Positions 1 through 64,000 of a stretch of 64,000 nt of DNA are shown here, piece by piece (position 1 is the first letter of the stretch; every line of letters begins with the position of its first letter). The stretch comes from Sporocytophaga sp. GTDB taxonomy: Bacteria > Bacteroidota > Bacteroidia > Cytophagales > Cytophagaceae. Location of the stretch: contig NZ_JAGHZZ010000005.1 in NCBI RefSeq assembly GCF_017745095.1, forward strand, positions 178,245 through 242,244. Reading direction: 5' to 3'. The translations under genes and the position numbers were made by a program. Under the pieces are notes generated by a model. The model saw nothing but the letters and a program-made list of their open reading frames with translations. It was not told where the DNA came from and did no database searches.

Positions 1-1
1 T

Positions 2-1669
2 ACCGGAACTTCAGACAAGACTTTATCTTTTAATGGTTCCAGAAATGACATAGTTGATGTACATGGTGGCTGGAAAGATGCAACTGGTGATCCGGGTAAG
101 CACATGTCACACCTTTCTTATGCCAATTACTTCAATCCTCAGCAAATTCCTTTTGTTGTTTGGAGTCTTCTTAAATCTTACTCATTAAACCCTGATGCAT
201 ATGCTTCATTCGATGATGCATTGCACTCAGAAGCAGCATTTGGTGCCGATTATATTGTTAGAAACGTTGACCCTGCAGGGTATCTGTATTTATCTGTATT
301 TGATGATTGGGGTAGCGGTACAGCTGTAAGGGAAATAACAGAGTGGGGGCAAGCTCCTGCCTGTGACTATTGCCGTACGCCGAACTATCAGTCAGCTATG
401 CGTGAAGGTGCAGGTATGGCAATTGCTGCATTAGCAAGATCGTCACGTATGAATCTTTCTGAAGGAGAATATACACCGGCTCAATACCTGGCTAAAGCAG
501 AGGTTCTTTACAATCATTTGAAATCACCAGGAGCGAGTGGTTATGCGACAAAGAATTTAGAGTACTGTAACGATCATACTGAAAATATAATTGATTTTTA
601 CTGTGGCCTCCTTGCTACTATAGAATTATATCAGGCTACTCAGAATGCTGCCTATCTTGCCGACGCTTCAGCTTATGCAACTAAGCTTATGGCGTTGCAA
701 AAAACGGAAGGTTATCTTTCTTCAAATGTCGCAGGTACCAGGCCGTTTTATCATGCAGCGGATGAGGGGTTACCTGTTATTTCTTTAATTGAGTATGCTC
801 AGGCAAATCCTTCTCAGAGATCTGCTGTTGCTGGCTTTATCTTAAAGTGGATAGATTGGTATAAATCTCTTTCTACAGAGGTGAATAATCCTTTTTCATA
901 CGTAAGAGAATTTGGTAGTCCTTATAAAGATGGGACTTCATTACCTGCAGCTAAATCATTTTTCCTTCCACATGCTAATGAAACAGGTTACTGGTGGCAG
1001 GGAGAAAATGCCCGTCTGGCCTCTATGACAAGTGCATTACTTGCTTCCTATCGATTCCTTGGAAATTATGATTTTTCAGGAGATTTTGACAATGAGTTTG
1101 CCATCTCGCAAATTGACTGGATTTTAGGGAAAAATCCATTTGATGTATGCATGATGACTGGAGTTGGTACGACTACTTATCCTACATATCTTAGCGGTGG
1201 AAAGGGCCCTAATTATGTAGGGGGGATTTGTAATGGTATTACTGCTAAAGATAAAAGTGAAACTGATATTGATTGGGCTCCATTTGCAACTTCAGATTGG
1301 CAAAACTGGAGATGGGTAGAACAATGGCTTCCTCATGATGCCTGGTTTATGGTTTCTATAGCTCAGTTAAATGCTATTGTTGAAGACGTTGAACCTCTGC
1401 CTTTAAACATTTCATCAGCCAATAGGGAAAATGAGGGAACTATTATATGTTATCCTGTGCCATTTCAAAATGAGCTTTCTATACAAATGCCTTCAGGTAT
1501 ATTCCCGGAACTAATTAAAATAGTGAATGTACTTGGAGATACATATAAGTTTATTGAAAAACCTGCAGTAAATACATTAAATATTTCTACAGAAAATTGG
1601 GCTCCAGGACTGTATTTTGTAGAAGTGCATCTTCAAGGTAAAGTAAAAACCATTAAAGTAGTAAAATAA
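2..1669 (+). CDS. GH9 endoglucanase with T9SS sorting domain, 5' truncated
   Basis: This is a secreted family 9 glycoside hydrolase that would cleave beta-1,4-glucan by inversion; its N-terminus lies outside the window. The reading frame is open from base 2, upstream of the first internal ATG (104). It encodes the GH9 motif HGGWKDATGDPGKH, holding the Asp pair of the usual DAGD motif in the Cytophaga-like spaced form. The C-terminal GH9 region has WRWVEQWLPHDAW, whose Glu (codon 1319-1321) is the expected catalytic acid. The last 75 residues (YPVPFQNELSIQ ... GLYFVEVHLQGKVKTIKVVK) are a type IX secretion C-terminal domain, so the enzyme should be exported across the outer membrane. 555 residues are visible. 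With the GH5 and GH16 genes 30 kb away it fits a polysaccharide-degrading lifestyle. Family call is firm; substrate is inferred. Confidence 0.93.
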   Translation, partial: TGTSDKTLSFNGSRNDIVDVHGGWKDATGDPGKHMSHLSYANYFNPQQIPFVVWSLLKSYSLNPDAYASFDDALHSEAAFGADYIVRNVDPAGYLYLSVFDDWGSGTAVREITEWGQAPACDYCRTPNYQSAMREGAGMAIAALARSSRMNLSEGEYTPAQYLAKAEVLYNHLKSPGASGYATKNLEYCNDHTENIIDFYCGLLATIELYQATQNAAYLADASAYATKLMALQKTEGYLSSNVAGTRPFYHAADEGLPVISLIEYAQANPSQRSAVAGFILKWIDWYKSLSTEVNNPFSYVREFGSPYKDGTSLPAAKSFFLPHANETGYWWQGENARLASMTSALLASYRFLGNYDFSGDFDNEFAISQIDWILGKNPFDVCMMTGVGTTTYPTYLSGGKGPNYVGGICNGITAKDKSETDIDWAPFATSDWQNWRWVEQWLPHDAWFMVSIAQLNAIVEDVEPLPLNISSANRENEGTIICYPVPFQNELSIQMPSGIFPELIKIVNVLGDTYKFIEKPAVNTLNISTENWAPGLYFVEVHLQGKVKTIKVVK

Positions 1670-1689
1670 TTATTTACTCCTTATCATAT

Positions 1690-1727
1690 AACCCTCCTGA
1701 TAACTTGGTTTTCAGGAGGGTTTTGTT
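1690..1727 (+). terminator. Rho-independent terminator after the GH9 gene
   Basis: An 11-bp perfect stem (AACCCTCCTGA at 1690-1700, its complement at 1712-1722) is followed by a T-rich tract, 20 bp after the GH9 stop codon. Confidence 0.85.
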
Positions 1728-2010
1728 TTAAGTACCAATTAATCCTGCCATAATTAAGATTTATACTTTATCTTCTTATTTTCATATACAAAGTATTTGA
1801 AAGCATAGAGAAACTAATATTAATTAATGACCAAACCTGAAAAATCAAATCTATAGATGCTTTGAGTATTATAGGTTCTTTATTAGTAATGGATTGATTT
1901 TGAGGAGTATGTTTTTTGATGAAAAGTTAGACTAAATCCTCAAAAATATCATATGAAGAAGTGGTCCCAAACTTGTTATTTATATGACAGGACTTAAAAA
2001 AATTACTCTT
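1728..2010. other. Intergenic region, no gene seen
   Basis: AT-rich spacer between the GH9 terminator and the next gene. I see no convincing small ORF, RNA or repeat, and no clean TAnnTTTG promoter box. It presumably carries the promoter of the DUF6515-like gene. Confidence 0.4.
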
Positions 2011-2676
2011 ATGAAACCGATCATTTATTCAGCAGGACTTTTTCTAATGGTATTTGGATTAAACATTGCCGCTCAAGCTCAGCATGGAAGAGGTCATGAT
2101 AATCGTAACCACCAAAATCAAAATAATCATAACAGAGGAAATAATCATGGACATCAATATGCTCATGCTGATTTCAATAGAAATCATGGTCACTCTAACG
2201 GTCCTGTCTATGTAGATAGAAGAGTAACCAATGTTTATCATGCCCCTAACAGATACGGTGCAATGCCTGTCTATAGAAGCAGTGTTGCCTATGCTCCCTC
2301 GACTTCAATAATTATTTCAAATAGAGGTATTAACTTTCGTTACTCCAACGGGATTTTCTATCAGCCGATGAATGGCTCTTATGTGGTATCATCAGCTCCA
2401 TGTGGTATAAGAGTGAGAAGTATTCCTGTAAACAGCATGAGAGTATATGTTTCAAATGTTCCATATTATTACTATTATGGATCTTTTTATACTCAATCTG
2501 CTAATGAATATATTGCTGTGCAACCTCCAATGGGTGCTAGGGTGGACTTCCTACCTGAAGGTGCAATGAAAGTATTTGTAGAAGGAAATACTTATTACGA
2601 AGTTAATAATACATATTATAAAGCCTTTGCTGATGAAACAGGTGCTGTATGGTATGAAGTAGTGGGACAGAAGTAA
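2011..2676 (+). CDS. Secreted DUF6515-like protein, His/Asn/Tyr-rich
   Basis: Predicted exported protein of unknown function. I place the start at ATG 2011 because it gives a typical signal peptide (MKPIIYSAGLFLMVFGLNIAAQAQ); an in-frame ATG at 1984 would add nine residues before it. The mature protein begins with a low-complexity His/Asn/Arg-rich stretch, a possible metal-binding or disordered segment. The second half is Tyr-rich with two similar segments ending in GSFYTQ and NTYYKAF, a pattern of the family usually labelled DUF6515. No catalytic motif is visible. It stands alone, convergent with a histidine phosphatase gene. The family label comes from memory of the pattern and was not searched. 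Confidence 0.65.
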   Translation: MKPIIYSAGLFLMVFGLNIAAQAQHGRGHDNRNHQNQNNHNRGNNHGHQYAHADFNRNHGHSNGPVYVDRRVTNVYHAPNRYGAMPVYRSSVAYAPSTSIIISNRGINFRYSNGIFYQPMNGSYVVSSAPCGIRVRSIPVNSMRVYVSNVPYYYYYGSFYTQSANEYIAVQPPMGARVDFLPEGAMKVFVEGNTYYEVNNTYYKAFADETGAVWYEVVGQK

Positions 2677-2703
2677 TGGGCAACTAAAAAATAATAAAAA
2701 CAA

Positions 2704-2740
2704 AAATGGGATACGTTGATGAATTCAACATATCCCATTT
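2704..2740. terminator. Bidirectional terminator between convergent genes
   Basis: Hairpin AAATGGGATA-c-GTTGA / TCAAC-a-TATCCCATTT with A-runs before and T-runs after, so it can stop transcription from either side (2011-2676 on + and 2767-3567 on -). Confidence 0.8.
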
Positions 2741-2766
2741 GTTTTTGGATCAACAATTTTAGGGAT

Positions 2767-3567
2767 CTATTCCTCTACTTTAACCAGAATGGTCGTTCCG
2801 AAATAGTCGTTACCAGTATCCTCTACAACTTTCCATCCCATCTTTTTCAAATCTTTCTTCAGATATCTATTAAGCAGTCCGTGAGCGGTAAGCACAACTT
2901 TAGCATTGTCTTTACTTGCATTATTAAGTATGGAAGCTCCTTTATGTGCTCTATCCTTGGCTTGGGAAAAACTTTCGATTCCTTTTGCTCGATTGATACC
3001 CAGCATCCATTTAATTCGGGAGGTGGTAGTCCATCTTTTTATCGAATGTTTTTTCTTCGATTCGGACTCTTTAATTCTGTTTTCAAATTCTCTGAAATAT
3101 GGAGAAACTGTAATTTCTTTATCTGTTCCGAAAAGGTAATGAGCAGTTGTAAGTGCCCTGTTGATAGGACTGGAAAATATTTTTACATCTTCATTGGCTC
3201 CAAGTTCGAAAAATGGTTTTTCCGGAACTATTATACAAACACTGTCATAGCATTTTAAAAACTGGTTAGCTTCAGAACATGTGTATTGCCCTGTTTTTAC
3301 CATATCCGGCTCACCATGACGGATGATTGCTATCTGGCGTAATTTACTATAATCTTGTATGATGTTGTCTTCTTCTTGTATAAACCTTAGACTTTGACAC
3401 ATAGGTTTGCCATTAGCTTTAACAATAGGTGCTGTCTTGCTTAATGCATCATATTTCTTTTCTATTTTTTCAATAGTAGCATTCGGAGTATCATTTTTTC
3501 CTTTTGATTTGCTAAGACCAGGCGCTACCAGTAATGCTAGTGAGAAGAAGATAGTGTGTATTTTCAT
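2767..3567 (-). CDS. Secreted histidine phosphatase superfamily protein
   Basis: Histidine phosphatase (phosphoglycerate mutase-like) family member. The phosphate-binding motif RHGEP follows IAII near residue 93. The second catalytic His lies in VVLTAHGLLNRY near the C-terminus, and the middle has SSPINRALTTAHYL, the usual SxxxRAxxTA motif. The first 20 residues (MKIHTIFFSLALLVAPGLS) look like a signal peptide, so the enzyme should act in the periplasm. Its substrate cannot be read from the sequence. Length (266 aa) suits the family. It is transcribed alone and shares a bidirectional terminator with the convergent DUF6515-like gene. Confidence 0.8.
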   Translation of the reverse strand: MKIHTIFFSLALLVAPGLSKSKGKNDTPNATIEKIEKKYDALSKTAPIVKANGKPMCQSLRFIQEEDNIIQDYSKLRQIAIIRHGEPDMVKTGQYTCSEANQFLKCYDSVCIIVPEKPFFELGANEDVKIFSSPINRALTTAHYLFGTDKEITVSPYFREFENRIKESESKKKHSIKRWTTTSRIKWMLGINRAKGIESFSQAKDRAHKGASILNNASKDNAKVVLTAHGLLNRYLKKDLKKMGWKVVEDTGNDYFGTTILVKVEE

Positions 3568-3713
3568 TTCTTTTAAACCAGCAAGATTTGTGTTAAGTTT
3601 CAGTCTTCAAAAATCTTAGCAGATTTCTTTATTTTGATTGGATTGAACTTTTGATAATGTTCTTGAAGCCTAATAATGTAAAGGGATGTAGAAGGTATTG
3701 CTGAAATATAAAA

Positions 3714-3748
3714 AAAACTCACATTCCTATTATTGGATAGTGAGTTTT
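3714..3748 (-). terminator. Terminator for the SRPBCC gene
   Basis: A 9-bp perfect stem AAAACTCAC / GTGAGTTTT lies 17 bp beyond the stop of the minus-strand gene and is followed on that strand by a T-run. Confidence 0.8.
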
Positions 3749-3765
3749 ACAATTTGTAACTTCTT

Positions 3766-4293
3766 TTACTTTTCCAGAATCGTCTTCAGGGTATGCAGGC
3801 TTTTATCCATTGATTTTTCAAGGTTACCAGACATTATCAGTGTCATGAGATTAATTGGATATTTGCTGGTCCCATTCATTCCCCATTTTACCTTTGTGGC
3901 GTTAGGACCTTCAGATTCCGTAGCGAAGTATGCATTGGCTGTACTTTCCATTGGTTTAACAAATCTTAGTTCCAGATCAACCTTTTCTCCTTCTTTTATA
4001 TTTTTGATTTCCTGTTCACCTTTACCAGATTTTTCACCATCCCATGCAAATACAAATCCAACGTTACCATCAGTACCTCTATAGTCTTTATTCATCGCAG
4101 TGTCCATCAGTACATATTCACTGAAATAAAGCTGGTTTTTAACATGCTTGATATAGTCAAATACCTGCGATTTAGGCTTATTGATTGTAATCTCCCTTTC
4201 AATTGCATATTCCTTTGGTACGAAGATCGCAACAATCAGAAAAAGCGCTATTAGACCTAAAATCCCTAGTAAAATGAATCCTAAAATTTTCAT
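3766..4293 (-). CDS. Membrane-anchored SRPBCC (polyketide cyclase-like) protein
   Basis: Protein of the START/SRPBCC helix-grip fold. Residues 1-26 form one hydrophobic segment (FILLGILGLIALFLIVAIF) that should anchor the protein in the inner membrane. It is followed by the family's typical beginning, YAIEREITINKPKSQVFDYI, and a domain ending in a long amphipathic helix (NLEKSMDKSLHTLKTIL). Such domains bind hydrophobic ligands, but no ligand can be assigned. Length 175 aa is normal for membrane-anchored Bacteroidota members. It has its own terminator and no obvious operon partner. Confidence 0.8.
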   Translation of the reverse strand: MKILGFILLGILGLIALFLIVAIFVPKEYAIEREITINKPKSQVFDYIKHVKNQLYFSEYVLMDTAMNKDYRGTDGNVGFVFAWDGEKSGKGEQEIKNIKEGEKVDLELRFVKPMESTANAYFATESEGPNATKVKWGMNGTSKYPINLMTLIMSGNLEKSMDKSLHTLKTILEK

Positions 4294-4501
4294 ATTTTTA
4301 AAATGTTTTTTGGTTATTGATGTTACAAATATCAGAGCTTCCTTTTAAATATTTAGATTGGGAAAACGACAATCCTGAGGGGGATTTCTGACAATTGATG
4401 TTAATTTGATTTCGTTGAAGAAAGTTTTTTTATAATGAAATTATTTTCCTGAAAATGACCAAATTTTGATATTGAAAGGCAAATTATAAAATAATAATGA
4501 A

Positions 4502-4717
4502 ATGATAGAACCTGGAAAATACAAACATTATAAAGGCAATTATTATAAGGTTATAGGGGTGGCCAAACATAGCGAAACTATGGAAGATATGGTCTACTAC
4601 CAGTGTCTGTATGGTGATTATGGTTTCTGGGTGAGACCGTTAAAAATGTTTGAAGAAACCGTTAGAATTGATGGAGAATTGGTGCCGAGGTTTAAGTTTG
4701 TTGAAAAACTTGATTGA
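4502..4717 (+). CDS. DUF1653 domain protein
   Basis: Small cytosolic protein (71 aa) recognised as DUF1653 by its start GKYKHYKGNYYKVIGVAKHSET and by the later MVYYQ-LYGDYGFWVRPLKMF. This family is widespread in bacteria and has no established function; its fold resembles small SH3-like barrels. The full domain is present, so the gene is complete. It is monocistronic and is followed by a spacer containing an inverted repeat at 4776-4810. Confidence 0.85.
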   Translation: MIEPGKYKHYKGNYYKVIGVAKHSETMEDMVYYQCLYGDYGFWVRPLKMFEETVRIDGELVPRFKFVEKLD

Positions 4718-4775
4718 ATTTTAATATAGAATTTTTGCTCAAAGTAGTTTTTTTTAGTTTTTTGGCTGAAAATGT

Positions 4776-4810
4776 ATTCTATCTATCTGGATAGATAAGA
4801 TAGATAGAAT
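4776..4810. repeat. Perfect 13-bp inverted repeat of ATCT/AGAT units
   Basis: ATTCTATCTATCT (4776-4788) and its exact complement (4798-4810) are separated by 9 bp. The arms are built from a tetranucleotide repeat. No T-run follows on either strand, so it does not look like a standard terminator. It sits between two small orphan genes. Confidence 0.6.
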
Positions 4811-4917
4811 AAAAAATGTGAGATCAAAAACAATTTGAGTGAAATTAAGTTGTTCCGTCAATAGTTTAGAATTTTATTCGTTGGTTATTTGATTGAATAA
4901 TTTAAACTGAGCCACTT

Positions 4918-5163
4918 ATGGAAAATTATCATGTCAAAATTTTTAAGTCCAGCAAGCGAATTGGCATAAAGGAAGTCACAGCTGCTTCTATTGATCAGGC
5001 AGAGGCATTTCTGCTAAAAAAGATGAAAGAAACTTTTTGTCAGGAAGATAATGTGAGAAACCTCATCCAGGTAATTCACCTGGTAAAAGAAGATTTTGAA
5101 CGGCAAATCAAAGTTGAAATTCCCGGAGAAGAAAAACTAACAATGACCATATGGAAAGGCTAA
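4918..5163 (+). CDS. Small hypothetical protein
   Basis: I do not recognise this 81-residue protein. It has no signal peptide or membrane segment. The sequence is a mixed alpha/beta pattern (YHVKIFKSSKRIGIKEVTAAS, then a charged helix DQAEAFLLKKMKETF), with a C-terminal strand LTMTIWKG, resembling a small ferredoxin-like or beta-alpha-beta fold. Codon use and the balanced composition suggest a real gene. It lies alone between the DUF1653 gene and the narK-like gene on the same strand. Confidence 0.6.
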   Translation: MENYHVKIFKSSKRIGIKEVTAASIDQAEAFLLKKMKETFCQEDNVRNLIQVIHLVKEDFERQIKVEIPGEEKLTMTIWKG

Positions 5164-5304
5164 ATGCCTTTCTTTTTTTATACATACGTCTAAAATTCTT
5201 GAGTTTTTGGGCTGTTGTAATTTAATGTATTGTTAATCAGCTGTTTGTTTTTATTGTTTAACCTTTTTGATTCTGATCTGAGAATTATTTCATTTTTTAA
5301 GCGG

Positions 5305-5342
5305 TAAATACGTAAAAATAAATTAAGTAAAAATACGTATTT
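5305..5342. promoter_or_regulatory. Repeated TACGTA elements, possible operator upstream of the narK-like gene
   Basis: A perfect 12-bp palindrome AAATACGTATTT (5331-5342) is preceded 24 bp upstream by a near copy, TAAATACGTAAA (5305-5316). The pair ends 15 bp before the predicted -7 box, where a regulator could control the transporter gene. The regulator is not identified. Confidence 0.4.
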
Positions 5343-5357
5343 ATATTTTTTGTTTCT

Positions 5358-5365
5358 TATATTTG
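5358..5365 (+). promoter_or_regulatory. Candidate -7 promoter box of the narK-like gene
   Basis: TATATTTG fits the Bacteroidota -7 consensus TAnnTTTG exactly and lies 22 bp before ATG 5387. No clear TTG -33 element is seen at the usual distance, which fits a promoter dependent on an activator. It overlaps the TTG codon at 5363, arguing that ATG 5387 is the true start. Confidence 0.5.
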
Positions 5366-5386
5366 AGAAACAAAAGACAAAACCAT

Positions 5387-6724
5387 ATGCAAATCTCCAA
5401 GGCAACTAAAATTGAGCTTTTGAACTTTAAAAGTGTTCCAATGAAGGCTTTTCATGCTTCCTGGCTTACATTTTTTATATGTTTTTTTGCATGGTTTGGC
5501 TTAGCTCCATTGATGCCTGAGATTAAGAAAGAACTTAATCTGACTAAAACACAAATTGCCAACATTTCAATGGCAGCTGTGTCTATGACTGTTTTTGCTC
5601 GTTTGCTGATAGGCTGGTTGTGTGATAAAATAGGGCCTAGGTTGTGCTACGTAATATTACTTAGCGCAGGGGCGCTGCCCGTAATCATGATAGGTTTGGT
5701 TAATAGCTATGAATCCTTTCTGATTGGCAGATTATTTATCGGGTTGATCGGTGCTTCCTTTGTAATTACTCAGTATCATACTTCTGTGATGTTTGCGCCG
5801 AATATAGTCGGCACTGCTAACGCAACTACTGCAGGCTGGGGAAACCTCGGTGGTGGTGTAACTCAAATGGCAATGCCTGCAATTTTCGCAGGTATTGTTT
5901 CACTGGGTTTTACAGCATCTGAAGCATGGAGAATTGCCATGATTTTTCCTGGACTAGCATTATTGCTAATGGCTTATGTCTATTTCAAATACACCCAGGA
6001 TACTCCTGAAGGAAATGTTCTTGAGTTAAGAAAAAAGAACCCGGAATTCAGAGCTAAAAATCCTGATATCAAAGGAAGTTTCTGGATGGCCTGTAAAGAT
6101 TATAGAGTGTGGATATTAGGCTTGGTATACGGAGCTTGTTTCGGAATAGAATTAACCATTGATGGAATTGCTGCAATATACTTTACTGAAGAGTTTAACA
6201 CTCCATTAATGATAGCAGGTATTATAGCTGCATCATTTGGAATGATGAACCTTTTTGCAAGAGCACTAGGAGGAATTTATTCTGATAAGGTCAGTCAAAA
6301 ATTCGGACTGAGAGGAAGGGTCGTTTTGTTAGGCGCTTTTCTTTTACTGGAAGGGATTGGTATCATGTTATTTTCAGAAATGACACTCCTTCCTTTGGCT
6401 ATCCTTACTATGATTTTGTTTGCTTTGTTCGTTAAAATGTCTAATGGCGTCACTTATTCAATCGTGCCCTTTGTGAATAAAAAGGCTTTGGGTAGTGTGG
6501 CTGGTATTGTTGGGGCAGGAGGAAATATTGGCGCCGTTTTAGCTAACTCTCTTTTTACTGTACACTCATATCGCTTTGGTTTATTTATAATCGGAGCAGT
6601 TGTTTGTGGCATCTCTGTATTGTCTCTTTTCTTGAAGTTTCCTAATGAAGAATCTGCAGCTATTCCTGTAACCATAGGAGAATCAAAAGAAGCTGAAAAA
6701 GTCAGACAATTAACTAAGGTTTAG
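5387..6724 (+). CDS. narK: NarK-type nitrate/nitrite transporter (MFS, NNP family)
   Basis: Twelve-helix major facilitator of the nitrate/nitrite porter family, moving nitrate in or nitrite out across the inner membrane. The first half carries RLLIGWLCDKIGPR (MFS loop 2-3 motif) and TAGWGNLGGGVTQ, the nitrate signature of NNP porters in helix 5. A second glycine-rich segment, AGIVGAGGNIGAVLANSLF, corresponds to the helix 11 signature. I choose ATG 5387 over a TTG at 5363 because of the promoter box there; this gives 446 aa, a normal length. No nitrate or nitrite reductase gene lies nearby, so the direction of transport is open. The upstream palindromes suggest regulation. Confidence 0.88.
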   Translation: MQISKATKIELLNFKSVPMKAFHASWLTFFICFFAWFGLAPLMPEIKKELNLTKTQIANISMAAVSMTVFARLLIGWLCDKIGPRLCYVILLSAGALPVIMIGLVNSYESFLIGRLFIGLIGASFVITQYHTSVMFAPNIVGTANATTAGWGNLGGGVTQMAMPAIFAGIVSLGFTASEAWRIAMIFPGLALLLMAYVYFKYTQDTPEGNVLELRKKNPEFRAKNPDIKGSFWMACKDYRVWILGLVYGACFGIELTIDGIAAIYFTEEFNTPLMIAGIIAASFGMMNLFARALGGIYSDKVSQKFGLRGRVVLLGAFLLLEGIGIMLFSEMTLLPLAILTMILFALFVKMSNGVTYSIVPFVNKKALGSVAGIVGAGGNIGAVLANSLFTVHSYRFGLFIIGAVVCGISVLSLFLKFPNEESAAIPVTIGESKEAEKVRQLTKV

Positions 6725-6759
6725 TAGTAGTATTTATAATAAGCTGTTAGGTTAAAGTA

Positions 6760-6800
6760 AGGAATCAGTACATGATAACTGGTCATCATGTCTGATTCCT
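6760..6800. terminator. Hairpin between convergent genes
   Basis: Stem AGGAATCAG..CATGAT / ATCATG.CTGATTCCT (6760-6776 with 6785-6800) with one bulged position lies between the narK-like stop and the convergent PepSY-like gene. The T-tract is weak, so termination is likely but not certain. Confidence 0.55.
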
Positions 6801-6812
6801 GAAATTTTATAA

Positions 6813-7265
6813 TTAACTTTTATTTTTCTTAACAAGAGTTCCTTCTGGATCAAAGTACACATCATATTCCTGCTCGCCTTGCTTTACCTCAATCTTGTAT
6901 AAAGTCTTTCCTTGAGGTTTTTCTTTCTTTTCTACTTCTTTAACAGTCCATGATTTATACTCTGACTTGTTAAGACCGTTTCTTACTTTTTCAGGCAGAT
7001 CTTTTTCAGTTAGCTCTACTTCAGTTGAAACCCAATTACCAGTATTGTCAAGTTTTACTTCATAGTCCTGACCATCCTTGGTGAACTCAGCTTTGTAGTT
7101 GTTGTCCTTCTTTTCCCATTTGATATCACCAGACTTAAGGTCGGGATATTTCTGCGTCAAAGCCGAAGACACTTTACTCGGTACACTTTTAGAATCAACA
7201 ACATCCTGGGCCTTCATTGTATACCCTGCCACCACTAATCCAATCATTAAAAGCACCTTTTTCAT
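6813..7265 (-). CDS. Periplasmic PepSY-like (DUF2874) protein
   Basis: Small exported protein with a clear signal peptide (MKKVLLMIGLVVAGYTMKAQ). The mature part has two repeats of the PepSY-like pattern: KYPDLKSGDIKWEKKDNNYKAEF, then QDYEVKLDNTGNWV, and later LYKIEVKQGEQEYDVYFDPEG. This is the BLIP-like or putative beta-lactamase-inhibitor PepSY family of Bacteroidota, usually annotated DUF2874. Function is unknown; it may be a periplasmic protein inhibitor or envelope-stress factor. It is monocistronic and convergent with the narK-like gene. Confidence 0.8.
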   Translation of the reverse strand: MKKVLLMIGLVVAGYTMKAQDVVDSKSVPSKVSSALTQKYPDLKSGDIKWEKKDNNYKAEFTKDGQDYEVKLDNTGNWVSTEVELTEKDLPEKVRNGLNKSEYKSWTVKEVEKKEKPQGKTLYKIEVKQGEQEYDVYFDPEGTLVKKNKS

Positions 7266-7574
7266 GTTCGTTCTTTTTGTTTTTCTAAGCTTACCAAAAA
7301 GCCTCGAAAAAATAACCGGTGGATTTTGAGAAGTGTTTGTTGGGTTGATTTAATGTGTTGATTGTTAGTTGTTAAAGCTTGTTTTGTTGATTCTTAAAAA
7401 CTAAATTTAGGGTTACTTTTTTCTCATAGATGGATGTGCACTGCTTGAGAATTCTTGAGCTTAGATTTTTTAAAGTCTATTTGGATATCATTATTTTTAT
7501 TCTTTGTTCTGTGCAATGTAGAGTAGACAGAGATCAGATCCTTCAGTAATTGATGTATAATCAAATTTTTAAAA
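7266..7574. other. Intergenic region, no gene seen
   Basis: AT-rich 309-bp spacer between divergently transcribed genes, presumably holding both promoters. No ORF of note, repeat or RNA is visible. Confidence 0.4.
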
Positions 7575-7976
7575 ATGGAAGAGTTATTATATTCAGATTT
7601 AAATGGGAAGTATTTTTTGCTTGATTATTCCCCAAGTCATAGTGAAATTGTTATTCGTAGAATTAATAAATCTGATTCAAATAATATTTTTAATATAGAC
7701 CTATTTTTTAAATCAGTAGATAATATGAATATCGCAACTAAACTAAGTGGTATTAATATATACAAAGTTGCCCGAAACAATGATTTAGATCTTATGTCCA
7801 ATCATTATGAAAGAAAGGAGATTTACAAGATTGTTGATAGTGTGGGAAACATTGGTTTTGTAGATGCAGGTGTTTTCGTTGTGTTTCATAATAAATTAGA
7901 TTTATTAACAACAAGCCTTGGTGATTTTACCTGGTCAAATGAAAATGTTGAAGTTTTTTCAAACGTTATCAATTGA
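7575..7976 (+). CDS. Hypothetical protein, 133 aa
   Basis: Not recognised. A soluble acidic protein without signal peptide, rich in beta-strand-like segments (YFLLDYSPSHSEIVIRRIN, then FVDAGVFVVFHNKLDLL). The codon use is markedly AT-rich with many Asn and Ile codons, more than the neighbours, which may indicate later acquisition. The general look resembles small orphan immunity-type or DUF proteins of Bacteroidota, but nothing supports a specific role. It is flanked by unrelated genes and has its own spacers on both sides. Confidence 0.5.
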   Translation: MEELLYSDLNGKYFLLDYSPSHSEIVIRRINKSDSNNIFNIDLFFKSVDNMNIATKLSGINIYKVARNNDLDLMSNHYERKEIYKIVDSVGNIGFVDAGVFVVFHNKLDLLTTSLGDFTWSNENVEVFSNVIN

Positions 7977-8085
7977 ACATGTTCATCATATATAGGTTAC
8001 TCATATGAATGTTTGATTTTGTTATCAAAGGAAAAATAATTCCCACAGTAAAGAATAACTAATGAAACTTGTATAGAGATAGAAA

Positions 8086-8466
8086 TTAAAGTTTGTCAAT
8101 ATTAATTACTGTTCCGTCTTTTTCTCCTAATATTCTTCCCCATTTAGCGATAGCTTCCAGCGCTGGTATAAGGGTTTTGCCAAATTCTGTTAAAGAATAT
8201 TCCACTCTAAATGGAGACTTAGTGCCATATACCTTTCGCTCAATCAGTTTGTCTGCTTCCAAAGCTTTAAGTTGAATGCTAAGCATCTTTTCAGTAATGT
8301 CCGGAATATGTTTCTTTAGCTCTGTAAAGCGAAGTGTTTCATTTTTTAAATACCAAAGTACTACACTTTTCCATTTACCTCCTATATAATCCATTGTTAT
8401 ATCCATAGCACAATGATAAGTTTTACCATTAAGTTCGTATGCGAGATTTTGTCCATTTATGATCAT
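8086..8466 (-). CDS. HxlR-family transcriptional regulator
   Basis: Winged-helix DNA-binding protein of the HxlR/MarR-like group (126 aa). The motif order is typical: Cys19 in the N-terminal YHCAMDITMDYIGGKWKSVVL, then the recognition segment LRFTELKKHIPDITEKMLSIQLKALEADKLIERKVY, and the wing ending VEYSLTEFGKTLIPAL. Cys19 sits where redox- or electrophile-sensing HxlR proteins keep their sensor Cys. The gene is divergent from an MBL-fold hydrolase gene, and a 16-bp palindrome lies between them, so it most likely regulates that gene and itself. The inducing compound is unknown. Confidence 0.9.
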   Translation of the reverse strand: MIINGQNLAYELNGKTYHCAMDITMDYIGGKWKSVVLWYLKNETLRFTELKKHIPDITEKMLSIQLKALEADKLIERKVYGTKSPFRVEYSLTEFGKTLIPALEAIAKWGRILGEKDGTVINIDKL

Positions 8467-8484
8467 ACCTGAAAAAAGTTAGAG

Positions 8485-8500
8485 CTGTCAACTTTGACAG
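8485..8500. promoter_or_regulatory. Palindromic operator between HxlR gene and MBL-fold gene
   Basis: CTGTCAA-CT-TTGACAG is a perfect 7+2+7 palindrome, 19 bp upstream of the HxlR start and just upstream of the predicted -33 box of the divergent gene. HxlR dimers bind such sites; the assignment is by position. Confidence 0.6.
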
Positions 8501-8503
8501 TTA

Positions 8504-8534
8504 TTGTGAGGTTAATATACAATATTTATGTTTG
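8504..8534 (+). promoter_or_regulatory. Candidate promoter of the MBL-fold hydrolase gene
   Basis: TTG (8504-8506) and TATGTTTG (8527-8534) are 20 bp apart, matching the Bacteroidota -33/-7 pattern. The -7 box overlaps an in-frame ATG at 8528, which therefore cannot be the start; ATG 8573 is used instead. Confidence 0.5.
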
Positions 8535-8572
8535 CTGCTGTACCGTTTACACTTAATTTAAATCAAACAGAT

Positions 8573-9415
8573 ATGAAAAACAAAATCCACACCCACACTT
8601 CCCTGGAACCAATGTTAAAGGTCAATGCTTTTATAGTTGAAACATCTAGAGAATTGATTATAATCGATACTACACTAACTATGAGCGATAGTATCGCTCT
8701 AAAACAAAAGGCTGAAAGCTTAAATAAACCAATAGCAGGAATTGTACTCACCCATGGACACCCAGACCATGTTGCAGGTACATACAACCTCGATCCAAAG
8801 GGAAATATTCCAATTTATGCATTACCATCAGTGAAAGAGCTAATGGAAGATACAGAAGAAGAAAAACATAAACAATGGTCCGGAATGTTTGGAAGCGAAT
8901 GGATACCTAAATGGGTTTATCCTAATCAAATGGTACATGATGGAGAAACCGTAAGTATTGCAGGAGTAAACTTTTTTGTCATAGATATTGGTTCAGGAGG
9001 AGATAGTGATGCCAATTCCATTTGGTTGTTGGAGGATGAGAATAAAGCAGCATTTTTAGGTGACTTTATTTATTCCAATAACCATACTTATATGAATGAT
9101 GGAAGTATACTTCGATGGCTTGCGAATCTTGAAAGGTTGTCACCAGTCCTTAAAAAATTTAATAAGTACTTTGTAGGGCATGGAAGTACAGCAGATTTTT
9201 CATTTATCTCAAAACAAAAAGAATATTTTTTAAATTACTGCGGTACTTTATTAGATATAACTAAAGGTACAGGCACATTCGATGAAGAAACCAAGAAGAA
9301 ATTTGAACAAAAAATAATTTCTGATTTTCCTCAATATGGTTGTCAGTTCATGGTAGGATTATCCGCCGACAAAGTAGCAAGTGAACTCTTATCTAAAAGT
9401 TTGATTTTGGATTAA
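8573..9415 (+). CDS. MBL-fold metallo-hydrolase
   Basis: Zinc-dependent hydrolase of the metallo-beta-lactamase fold. The metal motif HGHPDH is at about residue 60, preceded by IIIDTTL (strand before the active site). Later ligands are in AAFLGDFIYSN (bridging Asp) and YFVGHGS (last His). The start is taken at ATG 8573 (MKNKIHTHTS) because an upstream in-frame ATG overlaps the promoter. The mature fold has no signal peptide, so it is cytosolic. Proteins of this type next to HxlR regulators often act on xenobiotics, lactones or glutathione adducts, but the substrate is unknown. It is probably controlled through the operator at 8485-8500. Confidence 0.85.
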   Translation: MKNKIHTHTSLEPMLKVNAFIVETSRELIIIDTTLTMSDSIALKQKAESLNKPIAGIVLTHGHPDHVAGTYNLDPKGNIPIYALPSVKELMEDTEEEKHKQWSGMFGSEWIPKWVYPNQMVHDGETVSIAGVNFFVIDIGSGGDSDANSIWLLEDENKAAFLGDFIYSNNHTYMNDGSILRWLANLERLSPVLKKFNKYFVGHGSTADFSFISKQKEYFLNYCGTLLDITKGTGTFDEETKKKFEQKIISDFPQYGCQFMVGLSADKVASELLSKSLILD

Positions 9416-9480
9416 TTCATAACCTGTATTTATAAGTCTTACGAAGTTAATGATAGATACAAATTCAATAATTCAAAAAA

Positions 9481-9507
9481 ATAAAAGCCCTGCGAAGGGA
9501 CTTTTAT
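9481..9507. terminator. Terminator between convergent genes
   Basis: Stem ATAAAAG-CCCT / AGGG-(A)-CTTTTAT with a GCGA loop and a T-run on the + side; it ends the MBL-fold gene and probably also the convergent SPFH gene. Confidence 0.8.
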
Positions 9508-9544
9508 TTTTTATGTTGTTACAATAAAAAACTCTGAAATTTTA

Positions 9545-11455
9545 TCAATTACCTTTTTCCTCCTCATTTTTTCTTGAAAGTTCATTCATTAGTTTAAGCC
9601 CAAGCAGGCCACTTATTGGGCCATTGGGACCTTCTCCGCCAGTTCCGGAAATCAATATATCAGGCATGATTTTAATCTTTTGTTTCCCTATTGCTTCAGT
9701 TATTTTTAGTTGAGTGAAATTATCTCCACCCATTGCGGCTACCGCCAGTTCATAAGATTCAGCTGAAGATTTTCCTAGTGCAAGTACTTTTTCTGCTTCG
9801 GCCTTTCCTGTTTTACTTATCTTTTCAGCTTCAGCAATAGCCATCAATTTTATCTTTTCGGCTTCAGCATCGGCAAGCAGTTTCACCTTCTCAGCTTCCG
9901 CAGCAGCTATCATCTTTAGTCTATCTGCTTCAGCTGTGGACTGAAGTCTTACGCTATCTGCTTCACCGTTTGCTTTTTTAACAGATGCGTCAGCAATTCT
10001 TTCTGCTATTAATACTCCCTGGTCAGCTTTTACTACTTCAGCCTGAATCTCTGCAATAGCGGTCTCTTTTTCCAAAGCCTGTCTTGTCTCCTGAGCGAGT
10101 TTCTGTGTTTCATAGGTGATCTTTTGTTCTTCAGCTAACTTACGATCTGTTAAGGTTCTCATAAGGGATTCAGGAGGTACAATGTCACCTATAAGTGTAT
10201 CTACACCGAAAACATTATACTCTTCTAAAACCTTTCCGATATGCTCTTTAGCAGATTCCTGTCTTTCTTTTCTTAAAGTCAGAAAGGATATGACATCTGC
10301 GTCCTGAGCTGAGTTTCTGAAGTAATTACCTATCGTAGGTTCAAGTACCTGGCTTACGAGATTATTCATATTGCCAAATCTGGCTATTACTTTTGGAGCT
10401 TCATTTGTCGGAATATGAATTATCTGCGATACATCGAGATTAAAAGGAAAGCCATCCTTGGAACGAACTGTGATAGTAGAAAGATGTTTATCTAATTGAT
10501 GTGATTCTGTACGAGCACTAGCCCAGTTTAGTACAAGGTTTGTTGTTGGTACAAGTTCGACTCTCATAACATGTGAATTAATAGGGTATTTACCAGGCCC
10601 CAGAGGCTCAGCCCATACGCCTTTATGACCTTTGGCAACTATATTACCATGCTTGAATTCCTCACCGCTTAGGTCTTCTCCTTCAGTACCTACATAAGAA
10701 ATTACTACACCTACACTTCCGATCGGTATCTCTGTCATATATCTTTGTTCAACCTTTACAAACCAAGGATTAAAATTGTAAGATCCGGCTAATATGACTT
10801 GTTGCTGCAAGCCTTTATTCCCTTGATGTTGAAGAAACGCATCTGCATCCTGAAAATTATTATGATCCGTAACCATTTTGCCTGCAATCTGGCCATCTTC
10901 AATAGCCATACCATCTAAGGTTGTAACTATTCCCAACGTATTTTCTGGAATGGTTATCATTGGTGTTATTTCAATATTAAAAAGGAAGGTATTGATTCTG
11001 TAAGAGCCTGATGTAATCACTGCAGATTGTCTACCTTTTCTGCCTTTATTTCTTATAAAAGCTTCGGCATCCTGAAATGAATCACATTCGACCTTTCTGG
11101 CAAGGATATGACCTATTTCCAGTTCTGCTCCGTCCTTAGCTAATAGCAGGCCTATCATACCTGTAGGAATAACAGTAAGGTTTTGAAGTTTTATTTCATA
11201 TTGCCATAACCATTTTCCAAAATACATACCGGGAGCAAGCGTTTTTGCCTGAAAGCCTGCTTCTCCATTGATAGCGATAATTCTCCCTTCGGGTAACTCT
11301 TTATATCTGCCAAACAATACAAATTTTTTAGTAACAAGACCAATCTTATCTTCAGGTATAAATATTATACCAGCCAGACGTAACACAGATTTATAGAAAG
11401 CTATTAGTAGTATGATAGTAATTACTGTTGCGACGATAAGTATGGTAGTCAGCAT
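9545..11455 (-). CDS. Large SPFH/flotillin-like membrane protein with tandem N-terminal repeats
   Basis: A 636-residue SPFH-domain protein anchored by one N-terminal helix (residues 3-21). Residues 33-300 hold about four copies of a beta module, each starting IPxxxxGxV; copies at 95-170 and 168-244 share FQDA(E/D)AF, (N)KG, V.(T/A)SGSY or LAGSY and end in TIP or EIP. The SPFH core follows (about 310-430, with ITVRSKDGFPFNLDVSQIIHI and a VVPP-like IVPPE). Residues 445-590 are a coiled coil rich in EAEK/AEAEKIK repeats, and the tail has a Gly-rich segment. Flotillins organise membrane microdomains. The repeated N-terminal modules make it longer than usual. It is monocistronic with a long upstream spacer. 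Confidence 0.88.
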   Translation of the reverse strand: MLTTILIVATVITIILLIAFYKSVLRLAGIIFIPEDKIGLVTKKFVLFGRYKELPEGRIIAINGEAGFQAKTLAPGMYFGKWLWQYEIKLQNLTVIPTGMIGLLLAKDGAELEIGHILARKVECDSFQDAEAFIRNKGRKGRQSAVITSGSYRINTFLFNIEITPMITIPENTLGIVTTLDGMAIEDGQIAGKMVTDHNNFQDADAFLQHQGNKGLQQQVILAGSYNFNPWFVKVEQRYMTEIPIGSVGVVISYVGTEGEDLSGEEFKHGNIVAKGHKGVWAEPLGPGKYPINSHVMRVELVPTTNLVLNWASARTESHQLDKHLSTITVRSKDGFPFNLDVSQIIHIPTNEAPKVIARFGNMNNLVSQVLEPTIGNYFRNSAQDADVISFLTLRKERQESAKEHIGKVLEEYNVFGVDTLIGDIVPPESLMRTLTDRKLAEEQKITYETQKLAQETRQALEKETAIAEIQAEVVKADQGVLIAERIADASVKKANGEADSVRLQSTAEADRLKMIAAAEAEKVKLLADAEAEKIKLMAIAEAEKISKTGKAEAEKVLALGKSSAESYELAVAAMGGDNFTQLKITEAIGKQKIKIMPDILISGTGGEGPNGPISGLLGLKLMNELSRKNEEEKGN

Positions 11456-11896
11456 AGTTTTGGTAGTTTAAAATAAAAGAATAACAATGTTTTACTTAAA
11501 TAATGATAATGGTGGGTGAACCTCATCCATTCAGGAGACATAGTTCATCCATGGCCACTTCTTAAGGAGATGACATATTTTATTTTACTATTGTTGTTGT
11601 TTGATAGTTAAAGGTTTTCGCTTAAATGCGCATCAATATGACATGTGATGAATTAATTTAATTAACCATAGGTTTTCATGTTCATTCACTTTAGGTGATG
11701 AATAATGTTAATTAGATAATGATTAATAGGAAGTCTTTATTTAAATGATTATGCTACATGTATTTAGCGCATCATAAGCAGAACCGGAGGTGGAACCATG
11801 GTTTTATGTTCTAATAAAAATGCAATAAATGAATTTGTTTGGATTTGAATTGCTCTTGCAATTTATACTATACTTATATTGTATAGTTTATAGGGA
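11456..11896. other. Long intergenic region upstream of the SPFH gene
   Basis: About 440 bp without a convincing gene. It contains an inverted repeat ACTATAC / GTATAGT (11867-11873 and 11881-11887). It also has two similar short stretches around AGGTGGAA, at about 11788 and 11910, followed by CCATG. It should hold the promoter of the minus-strand SPFH gene. Confidence 0.35.
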
Positions 11897-12046
11897 TTGG
11901 CCTACTTGAGGTGGAAGCATAACCATGTATTGTTTAACTGGCGTAAAGTTAGATTTCTGTTCAACTTAGTCAAGCATTTTTTAAAAAATATTTTTAAGAA
12001 GAAAAAGTATTGTGGAGATACTAAAGAATGTATTATTAATGATTAG
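11897..12046 (+). CDS. Possible 49-aa basic small protein (tentative)
   Basis: An open frame bounded upstream by TAG at 11891 encodes a basic, aromatic sequence beginning LAYLRWKHNHVLFNWRKVRF and ending YCGDTKECIIND. It has two WK/WR motifs and a Lys-rich centre (KNIFKKKKY). There is no ATG; TTG at 11897 or 11906 would have to serve as start. Its stop codon directly abuts the first base of a 19-bp perfect hairpin shared with the convergent deaminase gene, which is what a real gene pair would look like. AT-rich DNA can give such frames by chance, so this is a weak call. Confidence 0.3.
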   Translation: MAYLRWKHNHVLFNWRKVRFLFNLVKHFLKNIFKKKKYCGDTKECIIND

Positions 12047-12094
12047 TGATGGATCATATCAGATGATTCTGTTACCATCTGATATGATCCATCA
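12047..12094. terminator. 19-bp perfect hairpin after the cytosine deaminase gene
   Basis: TGATGGATCATATCAGATG (12047-12065) pairs exactly with 12076-12094 around a 10-base loop. It begins 5 bp past the deaminase stop. Neither side has a strong T-run, so it may act as an mRNA 3'-end stabiliser as well as a terminator. Confidence 0.65.
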
Positions 12095-12099
12095 ACAAT

Positions 12100-12534
12100 T
12101 CAAAGCTCCATGATATCTTCATCCCATAGCTTTGGTTTCTCATTAATGAAATTTTCCATCATCTTTTTACATTCATCGAGGTCAAGATCTATAACTTCTA
12201 CTCCATGCTGTTCCATAAATTCTCTTGCTCCACTGAATGTCTTGGATTCGCCAACAATCACTTTGGGTATTTTAAATTGTACAATAGTGCCAGCACACAT
12301 ATAGCATGGCATAAGAGTGGAATAGATTACTGTATTTTTATAACTGCCTATTCGTCCTGCATTGTTAAGGCAATCCATCTCGCCATGCAAAATAGGATTG
12401 TTCTCCTGTACACGTTTGTTATGGCCTTGTGCTACCAACTTTCCGTCTTTTACTAATACAGAACCAATAGGGATTCCACCTTCATTCAGTCCTTTTCTGG
12501 CTTCGCTGATTGCCAATTTCATAAATTCATCCAT
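12100..12534 (-). CDS. Cytosine deaminase, yeast FCY1 type
   Basis: Zinc-dependent deaminase of the CDA fold that should convert cytosine (or a related base) to uracil for salvage. The zinc site is complete: His50 and the proton-shuttle Glu52 in ILHGEMDCLNNAGR, then Cys77 and Cys80 in TLMPCYMCAGTIV. The sequence continues IPKVIVGESKTFSG and ends FINEKPKLWDEDIMEL; this C-terminal signature closely resembles yeast cytosine deaminase rather than CodA or tRNA adenosine deaminase. I use ATG 12534 (MDEFMKLAIS, 144 aa) because the 18 residues upstream look non-conserved. Guanine deaminase activity is the main alternative. It is transcribed alone, ending in the hairpin at 12047-12094. Confidence 0.85.
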   Translation of the reverse strand: MDEFMKLAISEARKGLNEGGIPIGSVLVKDGKLVAQGHNKRVQENNPILHGEMDCLNNAGRIGSYKNTVIYSTLMPCYMCAGTIVQFKIPKVIVGESKTFSGAREFMEQHGVEVIDLDLDECKKMMENFINEKPKLWDEDIMEL

Positions 12535-12709
12535 AGTATTTTTATAATTAAAATTTGATTCACATTTGATGTGGTAAAAATATCTCATAAGTTAAATAAA
12601 GCTATTATTGTTCATTAGTATTAAGGTAATTTTAGAAATATAGATGTTCATAATACTTTATAAGTCTTTAGCAAATCATTATATTGCTTGGAAAATTTAA
12701 AAATAATAA

Positions 12710-13117
12710 ATGGAACTCAATAATAAACAGGCCAAAGAAATTTTAAATGCTATCATATTTGAACTTGAGAAAAGAGGAAAGTATGCAGTAGTAGCAATTG
12801 CCGATGCTCATGGGGAATTACTGGCTTTTGAAAAAATGGATAATACCAAGTTACCGTCTATCGCAAATGCCATAAATAAAGCCTATACAGCTGCACGTAC
12901 TCAGAAAAGTACATCGGAGATAGGTAAAGCTCTTAAAGATCCTGTAAAGGGATATGATATTGCTTTTTATGGAGATCCTAAAATCTGCGGATGGGGTGGA
13001 GGTGTGCCGGTTATATCAAATGGTAAAGTAATTGGTGCTGCTGCTGTAAGCGGCCTCTCACAGGAAGAAGATGAAGATATAGCAAGGATAGGAGTGGGGC
13101 AGTTAAAATTGGCATAA
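12710..13117 (+). CDS. GlcG/HbpS-family protein
   Basis: 135-residue protein of the GlcG/HbpS (DUF336) family, recognised by VAIADAHGELLAFEKMDNTKLPSIANAINKAYTAA, the glycine-rich GGGVPVISNGKVIGAAAVSGLSQEEDEDIA and the short C-terminal helix. Family members bind heme or small ligands and often sit beside catabolic or redox operons; some are secreted, but this one has no signal peptide. There is no operon partner here: it is divergent from the cytosine deaminase gene. Function is unproven. Confidence 0.85.
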   Translation: MELNNKQAKEILNAIIFELEKRGKYAVVAIADAHGELLAFEKMDNTKLPSIANAINKAYTAARTQKSTSEIGKALKDPVKGYDIAFYGDPKICGWGGGVPVISNGKVIGAAAVSGLSQEEDEDIARIGVGQLKLA

Positions 13118-13232
13118 TGTTTAGACATACCGGATAGAAGATTCATCGTTTATGAATTAATACGTTTCTAATTATTCTATCCGTTACTTTATTCAACTTT
13201 TATCTTATTCCCTTTTGGAAATGGAAAGTTAA

Positions 13233-13302
13233 GAGAATCAAGGGAATATTATTAGGTAGTATAATTTTAAGCAATCTACTGATATTCCCTCTATTCTTTT
13301 TT
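13233..13302 (+). terminator. Long imperfect terminator hairpin
   Basis: AGGGAATAT (13241-13249) pairs with ATATTCCCT (13282-13290), extended outward by AGAAT/ATTCT and inward by GTAG/CTAC pairs, and followed by a T-run. It lies 115 bp after the GlcG-like gene. The rest of 13118-13544 shows nothing I can identify. Confidence 0.5.
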
Positions 13303-13544
13303 GCATAGACACATAGAGGATGTGGAATGCTTAATTTTATAGTTGTAGTGATGTTCTTTTTGGGGAGGCATTATTGCAATCTCTACTCATGTAATTTATC
13401 AGATGTTTTGCAAGGTATCTAAATCAAAATTGAAAGGTTAAACACAATAACTTATTTAATTGGTTTTACAATGAGATAGGTTGAATCATAAGGAAAGGGT
13501 AAATCCAGGATTGAATTTTTTTGTTTGAATAGAAATTTTGTGCT

Positions 13545-15209
13545 TTATTCAACTTCAGTAGTATTGAATTCAAGAATAAATGTAGTTCCATGTCCCCACT
13601 CGCTTTCGCATGTAATAGTTCCATTGAGCTGTTCTACCAAAAGTTTTACTATTGATAATCCCAGTCCGGAAGAGCTCTCGCCAGCTGTGGGTCTTGCAGA
13701 AAGCTTTTTGAATTTTTCAAACAGATGTTGTTTATCAAGTTCTGTCATTCCCTGGCCTTCATCCTTTATTGATATTATAATCTTGTCTGTTCTACTGGTC
13801 ACATGGACATAAATATTCTTCTCATTATAAGAAAACTTAACTGCATTTGAAATAAGGTTATCAAGTATACGTCTTAAAAAATCAGGATCTGTGTATAGCT
13901 CGGAGTATTGAGATTCATAGTTCAGATGAATCTTAATATTTTTTTTATCTGCCACCGTTTGGCAGATTTTTATTTCAATGGCAAGGAATTTCTGAAGGTC
14001 AATTATTTCTTCCTGTTTGTTAATTTTCTGTTGTTCTATCGCACTGATGTCGAGTATGTCTTTTACAAGGTTAAGTCCCTTCTTTGAAACTACTTTGATG
14101 TTATCAATAAATACCTTTTGATCACCTTGAAGTGGAGAAATCATTTCAATTACCTGAGCCATTCCTTGAATCTGTTGAAATGGAGATTTCAAGTCATGTG
14201 ATACAATATTAATAAGTGCATTTTTTTCCTGGTTTATTTCTTCCAGTCTGTTGTTCTTGAATTGAATCTCTTCGTTTTGAGATAGTATCAATGCATTTTG
14301 CTCAGATAAGTGATCATTAGCCGCTTTAAACTCTTCATTGTTTTCAGCCAGTCTTTGATTGGCGAAATAAATTTCACTGATGTCTTCAAACATCCATAGT
14401 CTTCCTTTCTTTCGCTCTGTTATGACAGGTTTACTTGAAACTTTATATACACTGTTCTTAAATTTCCAAAGCCAATTATTGATCTCTTTTTCAGGATCTT
14501 TAAATAGTTCTGTGGCAATGGCGGTTATTTCATTTTCATTGATCGCATTTTCTCTGAACATTCGCATGTATTCAGATATAACAATAGGTGACAGAACTTC
14601 ATATTCAGAATAAATGCCTAAAATTTCTTTAGCCTTTGAGTTTATCCATGCATTATTGTCTGTTTCATCCACAAATATCAAAGCCTGAGAAACTGAATGA
14701 AAAACTGCATTAAATTTAATCCGCAATTCTTCAAGAGAAAATATCATGTAATTCAGTTTCAAGACTTCTTTTAATCTTGTTATACATACATTAAAAAAAT
14801 AATCCACTCCGTCAGAAAGCTGAAGAGGCGAATTCCAACCAAGTACTATGGAACCTTTAATATGCAGTTCAAATAAGGGGATATAAATAACTGTTGTATC
14901 TTCCTTGAGAAAATGTGATCTTCCTACTTTTACTTTCTCATGGTAGGAGTATTGTTTTTCAGTTGAAGGGTCTTTCAGAAATGAGGTTTCTGTGAAAGTG
15001 CCCTCTAGTTCTATTTGATTTGAATAGGTTATTTTTTCAGAAATTTCGTCTTCTTTAATTATAAAATAGATATCATCACACTTGGTAAGTTCCTTCATTC
15101 TTAGTAATAGATTGCGCCTGAATGCATCTACATTCTGAAAGTCATAAACTGTTTTAATTTGAATAAGGAAATCAAGTGCCTGCTCTTTCCAATAAATTAA
15201 ATCTTCCAA
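13545..15209 (-). CDS. PAS-domain sensor histidine kinase paired with an RsbQ-like hydrolase
   Basis: Cytosolic histidine kinase, 554 aa, without membrane helices. Residues 1-150 form a GAF-like sensor. Residues 160-285 are a PAS domain (FNAVFHSVSQALIFVDETDNNA ... LWMFEDISEIYFA). Residues 285-330 are a coiled coil. HisKA has the phospho-accepting His338 in NIVSHDLKSPFQ, and the ATPase region carries N box NLISNAVKFS, G1 DEGQGM, F box LFEKF and G2 GLGLSIVK. It lies 18 bp downstream of the RsbQ/KAI2-like hydrolase gene, so the two form an operon. By analogy with RsbQ-RsbP, the PAS domain probably receives the hydrolase or its product. No response regulator gene is adjacent. Confidence 0.9.
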   Translation of the reverse strand: MEDLIYWKEQALDFLIQIKTVYDFQNVDAFRRNLLLRMKELTKCDDIYFIIKEDEISEKITYSNQIELEGTFTETSFLKDPSTEKQYSYHEKVKVGRSHFLKEDTTVIYIPLFELHIKGSIVLGWNSPLQLSDGVDYFFNVCITRLKEVLKLNYMIFSLEELRIKFNAVFHSVSQALIFVDETDNNAWINSKAKEILGIYSEYEVLSPIVISEYMRMFRENAINENEITAIATELFKDPEKEINNWLWKFKNSVYKVSSKPVITERKKGRLWMFEDISEIYFANQRLAENNEEFKAANDHLSEQNALILSQNEEIQFKNNRLEEINQEKNALINIVSHDLKSPFQQIQGMAQVIEMISPLQGDQKVFIDNIKVVSKKGLNLVKDILDISAIEQQKINKQEEIIDLQKFLAIEIKICQTVADKKNIKIHLNYESQYSELYTDPDFLRRILDNLISNAVKFSYNEKNIYVHVTSRTDKIIISIKDEGQGMTELDKQHLFEKFKKLSARPTAGESSSGLGLSIVKLLVEQLNGTITCESEWGHGTTFILEFNTTEVE

Positions 15210-15227
15210 TGATATAATAAATTTTAA

Positions 15228-16028
15228 CTATATAAATGTCTTTAAAGCTTTAATTACCTCATCAGGAGCGCTGATATGAGGAAAGTGTCCATCTGCATTG
15301 ATCTTAAATAAGGTACTGTCTTTAATATTTTTATTTAAGTACATAGCAACTTCTATAGGCACAGCAATATCTTTGATTGATTGAATGATAAGTGACTTTT
15401 TATTGAATTTGCCCAAATCTTTCCGATGATCAGATTGAAAGATTACTTTGCAGACCGTATATGCAATATCTGGCCTTAGAGCAGATAGAGAATTGGCAAA
15501 CTCAATCGCAAGCTCTGGCTTTTCTGGGTTACCCATAAATGTTGGGGCAAATCCACTCACCCATGCATGATAGTTGCTCTGCATCGTATTGTATAATTTG
15601 TCGAGATCCGACTGCTCGAATCCTCCTATATATCCATCGTCATTCAGGTACCTTGGAGAAGCGTTGATGAATATATGTTTGCTGAATATTTCAGCTGCTT
15701 TTATTGAGGCAAGCATGCCTGTAATTCCACTTACCGAATGGCCAATAAAGACGGCATCTTTTATATCTAACTCTTCTGTCAAATCTATAATGTCATCAGC
15801 ATAACTTTGAAGGTGAGAATACTTATTATTGCTGTAAGCCGCAGGGGCAGATTTGCCGGCACCGACGTTGTCAAATGTTATTATTTTATATCTTTCTGAA
15901 AATGCCTTTATTACAAATCTCCAATAGGTTTGGTCAGTTCCAAATCCATGACCGAAAACAAGAGTTTCTTTGGAATCCTGATTTCCTGTTATAGTGACAT
16001 TATTTTTTTCTATTGAATTCATACACAA
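15228..16028 (-). CDS. RsbQ/KAI2-like alpha/beta hydrolase
   Basis: Alpha/beta hydrolase (266 aa) of the RsbQ / KAI2 / D14 branch. The oxyanion motif VFGHGFGTDQTYW leads, then the nucleophile Ser98 in FIGHSVSGITG, Asp220 in SIKDIAVP and His248 in ADGHFPH complete the triad. The lid region INASPRYLNDDGYIGGFEQSDLD and FQSDHRKDL match RsbQ particularly well. In Bacillus, RsbQ supplies a signal to the PAS domain of the phosphatase RsbP; in plants the relatives perceive strigolactone or karrikin. Here the partner gene 18 bp downstream encodes a PAS histidine kinase. It probably hydrolyses or binds a small hydrophobic ligand in the cytosol. Confidence 0.9.
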   Translation of the reverse strand: MCMNSIEKNNVTITGNQDSKETLVFGHGFGTDQTYWRFVIKAFSERYKIITFDNVGAGKSAPAAYSNNKYSHLQSYADDIIDLTEELDIKDAVFIGHSVSGITGMLASIKAAEIFSKHIFINASPRYLNDDGYIGGFEQSDLDKLYNTMQSNYHAWVSGFAPTFMGNPEKPELAIEFANSLSALRPDIAYTVCKVIFQSDHRKDLGKFNKKSLIIQSIKDIAVPIEVAMYLNKNIKDSTLFKINADGHFPHISAPDEVIKALKTFI

Positions 16029-16274
16029 TGACTAATACTTCCCTTCTAGCGATTTAACAATCTTCCGCAGTTCTTGTTCCACTTAAAATGATTTTGAACT
16101 TTAATGATGAGTGATAATGAGCGTTTTACGCAATTCCAATTTACATTTTGCTACATTTTTACGGTGGGATTTTCGAAAGGTTAAGGGAAATTGGGGAACG
16201 TATTAATAGTATATTTAATCTAGATTGGATAGATTAAAATTATTGGCTTAAATTTGATCTTGAGATTTAAAAAA

Positions 16275-16622
16275 ATGATTGTATACGGTATCAAAAGCTG
16301 CGACACAGTTAAGAAAAGCACGGAATGGCTTAAAGGGCATAATTTTGAGTTTGAATTTCATGATTATAAGTCCAAGGGGATAAGTAAAGAAAAACTTCGG
16401 GAATGGACAAGTCAGGTTTCATGGGAAGTTCTGGTAAATAAAAAAGGTACCACCTGGAAGAAACTTGATGAATCTGTTAAAAGCAATATTGTAGACGAAG
16501 TTAGTGCTATAGAATTAATGAGGGAACATACAAGTCTTATTAAAAGACCCGTAATAGAAGTTAATGGAAGGATTGTAGCTGTTGGGTTTAAAGAAAAGGA
16601 ATATGCTGAAAAACTCGCTTAA
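16275..16622 (+). CDS. ArsC/YffB-family thioredoxin-fold protein
   Basis: Small thioredoxin-fold protein of the ArsC/Spx/YffB group (115 aa). The active-site motif is YGIKSCDTVKKSTEWL with a single Cys, followed by the family's EFHDYKSKGISKEKLREW and the cis-Pro loop LIKRPVIEVNGRIVAVGF. YffB-like proteins reduce unknown substrates with glutathione or another thiol; true arsenate reduction is not implied because the additional ArsC Cys residues are absent. ATG 16275 is chosen since it gives the usual start MIVYGIKSC; an upstream in-frame TTG (16254) would add seven residues. The gene ends 18 bp before the convergent lipase gene. Confidence 0.85.
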   Translation: MIVYGIKSCDTVKKSTEWLKGHNFEFEFHDYKSKGISKEKLREWTSQVSWEVLVNKKGTTWKKLDESVKSNIVDEVSAIELMREHTSLIKRPVIEVNGRIVAVGFKEKEYAEKLA

Positions 16623-16640
16623 GAGTGCTCAGCATGTCTT

Positions 16641-17825
16641 TTATAGATTTTCTTTCAGGTACTTTTTTTCAAGTAACTCGTATTCGTCTGGCAAGAATTT
16701 CAAGAGGAATGACGTGTAATAGTTGTATGTCTTGTGTTGATAAACCATAGGCTCCTTTTTATAAAGTTCCGAATTTTCAGAATTACCGTTAGAAGTCTTG
16801 GGGAAAATGGAAAGCAGTGTATTTTTTTGAAGATTGGATGAATCTTTAAGTATCTTCGGATATACTGATTTGAAAATTTCAATTCTGTTGCCCAGCTTAT
16901 GATAATTTATATCATCAACATATGGAGGCATAGTCACGACACCCACTTCTTTTGATATCTGCTTCACCACTGAGGTACTGAGTTTTCTTACAGCACTTGC
17001 TAGGTTTTTATCAAATAATAAGAATATACCATCTTTAAACTTTTCACCTAAGCTTGCCTCTTCAAGCAATAAGGACTTCAATCCTTGTGAAAATGAATTG
17101 CATTCTTTGTAATTCACAGGAAGCGTTGGTACTAAATCAGAAGGATTAATAATGTTGAAGCTCATGTTGGTTTGACAGAATCTTTCATTGTATTCTTCTG
17201 TAAAGGCCTTGTTTCCTATCATTGGTGCCGCATAGGAGTAGCATTTGAAGGTGTTTCTGGAAGAAAGTTTATTTTGAGGAAGGTTTTCAAGATAAGCAAG
17301 AAGCATATTGGCAAGTGCACCTCCCTGACTATGACCTGTGATCAGAAAATTGAACACGCCTTCTTTGTTTAATTTTTTGATATGCAACAATACATCTTCG
17401 TGCAGAAAGGCTATGCCCAGTGCATAGCCGGCATGAACAGCTGTATGATTATTTTTAGCAAAAGTATATTTGAATTTTTCATTCTGAATTTTTATTACTC
17501 CTTTGGCAGGAATCATTGCTGAATAAATATTTTCCATCCAGCTTATTTTTTTTGAAGTAGATCCGCGGAGATTAATGATGGCGATATTATCTTTTTGATA
17601 GATCTGATATATGTTATCCATTCCTAATACTTCGGAAGTGTATGTTTTTACATAGCCTTTCGGAATTATAGTTGTGTCGGTACCGTATAATTCCAGAAAG
17701 CAAAAACTATTGCATAGAGCTATCATATCCCTGGCTTCCACTTTATTAAATTCCTTTTCAGGCTGAGCTTTAAGAGTAGAGCTTAAAATAAACAGTATAA
17801 GACTTAGTAATGCCGATTTTTTCAT
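16641..17825 (-). CDS. Secreted class 3 lipase
   Basis: Exported hydrolase with signal peptide MKKSALLSLILFILSSTLKAQ and a class 3 (fungal triacylglycerol) lipase domain. The nucleophile elbow is ITGHSQGGALA with Ser166; upstream is the oxyanion-strand segment IAIINLRGSTSKKISWMENI, and downstream come YSYAAPMIGNKAF and INPSDLVPTLP, the latter holding the likely catalytic Asp. A catalytic His should lie near YHKLGN. The remaining C-terminal 80 residues are unassigned. Substrate could be lipids or other esters. There is no T9SS domain, so it is probably periplasmic. Length 394 aa. Confidence 0.8.
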   Translation of the reverse strand: MKKSALLSLILFILSSTLKAQPEKEFNKVEARDMIALCNSFCFLELYGTDTTIIPKGYVKTYTSEVLGMDNIYQIYQKDNIAIINLRGSTSKKISWMENIYSAMIPAKGVIKIQNEKFKYTFAKNNHTAVHAGYALGIAFLHEDVLLHIKKLNKEGVFNFLITGHSQGGALANMLLAYLENLPQNKLSSRNTFKCYSYAAPMIGNKAFTEEYNERFCQTNMSFNIINPSDLVPTLPVNYKECNSFSQGLKSLLLEEASLGEKFKDGIFLLFDKNLASAVRKLSTSVVKQISKEVGVVTMPPYVDDINYHKLGNRIEIFKSVYPKILKDSSNLQKNTLLSIFPKTSNGNSENSELYKKEPMVYQHKTYNYYTSFLLKFLPDEYELLEKKYLKENL

Positions 17826-18128
17826 TTCCTTAAGAATTTATAAAGTATTCTAAATTAGTTTTTTTACTCCAAAAAAATTATTCAAAATGAAAATTATAGT
17901 TATTTTTAATGATACTTTTTACACGAAACCTAGAATTAAATTAATGTTCTAATGAGATTCTAATTGTATTTTCATTCATTTTTAATTATTTAAATTGATA
18001 TTGCAAAGAGTGTTTTAGTCAAATTGGATTAATAGTCTTTAACTTTAACCCTAAATAAAACGGTAACTTTTTCAACCAGAGGAATTTGCCGAACCTAACA
18101 GAGTACTAATTTAATTAAAAGGAGAATA
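17826..18128. other. Promoter region between divergent genes
   Basis: 303-bp AT-rich spacer. It ends with a good Shine-Dalgarno stretch (AAAAGGAG, 18117-18124) 4 bp before the methyltransferase ATG at 18129. I see no gene, RNA or clear operator inside. Confidence 0.45.
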
Positions 18129-19202
18129 ATGAATTTTTTTAAAACCGATTCAAAACGAGCTATCGAAGCTATTTCAGAAGCGCAGAAAATAGCATTTGCA
18201 CCAGTTATATTTCAGGCGGTCAGATGTTTAAGAGAGCTAGGGATACTGGAATATGTTTCGAAAAAAGGCCAGGCTGGAGCCAAGCTCGAAGATATTGCAG
18301 CCGATTTGGATTTATCGGTTTATGGAGCAAGAGTGTTATTGGAAGGTGGATTGGGAATTGGCGTTTTGTATCTGAAAGAAGATGAGTCCTATATAATTAC
18401 CAAAGTAGGGCATTTTATTCTGTATGATGAGATTACAAATGTAAATTTCAATTTTATACAGGATGTATGCTATCAGGGCTTAAATGACCTTAAGGATTCT
18501 ATTAAAAACGGAAAACCTGAAGGGTTAAAAGTTTTCGGGAACTGGCCAACTATCTATGAGGGACTTTCAAAGTTACCTTCTAAAGCAAAAACAAGTTGGT
18601 TTGAGTTTGATCACTATTATTCAGATCAAGCATTCGATTCTGTTTTGCCATATATTTTTAAGCATAAGCCAGCTCGCATATATGATATCGGAGGAAATAC
18701 AGGCAAGTTTTCACTAAAATGCGTGAAGTATGACAAAGACGTTCAAATGACCATTATTGACTTGCCAGGACAGCTGGCAATGGCCCAGGAGAATATTGCG
18801 AAGGAAGGATATTCAGAAAGAATAAAAGGCCATCATGTGAATTTGTTGGATGCATCTCAAAGCTTACCTAAAGGGACAGATGCAGTTTGGATGAGTCAAT
18901 TCCTGGATTGTTTTTCGGAAGAAGAGATTGTTTCTATTCTGAAAAGATGTGTAGATGCAATTGACGAAAATGGTGCAATTTACATTCTGGAGACATATTG
19001 GGATAGACAAAAATTTGAGGCATCAGCATTCAGCCTTCAGATGACTTCCTTATATTTTACTGCCATGGCAAATGGAAACAGCCAGATGTACCACTCTAAA
19101 AATCTGATTCAATGTGTTCATGCTGCAGGCTTGTATGTAGAAGAAGATATTGACAACATTGGGGTAAGCCATACCTTGTTTAGATGTAAAAAAAGAAAAT
19201 AA
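18129..19202 (+). CDS. SAM-dependent O-methyltransferase-like protein
   Basis: Class I methyltransferase with the two-domain layout of the O-methyltransferase family 2. Residues 1-110 contain a winged-helix dimerisation domain (IFQAVRCLRELGILEYV ... LEDIAADLDLSVYGARVLLEGGLGIGVL), and the catalytic domain starts at about 185. The SAM motif is IYDIGGNTGKF, followed by MTIIDLPGQLAMAQENI (acidic ribose-binding Asp) and DAVWMSQFLDCFSEEEIVSIL. Such enzymes often methylate phenolic or polyketide hydroxyls, and relatives occur in Bacteroidota pigment clusters, but no pigment genes lie here. A strong ribosome site decides the start. 357 aa is typical. Confidence 0.85.
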   Translation: MNFFKTDSKRAIEAISEAQKIAFAPVIFQAVRCLRELGILEYVSKKGQAGAKLEDIAADLDLSVYGARVLLEGGLGIGVLYLKEDESYIITKVGHFILYDEITNVNFNFIQDVCYQGLNDLKDSIKNGKPEGLKVFGNWPTIYEGLSKLPSKAKTSWFEFDHYYSDQAFDSVLPYIFKHKPARIYDIGGNTGKFSLKCVKYDKDVQMTIIDLPGQLAMAQENIAKEGYSERIKGHHVNLLDASQSLPKGTDAVWMSQFLDCFSEEEIVSILKRCVDAIDENGAIYILETYWDRQKFEASAFSLQMTSLYFTAMANGNSQMYHSKNLIQCVHAAGLYVEEDIDNIGVSHTLFRCKKRK

Positions 19203-19303
19203 TCTGACTGTTATACTACCTCAGATAATTCAGTTTCTCTTTACATATCCTTCCAATTCCCATACATCAGGGAATTATACATGTTTAATTTATTTATAAT
19301 GTG

Positions 19304-19342
19304 TTTTTAGAAACCTGAACCTTGTTTTCGGGTTTCTAAAAA
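19304..19342. terminator. Hairpin between methyltransferase and antiporter genes
   Basis: A 12-bp perfect stem, TTTTTAGAAACC with its complement (19331-19342), 26 bp before the antiporter ATG. It may terminate the methyltransferase mRNA or form a structured leader of the antiporter mRNA. Confidence 0.5.
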
Positions 19343-19368
19343 TTACATTTTTATTTCAGTTTGTTGTT

Positions 19369-21606
19369 ATGGTACATTTACCTCCGCTTATATCAGATTT
19401 AGGGCTTATACTGGGAGCTGCCGGCCTCATAACTTTAATTTTCAAAAGAATTAAACAGCCGCTGGTGCTGGGATATATAATTGCTGGTCTGCTTGTGGGG
19501 CCGCACATTTCTCTTTTCCCTAACATTACGGATGAAGAGAATATCAAGGTCTGGGCAGAAATAGGGGTTATATTTCTTCTTTTTACACTTGGGCTGGAAT
19601 TCAGCTTTAAAAAACTTGCTTCAGTAGGAGGGGCCGCTTCCATCACAGCTATTGTGGAAGTTATTTTCATGGTTGGAATTGGTTTTGGAACAGGTAAGCT
19701 TCTAGGCTGGTCAAACATGGATAGCATATTCCTGGGAGGTATTTTGTCCGTATCCTCTACAACAATTATCATCAGGGCATTTGAGGAGCTAGATGTAAAA
19801 ACACAGCAGTTTGCAATACTGGTATTCGGAGTGCTTATTGTAGAAGATTTGGTAGCGATCCTTCTCCTGGTGTTATTATCAACCCTTGCAGTGAGTAAGA
19901 TATTTTCAGGAGCAGCAATGCTTGTTTCAGTTTTAAAGCTGGCATTCTTTCTAATATTATGGTTTATAGGGGGTATTTTTCTTATCCCTACATTCCTCAA
20001 AAAAACAAGAAAATTAATGAATGATGAGACATTGCTCATTGTATCTATTGCCCTTTGTCTGATCATGGTTTTGCTTGCGACTAAAGTAGGCTTTTCTCCG
20101 GCTCTTGGAGCGTTTATAATGGGATCTATTCTTGCCGAAACTACTCAGGGAGAAAAAATTGAACATCTCGTAAAATCAGTAAAGGATCTGTTTGGAGCAA
20201 TCTTCTTTGTTTCTGTGGGAATGCTCATTAATCCTGAAATGCTCATTAAAAACATCGGTCCGGTTTTACTCATAACTTTCGTAACTATAGTTGGAAAATT
20301 GATTAGTTCTTCCACAGGAGCAATGCTCTCAGGACAATCACTTAAAAATTCTGTTCAGTCCGGAATGAGTCTGGCCCAGATCGGTGAATTTTCATTTATC
20401 ATCGCAACACTAGGACTTACACTGAAAGTGACGAGTGATTTTCTCTATCCTATAGCTGTTGCTGTATCTGCAATAACAACATTCACAACTCCTTATCTTA
20501 TTCGCTTATCACCGGGATTGTATTCGTTCCTCGAAAAAAAGCTTCCTTCAAACTGGATCAAAAAACTCAACAAATACAGTTCCACTGCCCAGGTAATCAC
20601 CACAACCAGCGACTGGAAGATTTATTTGCATTCATATATTTATAATATTGTTATACAGTCAGTTTGTATCATCTCTATATTCTTTGTCTCTACCAGATAC
20701 ATATTGCCTTTTGTTAGAAACCATGTTAGCAATATAATCATAGTAGATTTTGTAGCTGCGGGGTTTGGATTGCTGCTTGCCGCCCCATTTTTATGGGCTT
20801 TATCTGCAAGACGAATTCAGGAAAATGCATTTTCAAACTTATGGCATAACGAAAATGTAAGCCGTGGTCCTCTAATTGCATTGAACCTTTTCAGAGTTAT
20901 GCTGGGCTTGTTTTTTACAGTTTTATTAGTGATTCAGTTTATCTCAGACCCTGTTTTTTTAATACTTGTAATTGTAATGATTGCGGTTTTGAATAGCTTG
21001 TTTTCTAAAAAGATTCAAAAGATGTATAGTAAAATAGAGAGACGTTTTTTGACAAATCTTAACGAAAAGGAGGTAGAAGCTTCACATAAAGATAAAATCA
21101 GACCAGATATAGTTCCTTGGGATGCTCACTTAGTAGAGTTAAAAGTTTCTCCGGAATCGCCTTTTGTAGGGCAGAATCTCTTTGATCTTGGAATTAGAGA
21201 AAAGTTTGGAGTAAACGTTGCCATGATCGAAAGAGGAAGAAATACAATTGCTAATCCTGGCAGAGATGAAAAGTTATATCCGGGAGATGAGGTGATGGTA
21301 ATCGGTACAGATGATCAGCTGGCTAAATTAAAGCCATTCATAGAGCTTTCTGAAGAAAACAGACCTCCTGTTCAAAAGGAAACTATGACGCTGCAAAAGG
21401 TCACAATCAACTCAAATTCTCCTCTTAAAGGGATTACAATACGATCCTCAGGTATGAGAGAAAAGGCTAAAGCACTTGTGGTCGGCTTAGAAAGAGATGG
21501 AGAGAGAATTTTGAATCCTGATTCTTCTATGCAATTTGAGGAAGAAGATATAGTCTGGATTGTAGGCAATCCGAAAAGATTACAGGATTTTATGTTGCAA
21601 TTGTAA
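19369..21606 (+). CDS. Kef/CPA2-type cation:proton antiporter with two RCK_C domains
   Basis: Monovalent cation:proton antiporter of the CPA2 family, 745 aa, inner membrane. About 12 helices cover residues 10-400, with LGYIIAGLLVGPH, the LLFTLGLEF segment, and VSSTTIIIRAFEEL and IVEDLVAIL of the conserved transport core. Helices around 420-560 form an extra membrane block. The C-terminus has two RCK_C (TrkA-C) domains, at about 585-660 (VSPESPFVGQNLFDLGIREKFGVNVAMI) and 668-745 (NSNSPLKGITIRSSGMREKAKALVVGL). A nucleotide-binding RCK_N domain is missing, so gating by NAD(H) as in KefC is unlikely. It probably exports K+ or Na+. It is monocistronic. Confidence 0.9.
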   Translation: MVHLPPLISDLGLILGAAGLITLIFKRIKQPLVLGYIIAGLLVGPHISLFPNITDEENIKVWAEIGVIFLLFTLGLEFSFKKLASVGGAASITAIVEVIFMVGIGFGTGKLLGWSNMDSIFLGGILSVSSTTIIIRAFEELDVKTQQFAILVFGVLIVEDLVAILLLVLLSTLAVSKIFSGAAMLVSVLKLAFFLILWFIGGIFLIPTFLKKTRKLMNDETLLIVSIALCLIMVLLATKVGFSPALGAFIMGSILAETTQGEKIEHLVKSVKDLFGAIFFVSVGMLINPEMLIKNIGPVLLITFVTIVGKLISSSTGAMLSGQSLKNSVQSGMSLAQIGEFSFIIATLGLTLKVTSDFLYPIAVAVSAITTFTTPYLIRLSPGLYSFLEKKLPSNWIKKLNKYSSTAQVITTTSDWKIYLHSYIYNIVIQSVCIISIFFVSTRYILPFVRNHVSNIIIVDFVAAGFGLLLAAPFLWALSARRIQENAFSNLWHNENVSRGPLIALNLFRVMLGLFFTVLLVIQFISDPVFLILVIVMIAVLNSLFSKKIQKMYSKIERRFLTNLNEKEVEASHKDKIRPDIVPWDAHLVELKVSPESPFVGQNLFDLGIREKFGVNVAMIERGRNTIANPGRDEKLYPGDEVMVIGTDDQLAKLKPFIELSEENRPPVQKETMTLQKVTINSNSPLKGITIRSSGMREKAKALVVGLERDGERILNPDSSMQFEEEDIVWIVGNPKRLQDFMLQL

Positions 21607-21730
21607 AACTAATATTTAGAAATAGTAATAAATTTTCAGTATATATTTATATAAATAAGGTTGAAATCGTTTCAGGGTATCTGTAATTTGCAGCAGATAT
21701 TCTAAATGATTTTAAACAGCTTATTTATTC

Positions 21731-24700
21731 ATGAATTATTTTTTCAGATTCATTGCTCTTTTTCTATTGCCTTTCTGTATTCAAGTATACTCGTATGGTC
21801 AATCTCTGAAAAGCACTCATTACTGCGCTTCTGACTATTTGAATGAACTTAAAAAGAAGGATTCTTCATACATTTATAAACAAAAGCTTGCAGAGGAACA
21901 TATGAGATCTGTAAAGCATAAGAGAGGTGCCTTAGAGCTTGTCTACACTGTTCCTGTCGTTGTTCATATAATTCATAACAATGGATCTGAGAACATTAAT
22001 GATAGTCAGGTTATTCAGGGTATCAAAGATTTAAATGATGCGTTCAGAAATATTGGTTATTATGATCCTGCCAATGGTGCAGATATAAAAATTGAATTTT
22101 GCCTTGCAGTACGTGATCCTGATGGAAATTTTACCACAGGTATTAACCGCATTCAGTCACCTTTTACAGATTTAAACATGGATAATGACGATGCTCTGAA
22201 AGCTTTGTCTTATTGGGATGGTACTCAATACCTGAACTTTTGGCTTGTTAAAGAAATCTCGTCCTCACTCTCTTTTGATGTGGCAGGATATGCTACGTTT
22301 GCGGCATTACATGGTGACAAAGAAGATGGTGTCGCTGTGGAAGCCAGATGGTTTGGAGCTTCACAAGACTACTCCAAAGTACACATTCATGAAGTCGGTC
22401 ATTATTTTAATCTTTACCATACCTTTCAGGATGGTTGTAATAATGGTAACTGCGAAACTAGTGGTGATCTTGTCTGCGATACACCTCCTGATAATTCTCA
22501 AGACAATTCTGTCGCTTCATGCACTGCGCCTCCCAATACCTGTCTGACAGATGATGTAGATCTTTCGGTACTAAATCCCTTCAGACCTATTGCTCAAGGA
22601 GGACTTGGAGATCAGCCGGATATGATTAGTAACTATATGGACTATTCTTATATCACTTGTCAGAATGCATTTACAGAAGGCCAGAAGAAAAGAATGAGAG
22701 AAACATTGGAAGGTCCGAGAGCTAGCCTTATTAATTCACTCGGATGTATGCCTTGTCCACAGGTTGTCAGTGCATCATTTGATATTTCAGATGCGGATGT
22801 GGTTGCGGGAACAGAAATACATTTTACCAATACAACAACAGGTGCTACCACTTATGAGTGGCTCATTAACGGAAAATCAGAATCTGCAAATACTCATTTT
22901 AATAAGATCTTTAATAAACAGGGGATTTATAAAATCAAACTGATCTCTGGCAATAGCTATCCAGGCTGTGTTAAAGAAGTAGTTAAAAGTATAACGGTAA
23001 CTTGTCCGGCAAAAGCAGCATTTACAATGGATAAAATATATTCAGCTGGAGGTGACATGGTTTCTTTTACAAGTACATCTGTTAGTGCAACTACCTACAG
23101 ATGGATGGCAGATGGAAAGGAGTTTAGTATTAATTCCACACCTCCTTTGTTTCCTTTAGCTGATGAAAGTTATTCTTTTCAACTTATTGTCTCTAATGGA
23201 ATCTGCACCGATTCTTCTGAAATTAAATTTTTGAACAATCCTCCTTGCTCTAATTCTAAGAATGGTAATAACTGGTATTTTGGAGAGCACACAGGACTTA
23301 CATTTAATTCTTCCCCACCTTTACTACTGGCTGATGGGGCAACATTTTCACGGGAAAGAGGAATGGCATCTTATTCGGACCTGAATGGGAAAATCTTATT
23401 TTATACAGACGGAAAAAGTGTATGGAATAAAGATCATCAGCTTATGCCGGATGGCACAAACCTTAGCGGAGGAGACTATGTGCAACATTCAGTATTAATC
23501 ACACAAGATCCAGGTAATTGTGATCAGTACTATATTTTTAGCGTTGATGCTTATAATACAGATAACTTTAGTTACTCATTGGTAGATATAACCAAAGATG
23601 GAGGTAAAGGAAATGTTGTATTGAAGAACCAGTACATTAATAATGACAATGGATATGCTATTACAGCTGCGTATCATTCAAACAAAAAGGAAATCTGGAT
23701 TATTACAAATAAAAGATATACCAATAGTTATTATTCCTACCTGCTTACAGCAACAGGTCTTCAATCGCCAGTAATTTCCACTCTCGGAGAAGTTAACACA
23801 GCTGCATGGTCAGGTCTTCGTATTGCACCAAGTGGTAAAAAAATCGCCTCAGGTATGGCTGGAAAAGGTAATATTGATCTAATGGATTTTGATATTTCCA
23901 CTGGTGTTCTTTCAAATGCTATCCATATTCCATTAACAAGTAGCGCAGGTTTAAATGCAATATCTCTTGGCGACTTTCCGCATATTACAGGTATTGAGTT
24001 TTCAATTGACAATTCAAAGCTTTACTTCATATCCAATGTGCCTTCTATTCTTGGACAAATAGATATTACACAAGGATCACAAGAGAAAATGATGGATACT
24101 TATTATACTGAAAAACCTTTTAATGTAAATTTGAATTCAATGAAGCGTGGGCCTGATGGAAAAATTTATGTTACTGGCACGAGTTTTCTTGCTACTTCTT
24201 ATATTTCTATTGTAGATAAACCTGAACTGTCCGGAAGTGCATGTGCTATTCAGTGGAATGCTCTTCAACTCAATGCTGCTGCAGATAAGGGGTTGAATAA
24301 TTATATTGATATGTGTGATCCTGTTTGCACTGCATTGCCAGTTCATTTATTGAACTTTTATGTTGCAAAAGCTGATAACTATAACGAACTGGTATGGCAG
24401 GTTACAGGTGAAAAGTCTGTAAGCAATTATGTAATTGAGCGTTCGGAGAATTTAAATACATTTATTCCTTTGACAAAAGTTAAGGCTGGTATGAACAGAG
24501 AAGCCTTGAAACATTATAACTATAGGGATTTAAATCCAATTGAAGGAGTAGCATATTATAGGCTAATGGAAGAAACAGAAGAAGGAGGTCTGCATCAGCT
24601 AGGTTTGGTGGTTGCAGACAGAAGTCTTCAAAAGCAAAGATTGGTTTCGAATATTTACCCTAATCCGTTTGTAAATAAATTGTCTGTTACATTAAATTAT

Positions 24701-24886
24701 AAAATCTCCGGAGAGCCTGTATTATTTGAGCTTGAGAACTTGTTGGGTGAAACTGTTTTTTTATCTGAATTAAAAATAAATGAGTCAGATATGGGACTAT
24801 ACATCCCTCAAATAGAAACAGGTATGTATTTGCTGAAGGTTCAGGCAGGCGGTATAAGTGAAGTCTACAGGCTTATTAAAGATTGA
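21731..24886 (+). CDS. Secreted M43 (pappalysin-type) metalloprotease with PKD domains and T9SS domain
   Basis: 1051-residue exported protease. A signal peptide (residues 1-23) precedes the M43 catalytic domain, with the zinc motif H220-E-V-G-H224-Y-F-N227-L-Y-H230 and the Met-turn SNYMDYS. The position usually held by Gly in HExxHxxGxxH is Asn227 here. Two PKD-like domains follow at about 340-505. Then comes a T9SS-associated propeller-like domain starting NWYFGEHTGLTFNSSP, then a Fn3-like segment (LPVHLLNFYVAKADN) and the C-terminal sorting domain (YPNPFVNKLSVTL ... GMYLLKVQAG). It should be released or displayed at the cell surface by type IX secretion and degrade proteins. Confidence 0.9.
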   Translation: MNYFFRFIALFLLPFCIQVYSYGQSLKSTHYCASDYLNELKKKDSSYIYKQKLAEEHMRSVKHKRGALELVYTVPVVVHIIHNNGSENINDSQVIQGIKDLNDAFRNIGYYDPANGADIKIEFCLAVRDPDGNFTTGINRIQSPFTDLNMDNDDALKALSYWDGTQYLNFWLVKEISSSLSFDVAGYATFAALHGDKEDGVAVEARWFGASQDYSKVHIHEVGHYFNLYHTFQDGCNNGNCETSGDLVCDTPPDNSQDNSVASCTAPPNTCLTDDVDLSVLNPFRPIAQGGLGDQPDMISNYMDYSYITCQNAFTEGQKKRMRETLEGPRASLINSLGCMPCPQVVSASFDISDADVVAGTEIHFTNTTTGATTYEWLINGKSESANTHFNKIFNKQGIYKIKLISGNSYPGCVKEVVKSITVTCPAKAAFTMDKIYSAGGDMVSFTSTSVSATTYRWMADGKEFSINSTPPLFPLADESYSFQLIVSNGICTDSSEIKFLNNPPCSNSKNGNNWYFGEHTGLTFNSSPPLLLADGATFSRERGMASYSDLNGKILFYTDGKSVWNKDHQLMPDGTNLSGGDYVQHSVLITQDPGNCDQYYIFSVDAYNTDNFSYSLVDITKDGGKGNVVLKNQYINNDNGYAITAAYHSNKKEIWIITNKRYTNSYYSYLLTATGLQSPVISTLGEVNTAAWSGLRIAPSGKKIASGMAGKGNIDLMDFDISTGVLSNAIHIPLTSSAGLNAISLGDFPHITGIEFSIDNSKLYFISNVPSILGQIDITQGSQEKMMDTYYTEKPFNVNLNSMKRGPDGKIYVTGTSFLATSYISIVDKPELSGSACAIQWNALQLNAAADKGLNNYIDMCDPVCTALPVHLLNFYVAKADNYNELVWQVTGEKSVSNYVIERSENLNTFIPLTKVKAGMNREALKHYNYRDLNPIEGVAYYRLMEETEEGGLHQLGLVVADRSLQKQRLVSNIYPNPFVNKLSVTLNYKISGEPVLFELENLLGETVFLSELKINESDMGLYIPQIETGMYLLKVQAGGISEVYRLIKD

Positions 24887-24910
24887 TAGTGAAAGATTTT
24901 GAAAAGTAAA

Positions 24911-24945
24911 TAAAAAGCCTGCACTTATTAGGATGCAGGCTTTTT
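24911..24945. terminator. Bidirectional terminator
   Basis: TAAAAAGCCTGCA / TGCAGGCTTTTTA, a 13-bp perfect stem with flanking A and T runs, between the M43 protease gene and the convergent small secreted protein gene. Confidence 0.9.
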
Positions 24946-24950
24946 ATTTA

Positions 24951-25433
24951 TTACTTACTTTGACTCATTGATTTTTTTATCATTTCATCAAAATATAAAA
25001 TAGACCAGATGATGTTGGTTTTCTCTGAGTATGGTACCACGTCGTCCAGTGTTTCAAACAGAGATTTAGTAAAATCCTGCTTGTTTTTCATTTCTTTTTC
25101 GAGGTGAGAAATGTTTGTTTCTGTTTCTGGTATTGACATCTCGCGAAAAGAAGAACCTGGTTCCGGGTTAAGTGAAAGAAACGGTAAAATTTCAATCAGA
25201 TAAGCAAGTCTGGATTTGTATATTTCTATCAGGTCAAGTTTCTGAAGCTTATTTAATTCATCCTTAGAATAAAATTTTGTTATTCTAATATTAGGTTTTA
25301 CAAAGCAAAGTGTTGAATCGCTTTTTTGCTTTGCACTCACATTTTGCGTGGCTTGCGAAAAGCCTTGAGTGTGCAGGAAAGTGGACAAATAAATTGTACA
25401 AGCTGCCGAAAGCTTAACAAGTCTATTATTCAT
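24951..25433 (-). CDS. Small secreted protein of unknown function
   Basis: 160-residue protein with a likely signal peptide (MNNRLVKLSAACTIYLSTFLHTQGFSQA). The mature part is predominantly helical and charged (KDELNKLQKLDLIEIYKSRLAYLIEILPFLSL ... NISHLEKEMKNKQDFTKSLFETLDDVVPY), with no recognisable motif. The gene is convergent with the M43 protease gene and shares its terminator. I do not recognise the family; it may be restricted to close relatives. Confidence 0.65.
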   Translation of the reverse strand: MNNRLVKLSAACTIYLSTFLHTQGFSQATQNVSAKQKSDSTLCFVKPNIRITKFYSKDELNKLQKLDLIEIYKSRLAYLIEILPFLSLNPEPGSSFREMSIPETETNISHLEKEMKNKQDFTKSLFETLDDVVPYSEKTNIIWSILYFDEMIKKSMSQSK

Positions 25434-25805
25434 GGGTCAAACTGTTTATTTACGAAATTTAGAAAAAAAAAGTTGAAAAAAAGAATCTAAATCCGCAAGA
25501 ATCTAAAAAAAATTTTAGATCTTCTTGGATCAGTACTATGTTTTAGATTAAATTAAATAAATTTATGATGAAGTAATTCAGTTAATAATTTTCAAAATTT
25601 AATACTTGCAACAATTCTAATTGTTTGATCATTAAAAAAATAAAAGTAAAAATGTATCAAAAAAGCTTCCTGAGCACTTTGAAACGTTATAAATAAACAA
25701 GGCTAAATTGAACTACTTTATTTAAATATTGCTAATTGATTTTTATAGTAACAACATTTTAACTTAAACGAACTTAATAGAAAAAATTCTTGGTTGACAA
25801 ATTCC
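25434..25805. other. Intergenic region, AT-rich
   Basis: 372 bp between divergent genes. It contains an inverted repeat ATCTAAAA / TTTTAGAT (25501-25508 and 25513-25520) but no gene. The TTG at 25794, in frame with the downstream gene, is disfavoured against ATG 25806. Confidence 0.4.
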
Positions 25806-27305
25806 ATGCATAAAAGTATCATTTATTTATTTGTATTGATTCTTCTGGTTAATATGGACCTTGGAGCATCCCCGGCATCGGTTTCCGGTATTGTTCTGGA
25901 TGCTGTTACCAAAGAACCTCTGCTTTATGCAAATATTGAGGTACAGGGTAAATCACGAGGTACTGTCACCAACAGCGAAGGGCGGTTTATACTTGATACT
26001 GAAGATCTAACACTGGGTGATACTATAGTTTTTTCATATATAGGCTATGAAACCATCAAAATCAGGCTGGAGGGATTAATGAAATCCGGTGAAGTATTGA
26101 TGCCTCAAGCCTCAGGCCTTCTTAATGAAATTCAGATAATTGCCCAAAAATTATCAGTCGAAGAAATATTAAAAAAAGTAAAAGAAAATTTTAATAAGAA
26201 TCATCGCGCATCTTTTGATAAAAAGCATTTATTTTTTCATAGTTATGAAAGAACACCTTTTAACAAAGATAATCAACTGGTTTTGAAAAAGTCCGACTTT
26301 GTTGGTTTGGACAAAGCTACCTTTAATGAGCTATTTAAAAAGATTCCTTCGGAGATTGTAGAATATGAAGATGTAATAGTAAACCTTTATGGAAATGGAA
26401 CAACTTATAAATTGATCCCTGAAAAGGCGATTTCTCTTGAAGACGGGTCTCAGAAATCTCTTCTTAAGGAGTTTGAAGACAAACTGGATACCTTTTTCAG
26501 CGATATTGAGAAAAGCAGAGAAAATGAAGATATCTATTATAAAATCAGAACAGGGATCTTAAGTAAAAAATTTAATAACGAAGAGACTGATGAACCCACC
26601 TGGACTACCAATAAAAACGACACTCTCAACTATACTGTAAATACCAACCTTGTAAAAAGTGAAATTATATACCTGCTGAAGGAATATACCCTAGCCGAAA
26701 GTAAAAACTGGGAATTTATAAATAATACTAGAAAGTATAATTATACAATGGATGACATAACCATTGTCGATGATGAGCCTGTGTACAAAATTCATTTTCT
26801 CCCCCAAAAACAAGGGCTATTTGAAGGAACAATGTATATTTCAACTTCTTCATTTGCGGTATTAAAGTTGGATTTTGCTTTTGCAAAAGGTAAGAAAAGT
26901 GAAAATTTTAAATTACTTGGAGTAGGGCACTCTATGAATTTTAAAGAGGCTCATATTATTTTTCAAAAAGGTAAAACTGCTTATTTCCCCAAATTTATCA
27001 GTGTAAAACAAAACGAATTTGCATCTATTGACAGGAGCTTTTCGATTACTAAAAAGGAAAAAAGATTTTTCATAGACAAAGAATTAAGTGAAATGAAACT
27101 GGATGTGGAATTGTCTTTTAACTCCGAAAGCAAATGGGAACTACTTGTAATGGATGCGGAGGATATTGATGAGTCAGCATACAATCGAATATTACAACCT
27201 GCTACCATGAAGTTTAAAAAGGAATATGCCTATAATTCTGAAATGTGGAAGAGCAGGACTATTCTGGTTCCATCTTCAGAATTGAAGAAGTATCAAAATA
27301 AATGA
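25806..27305 (+). CDS. Carboxypeptidase-regulatory-like domain protein, DUF5686-related
   Basis: Exported protein of 499 aa starting at ATG 25806 (MHKSIIYLFVLILLVNMDLGA signal peptide). Residues about 22-100 form a CarboxypepD_reg-like beta-sandwich (VSGIVLDAVTKEPLLYANIEVQGKSRGTVTNSEGRF). The remainder begins EIQIIAQKLSVEEILKKVKENF, the characteristic transition of DUF5686-type proteins, but it ends without the C-terminal beta-barrel seen in the 843-aa relative at 48623. It is probably a periplasmic or outer-membrane-associated protein. No enzymatic residues are visible. A small frameshifted membrane protein gene follows 12 bp later, perhaps in the same transcript. Confidence 0.75.
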   Translation: MHKSIIYLFVLILLVNMDLGASPASVSGIVLDAVTKEPLLYANIEVQGKSRGTVTNSEGRFILDTEDLTLGDTIVFSYIGYETIKIRLEGLMKSGEVLMPQASGLLNEIQIIAQKLSVEEILKKVKENFNKNHRASFDKKHLFFHSYERTPFNKDNQLVLKKSDFVGLDKATFNELFKKIPSEIVEYEDVIVNLYGNGTTYKLIPEKAISLEDGSQKSLLKEFEDKLDTFFSDIEKSRENEDIYYKIRTGILSKKFNNEETDEPTWTTNKNDTLNYTVNTNLVKSEIIYLLKEYTLAESKNWEFINNTRKYNYTMDDITIVDDEPVYKIHFLPQKQGLFEGTMYISTSSFAVLKLDFAFAKGKKSENFKLLGVGHSMNFKEAHIIFQKGKTAYFPKFISVKQNEFASIDRSFSITKKEKRFFIDKELSEMKLDVELSFNSESKWELLVMDAEDIDESAYNRILQPATMKFKKEYAYNSEMWKSRTILVPSSELKKYQNK

Positions 27306-27317
27306 CAAGATTGAAAG

Positions 27318-27525
27318 ATGGAGTTTTTTGAGCTTATCAGTGAGACAATTTTTAGTGAATTTGTTTATGGACTGTTTCGTATTATCGGAGCATGTTTCAG
27401 ATTTTTGTTTTTAAGGAGATATAAATTTAGAGAAATTCTAAGTCAGGATTGGAATGGGTTGGGTGGGATTATTGGCTGTTTTAATAATAGTCAGTTTTAT
27501 AATTTGGTTTGCTAAACTTTGTTAG
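27318..27525 (+). pseudogene. Small membrane protein gene with a one-base frameshift
   Basis: The frame starting at ATG 27318 encodes a coherent membrane-associated N-terminus (MEFFELISETIFSEFVYGLF, then FRFLFLRRYKFREILSQDWNG). It then runs into an unlikely tail and stops at 27515. Deleting one G of the GGG at 27456-27458 restores a 68-residue protein ending NGWVGLLAVLIIVSFIIWFAK with a clear transmembrane helix and a stop at 27523-27525. This is either a real inactivating or phase-variable insertion or a sequencing error in a G run. The family is not recognised. It follows the DUF5686-related gene by 12 bp. Confidence 0.65.
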
Positions 27526-27568
27526 CCGAAATAAATTTAAATTAATTTTCCTTTTTAAGATATTATTT

Positions 27569-27596
27569 TAAATTTGTAGTCATCTGATGATATGAT
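27569..27596 (+). promoter_or_regulatory. Promoter -7 box and operator of the FadR-family gene
   Basis: TAAATTTG (27569-27576) matches TAnnTTTG. It is followed at once by ATCTGATGATATGAT (27582-27596), a degenerate copy of the perfect palindrome found before the next gene. The operator overlaps the expected start site and the start codon, as for an autorepressor. Confidence 0.45.
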
Positions 27597-28263
27597 GAGT
27601 ATTCCTACACCAATAAAACGCCAAAACCTTGCAGAGGAAGTTGTAAATCTTCTGAAGCAAAAAATCAGTTCCGGTGAATATACGGAAGGGCAAAAATTGC
27701 CTTCAGAACCTGAGTTGATGCAGCTTTTTGGTGTAGGCAGGTCTACAATCAGAGAGGCAATACGGATATTAGCGAATACAGGAATGGTGAGAGTGCAACA
27801 GGGGGCAGGTACATTTGTAGAAAGTCATCCTGTTATTGCAGAGCCTTTATCAAAGAGGCTTCAAAGAGAAAATGGAAACGACCTGAATGAGGTTCGTCAG
27901 TTGCTTGAGTTGAAAATTGCTGAAAAAGCAGCAATGTTTCGTTCTGATAAGGATATTGAAAAAATGAAATACTTCCTGGATCTAAGAAAGGGAGCGGCTT
28001 TTGCTAACAATACAGAAAAGTGTATTGAAACTGATATTAACTTTCATATCAGTATTGCAGAAGCTAGTCAAAACGATATTCTGGCTGATTTATACAAGAC
28101 ATTTACCACTGAGATGAAAAAGTCTTTTCAGGAATCTTATGTAAATACAGAATCGTTCCTCGAAACTCAGTCAATGCATGAAGCTCTTCTTCAGTCAATT
28201 ATTGATAAAGATTCTCAAAAGGCCTGGTACTGGGCAGCTTATATTACCAATCAGTGCAAATAA
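27592..28263 (+). CDS. FadR-subfamily GntR transcriptional regulator
   Basis: GntR-family regulator, 223 aa. The N-terminal winged helix has LAEEVVNLLKQKISSGEYTEGQKLPSEPELMQLFGVGRSTIREAIRILANTGMVRVQQGAGTFV, which is diagnostic. The C-terminal FCD domain is all-helical with metal/ligand residues in TDINFHISIAEASQND and the final SMHEALLQSIIDKDSQKAWYWAAYI. FadR-type regulators sense small carboxylates. Palindromes at 27582-27596 and 28282-28296 flank the gene, and an exporter gene follows 49 bp later on the same strand, so it probably represses itself and the exporter until a ligand binds. Confidence 0.92.
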   Translation: MMSIPTPIKRQNLAEEVVNLLKQKISSGEYTEGQKLPSEPELMQLFGVGRSTIREAIRILANTGMVRVQQGAGTFVESHPVIAEPLSKRLQRENGNDLNEVRQLLELKIAEKAAMFRSDKDIEKMKYFLDLRKGAAFANNTEKCIETDINFHISIAEASQNDILADLYKTFTTEMKKSFQESYVNTESFLETQSMHEALLQSIIDKDSQKAWYWAAYITNQCK

Positions 28264-28281
28264 AAATTTTTAACCTTAAAC

Positions 28282-28296
28282 ATCAGATGATCTGAT
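28282..28296. promoter_or_regulatory. Palindromic operator before the exporter gene
   Basis: ATCAGAT-G-ATCTGAT is a perfect 15-bp palindrome 17 bp upstream of the MFS gene start. A related, degenerate copy precedes the regulator gene, so both are probably bound by the FadR-family protein. Confidence 0.6.
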
Positions 28297-28312
28297 TAAT
28301 CAAAATTGAATT

Positions 28313-29518
28313 ATGAAAAATTCCGAGGATTTAGTTGCTTCCAAAGAAGCTATGCAAAGCACTGTTATGGTGATTTTGTTAGGAATAAGTTTTTCCCACA
28401 TGTTAAATGATACCATTCAATCTCTGATTCCCTCTATTTATCCTCTTGTGAAAAACTCCCTTCATCTTAGTTTTGCTCAACTGGGTCTTATTACGCTTAC
28501 ATTTCAGCTTACATCATCCGTATTGCAGCCATTTGTAGGCTATTACACGGATCTTAATCCTAAACCCAATTCACTCGCTATTGGAATGGGATTTACTCTT
28601 ATAGGTCTTATTTTATTATCTCTTTCTTCCACTTATCCTATGATCTTGGTTTCTGTAGGTCTTGTGGGAGTTGGTTCTGCCATATTTCACCCGGAAGCTT
28701 CAAGGCTAGCTTATATGGCATCAGGAGGTAAGAGGGGCTTCGCTCAGTCTCTGTTTCAGGTGGGTGGAAATGCTGGCAGTGCGATTGGACCTTTGCTTGC
28801 AGCTTCTATTATAGTACCTTATGGGCAATCCAAGATTATTTGGTTTTCTCTTATTGCTTTGGTTGCAATTATCGTTTTGTTTAACCTAGGAATATGGTAT
28901 AAGAATAATGGCCTTAACAGAATTAAGAAACAGAAAAAAGAGGCTGAAGTAAGGTCTTTGCCAAAATGGACTGTCATATTTTCCTTGGGAATACTGATTA
29001 TGCTCATCTTTTCAAAGTACTTCTACATGGCAAGTATGAGCAGTTATTTTACCTTTTATCTGATAAATAAATTTCATGTGTCGATTCAGACTGCTCAGGT
29101 ATATTTGTTCATCTTCCTTGTATCTGTTGCTGCTGGCACTTTGATTGGTGGGCCTGTTGGAGATAAAATTGGCCGTAAATATGTAATCTGGATTTCAATA
29201 CTTGGTGTCGCTCCGTTTACGTTATTATTACCTTATGCAAACCTACAATGGACTGCAGTACTGATCAGCTGTATCGGATTGATATTGTCTTCCGCATTCT
29301 CAGCTATTCTTGTGTATGCACAAGAATTAATGCCTGGTAAGGTAGGGATGATCTCTGGCCTGTTCTTCGGACTGGCATTTGCAATGGGAGGAATAGGCTC
29401 GGCTATTCTAGGAAAACTTATAGATATTTCAGGTATCGAATATGTCTTCCAATTGTGTTCGTTCCTTCCTTTAATTGGATTGATTACGGCATTTTTGCCT
29501 AATCTGGAAAAGAAATAA
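28313..29518 (+). CDS. Fosmidomycin-resistance-like MFS exporter (Fsr type)
   Basis: Twelve-helix major facilitator, 401 aa. The start SFSHMLNDTIQSLIPSIYPLVKNSLHLSFAQLGLI and the block GVGSAIFHPEASRLAYMASGGKRGFAQSLFQVGGNAGSAIGPLL are signatures of the Fsr/YfnC group, which pumps out fosmidomycin and probably natural organic acids or aromatic compounds. It follows a FadR-type regulator with a palindromic operator between, and a nucleotidase gene 37 bp downstream. The physiological substrate is not known, and drug resistance is not implied. Confidence 0.88.
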   Translation: MKNSEDLVASKEAMQSTVMVILLGISFSHMLNDTIQSLIPSIYPLVKNSLHLSFAQLGLITLTFQLTSSVLQPFVGYYTDLNPKPNSLAIGMGFTLIGLILLSLSSTYPMILVSVGLVGVGSAIFHPEASRLAYMASGGKRGFAQSLFQVGGNAGSAIGPLLAASIIVPYGQSKIIWFSLIALVAIIVLFNLGIWYKNNGLNRIKKQKKEAEVRSLPKWTVIFSLGILIMLIFSKYFYMASMSSYFTFYLINKFHVSIQTAQVYLFIFLVSVAAGTLIGGPVGDKIGRKYVIWISILGVAPFTLLLPYANLQWTAVLISCIGLILSSAFSAILVYAQELMPGKVGMISGLFFGLAFAMGGIGSAILGKLIDISGIEYVFQLCSFLPLIGLITAFLPNLEKK

Positions 29519-29555
29519 TACTATTTGATAATAAATTAATTTTGAAAGTATCAAT

Positions 29556-30098
29556 ATGAAGGTCAGGAAAACCATTGCAATTGACATGGACAATGTTATT
29601 GCTGACGTTGAGTCGCATTATATAGATTGGTATGAAAAAGAAAATGGAGTAAGAGTTGACAGAAACTCATTGAGCGGAATACCTGAAACGGAAGCCTTGC
29701 CGGATAAAACAGCAGTCATGAGATACTTATTTACTCCAGGCTTTTTTCGCACTATACCTGTAATGAAGGGAGCAAAAGAAGCCTTACAAATTCTTTCTGG
29801 AAATTATGAAATATTCATAGTATCTGCAGCAATGCAATTCCCCCAGTCTTTAAGTGAAAAATACGAATGGCTAGCAGAACATTTTCCCACTATAAACTGG
29901 AAGAACATCGTGTTGTGTGGAGATAAGTCTGTTATCAAAACCGATTATATGATTGATGATCACATAAAGAACCTGGATTATTTTAAAGGTAAACCATTAC
30001 TTTTTACAGCAAGTCATAATGTCCACGTCACTCATCATGTAAGACTGAAAGACTGGAATGATGCTCTAGGTTATTTTGAAAATGAACAAAACCGTTAG
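29556..30098 (+). CDS. 5'(3')-deoxyribonucleotidase-like HAD phosphatase
   Basis: HAD-superfamily phosphatase of the 5'-nucleotidase C (NT5C) group, 180 aa. Motif I is IAIDMDNVIADV with the nucleophile Asp and general acid Asp. Motif II is in IFIVSAAMQFP. Motif III/IV is NIVLCGDKSVIKTDYMIDDHIKNLDYF, with the metal-binding Asp pair. Members dephosphorylate deoxynucleoside monophosphates and help keep dNTP pools balanced. It is cytosolic with no signal peptide. Distance to the upstream MFS gene (37 bp) allows co-transcription, but a functional link is unclear. Confidence 0.85.
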   Translation: MKVRKTIAIDMDNVIADVESHYIDWYEKENGVRVDRNSLSGIPETEALPDKTAVMRYLFTPGFFRTIPVMKGAKEALQILSGNYEIFIVSAAMQFPQSLSEKYEWLAEHFPTINWKNIVLCGDKSVIKTDYMIDDHIKNLDYFKGKPLLFTASHNVHVTHHVRLKDWNDALGYFENEQNR

Positions 30099-30127
30099 CT
30101 GAATAAAATCTAAATACATATAAAATA

Positions 30128-30172
30128 AAAAATTCCCACTCATAGTTAATGAAAACTAAGTGGGAATTTTTC
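30128..30172. terminator. Bidirectional terminator
   Basis: AAAATTCCCACT / AGTGGGAATTTT with long A and T runs, between the nucleotidase gene and the convergent GH16 gene. Confidence 0.9.
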
Positions 30173-30185
30173 ATTTAAAACAGAT

Positions 30186-32195
30186 TTACTTTTTGAATAT
30201 ATTTCTTGTGTAACAGTGGCTTTCTGTTACTAAATTTAAATAATAAACTCCTGGAAGCAGTTCGCTTCCTATGCTCAATTCATTGGCGTGTATGTCTTTG
30301 GTGTAGAAAATTTCTTTTCCTTCTGAATTAAATAATCTTACACTTAAAATTTTCTCAGGTCTTTCCATTGATATTTTCAAATCAGATGAAAACGGATTTG
30401 GAAAGATGAACAGTTGGTTATTATTATCAGAGACTTGGATGGCGCTCACAGTACTTATTGAAACGGATATTGTATTAGATTTCGATGTTTGGCCTTTGTT
30501 GTCTTTTGCAATGGCAAAAATATCATATTTTCCATCATTAGATTCAGTCCAAAGCATTGAATACGGCGGCTGGGAAATTGTGCCTATTAAATTGTTTCTA
30601 CTATAAAACTCTATACTTGCAATACTGCCATCAGAGTCATTTGCTGTTGTTTTAATATTGATTGAAGCAGGAGCATTGAATACACTGTTATTTGTTGGTT
30701 CTATAATCGAAATTGTTGGTAAGGAATTAACACTAATTTGAAGGGGAGAGGAAACTGTGCTTGCGTCTGTATTATCAAAAGCCTTTGCAGTAATGGTGTG
30801 GTTTCCAGCTGATACATTGGTTAATGAAAAACTATATGGCACATCATTATCAGTTCCCAAAAGGGAAGACCCATCATAGAACTCTACTTTGGTTATAGTG
30901 CCATCAGGGTCTGTTGCATTAGCATTAATGACAAATGATCCGGGAGCATTAATTATCTGGCTGTTTTCAGGATCTATGATAGTTATAACCGGAGGAAGAT
31001 TATTTAATTTGTAAAGAAAAAAATCATCTCCACAAGCGCTTCCTGTACCGGATTGTTTATACCAAAATACAATTGCACTGGTATTGGAACTTCCTGTAGT
31101 AAAGACCACAGAATCTTTAGTAAGCGAAGTACTACTTATAGTTTTGGTAATCTGATTTCCGCCATAATTCTTGACACCAAACATTGCTGATTCTCCAGAG
31201 GTATTTACTTTTCCATATCCTCCGAATACATATCTGGTATTAGGTTCTAGCGTAACTGACCTTTCAATGCTGACAGGATTTCCTGAGAGCTTTACACCAT
31301 AATTACCAGCCCTTTTGCAATCAGTGGTTACCGTCGCATTATTCCAAGGTCCCCATGGAGAAAGGCTGCCTGTTTCAAAATCAAAATTTGCAGATTCATT
31401 TGCCTTCCATACTCTTACCCAATCGCACTGGAATAAGGCAGGCCATTGAGCATTTGCAAGGGGAGTGGGAGCCCAGCCATCTATTGCAAGGTTAATAATC
31501 ATATACATGTTTTTACCTTGTGCAGCCTCTGATCTGTTTGTATAAGAATTAAGCAGCTGTCCATCGAAATAAAACTTCATATATGTTGGTCCCCATTCTA
31601 CTCCGTAAGTATGAAAAGCTTGTGATTTGTCTGGTCCGGTATGAGTAGTTCCAAATGATTTCTCATTCTGCCAATCCGGGCCATAGTGGTAATAGTAGTG
31701 GTGGACTTTGCGATCGTCTGGAATTTCCAGAATATCAATTTCCGGAGGCCAAGCTCCATCGGCATTCAATGTCCAGAATGCTGGCCATGTTCCTGATGTA
31801 GATGGAGCTTTGAATCTTCCTTCAATATATCCATAAGTTGTCTCGAATTTTCCTTTTGAATGGATAGCCCCGCTGGTATAATCAAAGCTGAGGTAACCAA
31901 AATCAGGATATTTATCAGTTCCTGCAGGTGCGTTGGGGTGTCTTTTATTTATTGCTTTTAAGCTGAGAATTCCATCTTTGAGAGTGACCATTGAGTCTGT
32001 CATATAAGCCCTGTGGTTATGGGTATTCCCCCAAGGATAATTATACCCCCATTTAGATTGATCCAACTTTGTGCCGTCAAAATTATCTTCAAATACAAGC
32101 TTCCAGTTGGCTGAAGCGCCAGGTGGTTGAGCATTTGAAAATTGGAAGTATAAAATATTAATTAAAATCCATATGGAGCAGTTTTTCCTGTTCAT
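30186..32195 (-). CDS. Secreted GH16 beta-glucanase with carbohydrate-binding and Ig-like modules, T9SS
   Basis: 669-residue exported glycanase. Signal peptide about 1-22; GH16 domain about 28-265 with the catalytic motif E152-I-D154-I-L-E157 (nucleophile and acid/base) in WPPEIDILEIPDD, preceded by AFWTLNADG. This suits a laminarinase or beta-1,3(4)-glucanase. Residues about 268-395 form a CBM4/9-like beta-sandwich (NFDFETGSLSPWGPWNNATV). Two Ig-like domains follow (about 400-490 and 493-580; each with VEFYDG or IEFYSR and LLGT or LIGT). The end is a type IX sorting domain (FIFPNPFSSDLKISM ... GVYYLNLVTE). It lies downstream of the GH5 gene on the same strand but behind a terminator, so is likely separately expressed. 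Confidence 0.93.
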   Translation of the reverse strand: MNRKNCSIWILINILYFQFSNAQPPGASANWKLVFEDNFDGTKLDQSKWGYNYPWGNTHNHRAYMTDSMVTLKDGILSLKAINKRHPNAPAGTDKYPDFGYLSFDYTSGAIHSKGKFETTYGYIEGRFKAPSTSGTWPAFWTLNADGAWPPEIDILEIPDDRKVHHYYYHYGPDWQNEKSFGTTHTGPDKSQAFHTYGVEWGPTYMKFYFDGQLLNSYTNRSEAAQGKNMYMIINLAIDGWAPTPLANAQWPALFQCDWVRVWKANESANFDFETGSLSPWGPWNNATVTTDCKRAGNYGVKLSGNPVSIERSVTLEPNTRYVFGGYGKVNTSGESAMFGVKNYGGNQITKTISSTSLTKDSVVFTTGSSNTSAIVFWYKQSGTGSACGDDFFLYKLNNLPPVITIIDPENSQIINAPGSFVINANATDPDGTITKVEFYDGSSLLGTDNDVPYSFSLTNVSAGNHTITAKAFDNTDASTVSSPLQISVNSLPTISIIEPTNNSVFNAPASINIKTTANDSDGSIASIEFYSRNNLIGTISQPPYSMLWTESNDGKYDIFAIAKDNKGQTSKSNTISVSISTVSAIQVSDNNNQLFIFPNPFSSDLKISMERPEKILSVRLFNSEGKEIFYTKDIHANELSIGSELLPGVYYLNLVTESHCYTRNIFKK

Positions 32196-32291
32196 ATTTT
32201 GTTAGATCTGTTTAGGTCCTTCTACATTACAAATTGGGAAGAAATTGGTAAACTGAATTGTTGAAAAAAAAGGTTTGGAGGATCTTAAATT

Positions 32292-32325
32292 AAAAAAGCC
32301 CCCCGATTTTCGGAGAGCCTTTTTA
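32292..32325 (-). terminator. Terminator of the GH5 gene
   Basis: On the minus strand, AAAAAGGCTCTCCGA folds against TCGGGGGGCTTTTTT with G-U pairs, followed by T residues, 20 bp after the GH5 stop. Confidence 0.8.
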
Positions 32326-32345
32326 ATATGGAAAGAAAATATAGT

Positions 32346-35033
32346 TTATTCGACTACAACTCTAACATGTTCAATACCATTTGCGCCTGTAAGCTCGAGC
32401 ATGTAGATGCCACGGGAAACATTTTGCAATGGTAGCTCTTCATTTAAGGCAGAAAGAGATTTTGTTTTAACAACATTTCCTGCCATGTCCATCATTACAA
32501 CTTTGTTGTAGGACATTGCTTCCTGTCTGATATTGATCAAGCCGTTTGCAGGCATTGGATAAACAGTTACTTTGCGTTCAGCTTTTACAGGTATTGAAGT
32601 AATAACCTCGAAAGCTTCAAAAGTCATATTATCAATGTTTGCATCAGGTCCGTCGATAACAAGTCTTATTACTTGTTTTCCTTGTTTCAGGGAAATCGGC
32701 TGAGTAGTTTTCAGAGTTGTGTAAGTTTGCCACCCACCTGTTGAAGCTAGAGAGAAATCAGAGTTTGGAATTTTTATACCGTTTTGTTCCAGATGCCATT
32801 TTCCGGTAGCACGTTCAGATGCGGCTTTGAAGCTTACATGATATGTTCCAGGATATTTCACATCTACAGTATAGTTTAACCATTCTCCCGTAGCTGTATA
32901 GCCTATATTCCAGTTGTTAGTAGTTCCTCCAGCTAGTTCAATGTCCACAGCCTCATTAGGTCTGTAATTTCCACCTGCTTCATTCGTGGTAGTTAGATCA
33001 TTATATGCAACTCCTTGTCCTCCTTTATCAAAGTTTTCAGCTTCGATAGTTCCTGGAATAGGATATGGTGTTCCAGAATAAGAATTCCCATCACATTCTG
33101 CTTGACCGGTATTGCCTCCAACGCATTTACCACATAGGTCAATAAATGCAGTACCTCCAGCAACACCATTACAATCGCAGCCAGTTTCAGGTACGCCACA
33201 ACCGCATTTTCCTGGTTTTGTTTTGTTCGGGTCATTCGGACAAAGATCAACATCTACATATTCTTCACAGGTCACAGCTTTAGTTTCATCATATCCAAGG
33301 CTGAAGTTATCAATGGTCCAGGTTCCTGTAAACGGATTTCTTGCATATACTCCGCTTACTTTTGGATTTACCCAAATAGTGATTTTGGTTACTTTAGAGA
33401 AATCAAAAGTTGTTTTGTCATATGTATCTTCCTGAGGGTTGCTATTCGTTCCAGGTGTTGTCGGAGGAGTTCTTTTAACTCCGTTTGTGAAATCAGCAAT
33501 GATAGTTTTGGTTGTACCATCTACCGGAACTATAAAACGATTGTAAGATCCTAAAGCACTGGCATTGATACTCTTTTCGTTAGCATCTACAAGTTCGATA
33601 TACAATGCTATGTCATTAGCTGAGTAATTTGTTTTTGTGAAGCTAACATCAAATTTTAGCACAGCATTGGCGCGAAGATCAATAGGTATATGCTTTGTAG
33701 CATCTAATTTCCCGAAGTCAAATCCGAAAGTAGAATAGTCTGGGTCAGCATTTATAGATGTGATTACAAGTTTTTCATTCTGAATTACAGCTGAATAAAC
33801 TTTACTTCCTTCTGAAGGCTTTTTCCAATAAGTAAAATATGGAACAGAATCTCTTGAGAAATCTGTTTTTACATAGGCTTGTTTGTTATTATATCCCTGG
33901 CAATAGTTTGTGTTGAACGTATTGGTAATAGGGCATCCATAAATGTTAAGATTAGATCCTGTTGAATTAGGACATACAGCAGGTTTAGGAGTAACTGGGA
34001 TAGTTACAGATCCGCAAGCTGTATAATTTTTGGTTTTTCTAAGTTCATCGTAGATAAGTTTTCCTGAATTACCTGAGTTATCTGTTCTGAAATTAATCCA
34101 TGATTCTGTAAGACAAGAACCCTCTTTTAACAATGAAGATGATTCAGTTTTATCTGAAAACTGCCAGTTAGCCCAGCTGATCTTATTTTGTTCTAATAAG
34201 GATAACCAGTCTCTGGAATTTCCAGAATTTATATTCCCAGCGCCACTTGCTTCTGTAGTCCCCCACTCTGAAACGAAGACAGGAAACTTAGCAGAAACTG
34301 CATCTTTCAAATAGTTTTTATACTGATCATGAGCTCCACTTCCTGCATAAAAATGCAAAGTGTACATTACATTCTTTGAATAATTTGCTGATAAAGGACT
34401 ATTTCTTGCCTGATCTATTCTGCTGCTCCATTCTGGCGTTCCTACAAGAATAACGGCATTTGGGTCATTGTTTCTAATTGCAGGAATAATATCCTGAGCA
34501 TAATTTTTAATCTGATCCCATGAAGTCCCACTATTCGGCTCATTACAGATTTCATAAATGACATGTTTTTTGTCCTTATATTTGCTGGACATCAAAGTGA
34601 AAAATGCCTTTGCCTGTGATTGATAGGTTCCGGGATTTCCATCCTTTAAAATATGCCAGTCAATAATTACATATATTCCATACTTTTCTGTAAGGCTTAC
34701 CATTTTGTCTATCCACTGATAATAAAAATCTTTATCAGTAGCTTGCGCAAAGCCCTTTGTGGCACCATCACTATTTTCAGTATAAATAGCAAGTCTCAGC
34801 AGGTCAGCCTTCCAATCTTGAGCAATTGCTTTAACTGAAGATTCAGTATAGCATTCCTGGTGAAACATCACCCCATGAGTACTTAGGCCACGTAGCTGTA
34901 TGGCTGTTCCGCATTCATTGACCAGTTTGCCATCAGTAACATTTAACCTCCCATTCATAGAAAGCGGTGTCTGAGCTCTGGAAAGCACTGCTATTAAAAG
35001 AAGCATGTGCATTACGAGTAGAGTTTTTTTCAT
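32346..35033 (-). CDS. Secreted multi-domain GH5 endoglucanase with CBM6 and T9SS domain
   Basis: 895-residue cellulase. Signal peptide about 1-20; GH5 catalytic domain about 25-340 with acid/base Glu165 in IYEICNEPN and nucleophile Glu256 in VFVSEWGT, plus IDWH and HFYAGSGA, the pattern of subfamily GH5_2. A beta-rich module follows at about 380-590 (FSRDSVPYFTYWKKPSEGSK ... TWTIDNFSLGYDE), possibly a carbohydrate-binding domain. Residues about 595-655 are a Cys-rich linker with DLCPNDPNKTKPGKCGCG and DLCGKCVGGN, like calcium-binding thrombospondin type 3 repeats. A CBM6 follows (IPGTIEAENFDKGG ... NIDNMTFEAF), and last the type IX sorting domain. It should attack cellulose at the cell surface. 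Confidence 0.93.
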   Translation of the reverse strand: MKKTLLVMHMLLLIAVLSRAQTPLSMNGRLNVTDGKLVNECGTAIQLRGLSTHGVMFHQECYTESSVKAIAQDWKADLLRLAIYTENSDGATKGFAQATDKDFYYQWIDKMVSLTEKYGIYVIIDWHILKDGNPGTYQSQAKAFFTLMSSKYKDKKHVIYEICNEPNSGTSWDQIKNYAQDIIPAIRNNDPNAVILVGTPEWSSRIDQARNSPLSANYSKNVMYTLHFYAGSGAHDQYKNYLKDAVSAKFPVFVSEWGTTEASGAGNINSGNSRDWLSLLEQNKISWANWQFSDKTESSSLLKEGSCLTESWINFRTDNSGNSGKLIYDELRKTKNYTACGSVTIPVTPKPAVCPNSTGSNLNIYGCPITNTFNTNYCQGYNNKQAYVKTDFSRDSVPYFTYWKKPSEGSKVYSAVIQNEKLVITSINADPDYSTFGFDFGKLDATKHIPIDLRANAVLKFDVSFTKTNYSANDIALYIELVDANEKSINASALGSYNRFIVPVDGTTKTIIADFTNGVKRTPPTTPGTNSNPQEDTYDKTTFDFSKVTKITIWVNPKVSGVYARNPFTGTWTIDNFSLGYDETKAVTCEEYVDVDLCPNDPNKTKPGKCGCGVPETGCDCNGVAGGTAFIDLCGKCVGGNTGQAECDGNSYSGTPYPIPGTIEAENFDKGGQGVAYNDLTTTNEAGGNYRPNEAVDIELAGGTTNNWNIGYTATGEWLNYTVDVKYPGTYHVSFKAASERATGKWHLEQNGIKIPNSDFSLASTGGWQTYTTLKTTQPISLKQGKQVIRLVIDGPDANIDNMTFEAFEVITSIPVKAERKVTVYPMPANGLINIRQEAMSYNKVVMMDMAGNVVKTKSLSALNEELPLQNVSRGIYMLELTGANGIEHVRVVVE

Positions 35034-35333
35034 TTTTCTGTGTTTGATTTGAGTATGTGAAGCATAAAGATAATAAAAATATTAAAAATCCTAAGTGAAC
35101 ATGGCAAAATGCAATTGAAGGTCGTGGTTTTATTGTTTGGAATTAAAATATCACAAAATCATAGCTATACACCTCATTTATAAAAGTGGTATAGTTTCTT
35201 TTAATTATTCCTCTTTTAAAGAAATAAATCTTGAATGAATAATTGGGATGGATTAGAAATCAATACTATATTTTGGTAGTAAATTGCATAGACCTTTTTA
35301 TTCTTATTCCTTTATTATGTTTCTTACAAAAAA
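35034..35333. other. Upstream region of the GH5 gene, nothing recognised
   Basis: 300 bp of AT-rich DNA, presumably the GH5 promoter region on the minus strand. No consensus -7 box, operator or small gene is evident; TATCTTTA near the gene is a weak -7 candidate. Confidence 0.35.
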
Positions 35334-35371
35334 AAACACAAGCCTCTGATTTAAATAGGACGCTTGTGTTT
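35334..35371 (-). terminator. Terminator of the copper-protein-like two-gene unit
   Basis: AAACACAAGC (35334-35343) pairs with GCTTGTGTTT (35362-35371). On the minus strand a T-run follows. It lies 35 bp after the stop codon of the second gene. Confidence 0.85.
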
Positions 35372-35406
35372 GTTTCGATAAATAGTTAAGAAATATTCTT
35401 ACTGCT

Positions 35407-36897
35407 TTAGACAGCCTTTATTTTGAATTTACCATTTTTAATGGTGCCTTTATGTTTCACCTGAACCCAAATATAATAGACTCCTGGTTTTGGAAACACA
35501 TATGGGAATATAATTTCACTATTATATTCATTCTTTGATCTCATAAGACTTATAGTTTGTTTATCAACGACACCAGTCGTATCCAAACTTGCGATATTAG
35601 CATCGGATAAATTTCCACATATTGTCACATTTTTATCGATCTTTTGTGCAAGTGCGTATTGAGAAGCCATTGAAATAGTTCCCATAGGATGTAGATGGAT
35701 AAAGACAGATGCATCATCTTTCATTACTACTGCGTGTCCCGCCATTCCAAGGTATGGTTGCAGGTTTGCTGGCATATTGCCATCTTCAGTACATTTAAAA
35801 GAAATTTTTACTGGTTTGCCTGCAATAATATCGTTCTGGATATTGGCCTTTATTTTTAGATTGTCAATAATGGAAGCCTCTGAGTTTAATGGAACATCTC
35901 CTGCAAAATCATTAGTATCTATAATTTCCGAATTTATCTTTTCCAATACTTGTAGCGTATCTGTAAGGGTTTCAGCCATCCCGTTAGAATGAACAACTTC
36001 AGCAAATACCAGATAATTCCCTTCATTCAAAGAAGGCAGAAAACTCGTAAAATGTAATGAATCTTTTGGTATAGGATGAAGGTGGGCAAACTGTTGACCT
36101 TTTGTATCTATCAGAAAAAGATGCATTAACTTACCATGATCGGCAATCAGGTCATTTACTTTCCTTTCTTGCCATTCAGGATTCACAATATCAAGGTAAA
36201 GGTTGCTTTTATCATTTTCTTTTTTAATGTGCGCATTTAACTTAAGGGGTTTGAACATGTTATTTCTATAATCACTTTCTACTTTACCCCACCAGTTATT
36301 GGCAAATATGAGTAATGATACAATTGAAATAAATGTAATGCTCATGACAATAATAGCTGATCTTTTCCCTTTAGGGGTAGGTATCGCCCCATGAGGGATT
36401 GTTGATTCTTTGATCGCAGCTCCTATTATAGTAATAAGTGACAAAATTAAAAAAGCGCCCATAATCTGAAGTCCCAAACTGGTGGTTTGATCCATAGTTC
36501 TTGTTGCAGTCGCTATAGCAGGAACCGGGACAATTGTTGAGCCAATACCTTTTTTTCCTTCTACAGATACTTTCACGCTTGAAGAACCGAAGGTCATAAG
36601 CCAAAGACTACCTTCATATAAGTGATTCATTCCAGCCACCTTTTTGATGTCATCACCTTTGGGTGCACCTGATGATCCGTATTGATAATAGACAGGTTGT
36701 ATTTTAATTCGATTTATTTTTTCATTTCCTGCATCTATCAAGATTTTAGCTATTCCCGGTACTACATCCGGTGGTTGTATGGTTATAAGCAAAGGATAAG
36801 GACCTGCATTGCCCTGATATACGATATCCGGACTTCCAACATGGGCGCGGGATTGTAAACTTATAAGAACCAGTAATAAAGTTATATAAAGTTTCAT
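35407..36897 (-). CDS. PmoB-like layout: exported His-initiated protein with two membrane helices and HLHP motifs
   Basis: 496 residues, function unknown. Signal peptide 1-18 ends in SRA, so the mature protein should start with His19 (HVGSPDIVY), as in PmoB, CopC and LPMO, where an N-terminal His binds copper. A beta-rich domain spans about 19-130. Helices at about 138-161 and 180-200 form a membrane hairpin. The C-terminal extracytoplasmic part has DHGKLMHLFLI (His254, His259), FAHLHP (His272, His274), a His303, GMAGHAV (His388) and FIHLHPMGTISM (His401, His403), and ends in a strand-rich segment. This order (beta domain, two helices, beta domain) equals PmoB. The classical PmoB His137-x-His139 is not visible in the first domain. 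The gene overlaps the upstream membrane-protein gene by 4 nt. Homology is inferred; YtkA-like copper proteins are the alternative. Confidence 0.6.
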   Translation of the reverse strand: MKLYITLLLVLISLQSRAHVGSPDIVYQGNAGPYPLLITIQPPDVVPGIAKILIDAGNEKINRIKIQPVYYQYGSSGAPKGDDIKKVAGMNHLYEGSLWLMTFGSSSVKVSVEGKKGIGSTIVPVPAIATATRTMDQTTSLGLQIMGAFLILSLITIIGAAIKESTIPHGAIPTPKGKRSAIIVMSITFISIVSLLIFANNWWGKVESDYRNNMFKPLKLNAHIKKENDKSNLYLDIVNPEWQERKVNDLIADHGKLMHLFLIDTKGQQFAHLHPIPKDSLHFTSFLPSLNEGNYLVFAEVVHSNGMAETLTDTLQVLEKINSEIIDTNDFAGDVPLNSEASIIDNLKIKANIQNDIIAGKPVKISFKCTEDGNMPANLQPYLGMAGHAVVMKDDASVFIHLHPMGTISMASQYALAQKIDKNVTICGNLSDANIASLDTTGVVDKQTISLMRSKNEYNSEIIFPYVFPKPGVYYIWVQVKHKGTIKNGKFKIKAV

Positions 36898-38087
36898 CTT
36901 TGAACCCTCCTCATCCAGTTACCCCATTTTAAACCCAGGTAAGAGAAGACTATAGCATATGTTAGCGCGATCATAAATCCTAAATAGTATTGAGTTGTAG
37001 TTCCTGCATATCTTGTAAATTCAAATCTGTTTGGTACACTTGGATCTTTATAGTAGGGTAAAGCATGTGTTTGGAAAATCCAATTGTGAGATATTGGCGA
37101 ATTAAGAAAGTAAGAAAAGAACCATTGCGCTATAAATATAGATGCAAAGAACGAGGAACCACATAAGACCGCCTGAGCAAAAATATTTTTGTTGTTGATT
37201 CTTTTATAAAGTTTATCAAGTATAAAACCTGGTATAATTAATAATAAAGGAAATAAAAGCGGGACATAATGCTTTATTGGATTAAGAATGGGGGCAAGCT
37301 TAGGCTCTGCAGGAATCAGGGGTAACATCCATAGCTGGATGAGCAATATTACAGTATAGAATCCAGTGATTGTTGTAGCAGGATAGCTTAATCTTGATCC
37401 ACGCATTGTCGCTGTAACGGGCATTATCAAAACAGAACAAATCAATTGGTAAAACAATGGATTATGCATTTTAGTCCTTCCTAAATGCTCTATAATGAAT
37501 ATATACATTGCAATAAGAAACAAAGATGCTGTGTAGGCAAAGCCCCATCTGAGTAGATTATTATTCATGGGATGAATTTGCTCTCTTTGATTTTGAAAGG
37601 AAAGGACCGTAAGCATTGTTCCTGTGAGGATACTGATAATGCCTGCAAATAGAAGTGCATGTGGCGGACTTAAAATTTTTACATCAAGACCGTATGTATT
37701 ATGCCACCAATCATCAAATGGAGCAGACGTAAGCATAGCAGCGGCTCCCCAAATACAAAGTAAAGTTCCTAAAGGGGCTTTCATTCCCCAGAATGATACA
37801 CTGCTGTTTCTGATTTCTACTTTCTTGCTGAATGTTATTTTTAATAATTTGATGATAGATCCAATGCCAGTAGCAAGTCCACCTAAGTAGATCGCAAGGT
37901 GTGGTGGAGAAAATAAACTGTCTCTGCCTATACTCATATGCCAGGAAATGTCCCATATAACGCCAGTCATGATACTTGTTACCCCAAATATTAGAAAGAT
38001 TGTATATAAAGAAATATGACTTTCTCGCTGTTCAGTTTTCTTTGATGGCAGTTTAAATACAGGTGTAATTGTTTCCATATTAGTCAT
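36894..38087 (-). CDS. Polytopic membrane protein with two PmoC-like putative copper motifs
   Basis: 397 residues with about ten predicted helices. Two similar helix hairpins each carry a motif: Asp46, His50, His63 within WDISWHMSIGRD...SPPH, and Asp125, His129, His143 within FDDWWHNTYGLD...SPPH. The spacings, +4/+13 and +4/+14, equal those of the CuC (Asp156, His160, His173) and CuD (Asn227, His231, His245) ligands of Methylococcus PmoC as I recall them. The first also keeps the Trp before His and the Arg-Asp of the AmoC/PmoC signature. Each site lies at a helix end. It overlaps the PmoB-like gene by 4 nt (ATGA), so the pair is co-translated. I infer a distant PmoC/AmoC relative binding copper or another metal; activity is unknown. 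ATG 38078 is an alternative start. Confidence 0.6.
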   Translation of the reverse strand: MTNMETITPVFKLPSKKTEQRESHISLYTIFLIFGVTSIMTGVIWDISWHMSIGRDSLFSPPHLAIYLGGLATGIGSIIKLLKITFSKKVEIRNSSVSFWGMKAPLGTLLCIWGAAAMLTSAPFDDWWHNTYGLDVKILSPPHALLFAGIISILTGTMLTVLSFQNQREQIHPMNNNLLRWGFAYTASLFLIAMYIFIIEHLGRTKMHNPLFYQLICSVLIMPVTATMRGSRLSYPATTITGFYTVILLIQLWMLPLIPAEPKLAPILNPIKHYVPLLFPLLLIIPGFILDKLYKRINNKNIFAQAVLCGSSFFASIFIAQWFFSYFLNSPISHNWIFQTHALPYYKDPSVPNRFEFTRYAGTTTQYYLGFMIALTYAIVFSYLGLKWGNWMRRVQR

Positions 38088-38353
38088 TTAAAAAAGTGAA
38101 TATATGAAAACATGTTTAATTCCAGGAAGTTTTAAAAATTTAAAAAATACAATACAATTTTTTTTAATAAAGATATTTTATCAGTAAATCAAGGCTAAAA
38201 ACTATTACAATATTATAAACCTGTTTCGTTCCCCCAGGTTCGTAATGTATTTATAATAAAAACTACGAATTAAATTTTTCATTAACTAAGATATAATTTT
38301 AGTTAATGAAGTTTACACTTCAATAATGTTAAATGTAGAAATATGGAATTAAA
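38088..38353. other. Upstream region of the PmoC-like gene
   Basis: 266 bp of AT-rich sequence between the PmoC-like gene and the small gene at 38354-38524 on the same strand. No clear terminator or TAnnTTTG box is visible, so co-transcription with the small gene cannot be excluded. Confidence 0.35.
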
Positions 38354-38524
38354 CTATCTGATATCTTTATATTCAATAATACCAGTCGAAGCATCTATTC
38401 TGTTCGGTTCAGCTTCTATATATTCTCCACCTTCATTTTCAAAGTGCAATGGTTGTTGAGAGCTTTGATAAACATAAGAATATTCAGCTTTATCTTTCTC
38501 TACTTTTTTATCTGGATCGATCAT
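38354..38524 (-). CDS. Small acidic protein, 56 aa, upstream of the PmoC-like gene
   Basis: A short frame from ATG 38524 encodes MIDPDKKVEKDKAEYSYVYQ and continues through PLHFENEGGEYIEAEPNRIDASTGIIEYKDIR. The composition is balanced, polar and acidic and does not look like random AT-rich translation. The same frame is open for 14 codons further upstream (with SEGVQINVIS) until a TAA, without another ATG. The gene may thus be the 3' remnant of a longer one, or use a non-ATG start. No signal peptide or known motif is visible. It is on the same strand as the copper-protein-like pair, 266 bp upstream of it. Function unknown. Confidence 0.5.
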   Translation of the reverse strand: MIDPDKKVEKDKAEYSYVYQSSQQPLHFENEGGEYIEAEPNRIDASTGIIEYKDIR

Positions 38525-38706
38525 TGATATAACGTTTATTTGTACACCTTCAGAACGAATAGAGACTTATGAAAAGTTTCACCTCTGAAGGGGTGATGAT
38601 CATCCCATATTCAATAAGGATAAACTACATTCTGTATAGTTTGCAAAAAAGTTATATGATATGGTAAATAAGGAAACTTTAGGGACTTTAAGATTCGTTT
38701 TTAATG

Positions 38707-38715
38707 AAAAGGAGG
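38707..38715 (+). promoter_or_regulatory. Strong ribosome binding site of the lmo0937-like gene
   Basis: AAAAGGAGG, 5 bp before ATG 38721. Such strong sites are infrequent in Bacteroidota and here decide the start codon. Confidence 0.8.
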
Positions 38716-38720
38716 CGATT

Positions 38721-38873
38721 ATGGGAAATTTATTGTATATATTAGCTGTGATCCTGTTAATAGGCTGGCTTGTTGGATTCTTAGGTTTTGGTGATGCAGT
38801 AGGAGGATTTATACATATATTATTGGTTTTGGCTGTTGTCTTTTTCTTATTTAGAGTAATAAGAGGAGCTTGA
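38721..38873 (+). CDS. Small lmo0937-like membrane protein
   Basis: 50-residue, two-helix membrane protein (MGNLLYILAVILLIGWLVGFLGF, then GGFIHILLVLAVVFFLFRVI). It matches the lmo0937 family of tiny membrane proteins found in many stress regulons. The start is ATG 38721 because a strong Shine-Dalgarno AAAAGGAGG (38707-38715) lies 5 bp upstream; in-frame ATG 38661 would add 20 unrelated residues. Role is unknown but commonly tied to envelope or general stress. Confidence 0.8.
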   Translation: MGNLLYILAVILLIGWLVGFLGFGDAVGGFIHILLVLAVVFFLFRVIRGA

Positions 38874-38880
38874 CCGATTT

Positions 38881-38947
38881 CTATAAAATCAAAAAAGATA
38901 AGTAGAAGTAGAACAAGTTCGTCCTCTTATCTTTTTTGATTTTATAG
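38881..38947. terminator. 22-bp perfect hairpin, bidirectional terminator
   Basis: CTATAAAATCAAAAAAGATAAG (38881-38902) is exactly complementary to 38926-38947. It separates the convergent lmo0937-like and DUF421 genes. A/T-rich arms give poly-T on both strands. Confidence 0.85.
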
Positions 38948-38949
38948 TT

Positions 38950-39444
38950 TCATGAATGTAAAACAAAACTTATCTGTCCATTCCTCTCAAGATAAATTCT
39001 ATCAACATTTTCAAGACTTTCTGATTGTGTTTGTAATCTTACAGCTTCAATTATATCATCATGGGTGATATTATTTTTTTTCAGTGCTGCATCAATAAAG
39101 TTACCATTTTCGTAAAGCAAATGAGGATTTCCTTTAACCTGGTGACCTAAAGGATGATAATACAGCGTTAGTTTTGAAAGAAAAAAATGGATGGAGACGA
39201 GGACGCAAGATGTAATGATTGTGGGAATAAACTTTGCGCTTCCGACAATTGCTTTAGCGAGTATAGCTCCAATTATGATGCTGATTACAACATCAAAGGT
39301 TCCAAATCTGCTTAGTATTCTTTTGCCCCCGAATCTTATAATGAATATCGCGAGGAAATAAATAACTATACCTCGAAAAATCATTGCCCACCATGTGATT
39401 TCAGATTGGTTAGCTTTAAAGAGAAGGTGAATGATGTGATCCAT
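38950..39444 (-). CDS. DUF421 (YetF-type) membrane protein
   Basis: 164-residue protein with three N-terminal helices (MIFRGIVIYFLAIFIIRFGGKRILSRFGTFDVVISIIIGAILAKAIVG is the conserved DUF421 core with GGKR and the DVV segment). A cytosolic domain follows, with PHLLYENGNFIDAALKKNNITHDDIIEAVRLQ, then the short strand ending. YetF-like proteins influence spore or envelope properties in Bacillus; the molecular role is unknown. It is shorter than the Bacillus proteins, which often carry a second cytosolic domain. Monocistronic. Confidence 0.88.
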   Translation of the reverse strand: MDHIIHLLFKANQSEITWWAMIFRGIVIYFLAIFIIRFGGKRILSRFGTFDVVISIIIGAILAKAIVGSAKFIPTIITSCVLVSIHFFLSKLTLYYHPLGHQVKGNPHLLYENGNFIDAALKKNNITHDDIIEAVRLQTQSESLENVDRIYLERNGQISFVLHS

Positions 39445-39533
39445 TATTTCCTACAATCCCTATCGGTATTTCTTTTAATTACTTCAATAAGTAACTCTCA
39501 TAGGCACATAAAGTTTAATTGAATTATGATATA

Positions 39534-40745
39534 TCAAAAAAGGCTTAGCTGATTTGAACCTTTATCTTCAGATTTTTTAGATTTACCAAAGACAGTCATA
39601 CCGCCATATTTGTATGCATTATTTCGTTCTTCTTCAATAATTTTATCGAAATTATCATTAGGGATAAATTCTTTTTCTATTTCAAATGAAAGTTGTGATA
39701 GTTTTTTTATAGCTTGATCTTTTTCATTACTTCCTAGTTTGGCTTTTTCTACAGCGTACTTCAATGTATCTATAGTTTCGTCATATACCTTGGTTAAAAC
39801 AGGAAAAGGGTGTCCATCTTTTCCTCCATGGGCAAAAGAAAATCTTGCAGGATCTTTAAATCTAGAAGGAGTTCCATGAATAATCTCACTTACCAGTGTC
39901 ATAGACTGTATTGTTCTTGGTCCAAGGTCTTTAAGAAGAATAAGCTCTTCGAAATTTCTTACTTCAGTTTCATGTGCAAGCGCCAGCACACTTCCAAGTC
40001 TTTTGAGATTAACATCTGTCACATTGAGTTCATGACGTAGAGGCATTATAAGCTTCTTGATCTCATTCATCATTATTCCGGGTTGTTCCTTGGTTAGTTC
40101 CAACAGACCATTTCTTGCAGGTGCAGCTTCTTTATGTGTCAGGTTTAATATTAATCCTTGATTCTTTCCAAAGATGCTGGTGTGAGGTTCTTCTTCAAAT
40201 GATTTTATGCTTGAACTGTGCCAATGATATCGTCTGGCCATTTTGTTTTGTTCATTCATCCCTTGCTGAACTACAGCCCATTCACCTGTTTTGGTTACAA
40301 TGAAAGAATGTAGATATAGCTGAAAACCGTCCTGTATAGCATTGTTGTCAATTTTTGCTGTAAGTTTGCTGGATCTTATGAGATCGTTGGCATTCAAGCC
40401 TTGTTTTTCTGAGATTTTTAATAACTCATCAGGGGTGTTTCTGGAATGTTTTCCTTTACCTCCGCAAATATAAATCCCGAGCTCTGAGGATTTAGGATTA
40501 ACTGCTTTTTTTAAGGCTCCCATCACTGATGTTGTGATCCCTGAAGAATGCCAATCCATGCCTAAAACTGCTCCAAATGCCTGAAACCACAAGGGATCAC
40601 TTAATCTTTTCAGAACTTCTGAGGTACCATAATGATAAATTAAGGATTCGACAATTGCGCCTCCTAGTTTTGCCATTCTTTCAGAAAGCCAATATGGGAC
40701 GTGCCCGCCATGCAATGGGAGATCAGCAGAACCTGAACGTCTCAT
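39534..40745 (-). CDS. DUF763 protein with a C-terminal beta-clamp-binding motif
   Basis: 403-residue protein of family DUF763, begun by MRRSGSADLPLHGGHVPYWL. It contains GMDWHSSGITTSVMGALK and the typical C-terminal part. Residues 266-290 (ELILLKDLGPRTIQSMTLVSEII) form a helix-hairpin-helix DNA-binding motif. The last five residues are QLSLF (399-403), the consensus of the bacterial sliding-clamp-binding peptide QL(S/D)LF, placed on a flexible Lys/Glu-rich tail where clamp-binding peptides typically sit. Together these suggest a role in DNA replication or repair, perhaps as a nuclease or DNA-binding factor; the family has no established function. It is monocistronic. Confidence 0.85.
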   Translation of the reverse strand: MRRSGSADLPLHGGHVPYWLSERMAKLGGAIVESLIYHYGTSEVLKRLSDPLWFQAFGAVLGMDWHSSGITTSVMGALKKAVNPKSSELGIYICGGKGKHSRNTPDELLKISEKQGLNANDLIRSSKLTAKIDNNAIQDGFQLYLHSFIVTKTGEWAVVQQGMNEQNKMARRYHWHSSSIKSFEEEPHTSIFGKNQGLILNLTHKEAAPARNGLLELTKEQPGIMMNEIKKLIMPLRHELNVTDVNLKRLGSVLALAHETEVRNFEELILLKDLGPRTIQSMTLVSEIIHGTPSRFKDPARFSFAHGGKDGHPFPVLTKVYDETIDTLKYAVEKAKLGSNEKDQAIKKLSQLSFEIEKEFIPNDNFDKIIEEERNNAYKYGGMTVFGKSKKSEDKGSNQLSLF

Positions 40746-40834
40746 GAAATAATTAGGTCAGTAAATGTTGGTTGAGGAATATCTTTATAATTAAAGATAC
40801 GAAAGAGAAGGAGTAGGAAAAAGTAATTTAAAAA

Positions 40835-41101
40835 TTAAAAATGTTTCTTTCTCTTACCGCTTTTAGGTTTCTTATAAAGAGAGGCAGATGGCTGATATTG
40901 TTCAAGTTCTTTTCTCTTTACCTTTACACTTTTGAGATGTTTTTTAGTTTCTCTGCTACTTTCTTTTTGCCAGGTCTGATTTTCACTGTTTAGTGTTTTT
41001 GCTGAAGTCTTTTTTTCGGCTGTACAAGCTGAAATCAGAGCTATTCCCAAAGAAACTGAAATTAGTGTTTTTCCTATATGTTTAAAATTGAGAGTATTCA
41101 T
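40835..41101 (-). CDS. Small basic lipoprotein
   Basis: 88-residue protein with a lipoprotein-type signal (LISVSLGIALISAC), giving a lipidated Cys26. The mature part is short, low in complexity and strongly basic (KKHLKSVKVKRKELEQ, tail KKPKSGKRKKHF). No domain is recognised. Positive charge might contact the peptidoglycan or LPS. Monocistronic, divergent from pgeF. The family is unknown to me. Confidence 0.6.
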   Translation of the reverse strand: MNTLNFKHIGKTLISVSLGIALISACTAEKKTSAKTLNSENQTWQKESSRETKKHLKSVKVKRKELEQYQPSASLYKKPKSGKRKKHF

Positions 41102-41254
41102 GATTTTACTTGTTTTGTTTCATTATCAGTGTTTTGTAAGTTTATGATAATGGTTTTGAATGATTCAAAATTATAATTTATTTTTAAAACTTATTGAAAC
41201 TATTATTCAATTGGCCGTTTATTTTATAATTTTATTTAGATAATGTAATTCTAT

Positions 41255-42046
41255 ATGATTTCCATACAATTTGATCAACTACAACTTTGGCAATTTTCAA
41301 ACCTGAGTAAATGCACCGAAATAAATCATTTTGTTTCAGGAAGAAAAGGCGGTTGTAGCGCCGGCGAATTGGGTGGTTTAAACCTCAGTTTTAAAGTCAA
41401 CGACACTGAGTTAAACGTAATAAAAAATAGAAAGTTACTGTCTCTAGCAATGAATGTTACTGAAAATCACATCGTTTTCCCGGACCAAACACATTCGGAT
41501 AGGGTGGCCGTGCTTAGAAACTTGGATAATGGAGATTCCTTAAGTAATACTGATGCACTTATTACAAACCTGCAAGGAGTCTGTATTGCTGTAATGTCTG
41601 CAGATTGTGTACCTATATTGCTTTATGATAAGCTTAATAAAGCTGTTGGTGCTGTTCATGCAGGCTGGAGAGGAACCGTTTCAAAAATTTTGGATAAGAC
41701 AATTGGAAATATGGAAAAGGAATTTGGAACGAAGGCTTCTGATCTCGTAGTTGGAATTGGACCAAGTATTTCTCCCGAAATTTATGAAGTAGGTCAGGAA
41801 GTGATAGATGCGGCAGAAAATGCTTTTGGTACTATTTCTTCTATGGTCACTAAAATTGAGGGAAAGACTTTTTTTAATTTATGGGAAGCAAATAAATTTC
41901 AGTTAATCTCAAGACATTTGAACCCTGAGAATATAGAAATAGCAGGCATTTGCACCTATCAAAATGCTGATAAGTTTTTCTCAGCAAGAAAGTCTCAAAA
42001 TAAAGCTGGAAGATTTGGGGCAGGGATTGTTATTAATCCCCACTGA
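41255..42046 (+). CDS. pgeF: Peptidoglycan editing factor PgeF / YfiH laccase-fold enzyme
   Basis: Cytosolic enzyme of the DUF152 (YfiH) family, 263 aa. The metal and nucleophile residues are all present: His80 in FPDQTHS, Cys118 in MSADCVPILLYD and His135 in GAVHAGWRGTV. In E. coli this enzyme removes misincorporated L-Ser from UDP-MurNAc peptides, and the family has also been reported to have purine nucleoside phosphorylase or multicopper-oxidase-like activities. The N-terminus ISIQFDQLQLWQFSNLSKCTEINHFVSGRKGGC is typical. It is convergent with lhgO, their stop codons being adjacent. Confidence 0.9.
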   Translation: MISIQFDQLQLWQFSNLSKCTEINHFVSGRKGGCSAGELGGLNLSFKVNDTELNVIKNRKLLSLAMNVTENHIVFPDQTHSDRVAVLRNLDNGDSLSNTDALITNLQGVCIAVMSADCVPILLYDKLNKAVGAVHAGWRGTVSKILDKTIGNMEKEFGTKASDLVVGIGPSISPEIYEVGQEVIDAAENAFGTISSMVTKIEGKTFFNLWEANKFQLISRHLNPENIEIAGICTYQNADKFFSARKSQNKAGRFGAGIVINPH

Positions 42047-43243
42047 TTATAATCTTTTAATTGCCATTTCAGCTACAGTCAAACCTATGGATAGAGATGA
42101 TGTGGCCGCAGGAGAAGGGGCATTCAATACATTGATTGTATTGCTGTTTTCCAGAATCATAAAGTCATCAATCAGCCCGCCATTTCTTTCGCAAGCTTGT
42201 GCTCTCACACCAGCACCTCCATGGATAAGATCGTTTTCCTGTATTTCTGGTAATAACCTTTGCAATGCTTTTGTAAATGCTGCTTTGGAAAAAGACCTTT
42301 GATATTCTCCTAGTCCTGTTTTCCAATATTTTTTAGCCACTTTCTGGAAGCCCGGCCAGGTAACGGATTCATAAAAATCAGTTAAATTGAAATCTGTTCT
42401 TTTATACCCTTCTCTTTTAAATGCAAACACAGCGTTGGGGCCAGCCTCAATACCTCCATTGATCATCCTTGTAAAATGTACACCAAGGAAAGGAAAATTA
42501 GGATCTGGAACCGGATAAATAAGGTTCTTAACAAGATGTTGTTTATCCTTTTTGATCTCATAATATTCACCTCTGAATGGTATTATTCTAACATCTATCG
42601 GTTTGATACTAAGTGCTGCAATTCGGTCACAGAAAAGACCAGCACAGTTAATGATTAATTTTCCGGAAAAGGTTTTATCAGATGTTACCACTTCTACACC
42701 AGAGTTTTTACCAAGGATATCATCAACTTTTTGATTGAGAAAAATTTCTCCTCCCGCTTTTTTAAAAAGTTCTGCATACTTAAGGCAAACTGCAGTATAG
42801 TCGATGATTCCAGTCTGAGGTACTACTATTCCTTTTATTCCTGTACAATGCGGTTCATACTCTTTAATTTCTTCACTGCCTATTAGTTTCAGCCCCTGAA
42901 GTCCATTTTCTAGCCCTCTTTTAAATACATTATCCATTGCAGGTAGCTCATTTTCACTGGTAGCCACAATGATTTTCCCACACAATTCAAATGGAACTTC
43001 ATTGGTTCTGCAAAAATCTAAAAGCATATTATACCCTCTGATACAATTTGTTGCCTTTAGGCTTCCCGGTTTATAATAAATTCCCGAATGAATAACTCCA
43101 CTATTGTTTCCAGTCTGATGTTTAGCCAGCTCATCTTCCTTTTCCAGCAAGGCTACTTTTAAATTTTGGTTTAACTCTTTTATTTTCAGTGCGGTAGCAA
43201 GTCCAACGATGCCGCCACCAATAATTATAATGTCGTAATTCAT
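42047..43243 (-). CDS. lhgO: L-2-hydroxyglutarate oxidase
   Basis: FAD-dependent oxidoreductase of the DAO family (398 aa). The dinucleotide-binding motif IIIGGGIVGLATALKI is at the N-terminus. The LhgO signatures AKHQTGNNSGVIHSGIYYKPGSLKA and FRGEYYEI follow, and the C-terminal segment HGGAGVRAQACERNG closes the FAD fold. LhgO oxidises L-2-hydroxyglutarate to 2-oxoglutarate and passes electrons to the membrane quinone pool, removing a by-product of metabolism. It is monocistronic and begins directly next to the stop of pgeF, convergently. A -7 box CAAAAATA (TATTTTTG on the minus strand, 43295-43302) lies upstream. Confidence 0.93.
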   Translation of the reverse strand: MNYDIIIIGGGIVGLATALKIKELNQNLKVALLEKEDELAKHQTGNNSGVIHSGIYYKPGSLKATNCIRGYNMLLDFCRTNEVPFELCGKIIVATSENELPAMDNVFKRGLENGLQGLKLIGSEEIKEYEPHCTGIKGIVVPQTGIIDYTAVCLKYAELFKKAGGEIFLNQKVDDILGKNSGVEVVTSDKTFSGKLIINCAGLFCDRIAALSIKPIDVRIIPFRGEYYEIKKDKQHLVKNLIYPVPDPNFPFLGVHFTRMINGGIEAGPNAVFAFKREGYKRTDFNLTDFYESVTWPGFQKVAKKYWKTGLGEYQRSFSKAAFTKALQRLLPEIQENDLIHGGAGVRAQACERNGGLIDDFMILENSNTINVLNAPSPAATSSLSIGLTVAEMAIKRL

Positions 43244-43378
43244 TTTTATTAAATGTACTTCAGGTACTTAACTTTTTGACTTTACCCTGAAGAACAAAAA
43301 TAATAAGATAATAATCCAAAAGCGAATTGACCGGAAAAACTAATGTTTTTTAAAAGATGTTATGAAGTAGGACAAATA

Positions 43379-43717
43379 ATGGAGGAAAGCTTTATGATGA
43401 TCGTGTTGCCGTCTTTAATAGTATTAGTAATTATGCTTATTCCTGCTTATATAATAAACTTTAATCAGAGGAGAAGCAAAAGAGATAAGAGAGTTACTGT
43501 TTCTGAAACAAATTTGTACAGAAGGGAGGAGGACGACGATATTGAATGGTCCGAACCTGTAGAAATAGAAAGAGAAAAACCTATTAGAGAAAAGCCTATT
43601 TATGAAAACAGAATAAGGGACAGAGAGCCTGTGAGAAGTACCCAGGAGCCAGTGAGAAAAACACAAAGGCGCCCAAGAGAAAATTTTAAAAAGTCTGATA
43701 ATTCAGATCTTAAATAG
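43379..43717 (+). CDS. Single-pass membrane protein with a charged, disordered tail
   Basis: I take ATG 43379 (MEESFMMIVLPSLIVLVIMLIPAYIINF) as the start, giving 112 residues; an ATG at 43343 would add 12. One helix (residues about 7-27) is followed by a Lys/Arg-rich stop-transfer segment and a long, highly charged tail rich in Arg, Glu, Pro. The tail contains short repeats of the type REKP, REPVR, QEPVR. It should be disordered and cytosolic. Such orphans are common in Bacteroidota; no function can be given. Confidence 0.65.
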   Translation: MEESFMMIVLPSLIVLVIMLIPAYIINFNQRRSKRDKRVTVSETNLYRREEDDDIEWSEPVEIEREKPIREKPIYENRIRDREPVRSTQEPVRKTQRRPRENFKKSDNSDLK

Positions 43718-43772
43718 AACTTGTACTAATCAGAAAGAGGGACTAAGCCAAAGTTCAATCACATATAAAGCA

Positions 43773-43805
43773 AGAGAGACCGCCATTTGCGAAAGCGGTC
43801 TCTCT
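43773..43805 (+). terminator. Strong terminator
   Basis: AGAGAGACCGC / GCGGTCTCTCT, an 11-bp perfect stem followed by T5, 56 bp past the stop codon. The rest of the 312-bp spacer to 44029 shows nothing recognisable. Confidence 0.9.
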
Positions 43806-44029
43806 TTTTATATAAACTATGAGAATTATTTGCATTAAAGTATTTTGCAATAACCTTGCCATATTTTTTGAATAAATTCGAATTTTACTGGAAAGTGGAT
43901 AAATAAGTTAAATTTGGTCCATTTGATAGGAACATATAAAGAACTAATCCGTTTAATTTTTTTCGAATGAATTTAATCTGTTATATTAAAGGGGAGTTGA
44001 TTGAAAATTAGATTTATATATTTTTAGCA

Positions 44030-46633
44030 GTGATTAGTAATCTGGAGAAAAAATACAAGTTTAAGGATCTTAAGATCTTTTCGTCCACTGAAACAATGGA
44101 TGGCAATACAAAAAAGTACAGAAGGGTATATGATACTAAAGAAATTACCTATTTGTATTGTGAATTATCTTTTTACAATAAACTATTTGACGAAGCTGAC
44201 TGGGAAGCAAAGATCCTTTTAAAAGCCTTTGCCCTGAATGAGACAGGTAGGAGAGAGCTTTGTTGTATCGAAAGGAAAGTGGAAATAACCTCTGATCAGA
44301 ATATTGTAATCATTAGGGAAGGTTGGGGAAATAAAGAAGAAGGAACTTTTTGGTTAAGAGGTGACTACGAATGGGAAGCTTACATCGAAGATGAATTTGT
44401 TGGGATAAAAAGCTTTTATGTAGAAAACGGTGGGGTGGTAGATCAAAATCTCAATCCATATTTTGAAGTTGATATTGTTCGATTATACGAGGGGCCAAAT
44501 GAAGGCATAGTCCCTGAGCAGAGAAAATCCTATATTGAGTTTGATGCAAATGAATGTAGATTTATTTGGGTAGAATTTAATATTATTAACAAACAGGCTC
44601 TTCCCTGGTACTGTGAGCTGTTTTTTAATTTTTACAATGATGCCGGCCAATTAAAAGGAAATACTTCTGAACTGAAATATATAAACCCGGAGGATAGTTT
44701 TATAACCTTTACAACCGGTTGGGGCGCAGATAGTAAGGGGACCTGGTATCATGATAAATATACGCTCGAGGTAATTTTCATGGATCAGCTTATTGCAGTA
44801 ATTCCTTTTGAAGTTAAAGATGATTTTGTTGAGGGAATTCCTTTAGTTGATTTGAATTTTAGTAACATCCCGCTTCCATTGATACTTCAGGAAGAAAAAG
44901 GACCTTCGCTTGAAGAACTGATGAAGAGTCTGCATGAAATGATAGGTCTTTCAGGTATAAAGTCGAAGATCACGGATTATACTTCTTACCTCAAATTTTT
45001 GCAGCTGAGAAAAGATCAGGGTTTTGAGGAAAATCAAAAAATAAGTCTTCATTCTGTATTTCTTGGTAATCCAGGTACTGGGAAAACGACTATAGCCAAA
45101 TTATTGGGACAGATTTATTTCAAGCTCGGACTTCTTTCCAAAGGAAAAGTTACTGAGGCCGGACGAGCTGAACTTTGTGGCAAATACATAGGACAAACAG
45201 CTCCTCAAACAAAAGAAGTAATAGAGAAGGCCAGAGGGGGTGTCTTATTTATAGATGAAGCATATTCCCTAGTAAGAGAGGGCGATACAGGCCAGGATTT
45301 TGGAAGAGAGGTAATTGAAGTTTTACTAAAAGAAATGTCTGATGGCCCTGGTGATCTGGCAATTATTGTTGCTGGTTATCCTAAGGAAATGAACCATTTT
45401 CTGGTATCTAATCCAGGATTAAAATCTCGTTTTAATCTTCTTTTTGAATTTCCTGATTATCTTCCTCAGGAGTTAATTCAAATAGCTGAACTATCAGCTG
45501 AAAAAAGATATGTTAAATTTTCGGAAAATGGTAAGAAGTTCCTTTCGGAAAAATTAACTGAGGCATATAGAAACAGAAATAAGGCCTTTGGAAATGCTCG
45601 AATGGTTACTGGTCTTGTAGAAGAAGCTAAAATGAATATGGGCTTAAGGGTTATGAAATCTCAAAACCCAGAAAAGTTGACTGCAGAACAATTACAAACT
45701 ATAGAATTGGAAGATGTAAAACAATTGTTTAAAAACTCGGCTTTGGTTTCTCCCGATATTCCTGTAGATGAAGTGCTTCTACAGGAGGCATTAAGCGAAT
45801 TGAATAAGCTTACTGGCCTTGAAGAAGTTAAAAATGAGCTTCTGGAAATGGTAAAGCTGGTGAGGTTCTACATAGAAACAGGAAGGGATGTATTAAATAA
45901 ATTTTCCCTTCATACGGTTTTTACCGGAAATCCTGGAACGGGAAAAACTTCAGTAGCAAGGATCATAGCCAAAATATATAAAGCTCTTGGAATACTCGAA
46001 CGAGGTCACTTGGTAGAAACGGATAGGCAGGGGCTTGTAGCAGGTTATATCGGACAAACTGCAATCAAAACCATGGAGCAAATTGAAAAAGCCCATGGAG
46101 GCGTTTTATTTATTGATGAAGCTTATGCCCTTTCAGAAGGCGGAAACAGTGACTTTGGGAAAGAAGCTATTGAAACTCTTCTTAAACAGATGGAGGATAA
46201 AAGGGGGCAGTTTATTGTTGTTGTTGCCGGCTATGTAGATAATATGAGAATATTTATGGAAGCCAATCCAGGCCTAAAATCAAGGTTTGATAAAGTTTTA
46301 GAGTTTAATGACTACGAGCCTTCAGAATTATTCTCAATAGCATTGAATATGTTGGCAGAAGAAAATCTGACTCCAGATGAAGATGCTTCAGCAAGGCTTA
46401 AGGAATATTTGAATTCAATATTTTTGAAACGAGACAAGTTTTTTGGAAATGCCAGATCGGTAAGAAAAATTATCAAAGAAGCTATCAGAAATCAGCATCT
46501 TAGGATGGCATCTCTTTCCGGGAATCAAAGAACTGTTGAAGTTCTTCAAATGCTGACAATGGACGACGTGAAATGTTTTATTCCGGAAACCTATCAGCCA
46601 GCTGGACGAATAGGTTTCCGGTTAGGAAGCTAA
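44030..46633 (+). CDS. Tandem CbbX/SpoVK-type AAA+ ATPase with duplicated N-terminal beta domain
   Basis: 867 residues, start GTG (44030), no nearer in-frame ATG until residue 23. Residues about 10-135 and 140-265 are two similar beta-sandwich-like modules, each with a conserved GWG...G..(F/Y)(W/H)..D.Y core (GWGNKEEGTFWLRGDYEWEA and GWGADSKGTWYHDKYTLEV). Two AAA+ domains follow, both CbxX/CfqX-like: Walker A GNPGTGKT at 346-353 and 633-640, Walker B VLFIDEA at 405-411 and 692-698, and both have arginine-finger motifs NPGLKSRF. The pore loop GYIGQTA or KYIGQTA fits CbbX-type unfoldases. It probably remodels a protein partner in the cytosol. Partner unknown; no rubisco here. Confidence 0.9.
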   Translation: MISNLEKKYKFKDLKIFSSTETMDGNTKKYRRVYDTKEITYLYCELSFYNKLFDEADWEAKILLKAFALNETGRRELCCIERKVEITSDQNIVIIREGWGNKEEGTFWLRGDYEWEAYIEDEFVGIKSFYVENGGVVDQNLNPYFEVDIVRLYEGPNEGIVPEQRKSYIEFDANECRFIWVEFNIINKQALPWYCELFFNFYNDAGQLKGNTSELKYINPEDSFITFTTGWGADSKGTWYHDKYTLEVIFMDQLIAVIPFEVKDDFVEGIPLVDLNFSNIPLPLILQEEKGPSLEELMKSLHEMIGLSGIKSKITDYTSYLKFLQLRKDQGFEENQKISLHSVFLGNPGTGKTTIAKLLGQIYFKLGLLSKGKVTEAGRAELCGKYIGQTAPQTKEVIEKARGGVLFIDEAYSLVREGDTGQDFGREVIEVLLKEMSDGPGDLAIIVAGYPKEMNHFLVSNPGLKSRFNLLFEFPDYLPQELIQIAELSAEKRYVKFSENGKKFLSEKLTEAYRNRNKAFGNARMVTGLVEEAKMNMGLRVMKSQNPEKLTAEQLQTIELEDVKQLFKNSALVSPDIPVDEVLLQEALSELNKLTGLEEVKNELLEMVKLVRFYIETGRDVLNKFSLHTVFTGNPGTGKTSVARIIAKIYKALGILERGHLVETDRQGLVAGYIGQTAIKTMEQIEKAHGGVLFIDEAYALSEGGNSDFGKEAIETLLKQMEDKRGQFIVVVAGYVDNMRIFMEANPGLKSRFDKVLEFNDYEPSELFSIALNMLAEENLTPDEDASARLKEYLNSIFLKRDKFFGNARSVRKIIKEAIRNQHLRMASLSGNQRTVEVLQMLTMDDVKCFIPETYQPAGRIGFRLGS

Positions 46634-46640
46634 GCAACCT

Positions 46641-47117
46641 TTACTGACTAAGGAATGCAGATAGCATCCAAACTTGCTTCTCATGGTCTTCAATAAAGTC
46701 ATTGACCATATTATTGGTGCCGTCATCATGACCATCAGAAGTGAGTTTCATGATTTCTTTTTCCTTGAATATCAGTATGCTCAGGTTTTGAAGAGTATCT
46801 TTTACACAAGTAATCTCATCTGTAACATCTTTCATTTCCTTAATATCACTTGTTCTGATAAAATCAGAATAGGCGTGTTTTGGAATAAATCCTAAAGCTC
46901 GGATTCTTTCCGCTATTTTATCAATATCCTCGAAAGATTGAGTATATAGTTCTTCAAATTTTGGATGCAGAGCAAAGAAATTTTTACCCTTTATATTCCA
47001 GTGAAACCCTCTTACATTCTGATAAAATATATGGTAGTTTGCAGAAAGGTCATTTAATTTTTCAGCGATTTCTGTCGCAACATCCACCTCAATTCCAATT
47101 TTATTCAATTCCATCAT
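46641..47117 (-). CDS. dps: Dps-family ferritin-like protein
   Basis: 158-residue DNA-protection/miniferritin protein. The dinuclear ferroxidase site between subunits is complete: His39 in NVRGFHWNIKG, His51 in ALHPKFEELY, and Asp66 and Glu70 in EDIDKIAERI. Dps oxidises iron with peroxide and stores it, protecting DNA. It is cytosolic and forms a dodecamer. It is convergent with the tandem ATPase gene, ending 7 bp from its stop. The ahpC-oxyR genes in the same window point to peroxide stress, though no OxyR box is apparent upstream of dps. Confidence 0.92.
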   Translation of the reverse strand: MMELNKIGIEVDVATEIAEKLNDLSANYHIFYQNVRGFHWNIKGKNFFALHPKFEELYTQSFEDIDKIAERIRALGFIPKHAYSDFIRTSDIKEMKDVTDEITCVKDTLQNLSILIFKEKEIMKLTSDGHDDGTNNMVNDFIEDHEKQVWMLSAFLSQ

Positions 47118-47250
47118 ATCCCTATTTATTTAAAATTAAATAGATACCTTTGTATTAGAACACTTCCATGAGAGCAAAGGTTAGTTTTGGGAATTAAACC
47201 AGTGTTAATTAGTTAGATAAGCATCGGAGAATTATAATTAGACGAGATTT

Positions 47251-47925
47251 TTGAAACAGGATTTAATAAATTATCTCCTTCAGTTTGTTACCGACAATAA
47301 AAGGGAAAAAATGGAGGAAGTCCTTGAAACAAGGACAAGGTTTTTAACAGTTGTTGTCGAAGATATTTTTCAACCGCATAATGCAAGTGCAGTTGTGCGC
47401 ACATGTGATTGTTTTGGCATTCAAGATATACATGTAATTGAAAATAAAAATAAATATAAAGTCAGTGAAGATGTAACATTAGGTTCTGCTCAATGGGTTG
47501 ATATCATTAAGCACAATACTAAGGGTGTTGATAATACATTGGGATGCTATAGGAAGCTTAAAGAAAAAGGCTATAAAATAATTGCAACTACACCACATAC
47601 CAATGATATTGCTTTGGAGGACTTCCAATTAGATACCAAAACTGCTTTAGTTTTTGGTAGTGAACAAAATGGTATTAGCGAAATTGCTAAAGAGCATGCA
47701 GATGGATTTATTAAAATACCTATGGTTGGATTTACTGAAAGTCTGAACATTTCTGTTTGTGCTGCAATTTGTATACATCAGTTGACATTAAGAATGCGAG
47801 AATTGCCACCGGAAGTTTGGCAGCTTTCTCAGGAAGAAAAGGAGATACTTTACTTAAAGTGGATTAAAGGAGTTGTTAGGAAGTCTGATTTGTTGGAAAA
47901 AGAATTTTATAAAAGATGCAAATAA
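47251..47925 (+). CDS. trmH: TrmH-family tRNA/rRNA 2'-O-methyltransferase
   Basis: SpoU/TrmH methyltransferase, 224 aa, with a trefoil-knot fold. The three motifs are clear: motif 1 FQPHNASAVVRTCDCFG, motif 2 ALVFGSEQNGISE, motif 3 FIKIPMVGFTESLNISVCAAI. The preceding segment REKMEEVLETRTRFLTVV matches the N-terminus of tRNA Gm18 methyltransferase. The best in-frame start is TTG 47251, because TAG stands upstream at 47239 and the next ATG (residue 20) would cut into the conserved region. It is first in a co-directional run that leads to thrS and ribosomal genes. Confidence 0.88.
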   Translation: MKQDLINYLLQFVTDNKREKMEEVLETRTRFLTVVVEDIFQPHNASAVVRTCDCFGIQDIHVIENKNKYKVSEDVTLGSAQWVDIIKHNTKGVDNTLGCYRKLKEKGYKIIATTPHTNDIALEDFQLDTKTALVFGSEQNGISEIAKEHADGFIKIPMVGFTESLNISVCAAICIHQLTLRMRELPPEVWQLSQEEKEILYLKWIKGVVRKSDLLEKEFYKRCK

Positions 47926-47951
47926 ACATTATTCAAATTAGAGGTTGAAAG

Positions 47952-48593
47952 GTGGCAAAAAAGATTTTTAAAATAGGGTCGATTTCATTTCTAGTGTCAG
48001 TCCTGATTATTTTTTTATGTAATCTTTGGGTTGTGAATTCCACAGAGCATCAGGTTTATTATGAAGTAAGCCAGGTTCCTGCTAAAAATATCGCATTGGT
48101 CTTGGGCACCAGCAAATATTTCAGAACTGGGAAGCCCAACCTTTTTTTTCATAATCGTATAGAAGCAGCGAGAAAGCTATATCAAGAGGGCAAGGTGAAG
48201 TTTTTTATTCTAAGCGGAGACAATTCGCTGGCCTATTACAATGAACCCCAGGATATGAAAAAAGCACTGGTTAAGGCTGGTATACCTGACTCCGTTATTC
48301 AGCTCGACTATGCAGGGTTTAGAACCTTTGATTCAGTTGTAAGATCCAAAAAAGTTTTTGATCAAACTTCAGTGATCATCATCACTCAGGAATTTCATAT
48401 TTTTAGAGCTTTATTTATAAGCAATTACTATGGAATGAGCTCAGTAGGTTTCGTAGCTGAGAAAGTTGAAATGAAGCACTCTTTTTATACAAAAACAAGA
48501 GAGTATCTTGCGAGATGTAAAGCTGTTATAGATCTTTATATCCTGAAAAAAGAACCGAAGTATCTGGGACAAAAAATTCCGATTAAAATTTAA
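47952..48593 (+). CDS. sanA: SanA/YdcF-type DUF218 membrane protein
   Basis: 213-residue DUF218 protein with one N-terminal helix. The domain has NIALVLGTSKYFRTGKPNLFFHNRIEAARKLYQEGKVKFFILSGDN and later TQEFHIFRALFISNYYG. SanA in E. coli contributes to the envelope barrier to vancomycin at high temperature; the biochemical activity of DUF218 proteins is not settled. The start is GTG 47952, preceded by AAAGG. It lies 26 bp after trmH and 29 bp before the DUF5686 gene, so probably co-transcribed. Confidence 0.88.
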   Translation: MAKKIFKIGSISFLVSVLIIFLCNLWVVNSTEHQVYYEVSQVPAKNIALVLGTSKYFRTGKPNLFFHNRIEAARKLYQEGKVKFFILSGDNSLAYYNEPQDMKKALVKAGIPDSVIQLDYAGFRTFDSVVRSKKVFDQTSVIIITQEFHIFRALFISNYYGMSSVGFVAEKVEMKHSFYTKTREYLARCKAVIDLYILKKEPKYLGQKIPIKI

Positions 48594-48622
48594 TTAAAAA
48601 ACATATTTTATATATTTAGAGG

Positions 48623-51154
48623 GTGAATAGTAAAAGAAAGTTTTTATTTAATAGCATTATTTTTTCTCTTTTAATGCAGATCTTCTGTGTGCTGATTGCA
48701 AACGCACAGGAAATCACCATAAAGGGTAAAGTGACTGACTCTGAAACCGGAGAAGGAATTCCATTTGCCAATGTGGTGGAACGTAAATCCAACCAGGCAA
48801 CGCTTACTGATTTTGAAGGTTTTTATTCATTAAAAGTCAATCAGGCAGCGGATTCTGTTACTGTATTATTTATTGGATATCTCCCAAAATCTAAATCAAT
48901 AAATAAAAGTTTGTCAAATCAGGTCATAGATTTTCAGATTACTCCTGAAGTAAAAAATCTAGAAGAGGTAACAGTCGTTGCCGGGGAAAATCCTGCATTT
49001 AGAATACTTCGAAACGTTATTGATAATAAAGATAAAAATGATTATAGAAAGCTTGATGCTTATGAGTATGAAAGCTATTCTAAAATAGAACTAAGTATAG
49101 ATAATATCACTGAGAAATTCAGAAAGCGTAAAATTATGTCCAAGCTAGTTCAGGTTTTTGATAGCTTGAAAATAATAGCAGGTGATGAAGGAAAACCAAT
49201 ACTTCCGGTATTCATGTCTGAATCAGTCTCTAAGTACTATCACAGGACTAACCCTGATAAAACTACAGAACATATTGTTGCCACTAATGTAAAAGGTGTT
49301 GGTGTTGATGATGGAACTCTCGTCTCTCAGCTGATCGGATCCACATTTCAACAATATAATTTTTATAAAAACCGACTTAGTATTCTGAATAAAGATTTCA
49401 TTTCACCAATAAGTGACGGATGGTACAGCTCCTATAACTACTGGTTGGTGGATAGTGCTTTTATGGATGGTAAATGGTGCTATAAGCTTGAGTTTAAACC
49501 AAAAAGGGCCCAGGACCTTGCGTTTAATGGGTTTATGTGGATTGCTGATACTTCTTTTGCATTAAAACAAATTGATGTAACAGTAAATCGGGATGCCAAT
49601 CTTAATTACATTGATAAAATAAAGATTCAGCAGGAGCTGGCTCCGACAGAAGCCGGTCCGTGGTTGCCAGTAAAATCCCGTATTTTAATAGATATTGATG
49701 AAGTAGGCGAAACTTCACCAGGAATGCTTGCAAAGTTTTATACTTCAAATAAAAAAATAGAAGTAAACAAGCCAAAACCGCTTAAGTTTTACGAATCTTT
49801 ATTGGAAGTGGAGGAAGATGCCCAGCAGAAAGGCCAGGAATACTGGCAGCAAAACAGACATGATTCTTTAACTGCTACTGAGCAAAATGTTTATAATATG
49901 ATTGACTCGGTAAACAATGTGCCAGTAGTAAAAACTTATGTTGAAATTGTAAATATTTTTATAAACGGATATAAAAAGGTAGGTAAAATAGACGTTGGAC
50001 CTTATTTAATGGCTTATGCCAATAACAATATTGAAGGAAATCGATTCAGACTTGGATTCAGAACCAATATTGATTTTAGCAAAAAATGGGTATTTAAAGG
50101 GTATTTGGCCTATGGAACAAAAGATAGTTATGGGCTAAATGGATTTAAATATTCCGCGGGCGCCAGTTATATATTCTCAAGAAAGCCCTGGACAGTTGCT
50201 ACAATAGAACGAAAGGCAGACATAGAGCAGCTGGGAGTTGCCACAGAGAACGTTACTTCGAATGCATTATTCCTTGCCTTTACCAGATGGGGAACTCTCA
50301 GGGGGCCTTACTGGAGTGAGCAAAATACTTTTTCATTCCAAAGTGAGGTTAAAAAAGATTTTACCCCTAAAATTCAACTTCGCACCAGGTATATTAATCC
50401 GATTTTTCCATTTGCTTATTATAGCAATTTAAAAAACGGAGATTCAACTCTCAGGAGTACCATTCAGACAACCGAACTGACGCTAGAAACAAGAATTACC
50501 AAAGATGAAGTATTCGTTCAAAACGATAACGAACGGATAAGCCTGGGAACTAAAAAATGGCCTGTCTTGACCATTGGTGTGACACAAGGAATTAAAGGCT
50601 TTTTAGGAGGAGAGTTCAATTATACCAGGCTAAACCTGCATGTGGATGATATGATTCAGCTCGGAATATTGGGTAGAGGGTATTATGATATTTTTGCGGG
50701 AAGGATATTTTCCAAAGTGCCTTATCCGCTTTTAAACATCCCTTTGGGTAACCAGACAATATTTTTTACCAACTTTGCCTACAACCAAATGAACTATTTT
50801 GAGTTCATAAACGATACCTATGCAGGGATAAAATATCGTCAATACTTTGAAGGGTTGCTTTTCAATAGAATTCCCTTAGTGAAAAGGCTTAAATGGAGAT
50901 TTGTTGGTACTGCTAATGTACTTTTCGGAGGAATAAGTCAGGCAAACAAGGAAATCATTGCAAAAGAAACTCCTAATGGAGAGAAACCTCCGGAGTTTAG
51001 CTATATGACTTCAACTCCTTATGTTGAAGTTGGATACGGAATAGAAAACATTTTCAAGATATTCCGGGTTGACTTCGTCCACAGACTCACTTACCTGAAC
51101 CAACCAGATGTGCGGAAATTCGGAGTCAAAGTATCTGTTCAATTTGTATTGTAA
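48623..51154 (+). CDS. Outer-membrane DUF5686 protein with carboxypeptidase-regulatory-like domain
   Basis: 843-residue outer-membrane protein, start GTG 48623. Signal peptide about 1-28, CarboxypepD_reg-like domain about 31-118 (ITIKGKVTDSETGEGIPFANVVERKSNQATLTDFEGFYSL), then the DUF5686 body and C-terminal beta-barrel strands ending VSVQFVL. Repeated aromatic strand ends (FRLGFRTNIDF, YGLNGFKYSAGASYIF) support a barrel. Function is unknown; it is typical of Bacteroidota and may support cell-surface assembly. It forms part of the trmH to rplT run. The end in L, not F, is slightly unusual for a barrel. Confidence 0.85.
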   Translation: MNSKRKFLFNSIIFSLLMQIFCVLIANAQEITIKGKVTDSETGEGIPFANVVERKSNQATLTDFEGFYSLKVNQAADSVTVLFIGYLPKSKSINKSLSNQVIDFQITPEVKNLEEVTVVAGENPAFRILRNVIDNKDKNDYRKLDAYEYESYSKIELSIDNITEKFRKRKIMSKLVQVFDSLKIIAGDEGKPILPVFMSESVSKYYHRTNPDKTTEHIVATNVKGVGVDDGTLVSQLIGSTFQQYNFYKNRLSILNKDFISPISDGWYSSYNYWLVDSAFMDGKWCYKLEFKPKRAQDLAFNGFMWIADTSFALKQIDVTVNRDANLNYIDKIKIQQELAPTEAGPWLPVKSRILIDIDEVGETSPGMLAKFYTSNKKIEVNKPKPLKFYESLLEVEEDAQQKGQEYWQQNRHDSLTATEQNVYNMIDSVNNVPVVKTYVEIVNIFINGYKKVGKIDVGPYLMAYANNNIEGNRFRLGFRTNIDFSKKWVFKGYLAYGTKDSYGLNGFKYSAGASYIFSRKPWTVATIERKADIEQLGVATENVTSNALFLAFTRWGTLRGPYWSEQNTFSFQSEVKKDFTPKIQLRTRYINPIFPFAYYSNLKNGDSTLRSTIQTTELTLETRITKDEVFVQNDNERISLGTKKWPVLTIGVTQGIKGFLGGEFNYTRLNLHVDDMIQLGILGRGYYDIFAGRIFSKVPYPLLNIPLGNQTIFFTNFAYNQMNYFEFINDTYAGIKYRQYFEGLLFNRIPLVKRLKWRFVGTANVLFGGISQANKEIIAKETPNGEKPPEFSYMTSTPYVEVGYGIENIFKIFRVDFVHRLTYLNQPDVRKFGVKVSVQFVL

Positions 51155-51191
51155 ATACCAAATCCCTTTTTAATTTTGAGCGGAAACAGAT

Positions 51192-52454
51192 ATGAGGAAT
51201 TTTATATTTTTAATACTTTCGGGTTTAATATTTGCCGGTTGTTCAATGAATGCAAAGCAGGATACAATTCCTCCTGTTGTATATAACAGTTCATTTGAAC
51301 CACAACTAACCTATCTTAATGGCTTAATTGAAGATGATCCTGAGAATCCTGAATATTATTTTCAGAGAGCCAAGGTTTTTTTTGATGTCCATAAATACAA
51401 TGATGCACTGAAAGATATAAATCAAGCCATCTACTTAGAAAGCAATGAAGAGCTTTATTATGAGTTGCTGGCTCGTATTTATCAGAAGATGGGAAAGACA
51501 AGCCTGGCTTTGAATACTGCGCATCGTGCAGAAAGCTATAAAAACGATGATCCGGAATTGTTTTTATTATTATCAAGACTTTATTGGGAAATAAAGGACC
51601 TGGGAAAGGCTCAACAATACCTTGCCAAAGCTAAACAATTGGCTCCGGTGCACTCGGAGGTGTTTTTACTTCAGGGGATTTTTGATTCAGCTAAAGGAGA
51701 TACTACCGCAGCAGTAAGAGCTTATAGATCAGCTCTGAGTCAGGATCCGGAAAATGCAAAACCTTATCAGGAACTGGCAAAGATTTACTTTGCAAGAAAT
51801 AAGGAAGATTCTGCTATGTATTATGTTTTGGAGGGCAGAGCGATCAATCCTAATAATCCCTTTTTTACCTATTTTGAAGGAGTAATTTTGGATTCAAAAG
51901 GATTTAAAACGAGCTCTCTCAGGGCATTTAGAAAAGCGATACAAATGGATTCTGCATTTTTTCCTGCATTTTATCGTCTGGGCGTAGACGCATTCAATGC
52001 AGGAAGTTATACTGAAGCACAAACTTATTTTACCCCACTAACTGATAAACCTGAGTTTAGCTTAAATTCAAATTTGTACATTGCCGAAATTTTGGAGAAA
52101 ACAGGTCAAGCCGCTAAAGCAGTTTCGTATTATGAAAATGTAAAATCTGAAGATACTACAAATATTAAAGCTAAAGAGGCATTAACGAGATTGTACAAGT
52201 TGTATCCGCCAGTTGTAGTTGCGCCAAAAGTGGATTCTTCGGCTCTTAAACCTAATGTGAAAGGTCCGTTGACAGATGATACTCTAAAGTCAGGAGTTAA
52301 AACACCCAAAGTCGAAACCAAAAAGGATACGGCAAAGGTTAAGAAACCGAAACCGATTGTTCCCAAAGATACAACCCGTATAAAAAAGAACGTGCCAACA
52401 ATTAAAAAAACTGATTCAATTCATAATATCGCCCCAGAGCGAAAAGATAGTTAA
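51192..52454 (+). CDS. TPR-repeat lipoprotein
   Basis: 420 residues with a lipoprotein signal ending IFAGC (Cys17). Residues about 36-325 are tetratricopeptide repeats, for example [63 protein letters not shown] and [15 protein letters not shown]. The tail (335-420) is disordered, rich in Lys, Pro, Thr ([21 protein letters not shown] and [15 protein letters not shown]). It probably scaffolds outer-membrane or periplasmic complexes. It lies 37 bp after the DUF5686 gene and 2 bp before thrS, so a shared transcript is likely. Confidence 0.85.
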
Positions 52455-52456
52455 AA

Positions 52457-54397
52457 ATGATCAAAATTACATTACCCGACGGATCGGTTAGAGAGTTTCC
52501 GGAAGGGGCAACTTCAATGGATGTGGCCCTTAGCATCAGTGAAGGCCTTGCAAGAAATGTTCTTGCTGCCAAAGTAAACGGCGAAGTATGGGATGCAAAT
52601 CGTCCCATAAAGAACGATGCTACATTACAATTGTTGACCTGGAATGATACGGAAGGTAAATCAACGTTCTGGCATTCTTCAGCTCACTTAATGGCTGAAG
52701 CTCTGGAAGCTTTATATCCTGGAACAAAATTCGGAATAGGTCCATCTATTGAAAATGGATTTTATTATGATGTGGATTTTGGAGGAAAAGAATTTTCTCA
52801 GGATGATTTCAAAAAGATTGAAGATAAAATGCTTGAGCTCTCAAAGGGCAAAAGCGAATATGTTCGTAAAGATATTTCCAAAAAGGATGCGATAGAGTAT
52901 TTTACTAAAAAAGGAGATGAATATAAGTTGGATTTGCTGGAAGGTCTTTCTGATGGGTCTATTACGTTTTATTCTCAGGGGAATTTCGTTGATCTTTGTA
53001 GGGGACCACATATTCCCAATACTGGTTTTATCAAAGCGGTGAAATTGTTAAACGTTGCAGGTGCATACTGGAGAGGGGATGAGAAGAATAAGCAGCTAAC
53101 CAGGATTTACGCAATAACTTTCCCGAAACAGAAAGAACTTACTGAATATCTTGAATTCCTTGAAGAAGCTAAAAGAAGAGACCATAGAAAACTAGGAAAA
53201 GAACTGGAGCTTTTCGCATTTAGTGAAAAGGTAGGGCAAGGACTTCCGCTTTGGTTACCTAAAGGAGCGACGTTAAGAGATAGATTAGAAAACTTTCTTA
53301 AAAAAGCTCAGATCCGTTCAGGATACCTTCCTGTTGTGACTCCTCATATCGGAAGTAAAGAGTTATATTTAACTTCGGGTCACTATGAAAAATATGGAGC
53401 GGATTCATTTCAGCCTATAAAAACACCTCATGAAGGAGAGGAGTTTTTGCTGAAACCAATGAATTGTCCTCACCATATCGAAATTTACAGAACAAAACCT
53501 AGGTCATATAAGGAGCTACCAATTCGTCTTGCGGAATTTGGAACAGTTTATAGATATGAGCAGAGTGGAGAGCTTCATGGTCTGACAAGAGTAAGAGGAT
53601 TTACTCAAGATGATGCACATATTTTCTGCAGACCAGACCAGGTAAAGGATGAATTTAAAAAAGTAATTGACCTGGTGCTTTATGTATTCAATGCCTTAGG
53701 TTTTAAAAATTACACTGCTCAGATTTCACTTCGAGATCCTTGTAATAAAACTAAATATATAGGAGATGACGCTCATTGGGATCTTGCAGAACTTGCTATA
53801 AAAGAAGCAGCAGAAGAGAAAGGACTAAATACTGTAACCGAATTAGGGGAAGCGGCTTTTTATGGTCCAAAGCTTGACTTTATGGTAAAAGATGCATTGG
53901 GAAGACAGTGGCAGCTTGGAACAATTCAGGTGGATTATCAGTTACCGGAACGTTTTAAGTTGGAATATATCGGTTCTGATAACCAAAAACACAGGCCTGT
54001 AATGATTCATAGGGCGCCATTTGGCTCTATGGAAAGATTTGTAGCTGTATTAATCGAGCATTGTGCGGGAAATTTTCCTTTATGGTTGTCACCGGATCAG
54101 ATTGCAGTATTGCCAATTTCAGAAAAATATGCTGATTACGCCTCTCAAATTTTTTCAGAGCTAGAAGAAAATGACATAAGAGGTTTTATCGACCATAGAG
54201 ATGAGAAAATTGGAAGAAAAATCAGAGATGCGGAAGTGAAAAAGATTCCGTTTATGCTGATTATGGGTGAAAAAGAGCAGGAGGAAGGAAAAATAGCAGT
54301 AAGAAAACACGGTCAAGGAGATCTTGGAAGTTTCTCATTGTCAGAGTTTATTGATATTTTTAAGAAAGAGGTAGCTTTAGAACTTAATAAAAATTAA
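52457..54397 (+). CDS. thrS: Threonyl-tRNA synthetase
   Basis: Class II aminoacyl-tRNA synthetase, 646 aa, charging tRNA-Thr. Domains in order: TGS about 1-62, the editing domain with [12 protein letters not shown] and [10 protein letters not shown], then the catalytic core with the zinc Cys in [11 protein letters not shown], class II motif 2 [18 protein letters not shown] and motif 3 [12 protein letters not shown], and finally the anticodon-binding domain starting [15 protein letters not shown]. It starts 2 bp after the TPR lipoprotein gene and precedes infC, rpmI and rplT, the conserved bacterial order. Confidence 0.97.
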
Positions 54398-54457
54398 AGA
54401 AATATTTCATTATAATTCAAAAGTTTACGAAATTCGCACTTTATATAAAAGAATAAC

Positions 54458-54465
54458 AAGGAGGT
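54458..54465 (+). promoter_or_regulatory. Strong Shine-Dalgarno site of infC
   Basis: AAGGAGGT is complementary to the 16S rRNA 3' end and lies 12 nt before ATG 54478, supporting this as the IF3 start although the spacing is long. Confidence 0.6.
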
Positions 54466-54477
54466 TTTACTAAATAA

Positions 54478-55032
54478 ATGTCATTACAAAAAGGTCCGAG
54501 AGATAGGGGTCCAAGACAAAAAGAAGAGCCCTATAACATAAATGAGAAAATTCGCGCTTCTAAGGTACGTGTAGTTGGAGAAAATATTGAACAGGGAATT
54601 TATCCAATTCAAGAAGCGATTCAGATTGCCAAGAATGTAGGGTTAGACCTGGTAGAAATATCTCCGAATGCAGATCCTCCGGTTTGTAAAGTCACAGATT
54701 ACTCCAAGTTTAAATACGAGCAAAAGAAAAAGCAAAAAGAACTTAAAGCTAAAACTCATAAAGTTGTAGTTAAAGAGATCAGATTTGGTCCTAATACCGA
54801 TGATCATGATTTCGACTTTAAGTTAAAACATGCTCTGAACTTTTTGAAAGAAGGTTCAAAAGTGAAGGCATATGTACATTTCGTAGGTAGAACAATTGTC
54901 TATAAAGAAAGAGGGGAACATTTGCTTTTGAAGTTTGCCAATGCGCTGGAAGAAGTTGGAAAAGTTGAAGATATGCCAAAACTTGAAGGGAAAAGGATGA
55001 TTATCATGCTTACTCCCAAGTTGAAAAAATAA
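54478..55032 (+). CDS. infC: Translation initiation factor IF-3
   Basis: 184-residue IF-3, which checks start-codon and initiator-tRNA selection on the 30S subunit. The N-domain has [54 protein letters not shown]. The C-domain has [29 protein letters not shown] short Lys/Arg-rich extension (residues 1-16) precedes. The start is ATG, not the AUU of enteric bacteria, so autoregulation by start-codon discrimination is not expected here. It lies 80 bp after thrS and 26 bp before rpmI. Confidence 0.97.
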
Positions 55033-55058
55033 GCTTTAATTTAAAAGTAAACATAAAA

Positions 55059-55253
55059 ATGCCGAAAGTAAAAGTTAAATCTGGAGCAAAAAAGAGATTT
55101 AAGGTTACTGGAACTGGTAAAATTAAAAGAAAACACGCTTTTAAAAGCCACATCCTAACCAAAAAATCTACTAAGAGAAAAAGAGGGCTTACTCACGCTA
55201 CTCTTGTAAGCAACGCTGATATCAACAACGTAAAAGCAATGCTTCAGCTATAA
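55059..55253 (+). CDS. rpmI: Ribosomal protein bL35
   Basis: 64-residue 50S protein bL35, with [43 protein letters not shown]. Normal length. Between infC and rplT, as in most bacteria. Confidence 0.97.
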
Positions 55254-55358
55254 TTGCAAATCATTTTCTGATTTGTGATTAGGTTAAAATCAATGTTAAA
55301 CCAGGATGCGGTATAAAGTACCCGAAAGGGTCACCAAAATCCAAAAAACAAATTAATT
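55254..55358 (+). promoter_or_regulatory. 105-nt leader between rpmI and rplT with a GAAA tetraloop
   Basis: Longer than needed for a simple gap. It contains ACCC-GAAA-GGGT (55320-55331), a small stem with a GNRA-type tetraloop 27 nt before the rplT ATG. It could be an L20-binding feedback element or simply a processing spacer. Confidence 0.3.
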
Positions 55359-55703
55359 ATGCCAAGGTCGGTACCATCGGTTGCTTCCCGCGAAAGAAGA
55401 AAAAAAGTATTAAAAGCTGCGAAAGGTTATTTCGGCAGAAGAAAAAATGTTCACACTGTTGCGAAAAACGCAGTTGAAAAAGGTCTTGTTTATGCTTATA
55501 TCGGCAGAAAACAGAAGAAGAGACACTTTAGAAGTCTTTGGATTATGAGAATAAATGCAGCTGCGAGAGAGCAGGGCCTTTCTTACTCAAAATTCATGGG
55601 TAAATTGAATGCTTCAGGATCTAAAATCAACAGAAAAGTTCTTGCAGATTTAGCTTTGAACGATCCTGCTGCTTTTAAAGCAATTCTTCAAAAAGTTAAG
55701 TAA
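55359..55703 (+). CDS. rplT: Ribosomal protein bL20
   Basis: 114-residue 50S protein bL20, which binds 23S rRNA early in assembly and in some bacteria represses its own operon. The family sequence [61 protein letters not shown] is complete. It ends the run and is followed by a strong terminator. Confidence 0.97.
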
Positions 55704-55726
55704 GAATTTATCACTTTGAATATAAG

Positions 55727-55755
55727 AAGTCCCTCAATTATGAGGGACTTTTTTT
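55727..55755 (+). terminator. Strong terminator after rplT
   Basis: AAGTCCCTCA-ATTA-TGAGGGACTT, a 10-bp stem with a four-base loop, followed by a T-run, 24 bp past the rplT stop. Confidence 0.95.
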
Positions 55756-55899
55756 GTTCCCATTTTCTTACTTTTTAATCCCCGGCTTCCTGTTTGGTAT
55801 TTTTTTGTTATTTTTTGATTCTCAATGCTTTTGTAGGTGAATGCAAACATTCCTAACTTTTAATTTGTTAAAATTTAGAAGTCAATAAAAGCTTAATGA

Positions 55900-56301
55900 A
55901 TGGGATTAAATTCAATTCTTTTAGTAGATGATGACAATATCACTAACTTCATTAACAAAAGGCTTATTTCGAAACATTTGGAAAATCCAAAGATAGAAGT
56001 AGCCCTTAATGGTGAAGAAGGTATTGATTATATCAAGGATAACTGCAATTCTACAGACAAGACTTGTCCTGAACTTATCCTATTAGACATCAATATGCCT
56101 GTTATGGATGGCATAGAGTTCCTTTCCATTTTTAATAAAATGGATTTCAATAATAAGGAGAATGTCAAAGTTGCAATATTAACCACTTCCTCCAATCAGA
56201 AAGACGTAGATAAGGTGAAAAATTTAGGGGATTTTGAATATATTAATAAACCTCTTACGGAAGCTAAACTCAAGAATCTACTTTCAAAAAATATTGATTA
56301 A
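55900..56301 (+). CDS. Single-domain response regulator
   Basis: 133-residue receiver domain protein without output domain. The acidic cluster is in LLVDDDN (Asp10-Asp12). The phosphorylated residue is Asp63 in ILLDINMPVMDG, the Thr switch is in AILTTSS (about 95-96), and Lys117 is in YINKPL. CheY-like proteins act by protein contact or as phosphorelay intermediates. No kinase gene is adjacent; hybrid kinases or the histidine kinase at 13545-15209 are possible partners by number only. Confidence 0.92.
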   Translation: MGLNSILLVDDDNITNFINKRLISKHLENPKIEVALNGEEGIDYIKDNCNSTDKTCPELILLDINMPVMDGIEFLSIFNKMDFNNKENVKVAILTTSSNQKDVDKVKNLGDFEYINKPLTEAKLKNLLSKNID

Positions 56302-56346
56302 CTTTGTGGAAACGTTTTCTGATAGTTAATCAATAAAAAAAAAATT

Positions 56347-56688
56347 ATGTATTCTGGTTTTGCCAAGCATTTTTTTATCACTATTCTGATAGTTTTAGTT
56401 TGGGGGTGTCAATCTAAGAATCAGCAAAAAACTGCTGAATTTTATGTAAGAGCAAATTGTGAAATGTGTGAAGAAAGGATTGAAGCTGCAGCAACACAGC
56501 TCACAGGTGTTGAAAGTGCTGATTTTAATCTTGAAAGTCATCAACTTTCTGTTACCTATGATTCAACTAAGATTTCTGAATTGGAGATACACAAGGCTAT
56601 TGCAAATGTCGGGCATGGTACCAAGCTTGTTCCTATGAGTGCAACTGCTCATGAAAAACTTCCTGGTTGTTGTAAAGAGATTGAATAA
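56347..56688 (+). CDS. Heavy-metal-associated (HMA) lipoprotein
   Basis: 113-residue protein with a lipoprotein-type signal ending WGC (Cys21), then an HMA fold (about 30-95: AEFYVRANCEMCEERIEAAATQLTGVESADFNLESHQLSVTYD). The metal motif is NCEMCEE (Cys38, Cys41). The usual GMTC motif is altered, while the C-terminus has CC (Cys108, Cys109), a possible additional ligand pair. It probably binds copper or another soft metal in the periplasm. No metal pump gene is adjacent. Followed by a hairpin. Confidence 0.8.
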   Translation: MYSGFAKHFFITILIVLVWGCQSKNQQKTAEFYVRANCEMCEERIEAAATQLTGVESADFNLESHQLSVTYDSTKISELEIHKAIANVGHGTKLVPMSATAHEKLPGCCKEIE

Positions 56689-56693
56689 ATTAC

Positions 56694-56720
56694 AGGGAGG
56701 TTATGATATATTACCTCCCT
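56694..56720. terminator. Terminator hairpin after the HMA gene
   Basis: AGGGAGGT / ACCTCCCT (56694-56701 and 56713-56720) with weak T-runs, between convergent genes. Confidence 0.65.
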
Positions 56721-56744
56721 ATTACTTTTCTATCTATTCTTAAA

Positions 56745-57122
56745 TCAAAGTTCAGCTTTCTGTTTATTGAAGTCGTATTCCAATAGTTCACTTAAGGTCC
56801 TATCAAGAATAGTTCCTCCATTTTTCAAATCTTCATCAATCAAGTCTGCATGACCCAGCATCATAAGCCTTTTGATGTCATCAGGATCTTCTTCCCGGCT
56901 ATAATAGATTGCTACATAATCATCATCACGAATATCAAGATTATCAAATATGTCATTGATTTTATCCTGCACTTCAGCAATAAGTTTGGAACTGAGGAGA
57001 AAATACTGAATTCCCCCAAAGTTGTAGTTCAAATGCCTGGGAAATGTTTTTTCAATAGATTCTAAAAACACATTACCTGATTCAGGACTTCGAAACCTAT
57101 ATATTATCACAAAATTATTCAT
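56745..57122 (-). CDS. Hypothetical protein, 125 aa
   Basis: Not recognised. An acidic, soluble protein beginning MNNFVIIYRFRSPESGNVFLESIEKTFPRHLNYNFGG, with an alpha/beta pattern and a conserved-looking tail DDYVAIYYSREEDPDDIKRLMMLGHADLIDEDL. It looks like a small ferredoxin-like or GYF-type alpha/beta fold and has no signal peptide. Neighbours give no hint. It shares the terminator of the HMA gene. Confidence 0.55.
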   Translation of the reverse strand: MNNFVIIYRFRSPESGNVFLESIEKTFPRHLNYNFGGIQYFLLSSKLIAEVQDKINDIFDNLDIRDDDYVAIYYSREEDPDDIKRLMMLGHADLIDEDLKNGGTILDRTLSELLEYDFNKQKAEL

Positions 57123-57253
57123 AAGTATTGGTTTAAATTTTGAGATCCAACGATGTCTATTTACGAAGGATCTTATTAAGATTTAAGATGGAAAACTTAA
57201 ATAATCATCCTTCTTCTTCTATATTTTTAACCTTTACAATTTTTTTAAAGTTT

Positions 57254-58555
57254 CTACAATCCGAAGGGGTAAGTCTCTGGCATATCAGATTTATTAGGCG
57301 TTATGTGTAAAGGGTGGAGGGCTTTCGTCTCATCAAAAAACAAAAAAGCATCGTACCGTTCTGCCATTATTGAAGGGACATAATTTCCCCAATGTTCTCT
57401 TTCAGGATTGTAAACAACTCCAATGGCTCTATGAGGAATAGATTTTCTATAAATTCCTTTTTGTTTTTCCGAAATAATTAATCGGTTATTGGCAGACTCA
57501 TTATGGAGCATTGCTTCAATGCTATCCGCTTTGGCTTCTGGCACCTCCATAACTTTCATCGGAGCTCCCCATTTAGATCCGGCAATAACTGTTCCTTTAT
57601 ATGATCCCAAACCTACCAATACAACCCCATCAGATAGATGCTTTTCTCGCAAAATTTGTCCAATATTCAGTAAACCATCGTCTTTCATATCAGTTGCGCG
57701 AGCATCTCCTATATGAGTATTGTGTTCCCAAATGATAGCCTTCGCATTTTCACCGTGAAATTTCATTAAACGTTCCAAGGTGTCGGCCATATGTATATCT
57801 CGGATGTTCCAGGAGCTGGAGCCAAATGAAAGCATTTCACTATAATATCTTTCAGCATTAAGGGCTACATAGGCATTCTGCTCTGCATTTAATGGAGCTT
57901 CTCGATCTTTATCGTAATTGGGTAATTTGGCTTTTACCTGAACTAATAATGACTTTACCTTTTCTTTGCATATTTTTGAAATGTTCCCAGGATGCTTATG
58001 ATCATCTCCGTGAAAAGGTTCAAAGCAATGAATGGCCGATTTTACATATTCAGCGGCTTCAGGATCTTCTGTTGAAAGATATTTGAGCATATTATCAAGA
58101 GATTCATAAAGACTGTAAACATCGAGTCCATAGAATCCTGCTTTATGATGGTCTTCCTTGTGTAGGTTATGATTTTTCAACCATTCTGCGAGGGCTGCAA
58201 TTTCCCAATTAGACCACATCCAAGTTGGCCAGCGGTTAAATTTCTTTAATAAGTCCGTAACCTTAGCTGGACTATCCGGATAGTTTTTGACAAATCTGTT
58301 CACTTGGTAACAATCAGGCCAATCTCCTTCAACCGCAATAAAAGAAAACCCCTTCTCCTCTATTAGTCTTTTGCTTATTGCAGTCCTCCATATATAATAC
58401 TCATGTGTCCCATGCGATGCTTCTCCAAGGAGAACGTATCTTGAGTCGCCGATTAATTGAATTAAAGGATCCAAATCTGCTGGTGAAGAGAGGGGACTAT
58501 GGATAGTAAAAGATTCTTTGTGTTTAATTTTTTCAGAAGTCTTGGTCTGTTTCAT
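57254..58555 (-). CDS. Erythromycin esterase-like protein
   Basis: 433-residue member of the erythromycin-esterase/EreA family, start at ATG 58555 (MKQTKTSEKIKHKESF); an in-frame ATG at 58696 would add 47 unrelated residues in the region downstream of ahpD. Family motifs: YVLLGEASHGTHEYYIWR (His and Glu of the active site), FIAVEGDWPDC, FYGLDVYSLYESLDNML and IIWEHNTHIGDARATDM. The same fold occurs in proteins of unrelated function, so macrolide resistance is not implied. Cytosolic; transcribed in the same direction as ahpC-ahpD but beyond two terminators. Confidence 0.85.
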   Translation of the reverse strand: MKQTKTSEKIKHKESFTIHSPLSSPADLDPLIQLIGDSRYVLLGEASHGTHEYYIWRTAISKRLIEEKGFSFIAVEGDWPDCYQVNRFVKNYPDSPAKVTDLLKKFNRWPTWMWSNWEIAALAEWLKNHNLHKEDHHKAGFYGLDVYSLYESLDNMLKYLSTEDPEAAEYVKSAIHCFEPFHGDDHKHPGNISKICKEKVKSLLVQVKAKLPNYDKDREAPLNAEQNAYVALNAERYYSEMLSFGSSSWNIRDIHMADTLERLMKFHGENAKAIIWEHNTHIGDARATDMKDDGLLNIGQILREKHLSDGVVLVGLGSYKGTVIAGSKWGAPMKVMEVPEAKADSIEAMLHNESANNRLIISEKQKGIYRKSIPHRAIGVVYNPEREHWGNYVPSIMAERYDAFLFFDETKALHPLHITPNKSDMPETYPFGL

Positions 58556-58640
58556 AATGGATAGAGTTCTGAAGTCAACCCGACCTAACCTTTTTTGTTG
58601 TGGATTTATAAAAGCAGAAAAGTATTTGAAATAATAAAAA

Positions 58641-58670
58641 AGAGACAGGTTCTTGCGCAACCTGTCTCCA
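58641..58670 (-). terminator. Second terminator (decayed duplicate copy)
   Basis: GAGACAGGTT / AACCTGTCTC (58643-58652 and 58660-58669), followed on the minus strand by a T-run. It is a copy of the ahpD terminator. Confidence 0.85.
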
Positions 58671-58777
58671 CAAAACACATTATAGGATAGACTCAAAATT
58701 TTTAATACTGTTCCAAACCATATTGAATATGAATTCTTGACTGGGAGTTGTTTAGTTTTTATGTGATAATAAAAAAA

Positions 58778-58805
58778 GAGACAGATTCTTTACAGAACCT
58801 GTCTC
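58778..58805 (-). terminator. Terminator of the ahpC-ahpD operon
   Basis: GAGACAGATTCT / AGAACCTGTCTC (58778-58789 and 58794-58805), one mismatch, with a T-run on the minus strand. It lies 11 bp past the ahpD stop. Confidence 0.85.
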
Positions 58806-58816
58806 CACAAAACACA

Positions 58817-59398
58817 TTACAGAACAGACGCAAGACTTTTTAACACTGCCCCTAACCTAATCGAATCAAGAATTCTCGATTGGGAGGTATTTAGTTTTAA
58901 TAGTGATTCTTCGTGAGCATTCACACACATTTCACAGCCGTTTAGAGCACTGATCACAAGGCTTACAAGTTCGAAAAATTCTTTACCTGTAACAGGAGAA
59001 GCCATAATACTCATTTTTATACCTGCCGGTGTCTGAGTATAAAAATCTTTCTGTGTGAAATGTCTGAAACGATAATAAACATTGTTTGCATTCAGCAAAG
59101 ACACACATGATGCGATTTCTGCAATTTCTTCGTCTGATGCTCCTTCCTCTTTACTCCTTGATTCAAGTCCTTTGATAAGTGCCTGATTTTTCTCGTTGAT
59201 GGCTACACCATATGCTATTAAGTAAGACTCTTTTTTAGAGAGATTTGGAGAATTAAATCCATTGCTGATATTTATCCTTAAATCTTTTAGATATTTCGGA
59301 TATTTTTCTCCTATGGTTGTTAATATGCCACTATCAAGGGATTCAACGCCAACTTCTCTTAGAAGTGTTGTCAATGTATCTGAAGTTATAGTCGTCAT
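58817..59398 (-). CDS. ahpD: Alkyl hydroperoxide reductase AhpD-family protein
   Basis: 193-residue carboxymuconolactone-decarboxylase-like protein. The catalytic motif is complete: Cys155-E-M-Cys158-V-N-A-His162 in GCEMCVNAHEES, plus the upstream helix ELVSLVISALNG. In Mycobacterium AhpD is reduced by lipoamide and recycles AhpC; here it lies 16 bp downstream of ahpC in the same operon. The last residues are encoded within the duplicated segment at 58766-58905. Cytosolic. Confidence 0.93.
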   Translation of the reverse strand: MTTITSDTLTTLLREVGVESLDSGILTTIGEKYPKYLKDLRINISNGFNSPNLSKKESYLIAYGVAINEKNQALIKGLESRSKEEGASDEEIAEIASCVSLLNANNVYYRFRHFTQKDFYTQTPAGIKMSIMASPVTGKEFFELVSLVISALNGCEMCVNAHEESLLKLNTSQSRILDSIRLGAVLKSLASVL

Positions 59399-59414
59399 TT
59401 TGGAATTATTTTAG

Positions 59415-59969
59415 TTAAACAGCTAGGGTTGCTTCTCCCTTGGTCCAGTTGCAAGGACAAAGCTCATCGGTCTGCAAAGCATCAAGCACTCTTAATACCT
59501 CATTTACATTTCTTCCTACACTTAGATCATTAAGACTGACCCATCTCACAATTCCCGTTGGATCTACTATATATGTTGCCCTGTATGCCACTTTTTCTTC
59601 AGCTTCCAATATTCCTAGTTCTTCTGCAAGTGACCTGTTAGTATCTGCTAGCATAGGGAATTTTAAATCTCTTAAATCGTTATGATTGTTTCTCCAAGCA
59701 TGATGAACAAATTCTGAATCAGTTGAAGCTCCTATTAATATTGCATCACGATCAGCAAAGTCCTGAGCTCTTTTGTTGAATTCAGCTATTTCTGTTGGAC
59801 AAACAAAGGTGAAATCTTTTGGCCACCAAAACATAACCAACCATTGATTATTGGCTTTATAATCCTCAGAACTGATCTCAGAAAATTCTTTACCTTTTTC
59901 CAGTGATACCACAGTTTTTTTTCTGAATTCAGGAAATGCAGACCCTACTGACAAAATATAGTTTTTCAT
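59415..59969 (-). CDS. ahpC: Peroxiredoxin AhpC, three-Cys type
   Basis: 184-residue peroxiredoxin. The peroxidatic Cys57 is in PKDFTFVCPTE. The C-terminus has ELCPCNW with Cys171 and Cys173, the three-Cys arrangement of mycobacterial AhpC that works with AhpD, encoded just downstream. It reduces hydrogen peroxide and organic peroxides. The promoter with an OxyR box upstream of it is described separately. First gene of the operon; divergent from oxyR. Confidence 0.95.
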   Translation of the reverse strand: MKNYILSVGSAFPEFRKKTVVSLEKGKEFSEISSEDYKANNQWLVMFWWPKDFTFVCPTEIAEFNKRAQDFADRDAILIGASTDSEFVHHAWRNNHNDLRDLKFPMLADTNRSLAEELGILEAEEKVAYRATYIVDPTGIVRWVSLNDLSVGRNVNEVLRVLDALQTDELCPCNWTKGEATLAV

Positions 59970-60006
59970 AAGTTTAAAGTTTTTGTTGTTTGAATTTGAA
60001 CTGATG

Positions 60007-60038
60007 CAAATATGGTGTACTTGCTTTGATAGAACAAA
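60007..60038 (-). promoter_or_regulatory. Predicted ahpC promoter
   Basis: On the minus strand, TTTG (60038-60035) and CATATTTG (60014-60007) are 20 bp apart, close to the TTTG/TAnnTTTG pattern of Bacteroidota. The start site would be near 60003, 34 nt before the ahpC ATG. Confidence 0.5.
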
Positions 60039-60058
60039 TTGATTATTTTTATATACAA

Positions 60059-60073
60059 ATAGATAAAAACTAT
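60059..60073. promoter_or_regulatory. OxyR-type operator overlapping the oxyR start codon
   Basis: ATAG-ATAAAAA-CTAT matches the OxyR element ATAGnTnnnAnCTAT at every specified base. It lies about 63 bp upstream of the predicted ahpC start and covers the first two bases of the oxyR ATG (60072). It is thus placed to activate ahpC and restrain oxyR. A second, paired element is poorly conserved. Confidence 0.6.
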
Positions 60074-61010
60074 GACTTTGGTTCAGTTAGAATATATAAT
60101 TGCCCTTGATACTTTCAGGCACTTTGGGATTGCGGCTGAGAAGAGTTTTGTAACACAACCTACTCTAAGTATGCAGATCCAAAAGTTGGAAGAAGAGCTT
60201 GGAATTCTGTTATTTGATCGGGGAAAGCAGCCTGTAATACCAACAGATGCCGGGAAAGATGTAATTGAGCAGGCTCGTAGAGTTCTGAAAGAATCGGCTA
60301 AAATAAAAGAGATCATTAATTCTAAAAAAGGTCTTTTAGAAGGAGAGATAAAAATTGGGATAATCCCGACACTTGCTCCTTACCTCATACCATTATTTCT
60401 TCCCTCTTTTATAAAGAAATATCCTTCTGTCAAAGTAATCCTCGAAGAGCTGAAAACAGAAGATATTTTATACCGATTAAAAAATGACCTGCTTGATACT
60501 GGAATATTAGTAGGGCCATTAGGTGATCCTCAAATAAATGAGAAGAAATTGTTCTATGAACCATTTGTCGCTTATGTTTCTAAAAAACATTCACTTTATA
60601 AGAAAAAGATTTTAAAAGAAGAAGATCTGGAGGTAAATGACTTATGGCTTTTGCAGGAAGGTCATTGTATGAGAAGTCAGGTATTGAAAATGTGCAAAGC
60701 TAAAGGAAGAGGGAACGAAGATAATCAGGTAATATATGAAGCCGGTAGTATTGAGACGTTGAAAAAGCTTGTAGAATTGAATCAGGGAGTGACACTTTTG
60801 CCGGAGTTGGCATTAGCTGATTTAAATGCAGGACAAAGAGGGATGGTGAGGTATTTTTATGAGCCTGAACCCGTAAGAGAGGTAGTACTCGTAACGCATC
60901 GGAATATCGTAAAGCAAAGGCTGAATGAAGTATTGGCAAAAGAGATCATCTCGACTGTGCCGCAAAAAATGAAAAAAGACAATCCACATATTATTAATAT
61001 TGAACTATAA
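60072..61010 (+). CDS. oxyR: OxyR-type LysR regulator of peroxide response
   Basis: 312-residue LysR-family regulator. The N-terminal winged helix has LVQLEYIIALDTFRHFGIAAEKSFVTQPTLSMQIQKLEEELG. The effector domain has Cys199 and Cys208 in EGHCMRSQVLKMCK, identical in position to the peroxide-sensing disulfide pair of E. coli OxyR. It should bind as a tetramer and activate ahpC-ahpD, divergent from it, through the box at 60059-60073. Length and both Cys residues support OxyR rather than a generic LysR protein. Confidence 0.95.
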   Translation: MTLVQLEYIIALDTFRHFGIAAEKSFVTQPTLSMQIQKLEEELGILLFDRGKQPVIPTDAGKDVIEQARRVLKESAKIKEIINSKKGLLEGEIKIGIIPTLAPYLIPLFLPSFIKKYPSVKVILEELKTEDILYRLKNDLLDTGILVGPLGDPQINEKKLFYEPFVAYVSKKHSLYKKKILKEEDLEVNDLWLLQEGHCMRSQVLKMCKAKGRGNEDNQVIYEAGSIETLKKLVELNQGVTLLPELALADLNAGQRGMVRYFYEPEPVREVVLVTHRNIVKQRLNEVLAKEIISTVPQKMKKDNPHIINIEL

Positions 61011-61043
61011 GTAAATATTCAGCAACTATAGCTGAATATTTAC
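61011..61043. terminator. Hairpin between oxyR and HAD genes
   Basis: GTAAATATTCAGC and its exact complement (61031-61043), a 13-bp perfect stem directly after the oxyR stop. It covers the 3' end of the convergent HAD gene (its stop is at 61026). No T-run, so efficiency is uncertain. Confidence 0.55.
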
Positions 61044-61628
61044 ATCCACATATTGTCGAATGTCTGTGGGTATCATACCTCCGTCAATCGCAGCTTTGAT
61101 TCCTGCATCCCCATCTTCAAATACCTGACAGTATTGAGGCTCAATGCCAATCAGTGATGCACATTGTAAAAAAGTATCAGGTGCGGGCTTGGGGTTTATA
61201 ACATCATCACATGTTACGATGTGTTCAAATTTGTCCAGTATTCCTGCTGCTTTCAAAGTCATCTCAGCAATCTCACGTGTAGCTCCTGTTCCTAGTGCGA
61301 TAGGAAGCTTGCCTTCATATTTAAGAACTATATCATAAACTGGTTGAAGTGGTTTGACCTCATGAACCAGTTCGAGGTATAGATTTTCCTTTTTAAGGCC
61401 AATTTCGCGACCATTAAAATTAAGACCCAGATGTTTAACTAAAAGCTCAAAAACTGTGAGTGTGGGAACCCCTGCATAAGCTTTAAAGAAATCTAAAGGA
61501 AAATCAAAGCCATATTCATTACAAGCGATCTGACTAGCTTTATAATGAAGAGACATGGTATCTACAAGGGTACCATCTATGTCAAATATCAAACCTTTAG
61601 TATTAGGGGAAATCGGAATCTCAATCAT
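61026..61628 (-). CDS. HAD-family hydrolase, beta-phosphoglucomutase/YqaB type
   Basis: 200-residue HAD phosphatase with an alpha cap domain. Motif I is GLIFDIDGTLVDTMSLHY with the nucleophile Asp. The cap follows, then LGTGATREIAEM (motif II), the Lys in INPKPAPDTF, and motif IV CQVFEDGDAGIKAAIDGG, where Gly-Asp replaces the usual Ser-xx-Gly. It resembles the fructose-1-phosphate/6-phosphogluconate phosphatase branch. It probably removes phosphate from small sugars. Substrate is unknown. Convergent with oxyR. Confidence 0.85.
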   Translation of the reverse strand: MIEIPISPNTKGLIFDIDGTLVDTMSLHYKASQIACNEYGFDFPLDFFKAYAGVPTLTVFELLVKHLGLNFNGREIGLKKENLYLELVHEVKPLQPVYDIVLKYEGKLPIALGTGATREIAEMTLKAAGILDKFEHIVTCDDVINPKPAPDTFLQCASLIGIEPQYCQVFEDGDAGIKAAIDGGMIPTDIRQYVDVNIQL

Positions 61629-62058
61629 GATTATAATTTAAAAAGCAAACATAAAGTAAGTAGGAGAAAATTCTATGAAAACAACCGTAATTAATAAAAG
61701 CTTAGTGACAAGTATTGCATTAAAACTCGTTCAATTTTTATGTTAAAAGAATCAAACCGACTTTTCGTTTTTATTACATTCAGATAATGGCATGAGCATA
61801 ATAGTGATTTTGAACCTTTAAATAATATTTCTTACACCTTTTAATAGCCCAAACCTTGTAATTCAGGAATTTTGTAAAGATTTAACTTTTTATAAACCAA
61901 CAGAGTTTTGTTAATCTGACCTGATCGGGATTTTCGTTGTCGGAATTTTATATAAGTTGCAAAATAGCGATTTACAGAAAAGTTTAAATATTGTCTTTGT
62001 GAAATAGATCCACTTATATTCTCAGGTAATCTACTTTCCCTTATGATGAATTTATTCC
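61629..62058. other. Intergenic region, nothing recognised
   Basis: 430 bp between divergent genes, presumably both promoters. Only short, unremarkable ORFs (under 20 codons) are seen, and no operator or RNA motif. Confidence 0.4.
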
Positions 62059-63162
62059 ATGAATTTGTTTTCTTTGCAAAAATCTTTTGGACCTAAAGAA
62101 CTTATGAGCCAGTACCATCAACTAAAAGTTAAGGAAATAATAAAAGAAACATCAGACACTATCACTGTAGTCTTCGAAAACGGATCAATACCAATATCCT
62201 ATAAGTCTGGTCAGTTTTTAACATTAATAGTTCCTGTAAAAGGTGACAAATTGCGCCGATCATATTCACTTTGCTCTTCTCCTTATACTGACAGTGAGTT
62301 AGCGGTTACTGTAAAGAGAATTGCAAATGGTGTAGTATCCAATTACCTTCCGGATAATTTAAAACAAGGTGATACACTGGAAGTAATGGAGCCGGCGGGA
62401 ACGTTTAATTTCACTCCAGATCCTTCGAGGGCTGCAGATATCGTTCTTATTGGAGCAGGAAGTGGTATAACCCCATTGATTTCCATTGCAAAGTCAGCTC
62501 TTGAAAAAGAGACTAAAAGTAATGTATATCTGATTTATGGTAACAGGAATGAAGCTTCCATTATCTTTAAACAGAAGCTTGAAGCATTGCAATCAGGATT
62601 TAAAGAACGTTTTACGGTAGTACATAGACTTAGTCAACCTCAAGATAAATCATTGCCTGCGGGCAGGTTAAACAGATCTGAAGTAATAAAACTTCTGGAA
62701 ACTTTTAATAAACTCAAGATTGAAAAAGCTGAATATTATGTTTGCGGTCCGGACGGAATGATGCAGGAAGCAATAAGTGCACTTGAACTTTTAAAAGTTT
62801 CAAAAAGCCAGATTAAAAAAGAAAGTTTTCTTCCTGCTGATGCCAATTCATTAAGTAATGGCAAGGTCGTTGCAGACAGCCCGGATTCGCCTCAGGACGT
62901 TACTATCATTTATCAGGGAAGCGAGTATAAAATCACAGTTCCTCCTAATAAATCAATACTTGAGATCGCATTAAAGCAAAATATTGATTTGCCATATTCT
63001 TGTCAGAGTGGTATGTGCACTGCTTGTATGGGTAAGTGTATCAGCGGAAAAGTACATCTTGATGATAGCGACGCACTCTCTGATAAAGAGCTAGAGAAGG
63101 GGTATGTACTGACCTGCGTTGGACACCCTGTAACTCCTAATGTAGTGATTGAAATAGATTAA
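62059..63162 (+). CDS. PaaE-type ferredoxin-NAD(P) reductase with 2Fe-2S domain
   Basis: 367-residue flavo-iron-sulfur reductase. The FAD domain has RRSYSLCSSPYTDSELAVTVKRI and LEVMEPAGTFNF. The NAD(P) domain has VLIGAGSGITPLISI and YYVCGPDGMM. The C-terminal plant-type 2Fe-2S domain has LPYSCQSGMCTACMGKC with the last Cys in VLTCVG. It passes electrons from NAD(P)H to an oxygenase or hydroxylase. PaaE is the reductase of phenylacetyl-CoA epoxidation, but no paaA-D genes are in view, so a general role is likely. ATG 62059 is used; ATG 62104 is a possible alternative. The M3 peptidase gene follows 4 bp later. Confidence 0.9.
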   Translation: MNLFSLQKSFGPKELMSQYHQLKVKEIIKETSDTITVVFENGSIPISYKSGQFLTLIVPVKGDKLRRSYSLCSSPYTDSELAVTVKRIANGVVSNYLPDNLKQGDTLEVMEPAGTFNFTPDPSRAADIVLIGAGSGITPLISIAKSALEKETKSNVYLIYGNRNEASIIFKQKLEALQSGFKERFTVVHRLSQPQDKSLPAGRLNRSEVIKLLETFNKLKIEKAEYYVCGPDGMMQEAISALELLKVSKSQIKKESFLPADANSLSNGKVVADSPDSPQDVTIIYQGSEYKITVPPNKSILEIALKQNIDLPYSCQSGMCTACMGKCISGKVHLDDSDALSDKELEKGYVLTCVGHPVTPNVVIEID

Positions 63163-63166
63163 CGTT

Positions 63167-64000
63167 GTGGAAAGCAAAAGAAAATTTTTAAAGGAGGACT
63201 TTAAAGTAGAAAACTGGAATTCAGTAAAACCTTTTTTTCAAAGATTAGAAGCAAGGAAGATCAATAATGCGCAAGAGCTGAAACAATGGTTTTTGGACAG
63301 AAGCGAATTAGAATCTATACTTTCTGAAGACCTTGCATGGCGATACATAAGAATGACAGGTGATACTGCAAATAGGGAATTTGTTGAACGGTTCAACTTC
63401 TTTATTTCAGAGATACAACCACATGTTGCGCCATATACAAATGCTTTAAATAAGAAAGCTATCGAATGCCCATACATTGGAGAGCTTCAGGAGCAAGGGT
63501 TTGATATTCTAAGGAGAACCCTTAAAAAGGACTTTGAAATTTTCAGGGAGAATAATATTCCACTTTTTACAGAGCTTGATCAAGAGGCTCAACAGTTTGG
63601 TGCAATTTCTGGAGCTATGACGGTTACGATAGAAGGTAAAGAATTGACGCTTCAGCAAGCGTCAGACTTTCTTCAGTCTTCAGATAGAAGTGTAAGAGAA
63701 CATACATACAGGGAAATAGCTTCAAGGAGATTAAAGGATAAAGATAAGCTAGATGGTTTATTAGACAGGTTAATCAAGAAAAGAAACGAGGTTGCTTTAA
63801 ATGCTGATTTTTCCAATTTTCGGGACTATATGTTCCGCTCTATGGGACGCTTTGACTATACGGTGGATGATTGTTATTCATTTCATGAAGCTGTCAAATC
63901 AGAAGTCGTTCCTCTTTTGAATGAACTTGCAACAGAAAGAAAAAATGCCTTGAAAGTAGACCAGTTAAAGCCATGGGATAGCAATATAAATTATCTAGGT
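63167..64000 (+). CDS. M3-family oligoendopeptidase, 3' truncated
   Basis: The frame starts at GTG 63167, 4 bp after the paaE-like stop, and runs to the window end (278 codons). It encodes the N-terminal helical part of an M3 oligoendopeptidase F-like metallopeptidase: VKPFFQRLEARKINNAQELKQWFLDRSELESILSEDLAWRYIRMTGDT, then IPLFTELDQEAQQFGAISGAMTV and NEVALNADFSNFRDYMFRSMGRFDY. The zinc motif HExxH lies beyond the end. GTG is supported because its predicted N-terminus aligns with the family's (RKFLKEDFKVENW). It should cleave short peptides in the cytosol. An AAAGGAGG inside the gene (63191-63198) has no start codon nearby and is probably coincidental. Confidence 0.88.
   Translation, partial: MESKRKFLKEDFKVENWNSVKPFFQRLEARKINNAQELKQWFLDRSELESILSEDLAWRYIRMTGDTANREFVERFNFFISEIQPHVAPYTNALNKKAIECPYIGELQEQGFDILRRTLKKDFEIFRENNIPLFTELDQEAQQFGAISGAMTVTIEGKELTLQQASDFLQSSDRSVREHTYREIASRRLKDKDKLDGLLDRLIKKRNEVALNADFSNFRDYMFRSMGRFDYTVDDCYSFHEAVKSEVVPLLNELATERKNALKVDQLKPWDSNINYLG

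Follow-up and report, generated by a model that had tools for sequence, protein, structure and literature searches.

The window, by which we mean the whole 64,000-nucleotide stretch of Sporocytophaga sp. DNA analysed (contig NZ_JAGHZZ010000005.1, positions 178,245 to 242,244), contains a two-gene operon on the minus strand, the members of which are denoted C and B and overlap by 4 bp. The features discussed, in window coordinates, are:

36894..38087, minus strand: gene C, a PmoC/AmoC-core-like membrane protein of 397 aa with approximately 10 predicted transmembrane (TM) helices, assigned from AF2 and profile evidence
37899..37952, minus strand: CuC-like motif D46-x3-H50-x12-H63 of C (codons 46-63), from the end of TM1 to the start of TM2, on the predicted periplasmic side
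37659..37715, minus strand: CuD-like motif D125-x3-H129-x13-H143 of C (codons 125-143), from the end of TM3 to the start of TM4
35407..36897, minus strand: gene B, 496 aa, with a signal peptide, a predicted mature N-terminal His19, a beta domain, two TM helices and two HxH beta domains
36841..36843, minus strand: codon for His19 of B, the first mature residue according to the predicted cleavage

Neither C nor B has a significant match in Pfam or NCBIfam, and searches of PDB sequences with the window C protein and with a 53-row C profile returned nothing significant. C belongs to a family that has no named counterpart in the copies of Pfam and NCBIfam searched, and for which we found no description among open-licence papers (one may exist elsewhere). 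The nearest relative in the locus search is from a Sporocytophaga MAG (84% identity); according to record titles, relatives are present in Bacteroidota, Acidobacteria (including 'Bryobacterales' and 'Terriglobia') and Gemmatimonadetes, which bears out the suggestion of the sequence-only reading that such unannotated proteins are widespread. C was found in 37 of the 241 genomes of the window's order, in 13 of 247 genomes from the phylum to which the Bryobacterales genome G296 belongs (two as fragments only), and in 4 of 296 genomes from the window's own phylum, one of these being the window's own genome and another reading as TatC. A second match in the window's own genome (L002) and one of the phylum matches (L084) were dropped, having been recognised by eye as TatC.

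Direct reading of the C open reading frame confirmed the two motifs that had been noticed there, D46/H50/H63 and D125/H129/H143, each with a tryptophan immediately before its first histidine (W49 and W128) and each closed by SPPH. In PmoC of Methylococcus capsulatus the CuC ligands are Asp156, His160 and His173 and the CuD ligands Asn227, His231 and His245 (PMC12576850), as the sequence-only reading had correctly stated; the PmoC sequence used here is that of PDB 7ev9_C over 260/260 residues. The ligand spacings in C (+4/+13 for the first motif and +4/+14 for the second) match those of PmoC exactly, as had been claimed, and the distance between the sites is similar, being 79 in the window C protein, 71 in PmoC and 70-71 in five actinobacterial proteins described below.

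The six ligands are invariant in 86/86 rows of the C family, drawn from 83 loci; these rows include the window gene and count two genes of one genome (G249) twice, where loci L082 and L085 overlap. Conservation in homologues, on which the sequence-only reading had staked its interpretation beforehand, is thus complete among these rows. The locus search had motif peptides among its six patterns; among rows from a whole-profile search, both motifs are kept in 18/18, representing at most 13 new genes because L193/L212, L194/L213, L197/L214 and L202/L211 are duplicates and L192 is the L024 gene. Two of the 88 phmmer matches for C were dropped, namely L084 and a 74-aa antisense ORF of L067; L199 (internal TAG) and L203-L205 (fragments) were left out of the C sets, and L136 (stop) was dropped later.

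The motif-1 signature D..WH....RD..[FWL].P.H, containing the Trp-His and Arg-Asp...Pro-x-His elements that had been likened to PmoC/AmoC, occurs in 76/86 C rows and 12/13 PmoC/AmoC rows, and in 0/3521 other ORFs of the fetched loci. For the motif-2 signature, [DN].W.H.....[DE].....P.H, the corresponding counts are 86/86, 10/13 and 0/3521. Both bare spacings together are found in 3/3521 other ORFs. By these counts, the paired motifs of C occur beyond chance. The CuC ligand pattern Asp-x3-His-x12-His is present in 86/86 C rows, in register with D156/H160/H173; the CuD pattern of bacterial members, Asn-x3-His-x13-His, is absent, with Asp in place of Asn in 86/86 rows and both histidines kept.

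Unconstrained hhalign comparison of the 53-row C profile with 13 AmoC/PmoC rows (phage PmoC being used solely as AmoC rows) gave a P value of 7.9e-5 and a score of 41.6, with the register D46-D156, H50-H160, H63-H173, D125-N227, H129-H231 and H143-H245. The best of 583 column shuffles (those of 600 that yielded a result) scored 30.9. With an enlarged set (53 + 18 rows) the N-terminal half of C matched AmoC with P 8.8e-6 and a score of 42.1, the best of 486 shuffles (of 500) reaching 27.7. The best of 59 real neighbour families scored 18.4 against AmoC, just two of these families having at least four TM helices by a crude count. A set of four actinobacterial rows, one of them a Rubrobacter piece, gave P 7.7e-5 in the same register, with 37.9 as the best of 583 shuffles; five full-length actinobacterial rows, a set that leaves out the Rubrobacter piece, gave P 5.3e-4, against P 7.6e-5 when the comparison was limited to their first part.

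Beyond the ligands, W49, R55, D56 and P141 of C meet residues that are invariant in PmoC, P61 (mostly kept) meets a nearly invariant residue, D135 aligns with the invariant Glu237, and Tyr67, invariant in C, aligns with Phe177. When the Pfam AmoC model (PF04896) was run over eight other C-bearing genomes, it matched the C gene in 6/8, this being the best match of the genome in five, and the match ranges, as far as can be read from them, fit the same register. The cut-off of 26.7 was not reached, the best scores being 15.2 bits on a C gene and 15.7 bits anywhere in the eight genomes, and the window's own genome gave no match at E<=10.

From these profile comparisons, TM helices 1-4 of C and the last four of PmoC are very probably homologous. 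The proposed relationship to copper membrane monooxygenases (CuMMOs) is therefore supported at the sequence level, by a match with the ligands in register from two branches. The more specific description of C as a distant C-subunit-like copper protein holds for the profile register in both branches; it requires amendment at the second site, which is Asp-His-His and not Asn-His-His, and the assignment of copper is itself inferential. In common with PmoC/AmoC, C has the spacings, a signature of the D..WH....RD..F.P.H type, the Pro-x-His element and an adjoining gene for a periplasmic-type partner. It differs in the exchange of Asn for Asp at CuD, in falling below the Pfam cut-off, and in having its core first, with about six TM helices added behind to give approximately ten. 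Unlike a CuMMO C subunit, it has neither a neighbouring PmoA gene nor a PmoB that can be recognised.

The AF2 model of C (mean pLDDT 92.1) places D46 and H50 at the end of helix 1, H63 at the start of helix 2, D125 and H129 at the end of helix 3, and H143 at the start of helix 4. As we read its sequence, PmoC carries the ligands on its last four TM helices in the same places as C does on its first four; five TM helices were counted for PmoC in the first crystal structure (PMC12576850). Loop charges weakly favour an N-in orientation of C (K+R 12 inside and 9 outside; all helix ends but one, which was set by hand, come from the model). The N-terminus is probably inside, in which case both sites would face the periplasm. 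A structure search against PmoC had been put forward as a check in the sequence-only reading, and it lent no support: Foldseek with the C model gave no significant match in the PDB or in BFVD, with PmoC absent from the best 50 of 249 matches and the best 50 of 115, respectively. This silence counts against a likeness to PmoC, perhaps less strongly because the four-helix overlap makes up a minority of the C chain.

B lies beside C in 80/83 loci, and also in 5/5 further stretches read. C occurs without B in L024; L035 and L082 also lack B within the stretch, L035 ending with its contig and L082 with the stretch, and L085, from the same genome as L082, shows B. The order is B then C in L069 and L073, and C-B-C in L074. 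Among the 29 non-plasmid loci covered there is no third constant gene; their neighbours vary, and none is visibly a copper gene. Other neighbours of C (for example, a count of 23 loci) were discarded because they mostly reflect the many Dyadobacter in the sample.

The predicted mature N-terminus of B is a histidine in 80/80 rows, preceded in 80/80 by A, G or S at the predicted cleavage site, and H254, H259, H272, H274, M385, H388, H401 and H403 are likewise invariant in 80/80. In the AF2 model of B (mean pLDDT 86.1), a beta domain is followed by a pair of long helices and then by more beta domains. The two HxH domains are similar to one another (31 aligned columns, P 1.2e-4, a value without shuffle control). 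YtkA was matched at E<=1 by 7/53 B members, the best match (E 1.6e-4, 22.7 bits, below the cut-off of 25.9) lying in the N-terminal domain of the L059 protein; among 10 members scanned singly, one more match lay at the far end. CopC was matched by 1/53, also at the far end, and none of the 53 members reached the Pfam cut-off for YtkA or CopC.

In PmoB, a pair of TM helices connects two cupredoxin-like barrels, and the CuB site uses the N-terminal His33 (PMC12576850). B is like PmoB (PF04744) in layout only, with a signal peptide, N-terminal histidine, beta domain, two TM helices and a beta domain; it differs in having two C-terminal HxH domains where PmoB has one cupredoxin, and, as regards the window protein, in an N-terminal domain that contains no HxH. 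The B profile matched PmoB unconvincingly in two comparisons (P 0.3 and 0.019), and PF04744 was found in 0/14 genomes, a test in which the controls gave no match either. The identification of B as a PmoB homologue was found to be unsupported.

A tblastn search of plasmids located actinobacterial relatives in 7 records. Their N-terminal part matches C (P 6.7e-19 with the four-row set that includes the Rubrobacter piece, P 2.4e-20 with the five-row set), and their C-terminal domain, which starts after an AxA-HDPGQG junction in 5/5 proteins, matches the N-terminal region of B (P 2.9e-5 over 118 columns, without shuffle control). On these matches, C and B N-terminal parts are fused in the actinobacterial plasmid proteins. 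The plasmid context covers six loci, Streptomyces FR1 being left out. Five of the six lie, by annotation, among copper or heavy-metal genes, namely those for heavy-metal P-type ATPases, a multicopper oxidase, CopY/BlaI-type regulators and heavy-metal-associated or cupredoxin-domain proteins; no copper gene lies within 5 kb of the Rubrobacter plasmid relative.

We favour the interpretation, with a probability of roughly 0.5, that C and B form a copper-handling module related to the PmoC/AmoC core, in which B captures copper and the two sites of C receive and move it. In the periplasm, B would take up copper by means of the N-terminal histidine and its pair of HxH domains, and would then hand it, presumably within a complex, to the two sites of C. 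The core of C, that is the first four TM helices with their likeness to the last four of PmoC, would hold two metal sites, each Asp-His-His, where the inner membrane faces the periplasm, probably close to one another and most likely binding copper. C may then move the copper across or along the membrane, either for import or for delivery to cuproproteins. Sequence-level support comes from the core similarity, the ligand conservation, the operon, the histidine that follows the signal-peptide-like start of B, and the actinobacterial fusion. A monooxygenase identity of C is not indicated, the partner B and the plasmid context pointing rather to copper handling. Moreover, the aspartate at the CuD-like site favours a metal-holding role over that of a neutral, catalytic Cu(I) site; in pMMO, CuD has neutral ligands only and CuC a carboxylate (PMC11194816).

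The proposed hand-over from B to C is modelled on the one proposed from CopC to CopD in YcnJ, which contains a CopC domain with an N-terminal histidine (histidine brace), CopD and YtkA, and in which residues of both CopC and CopD are needed under copper limitation (PMC13344008). YcnJ and other CopC-CopD(-YtkA) systems, like C-B, combine a membrane protein bearing metal-binding residues with an extracytoplasmic N-terminal-His domain, fused or separate, and B has a weak, sub-cut-off resemblance to the YtkA of such systems. They differ from C-B in their TM motif, C having no CopD match, and B is set apart by carrying two TM helices and a pair of HxH domains. CopD (PF05425) is absent among the families at E<=10 for C, and the window's own genome has no CopD at E<=0.001. 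Within the order, CopD exceeds the Pfam cut-off in 0/37 genomes with C and 17/204 without, and reaches E<=0.001 in 7/37 and 36/204, respectively, the two 241-genome draws being taken as the same. Against a copper hand-over stand the absence of PmoC from the Foldseek matches listed, the occurrence of C without B in L024, the varied neighbours at non-plasmid loci, the Rubrobacter locus without a copper gene, and the weaker AmoC match of the full-length actinobacterial proteins.

The C family bears on the role of each pMMO copper ion and on the origin of the CuMMOs. It keeps both PmoC metal sites outside the CuMMOs, without clear A or B subunits; it could serve as an outgroup for the C subunit, and would allow the functions of CuC and CuD to be studied apart from the other subunits. 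A copper-handling module is predicted for several bacterial phyla, one to which Pfam and NCBIfam, in the copies used, assign no family, and C, as a possible copper-handling relative, may give a clue to how the methane- and ammonia-oxidising enzymes arose. An evolutionary study treats xmoCAB operons (PMC6215863).

A possible, albeit doubtful, alternative is that C, with B, is an O2-activating, CuMMO-like membrane oxidase, oxidising a small substrate at the CuD-like site and perhaps possessing a PmoA-like C-terminal half. The CuD-equivalent histidines and the P-x-H element are invariant in C, the phenylalanine met by Tyr67 is one of three around CuD (PMC11194816), the layout of B is that of PmoB, whose CuB employs its N-terminal histidine (PMC12576850), and the gene order, C then B, is as in pmoCAB. 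However, the CuD asparagine is replaced in every C row, the resemblance of B to PmoB is confined to layout, and the plasmid relatives lie in heavy-metal islands. Thermoplasmata CuMMOs also have no D-site, and the source claims no biochemical evidence for these (PMC9038741).

The C-terminal half of C, which was selected for comparison after a first look, is weakly colinear with PmoA (P 0.005). As the sets grew, P was 0.039, 0.018, 0.0051 and 0.0054, the last over 111 columns; full-length C in the last-but-one set gave P 0.011 over 47 columns. The PmoA score was reached by 3/750 and 0/500 shuffles in two nulls, and a real, unrelated 5-TM neighbour family scored 22.0 over 99 columns, against 26.5 for the C half. 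The PmoA model PF02461 was over its cut-off in 0/14 genomes, and a weak match in 1/14 (E 1.97) falls, by coordinates, on the C-terminal half of C. The PmoA stretch GDWxFWxDWKDR is absent from the window C protein, and the middle part of the actinobacterial proteins is unlike PmoA (P 0.29 and 0.73). Given the close score of the 5-TM family and the values for the actinobacterial branch, a PmoA identity for this half was retained only as part of a bolder and unlikely reading. On that reading, the two genes would encode a CuMMO-like complex of minimal and perhaps ancestral form, ordered C-A-B, with C as PmoC core plus PmoA-like half, B as the PmoB counterpart and the actinobacterial protein as the whole in one chain; if true, CuMMOs would share descent with a copper-handling module.

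It is less likely still that the same architecture and hand-over serve nickel, zinc or cobalt, as in the anglerase-HupE/UreJ-2 permeases. Like C-B, these join a metal-binding domain with an N-terminal histidine to a membrane protein (PMC12537917); in the actinobacterial fusions the order is reversed, the membrane part coming first. Proteins with an N-terminal histidine take various metals and are in some cases attached to permeases (PMC12537917); zinc occupied CuC in the first crystal structures (PMC12576850); and plasmid pI of S. mirabilis, which carries a relative, has nickel determinants (PMC9195940). These observations are countered by the homology of C to a copper subunit, and by neighbouring genes for a multicopper oxidase, CopY/BlaI-type regulators and cupredoxins.

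Convergence, whereby an unrelated metal transporter would by chance place Asp, His and His on helix hairpins like those of PmoC, is consistent with the Foldseek results, the sub-cut-off AmoC matches (with none at E<=10 in the genome that the window comes from) and the not very rare bare spacings, but is improbable given the shared residues beyond the ligands (W49, R55, D56, P141, mostly P61, and D135 opposite Glu237), the same register from two branches, real AmoC scores that no shuffle reaches, and an actinobacterial site distance within one residue of that in PmoC.

A peptide-pattern search of viral contigs revealed 117 viral stretches encoding relatives of PmoC, the C subunit of copper membrane monooxygenases (CuMMOs), whilst six peptide patterns for PmoA, the A subunit, which differ from those used for PmoC, gave 0 matches in viral contigs. 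This comparison, resting as it does on differing patterns, gives only a hint that viral contigs carry PmoC relatives without PmoA.

The gene order of C, the membrane protein resembling the PmoC/AmoC core, and its operon partner B varies between loci: B precedes C in L069 and L073, L074 has the order C-B-C, and L082/L085 have a tandem C-C-B arrangement. In a Bryobacterales MAG (L024, 7950-9137) C is present, with no B within the locus stretch read. The C gene of genome G364 (L210, 2788-4034) reads as two overlapping ORFs, one of 243 aa and one of 177 aa, interrupted at about residue 220, and may be a split gene or a frameshift.

Other genes in the window include:

30186-35033, GH16 and GH5 (with CBM6) enzymes whose C-termini carry sorting domains, directly downstream of the C-B operon
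39534-40745, a complete member of the DUF763 family (E 7e-136; function unknown)
44030-46633, a protein of 867 aa that contains two stretches each of AAA ATPase and AAA_lid_6

Among the actinobacterial relatives, DUF6153 and DUF5134, families of unknown function, lie near the relative and are common to two Streptomyces metal islands (L087, L207, L208). Plasmid pMYCCH.01 of Mycolicibacterium chubuense NBB4 (L206, L182) carries a classical CuMMO operon together with a fused C-B relative, in which a C-like part precedes one matching the B N-terminal region.
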